Shown: piece by piece, positions 1 to 39,146 of the stretch
Layout: each line of letters begins with the position of its first letter
How positions within the stretch are numbered: position 1 is the first letter of the stretch
From: Acrocarpospora phusangensis
GTDB lineage: Bacteria > Actinomycetota > Actinomycetes > Streptosporangiales > Streptosporangiaceae
Assembly: GCF_016862995.1 (NCBI RefSeq)
Contig: NZ_BOOA01000075.1
Location: 1 to 39,146 of the forward strand
Length of the DNA stretch: 39,146 nt
Direction: 5' to 3'
The notes under the pieces: generated by a model
Databases searched by the model: none
Told to the model about the DNA's origin: nothing
Seen by the model: the letters and a program-made list of their open reading frames with translations, nothing else
Made by a program: the position numbers and the translations under genes

Positions 1-456
1 GACCAGGCCGATCCGGCCCGGTGTGGTGATGTCGGCCGGGATGATGCCCGCGTTCGAGAAACCGGGAGTGATCAGCCCGGGGCAGTTGGGCCCGATGATC
101 CGGGTACGGCCGGACGCGCGCGCCCGGGCCAGGAACGTCAGCGAGTCGTGCACGGGGATGCCCTCCGTGATGACGACGCAGAGCCCGATGCCGGCCTCCA
201 CCGCCTCCAGCACGGCGTTCTTGGCGAACCTGGGCGGTACGAAGACCACCGAGACGTCCGCGCCCGTCGCCTCCATCGCCTCGCCCACGCCGGAGAAGAC
301 CGGAATGCCGTTGTGGCTGGAGCCGCCCTTGCCCGGGGTCACCCCCGCCACCACCGTGGTCCCCGCGGCCACCATGCGCGCCGTGTGCCGGCTTCCCTCG
401 GCGCCGGTCATGCCCTGCACGAGCACTCTGCTGTCTTTGGTCAGGAAGATCGCCAT
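1..456 (-). CDS. sucD: Succinyl-CoA ligase alpha subunit (partial, runs off left edge)
   Basis: The first 152 residues of the alpha subunit of an ADP/GDP-forming succinyl-CoA synthetase are visible; the C-terminal half lies outside the window. The N-terminal CoA-binding Rossmann domain is clear: VQGMTGAEG near residue 13, AGVTPGKGG near residue 37 and the IGPNCPG motif near residue 127. The phospho-histidine loop is not in view. The ATG at 456 is preceded by GAGGAG, and only 12 bases separate it from the sucC stop, so the two are one operon. SucCD interconverts succinate and succinyl-CoA. Its place next to a CoA-transferase regulon, under the same operator as the carrier and lyase genes, suggests a dedicated copy supplying a CoA donor (inference). 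Related malate-CoA ligases have the same fold, so substrate is not certain. Confidence 0.93.
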   Translation of the reverse strand, partial: MAIFLTKDSRVLVQGMTGAEGSRHTARMVAAGTTVVAGVTPGKGGSSHNGIPVFSGVGEAMEATGADVSVVFVPPRFAKNAVLEAVEAGIGLCVVITEGIPVHDSLTFLARARASGRTRIIGPNCPGLITPGFSNAGIIPADITTPGRIGLV

Positions 457-468
457 CGTTACCGCTCC

Positions 469-1620
469 TCACGCAGCCGAACGGGCCAGCCGGGCCGCCT
501 CTTCCGCGGCGCCGTCCATGGTCGGGACCTGCCGGACGGAGGGATGCGCGGCCTGGCTGAGGATCAGCCGGCCCGCCTCCGCGTTGTTGCCGTCCAGCCG
601 GACGACGATGGGGTGCCCGTGGCCGCGCTCCCCGAGCGAGTCGAGCGCCGCGACGATCCCGTCCGCCACCGCGTCGCAGGCGGTGATCCCGCCGAAGACG
701 TTGACCAGGACCGACTTGACGTCAGGGTCGGACAGGATGATCCCCAGCCCGTCGGCCATGACCTGGGCGGACGCGCCGCCGCCGATGTCGAGGAAGTTCG
801 CGGGCCTGGCCCCCGCCTGGGCGACCACGTCGAGCGTGCTCATCACCAGCCCGGCGCCGTTGCCGATCACGCCGACCTCGCCGTCGAGCTTCACGTAGTT
901 GAGCCCCTTGGCCTTGGCCCGGCTCTCCAGATCGTCGCCTTCCACCGCTTCCGCGTCCGGGGCGGCGTGCCGGAAGGCGGCGTTCTCGTCGAGGGTGACC
1001 TTGCCGTCCAGGGCGATCACGCGGCCGTCGGCCGTACGCGCGAGGGGGTTGACCTCGACGAGGACCGCGTCCTCCTCGACCATGACCCGCCAGAGCCGGA
1101 CCAGGACGTCGGCGATCTCCTTCCGGACCTCCTCGGGCAGCCCGGCCCCCTCGGCGATCAGCCGCGCGGTCCGCTGGTCCACGCCGGTGAGCGGGTCGAT
1201 GGGGAGCCGCAGCAGGGCCTCCGGACTGGTGGCCGCGACCTCCTCGATGTCCATGCCGCCCTGGGCGGAGGCCATCGCGAGGAAGGCGCCGTTCGCGCGG
1301 TCGACGAGGAACGCCGCGTAGTACTCCTCTAACAGCACGGTGGCCGGTTCGACCAGCACACTGCGGGCGATATGGCCTTTGATGTCCATTCCGAGGATCG
1401 CGCGCGCCTCCTCCTCGGCCGTGGCCGGGCCCGGCGCGACCTTGATGCCGCCCGCCTTCCCCCGCCCGCCGACCTTGACCTGCGCCTTCACGACCACCGG
1501 CATGGCCAGCTCCGCCGCGATGGCACCGGCCTCCTCCGGCGTGGTCGCCACCGCACCCCCGGGAATCGGGACTCCGTGCCGGGCGAACAGCTCCTTCGCC
1601 TGATGCTCGTACAGATCCAT
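469..1620 (-). CDS. sucC: Succinyl-CoA ligase beta subunit
   Basis: A 383-residue protein, close to the usual 385-390. It starts [20 protein letters not shown], the standard N-terminus of SucC ATP-grasp subunits. [14 protein letters not shown] (about residue 46) is the nucleotide-binding loop, EVNPLA (about 198) binds metal, and the [21 protein letters not shown] and VNVFGGIT motifs form the C-terminal ligase domain. The reading frame stays open far upstream, but the ATG at 1620 is the family start and has GAGGAGGGCCCG before it. It is first gene of a sucCD operon read away from the MFS gene. A promoter-like TGGACG-17-TATACC (1678 to 1650) carries operator A over its -10. Together with SucD it makes succinyl-CoA from succinate, ATP and CoA. 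Malate-CoA ligase is an alternative that sequence alone does not exclude. Confidence 0.95.
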
Positions 1621-1649
1621 CGGGCCCTCCTCAACCGGTTCCTGTAGAC

Positions 1650-1678
1650 GGTATACCGTATGGCATCTGACTCGTCCA
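1650..1678 (-). promoter_or_regulatory. sucCD promoter with operator A
   Basis: Read on the minus strand, TGGACG (1678-1673), a 17-base spacer and TATACC (1655-1650) form a promoter 30 bases upstream of sucC. The operator copy GTATACCGTATG (1651-1662) lies across the -10 and the spacer. The same sequence recurs at four other promoters in the window, which points to one DNA-binding regulator, most simply the GntR protein at 3440. Promoter boxes were read by eye. Confidence 0.6.
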
Positions 1679-1682
1679 GCCC

Positions 1683-1722
1683 TGGACAGCGGAACGGTAC
1701 CTGGGATATCCCATACAGTATG
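1683..1722 (+). promoter_or_regulatory. MFS carrier promoter with operator B; probably leaderless
   Basis: TGGACA (1683-1688), a 17-base spacer and ATATCC (1706-1711) precede the perfect 11-base inverted repeat CATACAGTATG (1712-1722). The ATG at 1720 is inside the operator, and transcription would start at about 1718-1720, so the carrier mRNA may be leaderless. There is no Shine-Dalgarno sequence before either possible ATG, which fits. The -10 is weak. Confidence 0.5.
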
Positions 1723-3327
1723 CAGAATGCAATCGAGGTCCGTGACTGGCGCGGCAGGATCTACCTCGTCGGCCCCTCCGCCACCGAACTGCTCCCCCGT
1801 CCCCGCTCGTGGATGCTGGGGGCGGCCTGGGCGGCCATGGCCGCCATCGCCCCCATGCAGTACGGCTACGCCGCCGTGGCCCCGCGCCTCGCCGAGGCCC
1901 AGGGCCTGCCGCTGGCGGCCTCCCTCGTCCCGCTCGCGGTGTGGCTGGCCTGCCAGGCGCTCGCGGCCCTCGCCACCGCGATCCTGCTGTCGCGCGGCCG
2001 CCTCCAGGCCGGCTCCGCGCTCCGTCTCGGCGCGCTCCTGTCCGGTGCGGCCCTGCTCACCGTCGCCGCCGCGACCGGCCCCTCCCCCAGCCTGCCCGGC
2101 TCCCCCACGGCCCTCCCCATCCTGATCGTCGGGTACGGCCTGCTCGGCGGCATCGGCGCCGGCCTGGTGTACGGCGCCTGCACCCAGACGGTCGCCCGCT
2201 GGTATCCGGACCGCCCGGCCATCCGCGTCAGCCTCGTGACCGGCGCCTTCGCGTACGGGACGATTCCGCTGGCCGTGGCTGTCGGCCTGGACCACGAGCT
2301 GGTCGGCCCGGCGTTCCTGGTCGCGGCCGGGGTGGCCGTGGCCGTGACGGCCGCGGCGGCCTCGCTGGTGCGTACCCCGCCGTCGTTGTGGTGGCCGCCG
2401 GAGGTGGATCCTTGTGCCTGGGCGCTGGACCGGTCGGTTCTGCACCGACAGCCCCGGGCGGCGCGCCAGTTCTCGCTCGGCGAGGCGGCCCGGACCCGCT
2501 GCCTGGCGGTCCTGGCGTCGATCCTGGTGGTCGCGGGGGCGATCGGGATCTTCAACGTCATCGCCCTGGCGGTCACACTCGACGCCGGAGCCCCGGTCGT
2601 CGCCGGGCTCATCGCCCTCTTGCTGCTGCTCAACGGCGCGGGACGGTCGGGTGCGGTCCTGCTCGCGGAGCGGTTCGGCCGGCCCCGGGTGCTCTCACTC
2701 GTGCTCCTGTCCCTGGGCGCGGGGCAGGCCCTCCTGGCCTTGGCCGCACTGACAGCCCGGACCGGGGCAGCCTGGGCGACCCAGCCCGCGGCTTGGCTCG
2801 CCTCTTCCGCCGGCACCGGCATCACGGCGTCCGCGGAAGCGATGTCCATCACCGGGTCACACGCGACCGAGATCAGCGTCGGCACAGGCGTCGAGGCCGC
2901 GGCAAGAATCGGAGCCGGCACGGGGTTGCACGCCGGCACGGATTTCGAGGCCGGCGCGGCCGGGCTCGGGGCGGGGATCGAGGCCGCGGCGGGCTTGGGG
3001 GGCGGAACGGGCATCGGGGTCGGGGCGGGGGTTCTGGCTCTGGTCGGGGTGGTTCTGGCGGGGCTCGGGAGTGGGGCGTGCTATCCGCTGATCGCGTCGC
3101 TGGTGCGTGAATATTTCGGTGATGAGCGCATGTCCGGCATTCACGGGGTGGTCTACTCCGCGAAGGCCGTCGCCGGATCCGCGGGAGTCGGACTGGCAAT
3201 CTGGGGATCGGCGGACATCGTCGCGGCGTTCCTCGTCGCGGCCGCTATGGCGATCGCGGCGGTGGGTTTTTGCGGGCTGCTGCGCAGGCCCGGATTGCCC
3301 GCGACCCTCCCCAGCAGCGCGCTGTGA
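1720..3327 (+). CDS. MFS transporter of the oxalate/formate antiporter (OFA) type
   Basis: A 535-residue integral membrane protein with about 12 predicted segments. It starts [18 protein letters not shown], then [20 protein letters not shown] opens TM1. The OFA-type signature is [13 protein letters not shown] followed by [22 protein letters not shown] (about residues 145-190). An ATG at 1660 is also in frame but lies in operator A without a ribosome site, so 1720 is preferred. The family exchanges oxalate, formate or related small carboxylates across the membrane. Divergent from sucCD and controlled by the same operator, it is probably the importer of the island. Between about 2770 and 3030 (residues 350-437) is a Gly/Ala/Thr-rich stretch rich in GTG, GAG and GVG steps that is not typical of MFS loops and comes just before the last two membrane segments. 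Confidence 0.85.
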
Positions 3328-3355
3328 TCGATCTCACCTCAGAGTGCACTGACAA

Positions 3356-3374
3356 GAATGTATGCTGTAGGCAG
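3356..3374. promoter_or_regulatory. Degenerate operator F upstream of the GntR gene
   Basis: AGAATGTATGCTGTAGGCA resembles the operator family in the window (compare GTATGCAGAATG at site B and CCGTAGGCTGTATAC at site E) but has no clean palindrome. It lies about 65 bases before the regulator start, where an autoregulatory site would be expected. The match is weak. Confidence 0.35.
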
Positions 3375-3439
3375 TCGACGACAAACATTTAGACGTCAGA
3401 CTTTTCGGCGATATGCCGCCCATTCTGGAGTTGAGAAAG

Positions 3440-4171
3440 ATGCTCGCGAACCAGGGAGCCACTGCGAAAATCACCCGGCCCACGACGCTCAGGGAAAGTG
3501 TGTTCGAAGCGATTCTCGAGCTCATCATCGTCGGAAATCTGGAGCCCGGCCAGCATCTGGTCGAGAACGAGCTGGCCGACATCCTGGGGGTTTCGCGCCA
3601 GCCCGTCCGCGAGGCGCTCCAGCTGCTGAGCGGGGAGGGATGGGTGGACCTTCGGCCTGGTCACGGCGCGTTCGTGCACGCCCCCACGGTCGCCGAGGCC
3701 GACCAGCTGCTGGCCGTGCGCACGCTGCTGGAGACCGAGTCGGCCCGCCTGGCCGCCCGCAACTCCGACGAGCCCGGCGTGGCCCACCTGCGCATGTTGT
3801 GCGCCCGCGGCCTGGCCGCGTTCGAGGCCGACGACGTGGACGGCGCCGTGGCCGCCAACTCCGAGCTGCACGCCGCGGTGACGGCGCTTTCCGGCAACCA
3901 GGTCCTGGCCGAGCTGACCGCCCAGGTCGCGCGGCGGGTCCGGTGGTACCACACGCCGGTCGCGCGCCAGCGTGGGCGGGCGTCCTGGGAGGAGCACACC
4001 GCGCTCATCGACGCGATCGCGGACGGCGACGAGGACCTGGCGGGCGAGATCATGCGCCGCCACACCGAGCACACCCGGCACTCCTACCTGGAGCAGCGGG
4101 CCGGCCAGGGCGAGGAGAGCGTCTCCACTCCGGTCCGGCGGCGCCGTCCGCGCGCCGCGGCCAACAGTTGA
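3440..4171 (+). CDS. GntR-family (FadR/FCD subfamily) transcriptional regulator
   Basis: A 243-residue regulator. The N-terminal winged helix has TLRESVFEAILELIIVG, then PGQHLVENELADILGVSRQP and VREALQLLSGEGWVDLRPG, the classic GntR helix-turn-helix and wing. The C-terminal FCD domain is all-helical, with the LHAAVTALSGN and EEHTALIDAI motifs and a final RRHTEHTRHSYL, whose histidines could bind a metal and carboxylate ligand. ATG 3440 has GGAG 9 bases upstream; ATG 3413 is possible but has no ribosome site. FCD regulators commonly sense short-chain organic acids and repress divergent or neighbouring catabolic genes. It is the only regulator in the island, and the repeated GTATAC-centred operator has the form expected for GntR proteins, so it is the likely controller of sites A-F (inference). 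Confidence 0.9.
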   Translation: MLANQGATAKITRPTTLRESVFEAILELIIVGNLEPGQHLVENELADILGVSRQPVREALQLLSGEGWVDLRPGHGAFVHAPTVAEADQLLAVRTLLETESARLAARNSDEPGVAHLRMLCARGLAAFEADDVDGAVAANSELHAAVTALSGNQVLAELTAQVARRVRWYHTPVARQRGRASWEEHTALIDAIADGDEDLAGEIMRRHTEHTRHSYLEQRAGQGEESVSTPVRRRRPRAAANS

Positions 4172-4244
4172 CACGACTTTCATCGGCCGCCCGTTTCCTT
4201 GAAACACGCCGGGTAGAGGATGAAACCGAAAGGAGGTGACCTCC

Positions 4245-4451
4245 ATGAAGGCGTTTCTGAACCGGCTCCGCGGCCTCCGCGACAGACCCAGAACCGGCAC
4301 CGCCGACGGCAGGCCGATCGGCCTGGGGCTGGCGACCGCGATGCGCAACTACTACTCCGCCCACGAGGCCGAGCGGCACCTGCGCCGCTGGGCCGCCGAA
4401 CACCCCGCCACCACCCCGGCCGATCGTTCCGGCGAGCACCACTCCCGCTAG
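4245..4451 (+). CDS. Small basic protein, unknown function
   Basis: A 68-residue protein beginning MKAFLNRLRGLRDRPR and ending ADRSGEHHSR. The start is fixed by a near-perfect Shine-Dalgarno AAGGAGGTGA (4229-4238) 6-8 bases before the ATG; a GTG nine bases upstream overlaps that site and is unlikely. It is rich in Arg, with a helical centre (LATAMRNYYSAHEAERHLRRW) and no signal peptide or membrane segment. It lies 73 bases after the GntR gene in the same direction and could be cotranscribed. I do not recognise the family. The strength of the ribosome site is the main reason for calling it real. Confidence 0.6.
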   Translation: MKAFLNRLRGLRDRPRTGTADGRPIGLGLATAMRNYYSAHEAERHLRRWAAEHPATTPADRSGEHHSR

Positions 4452-5106
4452 ACCGGCCGCCCATCCCCGGACCAGCCCATCCACGCTGATCCAGCACACG
4501 CGGAGATGGCACTCCGCACAGCACGACAGAGCACACGGAACAGCACGGAGCACCACAGGGCACTACAGAGCAGCACGAAACAGCAGGGTCAGAGCCGGAC
4601 CAACGCCCGCCGCGGCCACCGCGCGCGACCCCCAACCGGCTCCCCCGGCGACCGTCCCGCCAGGACCGGCTCCGTCTGCGACCCAGCCCAGGGCACCCGG
4701 CCACCAGGGACTCGCCTCCGAACACTCACATCAGCCGCACCCCGCGGCCGATGCCGGTCGCCTGTCTGTCCTTCTCGCACGACCAACGCAGAGAAGAACC
4801 GGCCGTCTGTCGTGCGGTCCATCCCGCTGTCGCCCTGAACGCAGAAGTCCGCAATTGGGACTCCGGCGATCGAGAACCCCTCCATAGGGATCCGCTCGGC
4901 GCCGGGTCCACATTGCGCGTAGCCGAGACCTCCACTCCGCCCGAAAATTCCGAGACGCATCACATCCATTCCCGCGCGAAGGGCGTTCCGCGCGCGGCTT
5001 CTCATCTATTCCCCATGAAATGATCCGCGCGAGACGGTTCCTGCCATTCCTGGAGCCACAGAGCGCGAGAGGGTCGTAACTTCGCCCGCGGAGTGGTGAA
5101 TGGACC
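4452..5106. other. Intergenic region without a recognisable gene
   Basis: About 650 bases with no open frame showing actinobacterial third-position GC bias or a recognisable protein. The part from 4515 to 4585 is a degenerate run of AGCAC/CAGCA steps. From about 4760 the base composition is less GC-rich than the coding DNA around it. No promoter or terminator could be assigned with confidence. Confidence 0.5.
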
Positions 5107-5195
5107 AGACGCCGGGGTTCTCACCGTTATCCGGCGCCGTTTACGCCGGTGCCGCCTCTCGCCACACCAGCGCCAAGAGAGATCGGCCCATTCGG
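5107..5195 (+). repeat. Dispersed repeat R2, copy a
   Basis: An 89-base segment that matches 21681-21766 in the same orientation. Shared blocks include GGGGTTCTCACCGTT, CGGCGCCGT, TCTCGCC and GCGCCAA, with small indels between. The two copies lie on either side of the block from the TerC gene to fdhD. The nature of the repeat is unknown; it does not look like a complete transposon end. Confidence 0.7.
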
Positions 5196-5295
5196 CTAGT
5201 GCGGTGTCCAGTGACGTTCACCGGCTCGGGGCGCCGCGATTCTTGAGATCGCGGAGCCACTTCGACCCGGCCAAGGTTCGTGGTCACCGCACTAG
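5196..5295. mobile_element. 100-bp MITE-like element with TA-flanked inverted ends
   Basis: The ends are perfect 11-base inverted repeats, CTAGTGCGGTG (5196-5206) and CACCGCACTAG (5285-5295). Similarity of the two arms continues imperfectly inward to a CCGG block. The centre holds a further 7-bp hairpin, CCGCGAT/ATCGCGG (5234-5254). The TA dinucleotides at both ends fit the target duplication of IS630/Tc1-mariner elements. There is no transposase, so it would be non-autonomous. It abuts repeat R2 copy a. Confidence 0.55.
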
Positions 5296-5393
5296 GCGCT
5301 ATTAGCTTGATCTTTAAAGAGCTGAGACGGGGAACTCCTGGCGCGGATGGCCTCGTCGGCTGCCAGTCGCCCGTACGTGGGTGGGGATGCGGG

Positions 5394-5427
5394 CTGGCGG
5401 GCGGTCCGGGTGAGGGCCGCCCGCCAG
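5394..5427 (-). terminator. Terminator hairpin after the TerC operon
   Basis: CTGGCGGGCGG (5394-5404) and CCGCCCGCCAG (5417-5427) form a perfect 11-bp stem, extendable by three pairs to leave a 6-base loop. It starts 22 bases after the TerC stop. There is no long U-tract, as is common in actinomycetes. Confidence 0.7.
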
Positions 5428-5448
5428 GGGTGGGTGTGCGGAAAGGGG

Positions 5449-6438
5449 TCAGGTGTCGACTTCGGCGGGTTCGCGGGGAGGGGTGGCCGCCGCGCGACGG
5501 GCGTCGGAGCGGGACTTGACGAGGCTGGCGATCGTGGTCAGGGCGAGGGTGCCGACGATGACGCCCAGGGATACCGCGATCGGCACCTCCGGCGCCCAGG
5601 AGACGCCGTCGTGGTTGAGGGCTTCCAGGATGAGTTTGACGCCGATGAAGGCGAGCACGATCGACAGGCCCTTGCTGAGGTAGACCAGCCGATCCAGCAG
5701 CCCTCCGATCAGGAAGAACAACTGGCGCAGGCCCATCAGCGCGAACACGTTGGCCGTGAACACCAGGTACGGCTCCCGGGTCAATCCGAAGATCGCCGGA
5801 ATCGAGTCCAGGGCGAACAGCAGGTCCGTCGTCCCGATGGCCACCATGACGATGAGCATCGGCGTGACCAGCCGCCGGCCCGCGACCTGAACCGTGAGTT
5901 TCGCCCCGTGGTAGACGTCCGTGGCGGGCAGCACCCGCCGTACGGCACGGATGGCGACGTTCTCGGAGAACTCGGCTTCCTCCTCCTCATGTCCGATGAG
6001 CTTCCACGCCGTGTAGACCAGGAACGCGCCGAACACGTAGAACAGCCAGTCGAACCTGGCCACGGCCTCGGCGCCGGCCGCGATGAAGATGCCGCGCATG
6101 ACCAGCGCGATCACGATGCCGATCAGCAGCACCTTCTGCCGGTACTCCCGGGGCACCGAGAAGCGGCTCATGATCAGGAGGAAGACGAACAGGTTGTCCA
6201 TGCTGAGCGAGTACTCGGTGATCCAGCCGGCGAAGAACTCGCCGCCTCGGGCGGGCCCGGCCAGGAGCAGCAACCCGCCGCCGAACGCCGCCGCGAGTCC
6301 CACGTAGAAGAGCACCCACCACGTGCATTCGCGAAAGGACGGCTCGCGCGGGTTGCGCGCGACCAGAAAAAAGTCGAAGGCCAGCACGAGGGCGAACGCG
6401 CCGATCGTGACGAGCCACACCCAGGTGGGCAGGTTCAT
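5449..6438 (-). CDS. TerC/Alx-family membrane protein (probable metal exporter)
   Basis: A 329-residue protein with about nine membrane segments. Family marks are ITEYSLSMDNLFVFLLIMSRF near residue 73, and TTDLLFALDSIPAIFGLTREPY near residue 205, which together carry the conserved acidic residues of the TerC fold. A hydrophilic loop with HEEEEAEF lies in the middle and a basic tail at the C-terminus. TerC/Alx proteins are linked to Mn2+ export and tellurium resistance in other bacteria. The start ATG (6438) overlaps the stop of the upstream membrane protein by ATGA, so translation is coupled. It is the last gene of a three-gene membrane operon with an Nramp-like protein, which makes metal handling the best guess. 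No yybP-ykoY riboswitch was seen. Confidence 0.9.
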   Translation of the reverse strand: MNLPTWVWLVTIGAFALVLAFDFFLVARNPREPSFRECTWWVLFYVGLAAAFGGGLLLLAGPARGGEFFAGWITEYSLSMDNLFVFLLIMSRFSVPREYRQKVLLIGIVIALVMRGIFIAAGAEAVARFDWLFYVFGAFLVYTAWKLIGHEEEEAEFSENVAIRAVRRVLPATDVYHGAKLTVQVAGRRLVTPMLIVMVAIGTTDLLFALDSIPAIFGLTREPYLVFTANVFALMGLRQLFFLIGGLLDRLVYLSKGLSIVLAFIGVKLILEALNHDGVSWAPEVPIAVSLGVIVGTLALTTIASLVKSRSDARRAAATPPREPAEVDT

Positions 6439-7004
6439 CGAACCCCTTTCTTCGTCTTGGCCCGCCGCCGGTCACGGGCGCGTGACAGGGTCGCGGCGTG
6501 TTCCACGTACCGCCGGAGCAGCAGGGCCGCTTCGGGGTTGTGGGGGGCCACCCGCATCAGCCACTGCGGCATGAAGCGCTCGTGCAGCCAGAGGAAGCCG
6601 ATCGCGAAGCCGAGGCTGACCATGGCCTGGTAGGCGAGGAAGCCGCCCACGCCGCCGGACAGGTACACCTGCCCGTGCAGGACGAGGCCGGCGACCGTCT
6701 CCTGGAACAGCCGGGCCAGGGGGAAGGAGATGAGCCAGAAGACGCCGGCCGGCGCGAAGACGCCCGGCCGGAACAGGCCGCTGAACCTGCCGCCGAACAA
6801 GCGGGGCCCGAGCAGCGTGCCGTACGCCCCGCCGAGGAGGCCGAGCGGGAGGGCGAGGGCGAGCGCCGAGACGGCGGCCCAGCCGGTGGACTGCCCCGCG
6901 AGGAGGGTCAGCCCACCGGCCATGGCGCCGGCGACGACTCCGATCGACAGCCCCGGGAGCGCGAGTTCCGCGTAGTGTCGTCCGAATGATCGTCCAGGCG
7001 CCAT
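6435..7004 (-). CDS. Membrane protein, unknown function
   Basis: A 189-residue protein with about four hydrophobic segments in the first 150 residues (GLSIGVVAGAMAGGLTLLAG, WAAVSALALALPLGLLGGAY, FAPAGVFWLISFPLARLF, FLAYQAMVSLGFAIGFLWL) and a basic tail ending RRRAKTKKGVR. I do not recognise a family. It is sandwiched between the Nramp-like gene (one base between stop and start) and terC (4-base overlap), so it is almost certainly part of the same transporter operon and could be an accessory subunit. Its start at 7004 is fixed by this tight packing. Confidence 0.8.
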   Translation of the reverse strand: MAPGRSFGRHYAELALPGLSIGVVAGAMAGGLTLLAGQSTGWAAVSALALALPLGLLGGAYGTLLGPRLFGGRFSGLFRPGVFAPAGVFWLISFPLARLFQETVAGLVLHGQVYLSGGVGGFLAYQAMVSLGFAIGFLWLHERFMPQWLMRVAPHNPEAALLLRRYVEHAATLSRARDRRRAKTKKGVR

Positions 7005-7005
7005 G

Positions 7006-8502
7006 TCAGCCCACTACCACGCCGAACGCGAACAGGCTGTAGAGCAGCATGCCGAGGTAGAACACCGCGCCGAAGCCGATGATCAAGTTCGTCCAGATCT
7101 TGGGCCGGATGGGTTTGGGCAGCATCCGGTTGTTCACCAGCAGCAGCGTCACGCAGTACGCGCCCATCGCGAACGTGGACAGGAACGCCAGCGTGTCGAG
7201 GATGCCGCTGGGCCCGTCGGCGGGGCCGAACAGCAGGATGAGGATGCCGAAGGCGATGACGCCCCACAGGAACGCGGCGTAGAGGTGCGACATGCGCAGC
7301 CGCTTGGCGCCGCGTACGAAGTGGTAGGTCATGTCGGCCTGGCCGCGGGAGAAGGAGTCGAACAGGCCGAGGGTGGCGTTCATGCCGATCAGGGCGATGA
7401 AGCCGAGGAAGACGACGCCCAGGACGGAGCTGCCCGCCGAGGCGAAGGAGTCCGCCATGGCGTTGAGCGCAGCCTCCCGCTCGCCGTTCTCGATGACGTC
7501 CTTGACGCCGGGGGTGTTCCTGGCCGCGGCCTGGGCGATCACGGTGAACGAGATCGTCACGAGCATCGTGATGCCCCAGAAGAGCAGCAGCGCGTCGAAG
7601 GTGACCCAGCGCCGCCAGCCCTTCCACTTGCGCATCTCCTCCGGGTTCTCGGTGTCGAACATGAAGCCGCGCGACGGCATGGCCTCTTCCTCACCGGCGT
7701 GCCGGAGTCCGCGGATCTGCGGGATGTGCGAGCCCATGCCGGCGCCGGAGTCGCGCAGGTGCAGCGTGTACCACATCTGCTGCATGCCCGACGGGCCGGC
7801 GAAGGCGATGGAGCCGACGATGACCGGGAACCAGGCCGCCGACATGGCCTCGGACGGCAGGTAGCCGAAGGAGAACATGCCCGTGATGGTGTTCACCACG
7901 TCGCTCCAGGTGCCGACCATGGCCGCCACGACCGCGGTGCTCACCACGAGCGTGCCGATCAGGATCGAGAGCACGCTCTCCAGGAAGCTGTAGATCACCT
8001 TGGCGAGGCTGAAGACCACCCCGACTAAAAGTAATCCGACCACGGCCGTGACCGTCCATGGGATTCCTGTTATCTCCTCGAACGCCGCCGCGCCCGCCGA
8101 CAGGTGGCCTGGCCAGATGTAGACCAGGATGGCGACGACGAAGAAGAACCACATCAGCGGCTTGAAGACCCGGGCCGCGCCGAAGAAGATGCTCTCTCCG
8201 GTGGCCATCGCGTACCGCGCCATCTCCAGCATGACGACGGCCTGGAGGGTGACGCCGATGAGGAACAGCCATCTGATCTCCGGCCCGAAGAGCAGGACCA
8301 GCCGGGGCCACATGTAGGACTCGCCCATGCCCACGCCGAGCGCGACGAGGAACACGGTGGGCCCGAGGATGTGCACCGACGGGGGCGCGTCGGGCAGCGT
8401 GCGGATGGGCATCGGCTCCAGCTTGCCCGCCCGCCATACTCGTTCTTCTTGATCCGCTGGGGCAGCCGTGTGCTCGGTCGCCGGTGTTCTTGACGTGTCC
8501 AC
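7006..8502 (-). CDS. Nramp-like divalent metal transporter homologue, divergent clade
   Basis: A 498-residue protein with about 11 membrane segments. The first segment contains GVGMGESYMWPRLVLLFG where classical Nramp proteins have the metal-binding DPGN motif. The TM6 region reads GSIAFAGPSGMQQMWY instead of the MPH-type motif. The GE-x-x-x-WP pattern marks a separate Nramp-like clade whose substrate is not established. The GTG at 8502 has GAGGAGG 7 bases upstream and is the clear start; the frame stays open beyond it. It begins 80 bases after the acyl-CoA ligase stop and could be read through from the lyase-Frc-ligase operon. Metal import is the family role, but with both metal motifs replaced a different ion or an organic substrate is possible. 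Confidence 0.8.
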   Translation of the reverse strand: MDTSRTPATEHTAAPADQEERVWRAGKLEPMPIRTLPDAPPSVHILGPTVFLVALGVGMGESYMWPRLVLLFGPEIRWLFLIGVTLQAVVMLEMARYAMATGESIFFGAARVFKPLMWFFFVVAILVYIWPGHLSAGAAAFEEITGIPWTVTAVVGLLLVGVVFSLAKVIYSFLESVLSILIGTLVVSTAVVAAMVGTWSDVVNTITGMFSFGYLPSEAMSAAWFPVIVGSIAFAGPSGMQQMWYTLHLRDSGAGMGSHIPQIRGLRHAGEEEAMPSRGFMFDTENPEEMRKWKGWRRWVTFDALLLFWGITMLVTISFTVIAQAAARNTPGVKDVIENGEREAALNAMADSFASAGSSVLGVVFLGFIALIGMNATLGLFDSFSRGQADMTYHFVRGAKRLRMSHLYAAFLWGVIAFGILILLFGPADGPSGILDTLAFLSTFAMGAYCVTLLLVNNRMLPKPIRPKIWTNLIIGFGAVFYLGMLLYSLFAFGVVVG

Positions 8503-8582
8503 GTATGGACCTCCTCGGGAGTTTGGTTGATCCCGCCTGTCCCCGATTCGCCCCCTCGCTTGGTGCGGCCCCCCTCGCCTGG

Positions 8583-10709
8583 TCAGCCGCTCAGTAAGCC
8601 GGCCGCCCGGGCCCAGCGGTATTTCGCGCCGAGCACCGCCACCGGCCTTTCCGTGGTGTACGGATAGGCGATGACACCGTGGTCGAAGAGGTATTCGCAC
8701 GCCTCCTCGACTTCGACGTCACCGGCCAGCGACGCCACGACCGGCTTCTCGTTGCCCCTGGCCCGCTCCTCGGCCACGACCTTGGAGACCAGCTCGGCGA
8801 AGACCATCGGCGGGGTGACGATGGTGTGCCAGTAGCCGAGCACCAGGGCGTGGATCCGGGGGTCGGTCAGGCCGAGCCTGAGGGTGTTCTCATAGGTGCT
8901 GGGCGGCTCGCCGCCCGTGATGTCGATCGGATTGCCGGCCGCCCCGAACGGCGGGATGTACGCGCGGAACGCCTCGTCCAGGTCGGGCGGGATCTCCATC
9001 AGGGTGAGCCCGTTGTCCACGCACGCGTCGGAGAGCAGCACTCCCGAGCCGCCGGCGCCGGTGATGATGACGACGTTCTCACCCTTGGGCGTGGGCATGA
9101 GCGGAAGGGCGCGCGCGTACTCCAGCATCTCGTTCAGTCCGGGGGCACGGACCACGCCGGCCTGGCGCAGGATGTCGTCGTATACCTTGTCGTCGCCGGC
9201 GAGCGCGCCGGTGTGGGACCCGGCGGCGCGGGCGCCCATGGCGGTCCGGCCAGCCTTGAGCACGACCACCGGCTTGTTCTTCACCATGCGGCGGGCGGCC
9301 TCGACGAAGCCGCGCCCGTCCTTGAGGTCCTCCAGGTGCATGGCGACGAGGCGGGTGTTGTCGTCCTGCTCGAAGAAGGTGAGCAGATCGTCCTCGTCCA
9401 CGTCGGCCTTGTTGCCGACGCCGACGATCGCGGACACGCCCATCCTGGTGCTCCGGCTGAAGCCTAAGATGGCCATCCCGATGCCGCCGCTCTGCGAGGT
9501 CAGCGCCACACTGCCGCGCACGTCGTACGGCGTGCAGAAGGTCGCGCAGAGGTTCTCCGGCGTGTAGTAGTACCCGTAGATGTTGGGGCCGAGCATGCGC
9601 ACCCCGTGCCTGCGGGCGATCTCGACGATCTCCTGCTGGCCCTCGACGTTGCCGGTCTCCGCGAACCCGGACGGGATCATGATGGCCCCGGCCACCCCCT
9701 TGTTGCCCGCGTCCTCCAGGGCCCCGGGCACGAATTGGGCGGGGATGGCGAACACGGCCACGTCGACCTCGCCGGGCACGGCCGCCAGGTTCGGGTAGGC
9801 GGGCAGCCCGAGGATCTCGGTGGCCTTCGGGTTGATCGGGTAGATCCGGCCCCGGTAGCCGCCGTTGATGAGGTTCCGCATCACCGAGTTGCCGATCTTC
9901 CCGGTCTCCGCGGAGGCGCCGATGACGGCCACCGCGCGCGGCTTGAAGATGCGGTTCATCGAGGCGAGGATCTCCTCCCGGGTCAGCCGCGCCGGCTGCT
10001 CGGGGGTCTCGGCGGCGAGCAGGATCCGCACGTCGGCGGCGACCGCCCCGTCCGGCCCGGCGAAGACCGGGTTGAGGTCGACCTCGGCGATCTCGGGATG
10101 GTCGGCCACCAGGGCGGCGACACGCTCGATCATGGCAGCGAGCGCGTCGCGGTCGGCCGGCTCGGCCCCCCGCGCCCCGCGCAGCACTTCCGCCGCTTTG
10201 ATGTCATCCAGCATCCCGAGTGCATCATCACCCGAAACTGGGGCAAGTCGGAAGGTCACATCCTTAAGGACCTCAACCAGGACGCCGCCCAGACCGAAGG
10301 CCACGACTTTGCCGAAGGTGGGATCGGTCACCGCACCGATGATCACCTCGTGGCCGCCGCCGACCATCTGCTGGACCTGCACGCCGTCGATGACGGCGTC
10401 CGCATCGTACGCCCGGGCCGCGGCCATGATCTGGTCGTAGCCGGACCGGACCGCGTCGGGGGTGGCCAGGCCGACGAGCACGCCGCCCGCCTCGGTCTTG
10501 TGCAGGATGTCCGGGGAGACGATCTTCAATACGACCGGGAAGCCGATCTCCCCGGCCAGGGCGGCGGCCTGCTCGGCGGAGGTGGCCACGCCCTCACCGG
10601 GGGTGGCGATCCCGTACGCGTCGCAGATGCGCTTGCCCTCGGGGGCGGTCAGCGCCAGCCGGCCCTCGGCCTTGGCCTTTTCGAGGATCTCTCCAACCTC
10701 GTTCGACAT
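8583..10709 (-). CDS. ADP-forming acyl-CoA ligase, fused and permuted (ATP-grasp first)
   Basis: A 708-residue single-chain NDP-forming acyl-CoA synthetase. The N-terminal ATP-grasp (beta-type) half contains GFPVVLKIVSPDILHKTEAGG near residue 58 and VDLNPVFAG near 208. It is followed by the CoA-binding domain (AVAVIGASAETGKIGNSV near 257) and the ligase domains (ALTSQSGGIGMAIL near 389 and GSHTGALAG near 485). In the archaeal and ACS-type fusions the alpha half usually comes first, so this is the beta-alpha order. It makes an acyl-CoA from a carboxylate, ATP and CoA, giving ADP and phosphate. ATG 10709 follows the Frc stop as TGAGATG and has GGAG 9 bases ahead. In this operon it probably primes the CoA cycle by activating the pathway acid, or recovers CoA from a product. 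The acid is unknown. Confidence 0.85.
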   Translation of the reverse strand: MSNEVGEILEKAKAEGRLALTAPEGKRICDAYGIATPGEGVATSAEQAAALAGEIGFPVVLKIVSPDILHKTEAGGVLVGLATPDAVRSGYDQIMAAARAYDADAVIDGVQVQQMVGGGHEVIIGAVTDPTFGKVVAFGLGGVLVEVLKDVTFRLAPVSGDDALGMLDDIKAAEVLRGARGAEPADRDALAAMIERVAALVADHPEIAEVDLNPVFAGPDGAVAADVRILLAAETPEQPARLTREEILASMNRIFKPRAVAVIGASAETGKIGNSVMRNLINGGYRGRIYPINPKATEILGLPAYPNLAAVPGEVDVAVFAIPAQFVPGALEDAGNKGVAGAIMIPSGFAETGNVEGQQEIVEIARRHGVRMLGPNIYGYYYTPENLCATFCTPYDVRGSVALTSQSGGIGMAILGFSRSTRMGVSAIVGVGNKADVDEDDLLTFFEQDDNTRLVAMHLEDLKDGRGFVEAARRMVKNKPVVVLKAGRTAMGARAAGSHTGALAGDDKVYDDILRQAGVVRAPGLNEMLEYARALPLMPTPKGENVVIITGAGGSGVLLSDACVDNGLTLMEIPPDLDEAFRAYIPPFGAAGNPIDITGGEPPSTYENTLRLGLTDPRIHALVLGYWHTIVTPPMVFAELVSKVVAEERARGNEKPVVASLAGDVEVEEACEYLFDHGVIAYPYTTERPVAVLGAKYRWARAAGLLSG

Positions 10710-10710
10710 C

Positions 10711-11937
10711 TCAGACAACTCCGTCTCTCTTGAGCTGGGCCAGCTCTTCTGGGGTGACGCCGAGCCCGGCGTAGATCTCCTGGTTGTGCTCGCCGAGCAG
10801 GGGCGGCGTGGTCACCTCGACCGGGGAGTCGGAGAGGTGGAGCGGGCTGCCGACGGTGACGAAGGACCCGCGCTCGGGGTGCTCGACGGTGACGACCGCG
10901 CCCTCGGCGCGCAGCGACTCGTCCTCGACGAGCTCACGGGTGGACAGGATCGGCCCGCACGGGATGTTCTGCGCGTTCAGCCGGTCCAGCACCGTCCACT
11001 TGTCGTGCTGGATGCTCCACTCCTCGATGAGCTGGAACATCTTGTCGAGCTTGGGCAGCCGCGCCTCCGGGGTGGCCCACTCGGGGTCCTCCGCCAGCTC
11101 CGGGCGGCCGATGATCGCCGACAGCGGGCGCCAGCCCACCGGCTGCACGATGACGTAGATGTAGTCGTTCGGCCCGCCGGGCGAGCAGCGCACCGCCCAG
11201 CCGGGCTGGCCGCCGCCGGAGGCGTTGCCCGACCGGGGCACCTCCGTGCCGAACATCTCGTTCGGGTACTCCCGGAGCGGGCCGTGCGCCAGCCGCTGCT
11301 GGTCGCGCAGCTTGACCCGGCACAGGTTGAGCACCGCGTGCTGCATGGCCACCTGGACCCGCTGGCCGCGGCCGGTCTGCCCGCGCTGGTAGAGGGCGGC
11401 CAGGATGCCGGCCACGGCGTGCACGCCGGTGCCGGAGTCGCCGATCTGGGCGCCGGTGGCCAGCGGCGGGCCGTCCTCGAAACCGGTGGTGGACATCGAT
11501 CCGCCCATCGCCTGGGCGATCACCTCGTACGCCTTGAAGTCCGCGTAGCGTCCCGGGCCGAAGCCCTTGATCGACGCGTACACCAGGCGGGGGTTGAGCT
11601 CCTGCAGGCGCTCCCAGGTGAAGCCCATCCGGTCGACGGCGCCGGGGCCGAAGTTCTCGACCAGGATGTCGGCCTCCTTGACCAGGCCGGTGAACAGCTC
11701 CTTGCCGCGCGCGCTCTTCATGTTGAGGGTGATGCTGCGCTTGTTGCAGTTGAGCATCGTGAAGTAGAGGCTGTCGACGCCAGGCACGTCACGCAGCTGC
11801 TGCCGGGTGATGTCGCCGCTGGGGGCCTCCAGCTTGACGACGTCGGCGCCGAGCCAGCCGAGCAGCTGGGTGCAGGACGGGCCGGACTGCACGTGGGTCA
11901 TGTCGAGGACGCGGACGCCCTCCAGAGCCTTTCCCAT
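10711..11937 (-). CDS. frc: Formyl-CoA transferase (class III CoA-transferase, Frc family)
   Basis: 408 residues, close to the 428 of Oxalobacter Frc, and collinear with it apart from short gaps. Gln17 (THVQSGP), the catalytic Asp167 (QIGDSGTG), the NCNKRSI and ENFGPGA motifs and the glycine loop GGGQPGW (about residue 240) are all present. The family moves CoA from formyl-CoA to oxalate through an aspartyl-CoA anhydride, releasing formate. Trp48 of Oxalobacter Frc, which lines the acceptor site, aligns with Gln47 here, so the acceptor may differ. The ATG has GGAGGACCGG ahead of it and lies 12 bases after the lyase stop, so lyase, frc and ligase form one operon. Confidence 0.9.
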
Positions 11938-11949
11938 GCCGGTCCTCCG

Positions 11950-13650
11950 TTACTTGTACATCGTCTGGTTCATGGTTCCGGGGGCGTACACATCCGGATC
12001 GACCCATACGTTGATCAGCGCGGGCTTGCCGGACTCGCGGGCGCGCTCCAGCGCGGGCCGGATCTCCGCCGGGTCCCTGACCTCCTCGCCGTGGCCGCCC
12101 AGCATCCGGGCGAACTCGTCGTAGCGCACGTCGCCGAGGGTGTTGCCGACCCGGCCGCGGGCGTCGCCGTACTTGGCGGCCTGGCCGTAGCGGATCTGGT
12201 TCATCGAGGAGTTGTTGCCGATGACGCCGATGAACGGCAGGTCGAAGCGGACCATGGTCTCGAAGTCCCACCCGGTGAGGCTGAAGGCGCCGTCGCCGAA
12301 GAGGCAGAGCACCTCCTTGTCGGGGCGCGCGTACTTGGCGGCCATGGCGAACGCGACGCCGACGCCGAGGGTGCCCAGCGGGCCCGGGTCCATCCAGTGG
12401 CCGGGCGACTTGGGCTGCACGACCTGCCCGGAGAAGGTGACGATGTCGCCGCCGTCGCCGATGTAGATGGTGTCCTCGGTGAGGAACTCGTTGATCTCGT
12501 GGACCAGGCGGTAGGGGTCGATGGGCTGGGCGTCGGAGAGCTGGCGGGGCAGTCGGCTCTGGTACGCCTTGGTCTCGACCGCGCGCAGCTCCTCCAGCCA
12601 TTCCTTGCGGCGGGCCGCGCCGTTGTCCACCCGTCCGGAGGCGGCCTGCGCGGCGGCGGACAGGATGAGCCCGGCGTCGCCGACGATGCCCAGGTCGATG
12701 TCGCGGTTCTTGCCGACCGTGCGGTAGTCGAGGTCGATCTGCACCACGGTGGCGGACTTGGACAGGCGCTTGCCGTATCCCATCCGGAAGTCGAACGGCG
12801 TGCCGACGATGATGATCAGGTCGGCCTCGGTGAACGCGTAGCGCCGCGACAGCTGGAAGTGGTGCGGGTCGCCGGGCGGCAGCGTGCCGCGCCCGGATCC
12901 GTTCATGTACGCCGGGACGTTGAGCGCCCGCACGAAGTCGATCGCGTCGTCGGTGGCCCGGCACGTCCACACCTGGCTGCCCAGCAGCACGCACGGCTTC
13001 TCGGAGTGCACGAGCAGGTCGGCCAGGCGCTCGATGGCCGCGGGGTCGCCGGCCTGCCGGGTGGACGCCCGATACCGCCCGGCCTCCGGAATCCTGGCCT
13101 TGGCCACGGGCACCGACGCGTCCAGCACGTCCCGCGGGATCTCCAGGAAAGACGGCCCCGGCGCGCCGTGGTAGCACTCACGGAACGCCATCGACACGAT
13201 GTCGGCCACCCGTTCCGTGCCCGGGACCGTGGCCGCGAACTTGGTGATGGGGGTCATCATGTCCACGTGCGGCAGGTCCTGCAGCGAGCCCATCTTGTGC
13301 TGGCTGAGGGCGCCCTGGCCGCCGATGAGCAGCATCGGGCTCTCCGCGCGGAAAGCGTTGGCCACACCGGTCACCGCGTCGGTCGTGCCGGGCCCGGCCG
13401 TGACCACCGCGCACCCGGGTTTCCCGGTGATCCGCGCGTAGCCGTCAGCGGCGTGCGCGGCCACCTGCTCGTGCCGGACGTCGATGACCTCGATGCCCTC
13501 GTCCACGCAGCCGTCGTAGATGTCGATGATGTGGCCGCCGCAGAGCGTGAAGATCACGTCGATCCCCTCCGCCTTCAGGGCCTTCGCCACCAGGTGGCCG
13601 CCGGAGATCGTTTCCGGCGCGTCCGCTGCCTGCGCCACTGGCTCCGTCAT
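11950..13650 (-). CDS. ThDP-dependent 2-hydroxyacyl-CoA lyase / oxalyl-CoA decarboxylase-like enzyme
   Basis: 566 residues with the three-domain ThDP fold. Glu61 in VRHEQVAAHAADGYAR is the cofactor-activating glutamate, the central domain has IIIVGTPFDFRMGYG, and CLFGDGAFSLTG to GVIGNNSS is the Mg-ThDP GDG-NN motif. Position next to frc suggests oxalyl-CoA decarboxylase. However, the residues that mark Oxalobacter Oxc are missing: GIPITN is CGGHIIDIYD, the Tyr-Glu pair is replaced in GGQGALSQHKMG, Tyr483 falls in NNSSMNQIRYG, and the tail Ser/Arg is PGTMNQTMYK. The sequence instead resembles, from memory, actinobacterial 2-hydroxyacyl-CoA lyase and human ILVBL/HACL2 (GDGGD, WMDPGPLGTLGVG). 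Either enzyme would yield formyl-CoA, from oxalyl-CoA or from a 2-hydroxyacyl-CoA plus an aldehyde or ketone. First gene of its operon, with operator C upstream. Confidence 0.85.
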   Translation of the reverse strand: MTEPVAQAADAPETISGGHLVAKALKAEGIDVIFTLCGGHIIDIYDGCVDEGIEVIDVRHEQVAAHAADGYARITGKPGCAVVTAGPGTTDAVTGVANAFRAESPMLLIGGQGALSQHKMGSLQDLPHVDMMTPITKFAATVPGTERVADIVSMAFRECYHGAPGPSFLEIPRDVLDASVPVAKARIPEAGRYRASTRQAGDPAAIERLADLLVHSEKPCVLLGSQVWTCRATDDAIDFVRALNVPAYMNGSGRGTLPPGDPHHFQLSRRYAFTEADLIIIVGTPFDFRMGYGKRLSKSATVVQIDLDYRTVGKNRDIDLGIVGDAGLILSAAAQAASGRVDNGAARRKEWLEELRAVETKAYQSRLPRQLSDAQPIDPYRLVHEINEFLTEDTIYIGDGGDIVTFSGQVVQPKSPGHWMDPGPLGTLGVGVAFAMAAKYARPDKEVLCLFGDGAFSLTGWDFETMVRFDLPFIGVIGNNSSMNQIRYGQAAKYGDARGRVGNTLGDVRYDEFARMLGGHGEEVRDPAEIRPALERARESGKPALINVWVDPDVYAPGTMNQTMYK

Positions 13651-13692
13651 CTGTGTCGTCCTTCCGGGAGACGTTGTGCTTCATGTCTACGC

Positions 13693-13710
13693 CATACTGC
13701 ATACCGTATG
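13693..13710 (-). promoter_or_regulatory. Operator C upstream of the lyase-frc-ligase operon
   Basis: CATACTGCATACCGTATG, ending in the perfect 11-base inverted repeat CATACCGTATG (13700-13710). It is 43-60 bases before the lyase start codon, where a promoter is expected, although no convincing -35/-10 pair could be read. It is nearly identical to site D (CATACTGTATACCGAATG). Confidence 0.65.
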
Positions 13711-13757
13711 AGGACCATGGTTACCCTCCTGTCCCTGGGATGTCCAGAGGTTTCGGC

Positions 13758-14954
13758 CTACTCGCTCGGACCGGGCTCCACCGGCAGGGCCAGCAGCTCG
13801 ACCGGGCCGCCGGCCCAGCCGGGCGGGAGCACGGCCAGCGCGTCGGCCAGCGCCGGGCCGCGCAGGGATCCCGGCCGGTCGTGGCCGGTCGGCACGGCGC
13901 CGCGCGCCGACCGCCGGACCGCCACCAGCCGGGTGTCGGCGGGATGCGCGGCCACGGGCACGGCCAGCGCGGAGTGCTCCCCCACCGCCTCGGCGCGCCC
14001 GCCCAGCGCGCGCAGCACCGGCGCCAGCAGCGTCAGCGCCGCCGCCAGCGCCGCGAACGGATTGCCGGGCAGGCCGACCAGCAGCCGCCCGTCGGGGAGC
14101 CTGGCCAGCAGCTGCGGATGCCCGGGACGGACCGCGACGCCGTCGACCAGGACCGTCGCCCCGGCCGCCGCCAGCACGTCCCGCAGATGATCGGCCGGCC
14201 CGCGCGAGGATGCCCCGCACACGACCACCACGTCACCGGCGCCGTCGTCGAGGGCCCTGGCCAGCACGCGCTCCCCGTCGGGCAGGTAGCGGGACGGCAG
14301 CGCCTCCCCGCCCGCCCACGCGATCAGGCCGGGCAGCATCGGGCCGACGGCGTCCCGCACCCGGCCGGGACCGGGAACCCCCGCGCGCACCACCTCGTCC
14401 CCGGTGACCAGGACCTCCGCCACCGGGCGCGGCCGGACCCGCAGGAGATCATGGCCGAGCGCGGCGGCGAGCCCGAGCACGACCGGCGTGACCAGGGTGC
14501 CCGCGGCCAGCAGGGGCTCGCCCCTCGCGCAGTCCTCACCCCGCCGCCGGATGTGCCGTCCCGGCTCGATCTCGCCGAACACCACGCCGTCCACGCCGGT
14601 GGACGCCTCGTACGGCAGCACCGCCTCGGCGCCCACCGGGACCGGAGCCCCCGTGCCGATCTCCACGGCGGTGCCGGACCGCAACGTCCCCCCGTACGGC
14701 GAGCCGCCCGCCAGCACCCGGCCCACCACCCGCCACGGCGGCCGGCCGGCCACGGCGTAGCCGTCCATCGCGGCCACGTCGTCGCGCGGCAGCGGGATCA
14801 GGGCGCGCAGCGGTTCGGCCAGGCGCGCCCCGTACGCCCCCGAAAAGGGCAGGTCGGCGGCGGGGAGCGGGGCGGCGGCGCGGTAGGCGACGCGGCGCGC
14901 CCGGTCCCAGGGCACGTCGGCGCGCACGGGCCGGACGCCGGACACGACAGTCAT
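13758..14954 (-). CDS. moeA: Molybdopterin molybdenumtransferase MoeA
   Basis: 398 residues, normal MoeA length. LPRDDVAAMDGYAVAG near residue 55 carries the conserved MDGYA motif, EIGTGAPVPVGAEAVLPYE near 98 is the second family motif, VLVTGDEVV near 182 opens the MogA-like domain, and GLPGNPFAALAA near 315 is the characteristic GLPGNP loop. It inserts molybdate into adenylylated molybdopterin. It has an excellent ribosome site (AAGGAGTCGCC-ATG) and shares the operator D region with the divergent panE-type gene. As a copy under the island operator and close to a molybdenum or tungsten formate dehydrogenase, it probably supplies cofactor to that enzyme. A second housekeeping moeA elsewhere in the genome would be expected. 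Confidence 0.92.
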   Translation of the reverse strand: MTVVSGVRPVRADVPWDRARRVAYRAAAPLPAADLPFSGAYGARLAEPLRALIPLPRDDVAAMDGYAVAGRPPWRVVGRVLAGGSPYGGTLRSGTAVEIGTGAPVPVGAEAVLPYEASTGVDGVVFGEIEPGRHIRRRGEDCARGEPLLAAGTLVTPVVLGLAAALGHDLLRVRPRPVAEVLVTGDEVVRAGVPGPGRVRDAVGPMLPGLIAWAGGEALPSRYLPDGERVLARALDDGAGDVVVVCGASSRGPADHLRDVLAAAGATVLVDGVAVRPGHPQLLARLPDGRLLVGLPGNPFAALAAALTLLAPVLRALGGRAEAVGEHSALAVPVAAHPADTRLVAVRRSARGAVPTGHDRPGSLRGPALADALAVLPPGWAGGPVELLALPVEPGPSE

Positions 14955-14963
14955 GGCGACTCC

Positions 14964-14993
14964 TTGACCTCAAAACTTTCCATACTGTATACC
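14964..14993 (+). promoter_or_regulatory. panE-type gene promoter with operator D
   Basis: TTGACC (14964-14969), an 18-base spacer and TATACC (14988-14993) make a good promoter for the rightward reductase gene. Operator D, CATACTGTATACCG (14981-14994), covers the end of the spacer and the -10, so a bound repressor would block polymerase. The same site lies 27 bases before the divergent moeA start and can control both directions. Confidence 0.65.
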
Positions 14994-15027
14994 GAATGCA
15001 CGGTCGACGCGAGAACGGAGCTTGCTT

Positions 15028-16011
15028 GTGAAGGTCGCTGTTCTTGGCGCCGGCGCCATCGGCGCGTATGTGGGGGCCGCCCTGCATCGCGCCGGCGTCG
15101 AGGTGCATCTCATCGCCCGCGGGGAGCACCTCGCGGTCATGCGGAGGTCCGGCGTGCGCGTGCTCAGCCCGCGCGGGGACTTCACCGCCCATCCGTACAC
15201 CACCGACGATCCCCGCGAAATAGGACCGGTCGACCATGTCTTCCTGGGTCTGAAGGCCAACTCCTACGCCGCGGCCGGAGAGATGATCAAGCCACTGCTG
15301 CACGAGAGGACGTCCATCGTCGCCGCCCAGAACGGCATCCCGTGGTGGTACTTCCACCGGCTCGCGGGGCCGTACGAGGGGTATCGGATCGAGAGTGTGG
15401 ACCCGGGCGGGGCGGTCACGGCCGCGCTGCCGCTGGAGCGGGCCATCGGATGCGTGGTCTACGCGGCGACGGAGATCGAGGAGCCCGGCGTGATCCGCCA
15501 CCTGGAGGGCACCCGGTTCTCCATCGGGGAGCCCAGCGGCGAGCTGTCGCCGCGCTGCGTCGAGCTGAGCGAGGCCATGATCGCGGGCGACCTGAAATGC
15601 CCGGTCGAGGCCGACCTGCGGCACGACATCTGGGTGAAGCTGATGGGCAACGTCGCCTTCAACCCGATCAGCGCGCTGACCCGGGCCACCATGGCGGGCA
15701 TCTGCCGGCACCGCAGCACGCGCGAGGTCGTCGTGACGATGATGCGCGAAACGGTCGAGGTGGCCCGGCGGGTCGGCTGCGATCCGCGCATCTCCATCGA
15801 ACGCCGGCTGGCCGGGGCCGAGCGGGCCGGGGAGCACAAGACCTCGACGCTGCAGGACCTGGAGAAGGGCAAACCCCTCGAACTCGACGTGCTGCTGGCC
15901 GCCGTGGTGGAGCTGGCGGATCTGACCGGCGCCTCGGTGCCGACCCTGCGCGCGGTGCACGCGGTCACCGACCTGCTGGACGAGCAGGTCAGGCTTGTGC
16001 CTTCGGCGTGA
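15028..16011 (+). CDS. 2-dehydropantoate 2-reductase (PanE/ApbA) family protein; candidate oxalyl-CoA or 2-oxoacid reductase
   Basis: 327 residues. The N-terminal Rossmann motif VAVLGAGAIGAYVG binds NADP, and KANSYAAAGEM and QNGIPWWYFHRL follow as in PanE. The C-terminal helical domain has DIWVKLMGNVAFNPISALTR, carrying the conserved lysine and asparagine, and EHKTSTLQDLEKGKPLELD, the family end motif. GTG 15028 has GGAG 7 bases ahead; TTG 15022 is in frame but less likely. PanE makes pantoate, but this copy lies in a CoA-acid island under the shared operator. In Methylobacterium extorquens a PanE-like protein (PanE2) is reported as oxalyl-CoA reductase giving glyoxylate, so that role is plausible. 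Reduction of a 2-oxo acid to the 2-hydroxy acid used by the lyase is the other good option. Confidence 0.88.
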   Translation: MKVAVLGAGAIGAYVGAALHRAGVEVHLIARGEHLAVMRRSGVRVLSPRGDFTAHPYTTDDPREIGPVDHVFLGLKANSYAAAGEMIKPLLHERTSIVAAQNGIPWWYFHRLAGPYEGYRIESVDPGGAVTAALPLERAIGCVVYAATEIEEPGVIRHLEGTRFSIGEPSGELSPRCVELSEAMIAGDLKCPVEADLRHDIWVKLMGNVAFNPISALTRATMAGICRHRSTREVVVTMMRETVEVARRVGCDPRISIERRLAGAERAGEHKTSTLQDLEKGKPLELDVLLAAVVELADLTGASVPTLRAVHAVTDLLDEQVRLVPSA

Positions 16012-16036
16012 CCGAGAATACCGTAGGCTGTATACA
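16008..16036 (+). promoter_or_regulatory. Formate dehydrogenase promoter with operator E
   Basis: GTGACC (16008-16013), a 17-base spacer and TATACA (16031-16036) form a promoter 37 bases before the fdh start. Operator elements AATACCGTAGG and GGCTGTATAC fill the spacer and the -10. It begins on the last codons of the panE-type gene, so fdh has its own regulated start besides any read-through. Confidence 0.6.
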
Positions 16037-16072
16037 ATCTTCGCTGCGAACAATTCTGGAAGGGATTGGGCC

Positions 16073-18004
16073 ATGAAGAAGAGGAACCGTGCCGAGCAAC
16101 ACTACGAACGGCTGACCCATCCCCTGGTCAGGGAGAACGGCGAGCTCCGCCGGGCGACCTGGGAGGAGGCGCTCGACCGGGCCGCCGAGGGCTTCCGGCG
16201 CAATGTGGCCGCGCATGGTCCCGACGCGTTCGCCATGTTGTCGTGCGCCCGCTCCACCAACGAGATGAACTATGTGGGCCAGAAGTTCACCCGGGTGGTG
16301 ATGGGCACCAACAATGTGGACTCGTGCAACCGCACCTGTCACGCGCCGAGCGTCGCCGGCCTCTCGGCGGCGTTCGGCAGCGGCGGCGGCACCTCCTCCT
16401 ATCAGGAGGTGGAGGACGCCGACGTCATCCTCATGTGGGGCTCCGCGGCGCGGAACGCCCATCCGATCTTCTTCCAGCATGTGTTGAAGGGCATCCGCAA
16501 GGGGGCCCGGATGTTCGCCGTGGACCCGCGGCGGACCGGGACGGCCGAGTGGGCGGACCGCTGGCTGGGGCTGAACGTGGGCACCGACATCCCGCTGGCC
16601 CACGCGGTGGCCCGGGAGATCATCCACGCCGGGCTGCACAACACGGTGTTCATCGAGCGGGCCACCGAGGGCTTCGAGGAATTCGCGGCCTCCGTGGAGC
16701 CGTGGACGCTGACCGTGGCCGAGCAGGTCACCGGCGTGCCGGCCGCCGCGATCCGCGAGCTCGCGCACGCGTACGCGACGGCAGACCGGGCCCAGCTCTG
16801 CTGGACGCTGGGCATCACCGAGCACCACAACGCCACCGACAACGTCCGGGCGCTGATCAACCTGTCCCTGCTGACCGGCCATGTCGGCCGCTACGGGTCC
16901 GGGCTCTCGCCGCTGCGCGGGCAGAACAACGTGCAGGGCGGCGGCGACATGGGCGCCATCCCCAACCGGCTGCCCGGTTTCCAGGACATCCTGGACCCGG
17001 AGATCCGGGCCCGTTTCGAGGCGGCCTGGCAGACGCCCATCCAGCCGCGGTACGGGCGGAATCTGACCGAGATGCTGGAGGGCATGGCCGAGGGAGAGAT
17101 CACCACCTGCTACCTCATCGGGGAGAACCCCGTGCAGTCGGAGGCCGACTCGCTGAGCTGCATCAAGCGGCTGAGCATGCTCGACCACCTGGTGGTGCAG
17201 GACATCTTCCTCACCAAGACGGCGCAGATGGCCGACGTGGTGCTGCCCGCCGGGGCGGCCTGGTGCGAGAGCGACGGCACCTTCACCAACAGCGAGCGCC
17301 GGGTGCAGCGGGTCCGCAAGGCGCTCGTCCCGCCGGGCGAGGCCCGCGACGACATCTGGATCCTGTGCGAGCTGGCCCGCCGGCTCGGCCACGACTGGGC
17401 GTACGGGAGCGCCGAGGAGGTGTGGGACGAGGTCCGCAGCCTCTCCCCCGCGCACGCGGGCATGACCTACCAGCGCCTGGCCGACCTGCAGGGCATCCAG
17501 TGGCCGTGCCCGTCGGAGGACTCGCTCGAACCGCCGTTCCTGCACGGGCGGCTCTGGGAGACCGACCCGGCCAAACGCGGGCGGCTCGCGCCGTTCGCGG
17601 TGCTGAGGCACTCGCCGCCAGTGGACCTGCTCGACGAGGAATATCCCCTGCGGCTCACCACCGGCAGGCGGCTGGACTCCTACAACACCGGGGTGCAGTC
17701 CTCCGGGTTCGCCTCGCCGCTGCGGCGGGGGGAGAACATCGAGGTCTCCCCCGAGGACGCGGCGCGGCTGGGCGTGGCCGCCGGTGAGGAGGTGCGGATC
17801 ACCTCGCGGCGCGGCACGGTGGTCGCGCCGGTCCACATCGATCCGGGCCTGCGCCCCGGCCTGGTCTTCATGACCATGCACTTCCCCGACGAGGTCGACA
17901 CCAACGCGCTGACCATCGAGGCGACCTGCCCGATCGCGGGCACGGCCGAGTTCAAGGCCGCCGCGGTCAGGATCGACCGGCTCGTCACCGCGAAGGCCGG
18001 GTGA
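16073..18004 (+). CDS. Formate dehydrogenase large subunit, catalytic half (split protein)
   Basis: 643 residues covering only the molybdopterin-binding domains of an FdhA/FdsA-type subunit. DSCNRTCHAPSVAGL (residues 83-97) provides the metal ligand Cys89 next to His90; its codon is TGT, not selenocysteine. LMWGSAARNAHPI, MFAVDPRRTGTAEWADRWL, GLSPLRGQNNVQGGGDMGAIP, LIGENPVQSEADS and the C-terminal LTTGRRLDSYNTG / MTMHFPDE motifs are all present. The usual N-terminal [4Fe-4S] domain is missing: the protein starts in the linker just before YERLTHPLVRENGEL. That domain is encoded as the C-terminus of the gene at 19853. It oxidises formate to CO2 and passes electrons towards the NuoEF-like subunit. 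It is first gene of a tight four-gene operon with ATG 16073 after GGAAGGG. Confidence 0.92.
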   Translation: MKKRNRAEQHYERLTHPLVRENGELRRATWEEALDRAAEGFRRNVAAHGPDAFAMLSCARSTNEMNYVGQKFTRVVMGTNNVDSCNRTCHAPSVAGLSAAFGSGGGTSSYQEVEDADVILMWGSAARNAHPIFFQHVLKGIRKGARMFAVDPRRTGTAEWADRWLGLNVGTDIPLAHAVAREIIHAGLHNTVFIERATEGFEEFAASVEPWTLTVAEQVTGVPAAAIRELAHAYATADRAQLCWTLGITEHHNATDNVRALINLSLLTGHVGRYGSGLSPLRGQNNVQGGGDMGAIPNRLPGFQDILDPEIRARFEAAWQTPIQPRYGRNLTEMLEGMAEGEITTCYLIGENPVQSEADSLSCIKRLSMLDHLVVQDIFLTKTAQMADVVLPAGAAWCESDGTFTNSERRVQRVRKALVPPGEARDDIWILCELARRLGHDWAYGSAEEVWDEVRSLSPAHAGMTYQRLADLQGIQWPCPSEDSLEPPFLHGRLWETDPAKRGRLAPFAVLRHSPPVDLLDEEYPLRLTTGRRLDSYNTGVQSSGFASPLRRGENIEVSPEDAARLGVAAGEEVRITSRRGTVVAPVHIDPGLRPGLVFMTMHFPDEVDTNALTIEATCPIAGTAEFKAAAVRIDRLVTAKAG

Positions 18005-18011
18005 CGGGCGC

Positions 18012-19856
18012 ATGGACCTGCGCTTCCGTGACGCGGAGCCGACCGCCGAGGAGCGCGCCGCCGTGGACGCGCTTCTCGGTGAGCCGGAGACGGGCTGGGA
18101 GGGCGGCGCCCGGACCGAGGACGATCTCCGGTTCGCCGCCGCGCCCGCCGAGGAGCGGCGCGACCAGTTACTGCCGGCCCTGCACGCGGTGAACGACCGG
18201 GTGGGCTGGATCAGCGAGGGCGCGCTCGACTACATCTGCCGCCGGTTGGGCGTGCCGCCCGCCGAGGCGTACTCGGTGGCCACGTTCTATTCGTTGTTGT
18301 CCGTCGAGCCCCGGCCGCCGCGGGTCCTGCACGTCTGCACCGACCTGGCCTGCCAGGCGCGCGGCGCGGACAAGGTCCGGCGGGACGTCGAAGCCCAGCT
18401 CGGACCGGCGGGGACCTCGTGGCAGCCGAGCCCGTGCCTGGGCGTGTGCGAGCGGGCTCCCGCCGCGCTCGCCCTGCAGGCGGGTGAGCACCCCACCGCC
18501 ACCGTGTACGGCGACGCCGACTTCTCCGACCCCTCCTCCTTCGACTGGATCTCTCCGGAAGAGGACACCCCGGATGTGCCCGGCGTGTTCGGCGACGATC
18601 CGGTCCGGGCGGCCGTCCCGCAGGCCGGGGATCCCCGGCTGGTGCTGCTGCGGCGGGTCGGCGTCGTCGATCCGGCGAGCCTGGACGACTACCGGGCCAC
18701 CGGCGGTTACGCCGCCCTGCGCCGGGCCTTCGAGCTCGGCCCCGGCGGGGTCATCCGGGAGGTGCTGGAGGCCGGCCTGGTCGGGCGGGGCGGGGCCGCG
18801 TTCCCGACCGGGCGGAAGTGGGAGGCCACCGCGCGCCAGTTCGACCGGCCGCACTACCTCGTCTGCAACGCGGACGAGAGCGAGCCCGGCACGTTCAAAG
18901 ACCGCGTCGTCATGGAAGGCGACCCGTACGCGCTGGTCGAGGCCATGACCGTCGCCGGTTACGCGACCGGCTGCGCGCGCGGATACCTCTACATCCGGGG
19001 CGAGTACCCCCGGGCGACCCGGCGGCTGGAGCACGCGATCGCCACCGCGCGGGCGCGCGGCCTGCTCGGGGAGGACATCCTCGGGCAGGGCTTCGCGTTC
19101 GACATCGAGATCAGGCGCGGGGCGGGGGCGTACATCTGCGGCGAGGAAACCGCGATCTTCAACTCGATCGAGGGGTATCGGGGCGAGCCGCGCAGCAAGC
19201 CGCCGTTCCCGGTGGAGAAGGGCCTGTTCGGCAAGCCGACGGTGGTCAACAACGTCGAGACGCTCGTCAACGTGCTCCCGATCCTGGAGCAGGGGGCCGC
19301 GGCGTACGCGGCGGTCGGCACGGGCGGCTCGACCGGGACGAAACTGTTCTGCGTGTCGGGGACGGTCCAGCGTCCCGGCCTCTACGAGCTGCCGTTCGGG
19401 GCGACCCTCGGCGACCTGCTCGCCCTCGCGGGCGGGGCGACGGGCGCCCTCCGCGCGGTCCTGCTCGGCGGCGCGGCCGGAGCCTTCGTCCGCGGCGACG
19501 AACTGGACATCCCGCTCACCTTCGAGGGCACCCGTGCCGCCGGGGCCACGCTCGGCTCCGGCGTGATCCTGGTGCTGGACGACACGGTGGAGCTGCCGCC
19601 GTTCCTGCTGCGCATCGCCGAGTTCTTCCGCGACGAGTCGTGCGGGCAGTGCGTCCCGTGCCGGGTCGGGACGGTCCGGCAGGAGGAGGCGCTGCACCGG
19701 CTGACGAAACGGCGGTCCGCCGGGGATCTCGTGCTGCTGCGCGAGGTCGGGCAGGCGATGCGGGACGCGTCCATCTGCGGGCTCGGCCAGACCGCGTGGA
19801 ACGCCGTCGAATCGGCCATCGACCGGCTGGGAGTCTTCGCCGAGGAGGCATCATGA
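18012..19856 (+). CDS. NAD-reducing formate dehydrogenase subunit, NuoE-NuoF fusion (FdsG-FdsB type)
   Basis: 614 residues joining two normally separate subunits. Residues 50-170 are NuoE-like, with the four [2Fe-2S] cysteines in HVCTDLACQA and PCLGVCERA. After a linker, the NuoF part has GRGGAAFPTGRKWE (FMN), NADESEPGTFKDR, GAGAYICGEETAIFNSIEG (NADH) and ESCGQCVPCRVGT with a later Cys in DASICGLGQ for the [4Fe-4S] cluster. The fusion order is that of FdsG followed by FdsB. It receives electrons from the catalytic subunit and reduces NAD+, in the cytoplasm, since no membrane subunit is encoded. It starts 7 bases after the catalytic-half stop, and its stop overlaps the next start (ATGA). Confidence 0.92.
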   Translation: MDLRFRDAEPTAEERAAVDALLGEPETGWEGGARTEDDLRFAAAPAEERRDQLLPALHAVNDRVGWISEGALDYICRRLGVPPAEAYSVATFYSLLSVEPRPPRVLHVCTDLACQARGADKVRRDVEAQLGPAGTSWQPSPCLGVCERAPAALALQAGEHPTATVYGDADFSDPSSFDWISPEEDTPDVPGVFGDDPVRAAVPQAGDPRLVLLRRVGVVDPASLDDYRATGGYAALRRAFELGPGGVIREVLEAGLVGRGGAAFPTGRKWEATARQFDRPHYLVCNADESEPGTFKDRVVMEGDPYALVEAMTVAGYATGCARGYLYIRGEYPRATRRLEHAIATARARGLLGEDILGQGFAFDIEIRRGAGAYICGEETAIFNSIEGYRGEPRSKPPFPVEKGLFGKPTVVNNVETLVNVLPILEQGAAAYAAVGTGGSTGTKLFCVSGTVQRPGLYELPFGATLGDLLALAGGATGALRAVLLGGAAGAFVRGDELDIPLTFEGTRAAGATLGSGVILVLDDTVELPPFLLRIAEFFRDESCGQCVPCRVGTVRQEEALHRLTKRRSAGDLVLLREVGQAMRDASICGLGQTAWNAVESAIDRLGVFAEEAS

Positions 19857-20725
19857 CCGTTCCGCTCCGCCCCCCGCGGCGGCTCGTCGAGATCACCGTC
19901 GACGGCGAGGCCGTACGGGTTCCGGAGGGCGACACGATCCTGGACGCGTGCGCCGCGGCCGGGAAGGACATTCCGACGCTCTGCTACGGCGACACGCTGA
20001 CCCCCAAGAACGCCTGCCGGGTCTGCGTGGTCGAAGTCGAGGGGGCCCGGACGCTGGCGCCCGCCTGCTCGCGCAAGGCGGAGCCCGGCATGGTGGTGGG
20101 CACCGAGACCGAACGGGCCAGGCACAGCCGCAAGGTCGTCCTCGAGCTGCTGGCGTCGTCGGTCGACATGTCCACCACACCGCGGGCCGCCGAGTGGATC
20201 GACGAGTACGGCGCCGACCCGGACCGGTTCGGCCCCGACGCCGCGACCGTCGCCCAACCGGCCAAGGTGGACAACGAGCTGTATGTCCGCGACTACTCCA
20301 AATGCATCCTCTGCTACAAGTGCGTGGACGCCTGCGGGGACCAGTGGCAGAACTCCTTCGCCATCGCCGTCTCCGGGCGCGGCTTCGACGCGACGATCTC
20401 CACCGAGTTCGACGCGCCGCTCACCGACTCCGCCTGCGTGTACTGCGGGAACTGTGTGGAGGTGTGCCCGACCGGGGCGCTGTCGTTCAAGACCGAGTTC
20501 GACATGCGCGCGGCCGGCACCTGGAACGAGGACGAGCAGACGCAGACCACCACGATCTGCAGCTACTGCGGGGTCGGCTGCAACCTGACCCTGCACGTCC
20601 AGGAGAACCGGATCGTCAAGGTGACCTCGCCGCACGACAACCCGGTGACCCACGGGAACCTCTGCATCAAGGGGCGGTTCGGCTTCCAGCACGTGCAGAA
20701 CGTGGGAGCGTCCGCCGATGGGTAG
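19853..20725 (+). CDS. Formate dehydrogenase large subunit, N-terminal iron-sulfur half (split protein)
   Basis: 290 residues holding the electron-transfer part of an FdsA-type large subunit. A NuoG-type [2Fe-2S] domain (about 11-85) has a Cys in PTLCYGD, the CRVC pair and a Cys in PACSRK. The usual His-Cys3 cluster motif is absent in the following helix. Two ferredoxin clusters follow (CILCYKCVDAC near 150 and CVYCGNCVEVC near 198), then the [4Fe-4S] molybdopterin-oxidoreductase domain, CSYCGVGC to NLCIKGRFGF (about 238-282). The chain stops nine residues after GRFGF, exactly where the protein at 16073 begins. SD GAGGAGG precedes ATG 19853; it overlaps the NuoEF stop by 4 bases and fdhD by 8. 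The two halves should assemble into one functional large subunit. Confidence 0.92.
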   Translation: MTVPLRPPRRLVEITVDGEAVRVPEGDTILDACAAAGKDIPTLCYGDTLTPKNACRVCVVEVEGARTLAPACSRKAEPGMVVGTETERARHSRKVVLELLASSVDMSTTPRAAEWIDEYGADPDRFGPDAATVAQPAKVDNELYVRDYSKCILCYKCVDACGDQWQNSFAIAVSGRGFDATISTEFDAPLTDSACVYCGNCVEVCPTGALSFKTEFDMRAAGTWNEDEQTQTTTICSYCGVGCNLTLHVQENRIVKVTSPHDNPVTHGNLCIKGRFGFQHVQNVGASADG

Positions 20726-21545
20726 GGTCACCGTCCAGCGCCGGATCCTGCGTCTGCGGGAGACCGGCGAGAGCCGCAGGATGGACGTGCTGGCGGCCGA
20801 GGAGCCCCTGGAGATCAGGCTCAACGGCAACCCGCTGACCATCACGATGCGCACGCCCGGCGACGACTTCGACCTGGCGGCCGGGTTCCTGGTCAGCGAG
20901 GGAGCCGTCGGATCCGCCCAGGACATCGAGTCCATCCGGTACTGCGCGGGCGCGACCGAGGACGGGCGCAACACCTACAACGTCCTGGACGTACGGCTCT
21001 CGCCCTGGGTGAAGCCGCTGGCCACCTCGCTGGAACGCAACTTCTACACGACGTCGTCGTGCGGGGTCTGCGGGAAGGCGTCCCTGGACGCGGTGCGTAC
21101 GGTCGCGCGCTGGGAGGTGGCCGGAGATCCGGTGCGGATGGATCCTTCGGTGATCTCCGAACTGCCGGATCGCCTGCGCGCCGCGCAGCGGGTGTTCGAT
21201 CGGACCGGCGGGCTGCACGCGGCCGGTCTGTTCACTCCCGGGGGCAATCCGCTCTGCGTCCGGGAGGACGTCGGGCGGCACAACGCGGTCGACAAGCTCG
21301 TGGGGTGGGCGCTCCGGGAGGGCATGCTGCCCCTGAGCTCGACGGCGCTGATGGTCTCCGGGCGCGCCTCCTTCGAACTGGTCCAGAAAGCGGTCATGGC
21401 GGGCATTCCGGTGCTCGCCGCCGTCTCCGCTCCCTCCTCGCTCGCCGTGGAACTCGCGGCCGAATCCGGGCTCACGCTGCTCGGGTTCGTCCGCGGGAGC
21501 TCCATGAACGTGTACACGGGAGAGGCGAGGTTGGGCGCGCGATGA
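20718..21545 (+). CDS. fdhD: Formate dehydrogenase accessory sulfurtransferase FdhD
   Basis: 275 residues, the usual FdhD length. DVLAAEEPLEIRLNG and TPGDDFDLAAGFLVSEG open the fold, SSCGVCGKAS (about residue 114) carries the CxxC loop that receives sulfur from a cysteine desulfurase, and REDVGRHNAVDKLVG and VSGRASFELVQKA are the conserved cofactor-binding motifs. FdhD sulfurates the bis-MGD cofactor, which formate dehydrogenases need for activity. Its 8-base overlap with the Fe-S half means coupled translation and confirms that the upstream pieces are a formate dehydrogenase rather than another member of the superfamily. Confidence 0.96.
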   Translation: MGRVTVQRRILRLRETGESRRMDVLAAEEPLEIRLNGNPLTITMRTPGDDFDLAAGFLVSEGAVGSAQDIESIRYCAGATEDGRNTYNVLDVRLSPWVKPLATSLERNFYTTSSCGVCGKASLDAVRTVARWEVAGDPVRMDPSVISELPDRLRAAQRVFDRTGGLHAAGLFTPGGNPLCVREDVGRHNAVDKLVGWALREGMLPLSSTALMVSGRASFELVQKAVMAGIPVLAAVSAPSSLAVELAAESGLTLLGFVRGSSMNVYTGEARLGAR

Positions 21546-21620
21546 ACGTCAATCCGGTGCGGTCTCCGCAATCCTCCGGTCAGGGGCATAGGCCGGGGGA
21601 CTCCGCACGGGAGTGACAAC

Positions 21621-21667
21621 GGGATGCCGGCCGGCGATCCTTCGCCCCCTTCGCCGCCCGGCATCCC
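21621..21667 (+). terminator. Possible terminator after the fdh operon
   Basis: GGGATGCCGG (21621-21630) pairs perfectly with CCGGCATCCC (21658-21667). A smaller stem, GGCGA/TCGCC, lies in the 27-base loop. It begins about 75 bases after the fdhD stop. No U-tract. Confidence 0.5.
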
Positions 21668-21680
21668 CGGACCCTTCAGA

Positions 21681-21766
21681 AGACACTGGGGTTCTCACCG
21701 TTCGGCGCCGTCAACGCAGGTGACACTTCTCGCCGCACCGGCGCCAAAGATATCCGGTCCGTTCTG
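21681..21766 (+). repeat. Dispersed repeat R2, copy b
   Basis: Matches 5107-5195 in the same orientation, sharing GGGGTTCTCACCGTT exactly and most of the following 70 bases with small indels. It lies in the gap between the fdh operon and the 3' end of the methyltransferase gene. The gap (21546-21808) otherwise holds only the hairpin above. Confidence 0.7.
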
Positions 21767-21808
21767 TTGAGGCTCCTTCTGGAGAAGGCGTGACCGCTAT
21801 GTCCGGAG

Positions 21809-22600
21809 TCAGGCCGTGCAGAGGATTTCGGCGTGGAGGACGGAGAACCAGCCGTCGGGCGAAGCCGCCCAGGTGTGCCAGCCCGCGGCGATGCGGTCGA
21901 GGTCGGCGGGGGTGGCGGCGCCGGAGGAGAGGGCCTGGCGGGCGATGGCGGAGACGCGCATGCGGTCGGCCCAGAGGCCGCCCCACCAGGAGCGTTCCTC
22001 GGGGGTGGCGAAGCACCAGGTGGATGAGGTCGCGGTCACCTGCTGGAAGCCCGCCTGATGTGCCCAGGAGAGCATGAGGCGGCCGGCGTTCGGTTCGCCG
22101 CCGTTGGCTCTGGCGAGTTTCTGGTAGAGCGCCATCCATTCGTCGAGTTCGGGTACTTCGGGGAACCACGCGAAGCCGGCGAAGTCGCTGTCGCGTGCGG
22201 TGACCAGTCCCCCAGGGCGGCAGACGCGGCGCATCTCGCGCAGTGCCCGTACCGGGTCGGCCACGTGTTGCAGGACCTGGTGGGCGTGCACCACGTCGAA
22301 GCTTCCGTCGGGGAAGTGCAGATCGTGCACGTCGGCCACGGTGAAGTCGATGTTCTCCTGGCCCTGGGCCGCTGCCTCGGCGCGGGCGAGGGCCAGTTCC
22401 TCCTCGCCGATCTCGGTGGCCGTGACCCGGCCCACCCGCGCGGCCAGATCCACGGTGATCGTCCCGGGTCCGCAGCCGATGTCCAGGAGGGACATCTCCG
22501 GCCGGAGGTGGGGCAGCAGGTGCGCCGCCGAGTTCTCCGCCGTACGCCAGCGGTGGGATCGCAGCACCGATTCGTGATGGCCGTGCGTGTATGCGTTCAT
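21809..22600 (-). CDS. Class I SAM-dependent methyltransferase (UbiE/Methyltransf_11 type)
   Basis: 263 residues. Motif I is LLDIGCGPGTITVDLA near residue 38, the acidic loop TATEIGEEEL follows, IDFTVADVHDLHFPDGSFDVV contains motifs II/III, and HQVLQHVADPVRALREM with RVCRPGGLV is the post-motif helix and strand. The C-terminal half is typical of standalone small-molecule methyltransferases common in actinomycetes. The substrate cannot be told from sequence. It starts at ATG 22600, is monocistronic and points towards the fdh operon, so it is not part of the formate island. Confidence 0.88.
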   Translation of the reverse strand: MNAYTHGHHESVLRSHRWRTAENSAAHLLPHLRPEMSLLDIGCGPGTITVDLAARVGRVTATEIGEEELALARAEAAAQGQENIDFTVADVHDLHFPDGSFDVVHAHQVLQHVADPVRALREMRRVCRPGGLVTARDSDFAGFAWFPEVPELDEWMALYQKLARANGGEPNAGRLMLSWAHQAGFQQVTATSSTWCFATPEERSWWGGLWADRMRVSAIARQALSSGAATPADLDRIAAGWHTWAASPDGWFSVLHAEILCTA

Positions 22601-22660
22601 GGCCGGAGGCTACCAGCCGTCTTACATTTCAAGAGAAAACGTCCCATATTGCGAGACGAG

Positions 22661-22864
22661 TCAGTAATAGTACCTCCGGCGGGCCTTGCCGATGGTCTTG
22701 CTCAGGTGGAAACCCCCGGGAAGGCGCACCGTGACGTGCCGCCGCCCGTCGGGCGTGCTGGTGACGTGGAACCTGCGGTTGCCGAAACTGTGCCCGACGC
22801 CGTGCCGGGAGAGGTTGACCCGGAACGGTCCGATCTTGATTGACTTGCGGTAGTGCCAGCCCAT
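22661..22864 (-). CDS. Small DUF4236-type protein
   Basis: 67 residues starting MGWHYRKSIKIGPFRVNLSR, the conserved opening of DUF4236 proteins (an aromatic-RKSIK-GP-hydrophobic-R-NLS pattern). The next part, HGVGHSFGNRRFHVT, fits the glycine-rich second strand. The C-terminus ends with three tyrosines. The ATG at 22864 follows GAGGGGAAGC. The family has no established function and often appears beside phage or stress genes. Here it stands alone between the methyltransferase and the EF-Tu gene. Confidence 0.8.
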   Translation of the reverse strand: MGWHYRKSIKIGPFRVNLSRHGVGHSFGNRRFHVTSTPDGRRHVTVRLPGGFHLSKTIGKARRRYYY

Positions 22865-23157
22865 CGCGCTTCCCCTCTACGCTCCGCTCGCTGGGAAAAC
22901 GACCCAGGCTCAGGGGGAAGTTCCCGGAAAACCTGTTGCCCAAGCTCAGGGGCGTACCGGATGATCTGGGGCATGTTCCGGTACGCCGCCTTTGTGACGC
23001 CCGCCTTCGCGGGCGCGCCGGCGTGTGCCGTGGTGCAGGTCCTCCTGCGATTCGACGGCGTCGAGCGCTGACCCTTTCCCGTGCGTCCTGGTGACCCGGC
23101 GGGGAGGGGTCGAAGCCTCGCGGGTCACACGGAATCTGCATCAAAGGGAAAAGGGAC

Positions 23158-24330
23158 ATGGCCAAGCAGGCCTTCGTGCGGTCCAAGCCGCACCTCAACA
23201 TCGGCACGATGGGGCACGTCGACCACGGCAAGACGACGCTGACCGCCGCCATCACCAAGGTGCTCAGCGAGCGCGGCGGCGCGCGCTTCGTGCCGTTCGA
23301 CCGGATCGACCGCACCCCGGAGGAGACCCTCCGCGGCATCACCATCAACATCTCCCACGTCGAGTACGAGACGGCGACCCGCCACTACGCGCACGTGGAC
23401 ATGCCCGGACACGCCGACTACGTGAAGAACATGATCACGGGGGCGGCGCAGCTGGACGGCGCGATCCTGGTGGTCTCCGCCGTCGACGGGATCATGCCGC
23501 AGACCCGGGAGCACGTGCTGCTCGCCCGCCGGGTCGGGGTCGAGCACGTGGTCGTCGCGCTCAACAAGGCCGACGGCGCGGACCCCGAGCTGGCCGACCT
23601 GGTCGAGCTGGAGCTGCAGGACCTGCTCGCCGAGCACGGCTACCGGGACGTGCCGATGGTACGCGTGTCCGGGCTGCGGGCGCTGGCCGGCGACCCCGAG
23701 TGGACGGCCTCCGTCGAGGCGCTGCTCCAGGCCGTGGACGACCACGTGCCGGTGCCGGTCCGGTACCTGGACGTGCCGTTCCTGATGCCGGTCGAGAACG
23801 TGCTCACCGTCACCGGGCGCGGCACCGTCCTCACCGGCGCGATCGAGCGCGGCACGGTACGGCTCGGCGACACCCTGGAGACGATCGGGCTCCGGGACGG
23901 CGTCACGGCCGTGGTCACCGGGATCGAGACGTTCGGCAAGACCATGGACCGGGGCGAGGCCGGGGACAACGCGGCGCTCCTGCTCCGCGGCGTCCGTCGC
24001 GACCAGGTACGGCGCGGGCAGGTGCTGGCCGCGCCGGGCAGCCAGCGGGGTCACCGGCGCTTCACGGCCCGCGTGTACCTGCTGACCGCCGCGGAAGGCG
24101 GACGCCGGACGGCGATCGCGGACGGCTACCGCCCGCAGTTCTACGTCCGCACCGCCGACGTCCCCGGCGAGATGGCCCTGACCGGGACCGAACTGGCCCT
24201 TCCCGGCGACACGGTCGAGGTCACCGTGGAGCTGGGCAAGCCGGTCGCCCTGGAGCCGGGCCTCGGCTTCGCCATCCGCGAGGGCGGCCACACCGTGGGC
24301 GCCGGCACGGTCCTGACCACGTTCACCTGA
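23158..24330 (+). CDS. tuf: Divergent second elongation factor Tu (EF-Tu3-like)
   Basis: 390 residues with all three EF-Tu domains. GTPase motifs are intact: GHVDHGKT (19-26), RGITIN (59), DMPGH (81-85) and NKAD (136-139). Many otherwise constant positions differ from housekeeping EF-Tu. Aligned to E. coli numbering, Gln124 is Arg (our 125), Tyr160 is His (our 160), Arg230 is Ala (our 228) and Gly275 is Ala (our 273), while Gly257, Arg333 and Ala375 are kept. Changes at 124, 230 and 275 are known to give resistance to kirromycin, pulvomycin and GE2270A respectively. It has no rpsL-rpsG-fusA context; a ribosome site AAAGGGAAAAGGG precedes the ATG and a strong hairpin follows. It resembles the Streptomyces EF-Tu3 type, likely a conditional antibiotic-tolerant factor (inference). 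Confidence 0.95.
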
Positions 24331-24337
24331 CCACCCG

Positions 24338-24370
24338 GCCGGGCGGGACCCACCACGAGTCCCGCCCGGC
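24338..24370 (+). terminator. Terminator after the EF-Tu gene
   Basis: GCCGGGCGGGAC (24338-24349) and GTCCCGCCCGGC (24359-24370) form a perfect 12-bp stem with a 9-base loop, starting 7 bases after the stop codon. Strong GC stem without a U-tract, usual for actinomycetes. Confidence 0.8.
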
Positions 24371-24454
24371 AACGAACGCGGCGGTTGAGGCCACTCTCAG
24401 AGACGAGCGACACCCGAAGCGAGCCCTCCGGAGCCGGTGGCTACGGTGGAGTCC

Positions 24455-24796
24455 ATGATCGGAGTTGTGGCGCAGGTCGTCGTCGATTGCCGGGAGCCCG
24501 GGGCGTTGGCCGACTTCTGGGGACGTATCGTCGGCGGTGAGGTGACGCATCGCGATCCGGGCTGGTCCTTCGTGGACCCTCCGGCCGGAGTCCGGATCGC
24601 GTTCCAGCGCGTCCCGGAGGGCAAGGCCACGAAGAACCGGCTGCATCTGGACATCACCGTCGACGACGTCGAATCAGCCGTGCGCGAAGCCGTTTCCGCC
24701 GGGGCGTCCGTGCCCGGAACCCTCCAGCGTGACGCTCAGGGCGCGTTCCAGGTGGTTCAGGACCCCGAGGGCAACGAGTTCTGCTTCGTCTCCTGA
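24455..24796 (+). CDS. VOC-superfamily (glyoxalase-like) protein
   Basis: 113 residues from ATG 24455; a GTG at 24437 would add six residues. It has the actinobacterial short VOC pattern: QVVVDCREPGALADFWGRIVGGE at the start, FVDPPAGVRIAFQRVPEGK and NRLHLDITVDDVESAV in the middle, and QDPEGNEFCFV at the end. His in RLHLDI and Glu in GNEFC are at the usual metal-ligand positions. The substrate is unknown; members include dioxygenase-like, resistance and isomerase proteins. Its 3' end overlaps the convergent pgeF gene by 40 bases. Confidence 0.85.
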   Translation: MIGVVAQVVVDCREPGALADFWGRIVGGEVTHRDPGWSFVDPPAGVRIAFQRVPEGKATKNRLHLDITVDDVESAVREAVSAGASVPGTLQRDAQGAFQVVQDPEGNEFCFVS

Positions 24797-25509
24797 GACT
24801 CCAGCCAGATGAACCCGCCGAAGCGACCGGTGCGGGAGTCACGGCGGTAGGAGTACAGATCCGGCGTCTCTATCGTGCAGCGGGCGTCGTGGCGGACGTC
24901 GGAAACGCCGGACTTCCGGAGCTGCGCCTCGATCGCGGCGCGGATGTCCACCGCCGGCGTGCCCTGCCGGGTGGTCGCCCACGCCTCGGGCACGACCCTG
25001 GCCACGTCCTCCCGCATGTCGGCCGGGACCTCGTAGCAGAGCCCGCACGCGGCGGGCCCGATGAGCGCCACCATCCGGTACGGCTCCGCCCCGCGCGCCG
25101 CCATCGCCTCGACCAGGGCGGGAACCACACCCAGCCGCGTGCCCGGACGCCCGGAGTGGGCGGCGCCGACGACCCGGGCCACCGGATCGGCCAGCAGCAC
25201 CGGCGCGCAGTCGGCCACGAGCACGTTGAGCACGACCCCCGGCTCGTCGGTGCAGATCCCGTCCAGCGGCGGCGGATCATCCCCGAAGGGCTCGGTGACG
25301 AATCGCACGTCCCGCCCGTGAACCTGACGCATCATCACCACGCGGGCGGGATCCACCCCCAACTCGACGGCCGTGTCACGACGATTGCGCAGCACCGCGT
25401 CGAGATCGTCCCCGACCGCCCCGCCGAGGTTCCGCGACGTGTACGGCTCGCCGCTGACCCCGCCGTGCCGATCGGTGAACACCGCATAGATTCCGTCAGC
25501 CAAGAGCAC
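24757..25509 (-). CDS. pgeF: Multicopper-like polyphenol oxidase-domain protein (PgeF/YfiH family, purine nucleoside phosphorylase)
   Basis: 250 residues of the YfiH/LACC1 fold. MMRQVHGRDV near residue 59, VLVADCAPVLLADP near 95, GAAHSGRPGTRLGVV near 113 and GPAACGLCYEVP near 151 carry the conserved His and Cys residues; the usual AHAGWRG is AHSGRPG here. The family acts as a zinc-dependent purine nucleoside phosphorylase/adenosine deaminase and, as PgeF, removes wrong residues from peptidoglycan precursors. In actinobacteria it usually lies after ftsZ; it stands alone here, so this may be a paralogue. The start at 25509 is a GTG. Confidence 0.88.
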   Translation of the reverse strand: MLLADGIYAVFTDRHGGVSGEPYTSRNLGGAVGDDLDAVLRNRRDTAVELGVDPARVVMMRQVHGRDVRFVTEPFGDDPPPLDGICTDEPGVVLNVLVADCAPVLLADPVARVVGAAHSGRPGTRLGVVPALVEAMAARGAEPYRMVALIGPAACGLCYEVPADMREDVARVVPEAWATTRQGTPAVDIRAAIEAQLRKSGVSDVRHDARCTIETPDLYSYRRDSRTGRFGGFIWLESQETKQNSLPSGS

Positions 25510-25547
25510 CAGCCGAGCCTACCAACGCCCTGCTCGGCGACCCTCCG

Positions 25548-26402
25548 CTACCGCGGCAGGTCCGGGCCTCCCGTGACGACCGCCACCAGAGCCGTCCCGG
25601 AGGCGAAGGCGCCGGACTCGATCAGGTCGAAGACGCCGTACATCATCTTGGCGACGTACACGCGGTCGAGGAGGATTCCGTGCCGGTCGTGGAAGTCGTC
25701 GATGAACGAGGACAGTTGGGCGTTCGTGCGGGCGTAGCCGCCGAAATGGTAGTCGGTCTCGATGTGCCAGTTGGGGGTGGTTTCGCCAAGGGTTTCGCGC
25801 TGGAGCCGGGCGACCTCGTCGTTCAGGAAGGAGCCGCCGCGCAGCGCCGAGAACCCGATCGCGCGCCGACCGGGAGTCAGCCCGGCGGCGATGCCCGCCA
25901 GGGTCCCCCCGGTGCCCACCGGGCAGCAGATCACGTCGAAAGGGACCGTGATCTCGCCGGGTAACTCCATACATCCCCGTACGGCCTCCGGGTTGGAACC
26001 CCCCTCCGGGAGGATCCGATAGCCCGGATACTCCCCCCGCAGCCACTCAAGAACCTCAGTCGTGTGCTTGAGCCGATATGTCGTGCGATCGAGGTATCTG
26101 AGGCGCATTCCCCGGCGGACCGCGTCGTCGAGCACAGGGTTGAGCGGTAACCGTTCCTCGCCCCGGATCACCCCGGCCGTCGCGAACCCGTACTTCTCCC
26201 CCGCGACCGCCACCGCCCGCACATGGCTGGAGTACGCCCCGCCGAACGTCACCACCGCCCCCGCGCCCACGTTGTACTTCAGCTTGCGCCACTTGTTGCC
26301 CGAGATCCCGCCCCCGATGAGATCGTCGCGCTTCAGCCACACCCGCACCCCGCCGGTCCGGTCGTCCTCCAGCGGAACGACCGGCGACACCGCCTCACTC
26401 AC
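25548..26402 (-). CDS. PLP-dependent enzyme, ACC deaminase / D-cysteine desulfhydrase family
   Basis: 284 residues of the tryptophan synthase-beta fold. Lys37 in SGNKWRKLKYN is the PLP lysine, TFGGAYSSHVRAVA binds the substrate carboxylate, and PVGTGGTLAGIAAGL holds the PLP phosphate. YHFGGYARTN and VYVAKMMYGVFDLI match the C-terminal part. It is shorter than true ACC deaminase (about 338) and closer to the D-cysteine desulfhydrase-like members; the substrate is unresolved. The start is a GTG at 26402 without a strong ribosome site. It is divergent from galK with only 71 bases between. Confidence 0.87.
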   Translation of the reverse strand: MSEAVSPVVPLEDDRTGGVRVWLKRDDLIGGGISGNKWRKLKYNVGAGAVVTFGGAYSSHVRAVAVAGEKYGFATAGVIRGEERLPLNPVLDDAVRRGMRLRYLDRTTYRLKHTTEVLEWLRGEYPGYRILPEGGSNPEAVRGCMELPGEITVPFDVICCPVGTGGTLAGIAAGLTPGRRAIGFSALRGGSFLNDEVARLQRETLGETTPNWHIETDYHFGGYARTNAQLSSFIDDFHDRHGILLDRVYVAKMMYGVFDLIESGAFASGTALVAVVTGGPDLPR

Positions 26403-26473
26403 AGTCCCAAGGCTGGCATATCACCCAGGACTCGCTACCCTACGGTGAGGCCGCTGTTGAGGAGTGTTGAAAT

Positions 26474-27589
26474 ATGCGCATTTTTGATGCTTTCGTGGAT
26501 GCCTATGGCAGCGCACCGGAAGGCGTCTGGCATGCCCCGGGCCGCGTCAACCTGATCGGCGAGCACACCGACTACAACGACGGCCTGGTCCTCCCCTTCG
26601 CGGTCCCGTGGGGCGTCACCATAGCCGCGAGCCCCCGCCAGGACGACACGATCCGCCTGCTCTCCCTCCAGATGGGAGCCCAGACCGTCGAGCACCTGGA
26701 CGAAGCCCACGGCTGGGCCCGCTACCCCGTCGGCGTGTTCTGGGCGCTGCGCGGCAACGGCCTCCCGGTGCGCGGCGCCGACCTCGTCATCGACGGCGAC
26801 ATCCCCGAAGGCGCCGGCCTGTCCTCCAGCGCGGCCCTGGAGGTCGCCACGGCCTTCGCCCTCAACGACCTGTACGCCCTCGCCCAGTCCCCCATGGACC
26901 TGGCCAGGACCGCCCAGCGCGCCGAGAACGACTTCGCCGGCATGCCCTGCGGGATCATGGACCAGGCCACCTCGGCCCTGGCCAGGGAGGGCCACGCCCT
27001 GCTGCTCGACTGCCGTACGCTCGGCAGCCGCCAGATCCCGTTCGATCTGCCCGCCCACGGCCTCGAACTGCTGATCATCAACACCAACGTCAAACACGCC
27101 CTCGCCGACGGCCAGTACGCCCGCCGCCGCCAGGAGTGCGAGGCCGCCGCGGCCCACCTGGGCGTGCCCGCCCTGCGCGACGTCACCGACCTGGCCGGGG
27201 CCCTCGGCCGGCTGAGCGGCGCGGAGCGTAGGCGCACCCAGCACGTGGTCACCGAGAACCACCGGGTGGAGGCCCTGATCGGCCTGCTCAGGGCGGGCGC
27301 GGTGACCGAGATCGGCGCCCTGCTCAACGCCTCCCACCTGTCCCTGCGCGACCAGTTCGAGGTCTCCTGCCCGGAACTCGACGTGGCCGTGGAGTCCGCC
27401 GTCCGCGGCGGCGCCCGCGGGGCCAGGATGACCGGCGGCGGCTTCGGCGGCTCCGCGATCGCCCTGGTCGCCGTCGAACGCGCCGAGTCCGTACGGAACT
27501 CCGTCAAGGCCGCGTACGCCGAGCGCGGCTGGCGCGACCCCGACTTCCTGACCGCGACCCCGGCCGCCGGAGCCCGCCGCCTCACCTGA
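26474..27589 (+). CDS. galK: Galactokinase
   Basis: 371 residues of the GHMP kinase family. The galactokinase signature GRVNLIGEHTDYNDG is at residues 23-37, the ATP loop EGAGLSSSAALEVA near 112, GIMDQATSALA with the catalytic Asp near 158, and GARMTGGGFGGSAIAL near 316. It phosphorylates galactose at C1 for the Leloir pathway. No galT or galE is adjacent, so the other steps must be encoded elsewhere. GAGGAG lies 11 bases before the ATG. Confidence 0.96.
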   Translation: MRIFDAFVDAYGSAPEGVWHAPGRVNLIGEHTDYNDGLVLPFAVPWGVTIAASPRQDDTIRLLSLQMGAQTVEHLDEAHGWARYPVGVFWALRGNGLPVRGADLVIDGDIPEGAGLSSSAALEVATAFALNDLYALAQSPMDLARTAQRAENDFAGMPCGIMDQATSALAREGHALLLDCRTLGSRQIPFDLPAHGLELLIINTNVKHALADGQYARRRQECEAAAAHLGVPALRDVTDLAGALGRLSGAERRRTQHVVTENHRVEALIGLLRAGAVTEIGALLNASHLSLRDQFEVSCPELDVAVESAVRGGARGARMTGGGFGGSAIALVAVERAESVRNSVKAAYAERGWRDPDFLTATPAAGARRLT

Positions 27590-27661
27590 ACCGTCTTGAC
27601 TAATCGGAGCCGATGATCAAACCATGGAGGGGCACGGCCGAGATCATCCGGGAGGCGCCCA

Positions 27662-28705
27662 GTGCCGCAGCGTCTGCTTCGCTGGTGGCGCCGGGCGGTG
27701 TTCCGATTACGCCCGCGCCGTACGGTCGGCGTGGTCACCCTCCTCGGCGCCTCCGCGGGACTCCTGGCCTGGGCCAGCGCGACCGGGGACTTCCAGCGTG
27801 ACCTGCTGCTCAACATCGGCGCGAGCGTGCTGGTCATCGCCTTCTCGTACGCGATCATCGACCCGATCTTCGAGGAGTTGCGCCGCTCCCGCGTCGAGGA
27901 GCACCCGCTCTTCGACGACCAGCGCTACAGCGACCACGTCCGGGCGGCCGAACGCGTGGTGGCCATCATGGACGTGGGCAGCCACCTGCTGGAGGGCCAG
28001 GCCAGCCGGGAACGCTTCCTGGACTGCCTGCGCGCCGCCCTGCGCAACGGCGTGACGGCGCGGCTGCTGCTGCTCGACCCGTCCTCGACGGCCGCCGAGC
28101 AGCGCGAGGAGGAGATCCGCCCGGTCCGGGTCCGCGACGTCATCTGCGACAACCTGCGCTACCTCGACCTGTTCACCCAGACCCTCCCGGAACCCCTGCG
28201 CGCCCGCTTCCAGGTCCGCGTCTACGACGCGCTCCCGTCCATCCAGCTCTACCGCTGGGACGACAAGGGCCTCATCTCCTTCTTCCCGATCGGCGTACGC
28301 GCCTCCGCGTCCGCGCACCTGGAAGTCGTCATGTCCAGCCCGCTCGGCGAGTTCGTGCACGAACGCTTCGAGGCGCTCTGGCACCACCCGAGCACCCGGC
28401 CGCTCACCGAGTACATGGAGGTGCCCGTCTCGATCCGGCACGGCGGCGCGGTGATCCACGAGTGCGAGGTCCGCTTCGTCGAACTCGACGGCGTCTGGTA
28501 CGTCGAGGGCGCGCGCATGCTCGCCCAGCTCACCGACCACGGCACCCACGGCCTGGACCTGGTGCTCGGCGACCAGGTCTTCACGCTGAGCCGGGCCGGC
28601 GCCGGGGACGGCGCGGACCAGGGCCCGGTTACCCAGGCGTTCCGCCAGAAATACGGTCAGTCGGCGGTGGGCGAGAGCACGCTGATCATGAAGTTGGCTC
28701 CATGA
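27662..28705 (+). CDS. Membrane-anchored protein with a PLD-like / DUF5919-like C-terminal domain
   Basis: 347 residues starting at GTG 27662 with GGGAGG 7 bases upstream. A basic N-terminus is followed by two membrane segments (VGVVTLLGASAGLLAWAS and NIGASVLVIAFSYAIIDPIF). The cytoplasmic remainder includes AERVVAIMDVGSHLLEG, FLDCLRAALRNGVTARLLLLDP, and YDALPSIQLYRWDDKGLISFFP, a pattern seen in DUF5919 and phospholipase D-like domains of actinobacterial proteins, though a true HKD motif is not visible. Function unknown. The 3' end overlaps the convergent enoyl-CoA hydratase gene by 20 bases. Confidence 0.75.
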   Translation: MPQRLLRWWRRAVFRLRPRRTVGVVTLLGASAGLLAWASATGDFQRDLLLNIGASVLVIAFSYAIIDPIFEELRRSRVEEHPLFDDQRYSDHVRAAERVVAIMDVGSHLLEGQASRERFLDCLRAALRNGVTARLLLLDPSSTAAEQREEEIRPVRVRDVICDNLRYLDLFTQTLPEPLRARFQVRVYDALPSIQLYRWDDKGLISFFPIGVRASASAHLEVVMSSPLGEFVHERFEALWHHPSTRPLTEYMEVPVSIRHGGAVIHECEVRFVELDGVWYVEGARMLAQLTDHGTHGLDLVLGDQVFTLSRAGAGDGADQGPVTQAFRQKYGQSAVGESTLIMKLAP

Positions 28706-29477
28706 GCGGCGGGAACTCCGGCGGGCGGCGCTCCAGGAAGCTGGCGACGCCCTCCGCGAAGTCGGGACGGGTGAACGACTGCGCCATCAGCCGCTCCGCG
28801 GCCTCGCGGGAGTCGTCCAGGCCCTGGTCCCAGTCACCCCACACCTGCCGCTTGATCACCGCCATCGACGCGGGCGAACTGTTGGTGGCCAGGTCCCGCG
28901 CGTAGGCGAGCGTCTCGGCCAGCAACTGCTCCCCCGGTACGGCCCGGAGCACCAGCCCCAGCCGCTCCGCCTCGGCCCCCGTGAAGGTACGGCCGGACAG
29001 CAGCAGGTCCAGCGCGCGGGCCTGGCCGATCAGTTTGGGCAGCACCCAGGCCATGCCGTACTCGGCGATGAGGCCGCGGCGGGAGAAGGCGGTGGTCCAC
29101 TTGGCGTCGGCGGCGGTGAAGACGAGGTCGCAGACGAGGGCGTGGACCATGCCGAGGCCGGCGCAGGCGCCGTTGACGGCCGCGATGATCGGCTTGTTGA
29201 TCGACACCGGGAAGGTGTGCGGGCGTTTGTCGGGCTCGCTCGCGTACTCGCCGGTCTGGATGGCGGTGAGTGTCTGGAAGTCGGCGCCCGCGCAGAAGCC
29301 CTTGCCCGCGCCGGTCACCACGACCACCCGGACCTCGGGGTTCTGCTCGGCCTCCTCCAGCAGGTCGAAGTAACGCCGGCCCATCTCGTCGGTCCACGCG
29401 TTCAGCCGGTCGGGCCGGTTGAACGTGAGCACGAGCACACCGTCGGCCAGGTCGGTCAGCACCAGTTCCTCGGTCAT
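28686..29477 (-). CDS. Enoyl-CoA hydratase/isomerase family protein
   Basis: 263 residues of the crotonase fold. LVLTFNRPDRLNAWTDEM opens the domain, GAGKGFCAGADFQTL and NGACAGLGMVHALVCD form the oxyanion hole, and RRGLIAEYGMAWVLPKLIG carries the conserved later motif, with Glu at the usual catalytic region. It would hydrate or isomerise an acyl-CoA; the chain length and exact reaction are not deducible. The chosen ATG 29477 has GAGGGGAAC ahead; the frame stays open to 29528. It lies 22 bases after the NO synthase stop and may be cotranscribed with it, although no functional link is evident. Confidence 0.9.
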   Translation of the reverse strand: MTEELVLTDLADGVLVLTFNRPDRLNAWTDEMGRRYFDLLEEAEQNPEVRVVVVTGAGKGFCAGADFQTLTAIQTGEYASEPDKRPHTFPVSINKPIIAAVNGACAGLGMVHALVCDLVFTAADAKWTTAFSRRGLIAEYGMAWVLPKLIGQARALDLLLSGRTFTGAEAERLGLVLRAVPGEQLLAETLAYARDLATNSSPASMAVIKRQVWGDWDQGLDDSREAAERLMAQSFTRPDFAEGVASFLERRPPEFPPLMEPTS

Positions 29478-29499
29478 GGGTTCCCCTCTCAGGACCGAA

Positions 29500-30591
29500 T
29501 TATGTTCTATCGCCGGTGGGGGCGGCAACAGGCGTGTGGTGGGCGAACGCCGGCGTGAGCCGTACGTCGTCGTAGTAGCGGTGGAAGACGGGGGTGAGCG
29601 CGCCGGACAGGGGTGGCACGATCCAGGACCAGTCGGCGGGGCAGACGCGGCCGGAGCGCTCCTCCTTCTCCAGGTGCGTCATGAAGCGCCGGGCCTCGGT
29701 GTGGTGGTCGGTCATGGTGACCCCGGCCTCCGCGTAGGAGTGCAGCACGGCGACGTTGAGCTCGACCAGGGCGTGGTCGCGCCAGAGCGTGCGGTCGTTG
29801 CTGGTGTCCATGCCCAGACGGCGGGCGATCAGCGGGAGCTGGTCGTACCGGTCGGCGTCGGCGAGGTTGCGGGCGCCGATCTCGGTGCCCATGTACCACC
29901 CGTTGAAGGGGGCGGTGGGGTAGCAGAGGCCGCCGATCTCCAGGCACATGTTGGAGATCGCGGGCACGGCGTGCCAGCGCAGGCCGAGATCGGCGAACCA
30001 GGGATAGTGCGGATGCGTGATCGGCACTTCCATGACCACCTCCTCGGGGACGGTACGCAGTTCGGTGACGCCCTTCACGTCGATGAGCAGCGGGAGCACC
30101 TCGAACCGGCCGCCGGACGGCTGCCAGCCGAGCGCACGGGCCCGGTCGGTGAGCTCGGCGTTGACCGGGTCGCCCACCACGGACCCGTCCGGCTGCCGAT
30201 GCCCCGCGTACCTGATCAGCTGGTCGTTCCTGATCCGCGCCGCCGGCTTGCCGGGCCGGTCGGGCGCGAACACGGTGATGGTGGGCCGGATCCTGCCCCG
30301 GTTGCCCGCCACGCGCAGGTGCTCCACGCATTCGTCGACGATCCCGTCGGCGGTGTCCACGTGCCGCCGGTCCCTGATCCGCAGCGACCGCCAGTAGAGC
30401 CGCCCGATGCACCGGCTGCTGTTCCGCCAGGCTACCCGCGCCCCGAACGCCAGCTCCCCGGGCGTGTGCGTGTACATCCCGGTACGGTCGATCTCCGCCA
30501 GGACGTCACGGACCCGGGGCCGCCCCGACCCCGCTGCCGGATTCTCCGCGTGATACAGCCGGATGAACTCCTCCGCCGCCTGCCTGTCCAC
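29500..30591 (-). CDS. nos: Bacterial nitric oxide synthase oxygenase
   Basis: 363 residues from GTG 30591, the same length as Bacillus NOS. The heme-thiolate motif is WRNSSRCIGRLYW (proximal Cys), IRPTITVFAP and NDQLIRYAGH follow, and FNGWYMGTEIGARNLAD carries the Glu that binds L-arginine. DHALVELNVAVLHSY and the C-terminal DWSWIVPPLSGALTPVFHR shape the pterin and dimer side. The enzyme oxidises arginine to citrulline and NO using external reductases, as no reductase domain is fused. The frame stays open to 30765; the 30591 start is chosen because homology begins there and GAGGGTGAGGGG precedes it. Bacterial NOS supports oxidative-stress defence, or nitration in a few Streptomyces; no biosynthetic genes are next to it. 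Confidence 0.95.
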   Translation of the reverse strand: MDRQAAEEFIRLYHAENPAAGSGRPRVRDVLAEIDRTGMYTHTPGELAFGARVAWRNSSRCIGRLYWRSLRIRDRRHVDTADGIVDECVEHLRVAGNRGRIRPTITVFAPDRPGKPAARIRNDQLIRYAGHRQPDGSVVGDPVNAELTDRARALGWQPSGGRFEVLPLLIDVKGVTELRTVPEEVVMEVPITHPHYPWFADLGLRWHAVPAISNMCLEIGGLCYPTAPFNGWYMGTEIGARNLADADRYDQLPLIARRLGMDTSNDRTLWRDHALVELNVAVLHSYAEAGVTMTDHHTEARRFMTHLEKEERSGRVCPADWSWIVPPLSGALTPVFHRYYDDVRLTPAFAHHTPVAAPTGDRT

Positions 30592-30912
30592 CCCCTCACC
30601 CTCGCGACCCTCGTGCTGTACGGCTTTCGCGACCTTCTTCCACCACGTGCCCACCCTGAAACCGCCACATTCCGCTCGCGGGCCCCCACGCCGATTCCGG
30701 GCGGCGCTGCGACCCTCTAGCGGTGGCCCTCCCCACCGCTGCGCATGTCGATCCGCGGCTGCCACGCACGGCGCGGCAGATCACATTTTCTGCCACTGTC
30801 CGACCATTTGTCATCCAAATCTGTGCACGAATGGCGACGGAACGTTGCGAGGCTTTCCAGGCCGTTACTGCGAGAATCTTTCCGGACGCGCTCGGTAGTC
30901 ACGGGAGGGCCG
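30592..30912. other. Divergent intergenic region between nos and a lipoprotein gene
   Basis: About 320 bases that must hold both promoters. An in-frame extension of nos runs through the first half but lacks homology and a ribosome site. From about 30780 the sequence is richer in A/T (CATTTTCTGCCACTGTCC), consistent with a promoter region. No specific operator seen. Confidence 0.4.
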
Positions 30913-31401
30913 ATGAAGCGTATTATCGCCATGCTCGGGGCGGGGATGGGGGTCACCGCCGGATGCGGGGTCTATCCGGTGGGCTCCGAGGACGCGGGGC
31001 CGGGCGGGCTCCGCCTCACCGCCGTACAGGAGCATCTGACCGAGCACTGGGGCATCCGGTTCGTGGAGGAACGCGGCCCGGCCGGGATCACCCAGCACGG
31101 CAGCGTCCACCAGGAAGCCGGCGGCCGCCTCTCCGCCGTGCTCGGGGGCCGCCGTCCCGGACGGGTGCACACGATCTCCTGCCAGGCGTACGGCAGCGCC
31201 CCCGCCGCCGCGACCGGCTTCCTGCGCGACTGCGCCGGGATCCCGTTCCGCGGCAGGGCCGACGACGCACTACCCAAGGCCGGATGGCCGCGCTACCGGC
31301 GCGCCACCGTCAACGGCATCCGCTACCGGCTCTCCTCAGTACCCGAGCACAGCCTCTGGGTACTCCGCCTGTCTCTCCCGGACCACTCCCCGCTGCCCTG
31401 A
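30913..31401 (+). CDS. Small putative lipoprotein, unknown function
   Basis: 162 residues beginning MKRIIAMLGAGMGVTAGC. This is a short lipoprotein signal peptide with lipobox VTAGC (Cys18). The mature part has a few motifs (LTAVQEHLTEHWGIRF, TISCQAYGSAPAAATGFLRDCAG) and two further cysteines that could form a disulfide, but I do not recognise a family. The ATG has GGAGG 5 bases upstream; the frame is open further upstream but that region lacks a signal peptide. It is probably anchored on the outer face of the membrane. Confidence 0.72.
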   Translation: MKRIIAMLGAGMGVTAGCGVYPVGSEDAGPGGLRLTAVQEHLTEHWGIRFVEERGPAGITQHGSVHQEAGGRLSAVLGGRRPGRVHTISCQAYGSAPAAATGFLRDCAGIPFRGRADDALPKAGWPRYRRATVNGIRYRLSSVPEHSLWVLRLSLPDHSPLP

Positions 31402-31503
31402 GCCACGCGACGCTTCACCGCGCCGGAGACTCCGTCTCCGCCGAACCATCGCCGCTACCCGCGAGCCAATCGGGGTGCCGCCGCAGGGCCCGAAACGACG
31501 AAA

Positions 31504-31527
31504 CCTCGCTGGAAGACTCCAGCGAGG
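31504..31527 (-). terminator. Terminator after tRNA-Asn
   Basis: CCTCGCTGGA (31504-31513) and TCCAGCGAGG (31518-31527) form a perfect 10-bp stem with a 4-base loop, 12 bases after the tRNA 3' end and followed on the minus strand by TTTCG. It may also stop transcription coming from the lipoprotein gene. Confidence 0.8.
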
Positions 31528-31539
31528 TCCGCGGTGGTG

Positions 31540-31612
31540 CTCCCGCGATAGGACTCGAACCTATAACCTGCCGGTTAACAGCCGGCTGCTCTGCCGATTG
31601 AGCTACACGGGA
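31540..31612 (-). tRNA. tRNA-Asn (anticodon GTT)
   Basis: A 73-base cloverleaf on the minus strand without encoded CCA. The acceptor arms TCCCGTG and CGCGGGA pair fully (one G-U), the D arm reads GCTCAATCGGCAGAGC, the anticodon loop is CTGTTAA on a GCCGG/CCGGC stem, and the T arm has GGTTCGAGTCC. The discriminator base is G. The GTT anticodon reads AAC/AAU. Confidence 0.97.
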
Positions 31613-31789
31613 TTGACGCCGTAGGTTCCGGCCTCCGGCCTTTCCTGCGGTGCGGAACTAGATTAGCGCACTCAGGGGGTCCTCTGTCACATCCATTAGG
31701 GCGGGGCGGCGGGGGCGCATCCGCTCAGGTTGGATAGATACCGATCCTGGGGGTAGGGGACCGGTTAGGCATGAGCGGGGAGGTGGAGA

Positions 31790-32095
31790 ATGCGAAGGAA
31801 GATGTTGTTCGTCGCCGGGCTGGGTGTCGGGTATGTCCTGGGCACCAGGGCCGGGCGCGAGCGGTACGAGCAGCTCAAGGGCGCGGCGCAGCGGGTGGCC
31901 GACAACCCCCGCGTGCAGGAGGCGGCCGGTCTGCTGGGCGCACGCGTGTCCAGGGCCGCGAACGCCGCCAAAGACCTGGCTGACGACAAACTCGGCGACA
32001 AGAGCCCGTTCCGGGGCAGGGCCGAGCACCGCGAGCGGGAGAAGGTGACCAGCCCCACCGGCTGGCCCGAGTCCGACATCGACCGGGTCACCTGA
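31790..32095 (+). CDS. YtxH-like small membrane-associated protein
   Basis: 101 residues: a basic start, one membrane segment with the family pattern MLFVAGLGVGYVLGTRAGRERYEQL, then an amphipathic Ala/Arg-rich helix (VQEAAGLLGARVSRAANAAKDLAD) and a polar tail. YtxH-domain proteins are widespread, anchored by the N-terminal helix, and tied to stress in Bacillus; a role here is not known. The ATG at 31790 has GGGGAGG 6 bases before it. Confidence 0.85.
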   Translation: MRRKMLFVAGLGVGYVLGTRAGRERYEQLKGAAQRVADNPRVQEAAGLLGARVSRAANAAKDLADDKLGDKSPFRGRAEHREREKVTSPTGWPESDIDRVT

Positions 32096-32106
32096 TCCGG
32101 TTCGCC

Positions 32107-32190
32107 CGGACCAGGCGACCCGGACCAGGCGACCCGGACCAGGCGACCCGGACCAGGTGACTTGGACCAGATGACCCAGATCAGGTGTGG
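32107..32190. repeat. 14-bp tandem repeat, about six units
   Basis: Unit CGGACCAGGCGACC is repeated exactly at 32107, 32121 and 32135. It is followed by CGGACCAGGTGACT (32149), TGGACCAGATGACC (32163) and a decayed copy at 32177. The array lies just after the YtxH-like stop, in the 3' gap before the next convergent gene. The gradual decay at one side is typical of slippage-grown arrays. Confidence 0.9.
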
Positions 32191-32260
32191 CGGCGGGCGG
32201 GACCGTTGGACGGCGAGCCCGCATCACCTCCCGATCACGCTCACGGCCGGACCGGCCAGG

Positions 32261-32731
32261 TCAGACGCCCAGGGCGCGTCTGACCTCTTCGAGCGCCTGC
32301 TCCACGGCCGCGCGCACGCCCGGATCGGCCGGGTCCAGCTCAGGGTCGTAGACGAACTCCCACTCGACCGTGTCCTGCCCGGCGATGCGGCGCGCCACCA
32401 GGCGGACTCCGCCGTGCTCGCCCAGGCGGACGTACCTGCTGGCCAGGATCGAGTTGGTGACCCGCTCCCTGATCGTCTCGGGCAGCAGGCCGGGATCCGG
32501 CAGATCGATGCGGTGCTGGGTGCCGCCCGTCATGACGACCGTGACGCCCTCCTGGTCCCAGACGGCGCGGTCCACCTGGTGCCAGGGCACCCGGAGCCCG
32601 CCGGGCAGATGGAGGGCCGTCAGGGTGGCGACCGCGTAGCCGCCCCCGGCGGTGAGCGCGTGGCTGAGCGGGCGCTCGCCGTGCAGGGCGGTGCGGACGT
32701 CGGCGGGGAGCCGGGATCCAAAAAGACGCAT
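32261..32731 (-). CDS. Conserved-looking hypothetical protein
   Basis: 156 soluble residues starting MRLFGSRLPADVRTALHGER, with a regular beta-rich middle (AVATLTALHLPGGLRVPWHQVDRAVWD) and an acidic helical end (ADPGVRAAVEQALEEVRRALGV). No signal peptide or membrane segment. The pattern of a short protein sensing or scoring a 'ligand per strand' is not one I can name, and I make no functional claim. It is divergent from the HD-domain gene, with 126 bases between that must hold both promoters. Confidence 0.75.
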   Translation of the reverse strand: MRLFGSRLPADVRTALHGERPLSHALTAGGGYAVATLTALHLPGGLRVPWHQVDRAVWDQEGVTVVMTGGTQHRIDLPDPGLLPETIRERVTNSILASRYVRLGEHGGVRLVARRIAGQDTVEWEFVYDPELDPADPGVRAAVEQALEEVRRALGV

Positions 32732-32857
32732 GAGAAGAAACTACTCTGACGCCCGATCACGCCCGGTCGCCACGCCCTGCGCCCGCTCGCCCATCTCTGA
32801 CCTGCCCCTCCAGAGGCTCCCCTCCCCCGGTGTGATCCGCCAGAACGGGAGGAAACC

Positions 32858-33499
32858 ATGATGGAACCTCAGGTGGCCGGAGTCGCCGTGCCGGACACGA
32901 AGATCGCCGCCATGGCCACGGAACTCGTCCGCGACACGACCTCCGAGCTGATCTACAACCATTCCCGCCGGGTCTACTGGTTCGGCAGCCTGCAGGGCCT
33001 CAACCGCGGCCTGAGCTTCGACCCGGAGCTGCTCTACGTCAGCGCGATGTTCCACGACGTGGGCCTCGGCACACCGTTCCGCGGCAGCGGCCGGCGGTTC
33101 GAGGTCGACAGCGCCGACGAGGCCCGCCGTTTCTTGCGCGACCACGGCCTCCCCGACGACAGCGTGCGCCGGGTGTGGACCGCCATCGCCCTGCACACCA
33201 CGCCCGGCATCCCGGAGTTCATGGAGCCGGAGGTCGCCCTGCTCACCGCCGGCGTCGAGTACGACGTGCTCGGCATCGGCTACAACGACATCCGGCCCGA
33301 GGACCGCGCCGCGATCACGGCCATGCATCCGCGCCCGGACTTCAAACGCCGCATCCTGAAGGCGTTCACCGACGGCATCGCCCCCAGACCGGAAACCACC
33401 TTCGGAAACGTCAAAGCCGACGTGCTCCAGCACTTCGTCCCCGGTTTCACCCGCGGTGACTTCGTCGACACAATCCAAAACTCACTCTGGCCCGAATAA
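32858..33499 (+). CDS. HD-domain phosphohydrolase-like protein
   Basis: 213 residues of the HD superfamily. Metal ligands are His in YNHSRRVYWFG, the His-Asp pair in AMFHDVGLGT and later histidines in AIALHTTPGIP, with Asp in EYDVLGIGYNDI. The spacing is like that of cyanamide-hydratase-type and related small HD proteins rather than long (p)ppGpp hydrolases. The substrate is unknown. ATG 32858 has GGGAGGAAACC ahead. A strong terminator follows 12 bases after the stop. Confidence 0.87.
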   Translation: MMEPQVAGVAVPDTKIAAMATELVRDTTSELIYNHSRRVYWFGSLQGLNRGLSFDPELLYVSAMFHDVGLGTPFRGSGRRFEVDSADEARRFLRDHGLPDDSVRRVWTAIALHTTPGIPEFMEPEVALLTAGVEYDVLGIGYNDIRPEDRAAITAMHPRPDFKRRILKAFTDGIAPRPETTFGNVKADVLQHFVPGFTRGDFVDTIQNSLWPE

Positions 33500-33511
33500 C
33501 GGCAAAACAAA

Positions 33512-33544
33512 ACGACTACCGGGCAACCATCACCCGGTAGTCGT
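33512..33544 (+). terminator. Terminator after the HD-domain gene
   Basis: ACGACTACCGGG (33512-33523) and CCCGGTAGTCGT (33533-33544) pair perfectly over 12 bases with a 9-base loop. The preceding A-rich stretch (GGCAAAACAAAA) would provide a U-tract for transcripts arriving from the right, so it may work in both directions. Confidence 0.85.
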
Positions 33545-33551
33545 ATACCGA

Positions 33552-33646
33552 CTCGGCCGCGCCGGCGTCTGAACGCCCAAACCTTCTTACCCCGCAGCCA
33601 TCCCTCCATCCACGGCAATCATGCGGCTCGGCCGCGCCGGCGTCTG
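33552..33646. repeat. 20-bp direct repeat
   Basis: CTCGGCCGCGCCGGCGTCTG occurs exactly at 33552-33571 and again at 33627-33646, 55 bases apart, in the gap between the HD-domain gene and the sigma factor gene. The second copy is the left arm of the large hairpin in repeat R1. Confidence 0.85.
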
Positions 33647-33721
33647 GACTGAGGAACGCAGGTCGCGGAGCGGCCGGAGAGACGAGGGAAGACGCCGGCT
33701 GAGGAGCGGCCGAGCCCGCCG
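33625..33721 (+). repeat. Dispersed structured repeat R1, copy 1, with a 21-bp hairpin
   Basis: 33644-33721 matches the reverse complement of 39066-39145 with 4 mismatches and two 1-base gaps. The left arm GGCTCGGCCGC + GCCGGCGTCT (33625-33645) is complementary to AGACGCCGGC (33690-33699) and GCGGCCGAGCC (33706-33716) with a 6-base bulge, giving a 21-bp stem. It lies between convergent genes. Confidence 0.85.
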
Positions 33722-33747
33722 TGCCGCAGGCGCGGCCAATGTCACAG

Positions 33748-34899
33748 CTAGTCGAGGTAGTCCCTGAGCATCTGGGCGCGGGTGGGGTGCCGGAGTTTGG
33801 CCAAGGTTTTGGACTCGATCTGGCGGATGCGCTCGCGGGTCACCCCGAACTCGCGGCCCACCTCCTCCAGCGTCCGCGGGTGCCCGTCGGCCAGGCCGAA
33901 GCGCAGCTGGATGATGCGCTGCTCACGCTCGGAGAGGGTGGCCAGGATGTCGTCCAGCTGGTCCTGGAGCATGATGAACGCGGCCGCCTCGATCGGGACC
34001 ACGGCGTCGGCGTCCTCGATGAAGTCGCCGAGGTCGGAGTCCTCCTCGCCGATCGGGGACTGCAGGGAGACCGGCTCCTGCGCGATGCGCTGGATCTCGA
34101 TCACCCGGTCGATCGGCAGGTCCATCTCCGCGGCGATCTCCTCGGGAGCCGGTTCGCGGCCGAGATCCTGGTGGAGCTGGCGCTGCACCCGTACTAATTT
34201 GTTGATGGTCTCAACCATGTGGACGGGAATTCGAATTGTCCGCGCCTGATCCGCGATCGCCCTTGTGATCGCCTGGCGAATCCACCACGTCGCATACGTG
34301 GAAAACTTATATCCCTTGGTGTAGTCGAATTTCTCGACCGCGCGGATGAGACCGAGATTGCCTTCCTGGATCAGGTCCAGGAACAACATTCCACGGCCGA
34401 CATATCGTTTCGCGATGGAGACCACGAGCCGCAGGTTGGCCTCGATCAGCCGCTGCTTGGCGCGCACGCCCTCCCAGACGAGATCCTCGAACTCGGGCCT
34501 GGCCAGCCGGATGGAGGGCGTCTCGCAGAGCTTGTCCTCGGCGAACAGACCGGCCTCGATGGCCTTGGCGAGCTCCACCTCCTCCTCGGCCGTGAGCAGC
34601 GGCACCCGCCCGATCTCCCGGAGGTAGATGCGGACCAGGTCGCTCGTCGGCGCCCGTTTGCCGACGTCCTCCTCGTCGGGCTTGGCGGCCTCCTCGTCGC
34701 CTTGCGGCTCGAGGACCTCAACCCCGTTCTCGGCGAGCATGCGCACGACGCGCTCAAGCGCGTCCGCAGGCAGCTCGGATCGGTCGAGCGCGGCGGCCAC
34801 GTCGTCTACCGTGACGCTCCCGCGCTCCCTTCCCTTCACGACGAGCTCCGCCACCTGGTCTACCGATGGCGGCCCGCTTGGTAGCACCGATGCACCCAC
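33748..34899 (-). CDS. Principal-type RNA polymerase sigma factor (RpoD/SigA family)
   Basis: 383 residues from GTG 34899; a TTG at 34929 is possible but poor. A short region 1.1 ([21 protein letters not shown]) is followed by [21 protein letters not shown] (1.2), [41 protein letters not shown] (split across regions 2.1-2.2), then [13 protein letters not shown] (2.4), [10 protein letters not shown] (3.0) and region 4.2 [20 protein letters not shown]. It recruits core polymerase to housekeeping promoters. It follows dnaG in the same direction with about 130 bases between, which recalls the dnaG-rpoD arrangement of other bacteria. It could be the main sigma factor or a close HrdB-like paralogue. 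Confidence 0.93.
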
Positions 34900-35031
34900 G
34901 GAACACAGTCTGCGGTATAGGCACAACAAAACGGCAGGCCTATTTTTGTCACCGAAGGTAAGACGAACGTCATTACCGAATCGATATCAAACCAGTGTTT
35001 CGGCGCTGTGAGATCAGGAAAGTATTGTTAT

Positions 35032-36885
35032 TCACGCCCCGGCAGCGCGTTCTCTCAACACGCGCCGCTGCTGCTCCAGCGCCACCAGTTCGGCGAACAT
35101 GCGGTTGTACTCCTGCTGCTCCTCGACCGGGTTGAGGCGTTGCATTCGCGATTTCAACCGGTCCAACGCGCGGCCCACGGTGATCTCCTGGAGTTTCGTC
35201 AGCACGCCCGCGCCGTACCGTTCTTCGGCGTTCACGTCGGCGCGGACGGGTTCCACGGCGAACCGGGTGACCAGGGGGCGGAGCTCGTCGGTGGCGCCGC
35301 CCAGGAGGCGTTCGACCCACTCCCTGCCGCCGGAGCCGCCGGTCGCGGTGCCGCCGGTCGCGGCGATGAGCTCGTAGAGGGCGATGTGCTCGGGCTGGGT
35401 GAAGGCGTCGGCGCCGAGGGCGTCGAACTCGGGGCCGAGCAGGGCGGGCCGCTGGACGGCCAGCTTCAGGGCCTCCGCCTCCAGCCGGGCCAGCGGGTCG
35501 GCCGCGTTCCCTGCGGCGGCGGCCGGCCGGGCCGTACGGGGGGCCGGGCGGGTCTCGGCCGGGCGGGCGGCGATCTCCTGGATGCGCTCGACCACGAAAC
35601 GTTCGTTCATGATGCCGAGCCAGCGGTCGAGGTCCACCGCGTACATGCCGCGCAGGGCCCGGTCCTTGATGGAGGCGACCACGGGGGCGGCCGCGTCCAG
35701 GGCGGAGAGCTTGCCCTCGTTGGTGTTGAGGTCGAAGCGGGCGATGACGCTGCGGATGGCGAACGCGAACAGCGGCTCGCGGCTGGCGATCAGGTCCCGG
35801 ACGGCCGCGTCGCCCTGCTTGACCCGCAGGTCGCACGGGTCCAGGCCGTCGGGCTGGACCGCCACGTAGGTCTGGGTGACGAATTTCTGCTCGTCCTGGA
35901 AGGCGCGCAGGGCGGCCTTCTGCCCGGCCGAGTCGCCGTCAAAGGTGAAGATGACCTCGCCCTGGCCCTGGTCGAACAGGATGCGCCTGAGCACCTTGAT
36001 GTGGTCCTCACCGAAGGCGGTGCCGCAGGTGGCCACGGCCGTGGGGACACCGGCCAGGTGCAGGGCCATGACGTCGGTGTAGCCCTCCACGATGACGGCC
36101 TGGGAGCGCTTGGAGATCTCGCGTTTGGCGAGGTCGATGCCGTACAGGACCGAGCTCTTGTGGTAGATCGGGCTTTCCGGGGTGTTGAGGTATTTGGGGC
36201 CGTCGTCGGCGTCGAGGAGCTTGCGCGCGCCGAAGCCGATGACGTCGCCGGTGATGTCGCGGATGGGCCAGATCAGGCGGCCGCGGAAGCGGTCGCGCGG
36301 GCCGCGGCGGCCCTCGGCGGCCAGTCCGCCGCGGATCAGTTCCTGGGCGGTGAAGCCGCGGGACATCAGGTGGCGGGTGAGCGCCTCCCACTCGTTGGGG
36401 GCGTAGCCGACGCCGAAGTGCTCGGCGTCGACGCGTTCGAAGCCGCGCCCGGACAGGAAGCGGCGGCCCGCGGCGGCCTCGGGGCTGGACAGCTGGGCGG
36501 CGAAGAACTCGGCGGCGGCCCGGTGCGCCTCGATCAGGCGGGAGCGCTCGCCCTGCTGGCGGCCGGGCACGTAGCCGCCCTGCTCGTAGCGGAGCTGGAT
36601 GCCGGCCCGCTGGGCCAGGCGCTCGACCGCCTCCGCGAAGGTGAGCGCGTCGATCTTCTGGATGAAGGTGATGACGTCGCCGCCCTCGGAGCAGCCGAAG
36701 CAGAAGTACATCCCCCGCGCGGGCGTGACGTTGAACGACGGCGACTTCTCGTCGTGGAAGGGGCACAGCCCCTTCAGGTTGCCGCCGCCCGCGTTCCGGA
36801 GCTGGACGTAGTCCCCCACCACATCGGCGATCTGCGAGCGTTCCCGCACGAGCGCGATGTCCTCATCACTGATCCTGCCTGCCAC
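35032..36885 (-). CDS. dnaG: DNA primase
   Basis: 617 residues. The N-terminal zinc finger is LCPFHDEKSPSFNV and MYFCFGCSEGGDVI (CHC2 type). The catalytic TOPRIM core has VIVEGYTDVMALHLAG with the essential Glu and TFDGDSAGQKAALRAF with the DxD acid pair. A helical C-terminal helicase-binding region completes it. It makes RNA primers at the replication fork. The start is GTG 36885, 9 bases after the stop of the M23-like gene, so the two are likely in one transcript, with the sigma factor downstream. Confidence 0.97.
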   Translation of the reverse strand: MAGRISDEDIALVRERSQIADVVGDYVQLRNAGGGNLKGLCPFHDEKSPSFNVTPARGMYFCFGCSEGGDVITFIQKIDALTFAEAVERLAQRAGIQLRYEQGGYVPGRQQGERSRLIEAHRAAAEFFAAQLSSPEAAAGRRFLSGRGFERVDAEHFGVGYAPNEWEALTRHLMSRGFTAQELIRGGLAAEGRRGPRDRFRGRLIWPIRDITGDVIGFGARKLLDADDGPKYLNTPESPIYHKSSVLYGIDLAKREISKRSQAVIVEGYTDVMALHLAGVPTAVATCGTAFGEDHIKVLRRILFDQGQGEVIFTFDGDSAGQKAALRAFQDEQKFVTQTYVAVQPDGLDPCDLRVKQGDAAVRDLIASREPLFAFAIRSVIARFDLNTNEGKLSALDAAAPVVASIKDRALRGMYAVDLDRWLGIMNERFVVERIQEIAARPAETRPAPRTARPAAAAGNAADPLARLEAEALKLAVQRPALLGPEFDALGADAFTQPEHIALYELIAATGGTATGGSGGREWVERLLGGATDELRPLVTRFAVEPVRADVNAEERYGAGVLTKLQEITVGRALDRLKSRMQRLNPVEEQQEYNRMFAELVALEQQRRVLRERAAGA

Positions 36886-36894
36886 GTGGTGAGT

Positions 36895-37749
36895 CTATTG
36901 GCCGGAACGGGCGGGCTCGGTGGTGAATGGGATGATCACCGGCGGCTCCTCGGTCTCCTCCGGCTTGGGCGTCGGCTTGGGCTTGGGCGGCTGCTCCTTG
37001 CCGGCGCACAGCACCGAGCAGCCCGGGAGCGTGCCGACCCGCTTCCGCAGGGCCCGTACGGCCGGCCGCGGCGACAGCGTGGGGTTGCCGTCCCACCAGG
37101 CGTCCAGGTACGTCCACGGATCGACCATGCCGCGCCGGATCCACCAGTACCCGCCGGGCGTGGGCCAGCTGATCGCGAAGTACAGGTTGCTCGCCGTGCT
37201 CCTGGCGTTGCCGGTGTTGCCCACCCGGCCCAGCACCTTCCCGGCCTTGACCTTCACGCCGGCCCGTACGGAGGGCTCGACCGTGTCCAGGTGGCCGCCG
37301 AGGTAGAGCACGCCGTCCTCGCCCAGGACGGTGACGTACCGGCCTTCCCGGTGGGCGCCCTGGTCGGTGGAGGGCTTCCACCGGTTCTGCACGTTGACCT
37401 CGTGGACCACGCCGTCCACCGGGGCGACGAAGGCGCAGCCGCGCCCGGCCCAGATGGTGGACTTGGGGAGCACCAGGCGCTTGCGCTCGTACGTGACCTT
37501 GCAGCCCTTGACCGGGAAGACGTAGCTGAACCGGGAGACCTTGGGCGGCGGGAGGCGTACCGGTTCGTCGCCGGGGGGCGGCACGACGGCCGCGGCGAAC
37601 GTCGGGCCGGGGGTGGCGGTGCCGTCCACGGTCGGGTCGGCGGCCGACAGCGCGCGCGGCGAGGGGGGCATCGTGCTCACGCCCGCCACTCCGGCCGGTG
37701 CGCTGCACGCGGCCGTGAGCAGAACGAGCGCCAGTGTCCCCGATCGCAT
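36895..37749 (-). CDS. M23-peptidase-like lipoprotein, probably catalytically inactive
   Basis: 284 residues from ATG 37749 (a GTG three codons upstream is possible). The signal peptide MRSGTLALVLLTAAC ends in a lipobox. After a Pro-rich linker comes a LytM fold: CAFVAPVDGVVHEVN, YVTVLGEDGVLYLGGHLDTVEPSVRAG, VGNTGNARSTASNLYFAI. Zinc ligands expected in HxGIDI and HLHF are replaced (IWAGRGC and NLYF); only one His (GGHLD) remains, so hydrolysis is unlikely. Inactive LytM proteins often regulate other cell-wall hydrolases, as EnvC and NlpD do. The C-terminal tail is Pro/Lys-rich (KPKPTPKPEE), perhaps spanning the wall. Confidence 0.88.
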   Translation of the reverse strand: MRSGTLALVLLTAACSAPAGVAGVSTMPPSPRALSAADPTVDGTATPGPTFAAAVVPPPGDEPVRLPPPKVSRFSYVFPVKGCKVTYERKRLVLPKSTIWAGRGCAFVAPVDGVVHEVNVQNRWKPSTDQGAHREGRYVTVLGEDGVLYLGGHLDTVEPSVRAGVKVKAGKVLGRVGNTGNARSTASNLYFAISWPTPGGYWWIRRGMVDPWTYLDAWWDGNPTLSPRPAVRALRKRVGTLPGCSVLCAGKEQPPKPKPTPKPEETEEPPVIIPFTTEPARSGQ

Positions 37750-37817
37750 GAACTCCACCCGCGTGACGGTATCGAAACTCTTCCTCTCTTTTGTAACCGA
37801 CGGCGGTCTCGGTCCGG

Positions 37818-39026
37818 TTAGAACGGGGTTTCGGGGTCGGCGAGCTCGGCCGGGTCCACCTGGCGGCCGGAGCGGATCAGCGCCTGGATGTCGTCCACCA
37901 CGTCCCAGACGTTGACGTTCATCCCGGCGATCACGTGGCCCTCGCGCAGCCAGAACGCGATGAACTCCAGGTCGGCGCCGCGGATGACGACCTGGTCGTG
38001 GCCCTCGATGTCGCCGGAGAACTCCATGCCGAGTTCGTACTGGTCGGTGTAGAAGTAGGGCAGCAGGTCGTAGCGGCCGGGCAGGCCCAGCATGGCGCGG
38101 GCCGCGGCCGGGCCCTGGTTGAGGGCGTTGGCCCAGTGCTCCACCCGGATGTGGCGGCCCAGCAGGGGATGCGCGTGCTCGGCGACGTCCCCGGCGGCGT
38201 AGATGTCGGGGTCGGCGCTGCGCAGGGTCTCGTCCACCACGATGCCGCTGCGCACCTCCAGGCCGGCGGCCCTGGCCAGTTCGACGTTGGGGGTGGCGCC
38301 GATGCCCACCACCACGTCGTCGGCGGGCAGCGCCTGGCCGTCGTCCAGCACGACCTCGCGCACCTGCCCGCCCTCGCCCCGCAGCCGGGTCACGGTGGCG
38401 CCGAACCGGAACGTGACGCCGTTGCGCCGGTGCAGGTCGGCGAAGACCTCGCCCAGCTGCCTGCCGAGCGTGCGGTGGAGCGGCGTGGGCTCGGGCTCGA
38501 CCACGACCACCCGGCAGCCGGCCTTGCGGGCGGCGGCGGCCGTCTCCAGGCCGATCCAGCCCGCCCCGATGATCACCACGTCGCCGCCGTGGCCGAAGCC
38601 GGCCCGCAGCGCCTGGCTGTCGGCCAGCGTGCGCAGGTAGTGCACGCCGTCCAGGTCCGCGCCGTCCACCGGCAGCGGGCGCGGCGTGGCTCCGGTCGCG
38701 ATCAGCAGTTTGCGGTACGGCACCCGCTCCCCGTTCGCCAGCTCCACCACCCGCTCCCCGGGCGCCACCCGGGTGGCCGCGACGCCGAGGCGCAGGTCCA
38801 CGTCGTGCTCGCGGTACCAGCCCTCCTCGTGCACGTAGACCTCGTTGAGCTCGGACGCGCCCTGCAGGTACCCCTTGGAGAGCGGCGGCCGCTCGTACGG
38901 GCGCTCCTGCTCGGCGGCGATGATCGTCAGCGGGCCGTCGAACCGCTCGGCGCGCAGGGTCTCCGCGGCCTTGGCGCCGGCCAGGCCACCACCGATGATC
39001 ACGAACTGGGTCTCGTTGTCAGACAT
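37818..39026 (-). CDS. FAD/NAD-dependent ferredoxin (or rubredoxin) reductase
   Basis: 402 residues. The FAD motif FVIIGGGLAGAKAAETLR is at residues 8-25, RPYERPPLSKGYLQG near 42 is typical of ferredoxin reductases, LLIATGATPRPLP follows, and VVIIGAGWIGLETAAAARKAG near 149 binds NAD. The second FAD motif is DIYAAGDVAEH near 275. The C-terminal domain has EHWANALNQGPAAARAMLG. It transfers electrons from NAD(P)H to a ferredoxin or rubredoxin, usually for P450s, dioxygenases or fatty-acid desaturation; no such partner is adjacent. The ATG has GGAG about 10 bases upstream. Confidence 0.93.
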   Translation of the reverse strand: MSDNETQFVIIGGGLAGAKAAETLRAERFDGPLTIIAAEQERPYERPPLSKGYLQGASELNEVYVHEEGWYREHDVDLRLGVAATRVAPGERVVELANGERVPYRKLLIATGATPRPLPVDGADLDGVHYLRTLADSQALRAGFGHGGDVVIIGAGWIGLETAAAARKAGCRVVVVEPEPTPLHRTLGRQLGEVFADLHRRNGVTFRFGATVTRLRGEGGQVREVVLDDGQALPADDVVVGIGATPNVELARAAGLEVRSGIVVDETLRSADPDIYAAGDVAEHAHPLLGRHIRVEHWANALNQGPAAARAMLGLPGRYDLLPYFYTDQYELGMEFSGDIEGHDQVVIRGADLEFIAFWLREGHVIAGMNVNVWDVVDDIQALIRSGRQVDPAELADPETPF

Positions 39027-39065
39027 CGCTTCGGGTGCTCCTTGTCTATGGCCGATCCTCCGGAT

Positions 39066-39145
39066 CGGCGGGCTTGGCCGCTTCGCAGCCGGCGTCTTCC
39101 CTCGTCTCTCCGGGCCGCTTCGCGACCCTGCGTTCCTCAGTCCAG
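39066..39145 (-). repeat. Dispersed structured repeat R1, copy 2 (inverted)
   Basis: Reverse complement of 33644-33721, 80 bases with 4 mismatches and two 1-base gaps. It lies upstream of the ferredoxin-reductase gene and reaches the window edge, so any hairpin arm beyond is not visible. With copy 1 it brackets the sigma-dnaG-M23-reductase block in inverted orientation. Confidence 0.85.
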
Positions 39146-39146
39146 C

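Follow-up and report, generated by a model that had tools for sequence, protein, structure and literature searches.

A ThDP enzyme encoded beside frc in Acrocarpospora phusangensis as a very probable non-orthologous oxalyl-CoA decarboxylase

The genes oxc and frc are markers in surveys of oxalate degraders. The described proteins closest to the enzyme treated here are canonical oxalyl-CoA decarboxylase (Oxc; TIGR03254; structures 2c31, 2q27 and 7ayg), the 2-hydroxyacyl-CoA lyase AcHACL (7pt1), further HACL and HACS enzymes (8vza, 8vzd, 8vzj and 6xn8), which have ThDP/CoA chemistry in common with it, human HACL2, i.e. ILVBL (presumably A1L0T0), and the PRK05858 family. Proton transfer by Glu493 of AcHACL is described as a step peculiar to the cleavage of 2-hydroxyacyl-CoAs, without a counterpart in the catalysis of OXC (PMC8760513). 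A comparative table gives Ile554 and Gln161 as the corresponding pair of human HACL2, lists HACL1 and RuHACL without an E493 homologue and has an active-site Gln common to all of its lyases, where Oxc has Glu (PMC13327070). HACL2 carries a Glu of its own, E557, three residues after the Ile (PMC8760513).

The window, i.e. the whole stretch of 39,146 nucleotides from A. phusangensis that was analysed, holds a ThDP enzyme gene as the first of a tight set, followed by frc and genes for an ADP-forming acyl-CoA ligase and an Nramp-type transporter; upstream of it lie a MoeA-like gene, a PanE-like reductase gene and formate dehydrogenase (FDH) genes:

7006..8502, minus strand: Nramp-type transporter (NF037982, 462.7 against a cut-off of 50), with a likely GTG start at 8502
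8583..10718, minus strand: ADP-forming acyl-CoA ligase (ATP-grasp; PF13549, PF13607, PF19045), overlapping the end of frc by 8 bp
10711..11937, minus strand: Frc, formyl-CoA:oxalate CoA-transferase, beginning 12 bp past the ThDP enzyme gene
11950..13650, minus strand: ThDP enzyme, 566 aa, ATG start, proposed non-orthologous oxalyl-CoA decarboxylase
13758..14954, minus strand: MoeA-like molybdopterin molybdotransferase (PF03453, PF00994)
15022..16011, plus strand: PanE/ApbA-family reductase (PRK06522.1-4, 446 against 223)
16073..18004, plus strand: formate dehydrogenase alpha subunit (TIGR01591, 642 bits, just under the cut-off of 666)
18012..19856, plus strand: NuoE/NuoF-type fusion (Pfam 2Fe-2S_thioredx, Complex1_51K, NADH_4Fe-4S)

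GGAAGGA lies upstream of the start of the ThDP enzyme, which has three Pfam TPP domains. The motifs quoted for it in the first-pass annotation were found again in the 566-aa ORF—CGGHIIDIYD at residues 37-46, GDGGD at 398-402 and PGTMNQTMYK at 557-566—and WMDPGPLGTLGVG occupies residues 419-431. Across orthologs, all positions but one of the C-terminal YAPGTxNQTMYK are invariant, and this tail may act as a lid. As 12 of the 41 genomes searched, its own counted, hold a copy at 81-100% identity (one with an internal stop) and the best match after these stands at 42%, the gene is no chance occurrence; its annotated orthologs go by the PGAP name 'thiamine pyrophosphate-binding protein'. The neighbouring Frc is well above the cut-off of its model (TIGR03253, 662.7 vs 504.2 bits), matches E. 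coli YfdW (1pt5) at 3.6e-142 and retains the VQSGPSCTQ and GGGQPGW stretches. The Nramp-type transporter gave no Pfam match, and for the FDH alpha subunit the ATG at 16073 was taken, the longer ORF beginning at 15995.

The ThDP enzyme resembles canonical Oxc in its Frc partner, its presumed reaction and, in several loci, its FDH and OxlT/OFA-type neighbours; it differs in sequence, being 24-30% identical to the Oxc copies compared. On TIGR03254, the model of canonical Oxc, the ThDP enzyme scores 245.2 bits against a cut-off of 739.4, and on NF058623, taken here as the model of AcHACL-type 2-hydroxyacyl-CoA lyase, 363.4 against 600. Its highest HMM score is that of PRK05858 ('acetolactate synthase' in NCBIfam), at 504 bits likewise under the cut-off (587); the genome encodes a separate PRK05858 member (891 bits), in which the E493 position is still Glu. 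A plain acetolactate synthase was rejected, with this member, an IlvB-type member and Gcl (860 vs 791 on one model, which it passes, and 692 vs 711 on another, which it just misses) all encoded elsewhere in the genome. Among solved structures, AcHACL is the best match (4.4e-81), followed by the HACS/HACL entries (7e-79 to 6e-71) and benzaldehyde lyase (2.5e-69), with the Oxc structures behind all of these (8.5e-61 to 5e-54). By sequence, the enzyme is nearer to lyases of the AcHACL kind; the likeness to ILVBL noted in the first-pass annotation is seen in the Ile/Gln pair treated below.

In a tree of 45 rows, the window-type sequences of actinomycetes and proteobacteria (14 rows) group at 100/100, apart from the 10-row Oxc group (100/99), and it is canonical Oxc, not the ThDP enzyme, that three placed HACS enzymes (the HACL/HACS entries above without 6xn8) join at 100/100. 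AcHACL falls on the window-type side at 95/84, on a branch 2.1 long that was flagged as unsafe and with other families intervening; two families with roughly 38-46% identity stand nearest to the ThDP enzyme. The phylogeny called for as a check puts this enzyme type outside the Oxc clade, a divergent Oxc was rejected on tree and HMM scores, and, judged by its sequence, the ThDP enzyme is not orthologous to Oxc.

How far the active site differs from that of Oxc was read from an alignment to O. formigenes Oxc. The ThDP-activating Glu is retained (E56 of Oxc, E61 here), whereas in 14 of 14 aligned orthologs the Oxc segment GIPITN is replaced by GGHIID, Y120 by L123, E121 by Q124, Y483 by I486 and S553 by G558. 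The earlier statement that the Oxc markers are all replaced is correct for these residues; the C-terminal Arg that it included proved a weak marker, position 555 being Arg in one of ten Oxc rows, His in eight and Asn in one. The absence of the Tyr/Glu/Tyr/Ser set weakens a reading as a decarboxylase. The reading put first in the first-pass annotation is a lyase that would cleave a 2-hydroxyacyl-CoA to an aldehyde or ketone plus formyl-CoA, with the CoA recycled by Frc.

This lyase reading draws on the likeness to AcHACL and HACS as the closest solved relatives, on its placement towards AcHACL in the tree (95/84) and on the active site itself: the GGHI and DGGD loops, the active-site Gln and an Asn-Asn segment are common to AcHACL and the ThDP enzyme, and Gln124 and Ile486 correspond to Q161 and I554 of human HACL2 (PMC13327070). 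Yet the length of the AcHACL branch makes the tree grouping weak, NF058623 stays far under its cut-off, and the large C-terminal lid of AcHACL (PMC8760513) contrasts with a short tail here. The catalytic glutamates are missing as well. The AcHACL Glu493 column, fixed from wild-type and E493 variant structure chains and identical with the column of Oxc 483, holds Ile486 in 14 of 14 orthologs, and the position of HACL2 E557 corresponds, on the papers' numbering, to Gly489, which is Gly in 27 of 27 rows (PMC8760513); at neither 486 nor 489 does any of 27 rows of this enzyme type have Glu. A paralog group at ~40% identity keeps Glu at the E493 column in 7 of 7 rows. Lyase chemistry is still compatible with the residues, because HACL2 has the same Ile/Gln pair and HACL1 and RuHACL have no E493 homologue (PMC13327070). 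The enzyme thus appears to be without both lyase glutamates, and residues alone do not settle its substrate. A related family at 42-46% identity (L168-L173 and L033) has Met at the Glu493 column in 7 of 7 aligned members; those from the phylum sample described below sit in genomes without Frc.

Genome content points to oxalate. In A. phusangensis, a single Frc exceeds the cut-off, the one beside the ThDP enzyme, and no Oxc does. In a phylum sample of 396 genomes, Frc (taken at E <= 1e-120) was found in 21, in 20 of them over the curated cut-off, and the search for Oxc in these 21 divided them cleanly: Oxc is present in 14 (above the cut-off in 11, at most 10 bits away from it in three), seven have the ThDP enzyme (83-100% identity), none has both and none has neither. 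The 375 genomes of this sample without Frc hold no ThDP enzyme; seven hold a relative at 44-46%. A second sample comprised 296 genomes of one genus, which we infer to be Streptomyces because its Frc sequences and those of named Streptomyces interleave in the tree, and all three proteins were sought in every genome. Frc occurs in 144, the ThDP enzyme in 120 and Oxc in 26, all of them within the Frc genomes: 118 of the 144 have the ThDP enzyme only, 24 Oxc only, two both and none neither, and the 152 genomes without Frc contain no ThDP enzyme and no Oxc (Fisher p = 2.4e-25, uncorrected for kinship of the genomes). In this Streptomyces-like genus, the ThDP enzyme thus accompanies Frc in 120/144 genomes, against 26/144 for Oxc.

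The same partnership is seen at the level of gene order. In all 80 titled loci kept, the best 80 out of at least 592, the genes for ThDP enzyme, Frc and ADP-forming ligase stand side by side, so that, together with the 144/144 Frc genomes that have one enzyme or the other, the ThDP enzyme keeps company with Frc as Oxc does. Oxc at E <= 1e-150 was found in 0 of 50 genomes searched for it, those of the first 50 of the 80 loci (L046-L095), with no Streptomyces record among them; a divergent Oxc under the limits of these searches would escape them. One genome (G458, locus L212) combines a divergent ThDP enzyme copy (70%) with two canonical Oxc and two Frc, in a fragmented assembly of 1300 contigs with 4% contamination.

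Loci at which the ThDP gene has gone missing show the replacement from the other side. Inspection by tblastn of 19 of the 26 Oxc genomes, many picked for extra or distant Frc copies, revealed 12 with a window-type Frc (76-80%) and no intact ThDP enzyme gene, two with both enzymes and five with the canonical cluster only in the stretches fetched. In nine of the 12 loci, the stretch from the divergent sucC-like gene to Frc yields no ThDP enzyme match, and three of these nine also have no ligase in the stretch; L200 retains a decayed remnant of the enzyme with the N-terminal domain missing. In L199 and L202, where the ThDP enzyme gene is missing, the gene row itself contains canonical Oxc, which lies downstream, past the window-type Frc and ligase, and not at the site of the lost gene. 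On the Frc tree, parsimony counts six changes to the state without the ThDP enzyme, of which well-supported branches force one only. Were the ThDP enzyme to have an unrelated activity, such as glyoxylate or formyl-CoA carboligation, and merely travel with Frc while an unrecognised oxalyl-CoA decarboxylase acted elsewhere, the absence of its gene alongside canonical Oxc would be left unexplained; the PanE-like and Gcl genes of relatives do place glyoxylate chemistry nearby, and we regard this explanation as exceedingly unlikely.

Orthologs at 67-69% identity also occur outside the actinomycetes, in five proteobacterial records of a plasmid collection. Four of these were inspected (those of Cupriavidus metallidurans and Caballeronia were read by tblastn, and the Methylobacterium record L220 was left out), and all four replicons carry Frc (734, 730, 623 and 738 against a cut-off of 504 bits), OxlT (623, 601, 654 and 634 against 335 bits), a ligase gene and a PanE-like gene. 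The island of P. zundukense adds Gcl (1216 vs 711) and hydroxypyruvate isomerase. No Oxc over the cut-off was found on the four replicons, to which the search was confined.

An Frc over its cut-off, OxlT beside the proteobacterial orthologs and the exchange with Oxc genome by genome all favour an oxalyl-CoA decarboxylase, and cleavage of a 2-hydroxyacyl-CoA by this operon is not favoured. As a native function, lyase activity was rejected on the exchange and on the OxlT neighbours of the relatives, and it appears very unlikely overall. The ThDP enzyme is instead very probably a non-orthologous oxalyl-CoA decarboxylase, from another branch of the ThDP decarboxylases than canonical Oxc—the alternative that the first-pass annotation had mentioned last. 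The HACL2-like Ile/Gln pair, the two genomes that hold both enzymes and the non-independence of the genomes weaken this reading somewhat. It is likely, too, that oxalyl-CoA decarboxylation evolved twice, with a different active site in the clade described here, which would be the commoner form in the genus and is also present on proteobacterial replicons.

Under the decarboxylase reading, oxalate would enter the cell, possibly through the Nramp-type transporter, which may serve oxalate or metal uptake. The ADP-forming ligase, for which a role in priming or energy conservation is suggested, may prime the first oxalyl-CoA or could recover ATP from formyl-CoA. The ThDP enzyme would convert oxalyl-CoA to CO2 and formyl-CoA, and Frc would pass the CoA from formyl-CoA onto the next oxalate, releasing formate. 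The neighbouring FDH, with the NuoE/NuoF-type fusion as its putative NAD-linked subunit and the MoeA-like protein plausibly serving its cofactor, would oxidise formate to CO2. The PanE-like protein is a candidate oxalyl-CoA reductase by subfamily membership and linkage, and may resemble M. extorquens PanE2, which has been characterised as a putative enzyme of this kind and employed accordingly (PMC8411744); it may divert part of the oxalyl-CoA to glyoxylate, to be assimilated via the Gcl encoded elsewhere in the genome. We infer the reaction of the ThDP enzyme and every flux in this scheme. What had been proposed as a self-priming CoA cycle would accordingly be the usual cycle of Frc and Oxc, in which oxalate is the acid. 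Because FDH genes adjoin, formate is not necessarily the waste product it was taken for.

Oxc and HACL have a formyl-CoA/ThDP intermediate in common, and MeOXC has been engineered into a carboligase (both PMC8411744), which makes a dual role conceivable, i.e. decarboxylation of oxalyl-CoA in the cell combined with appreciable formyl-CoA carboligation or 2-hydroxyacyl-CoA cleavage that might itself be physiological. Among the identified neighbours, however, the one candidate for dealing with an aldehyde is the ALDH-like gene of the Streptomyces version, which is also found beside loci without the ThDP enzyme; such a dual role is very unlikely.

Oxalotrophic Streptomyces are on record (PMC11347878, PMC7793669), and many soil actinomycetes seem to degrade oxalate with the ThDP enzyme rather than with textbook Oxc. 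A published collection of 1396 Oxc sequences is connected at 50% identity (PMC7190790), so that a family with 24-30% identity would be expected to lie beyond it; the ThDP enzyme belongs to a different superfamily branch and is therefore missed by textbook oxc searches. If the proposed reaction is correct, TIGR03254 would score 118 of the 144 Frc genomes of the genus as without a decarboxylase. Mechanistic studies would then gain a second oxalyl-CoA chemistry of independent origin to compare, and work on formyl-CoA carboligases a new scaffold. In the open-licence literature, no report of an oxalyl-CoA decarboxylase other than Oxc was found. PMC10192776 describes an Oxc tree with an all-actinobacterial Group I, and the novelty would be less if window-type proteins belong to that group.

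The outer genes were counted in the same 80 titled loci, some of which are cut short by contig ends. The Nramp-type transporter is present in 44 (and in 0 of 15 Streptomyces loci), a PanE-like gene lies at most 8 kb away in 56, and FdhA is found in 24; the Streptomyces versions inspected have OFA-family transporters with scores under the OxlT cut-offs. PanE-like genes also adjoin canonical oxc-frc in L214 and L217, and oxlT and gcl in Azospirillum. A strict link of PanE to oxalate is disfavoured, because around the plasmid-borne PanE relatives of Skermanella and Streptomycetaceae NBC_01309 the annotation shows neither Frc nor Oxc nor OxlT up to 9 kb away. One of the 80 loci, titled Rhodococcus rhodnii (L088), comes from a 12.4-Mb genome with gene spacing like that of Kibdelosporangium (L085, L087, L090) and is possibly mislabelled. 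Finally, the canonical oxc-frc clusters L177, L179, L211, L214, L215 and L217 include an acyl-CoA ligase that is divergent and FadD7-like and that is a candidate for an oxalyl-CoA synthetase.
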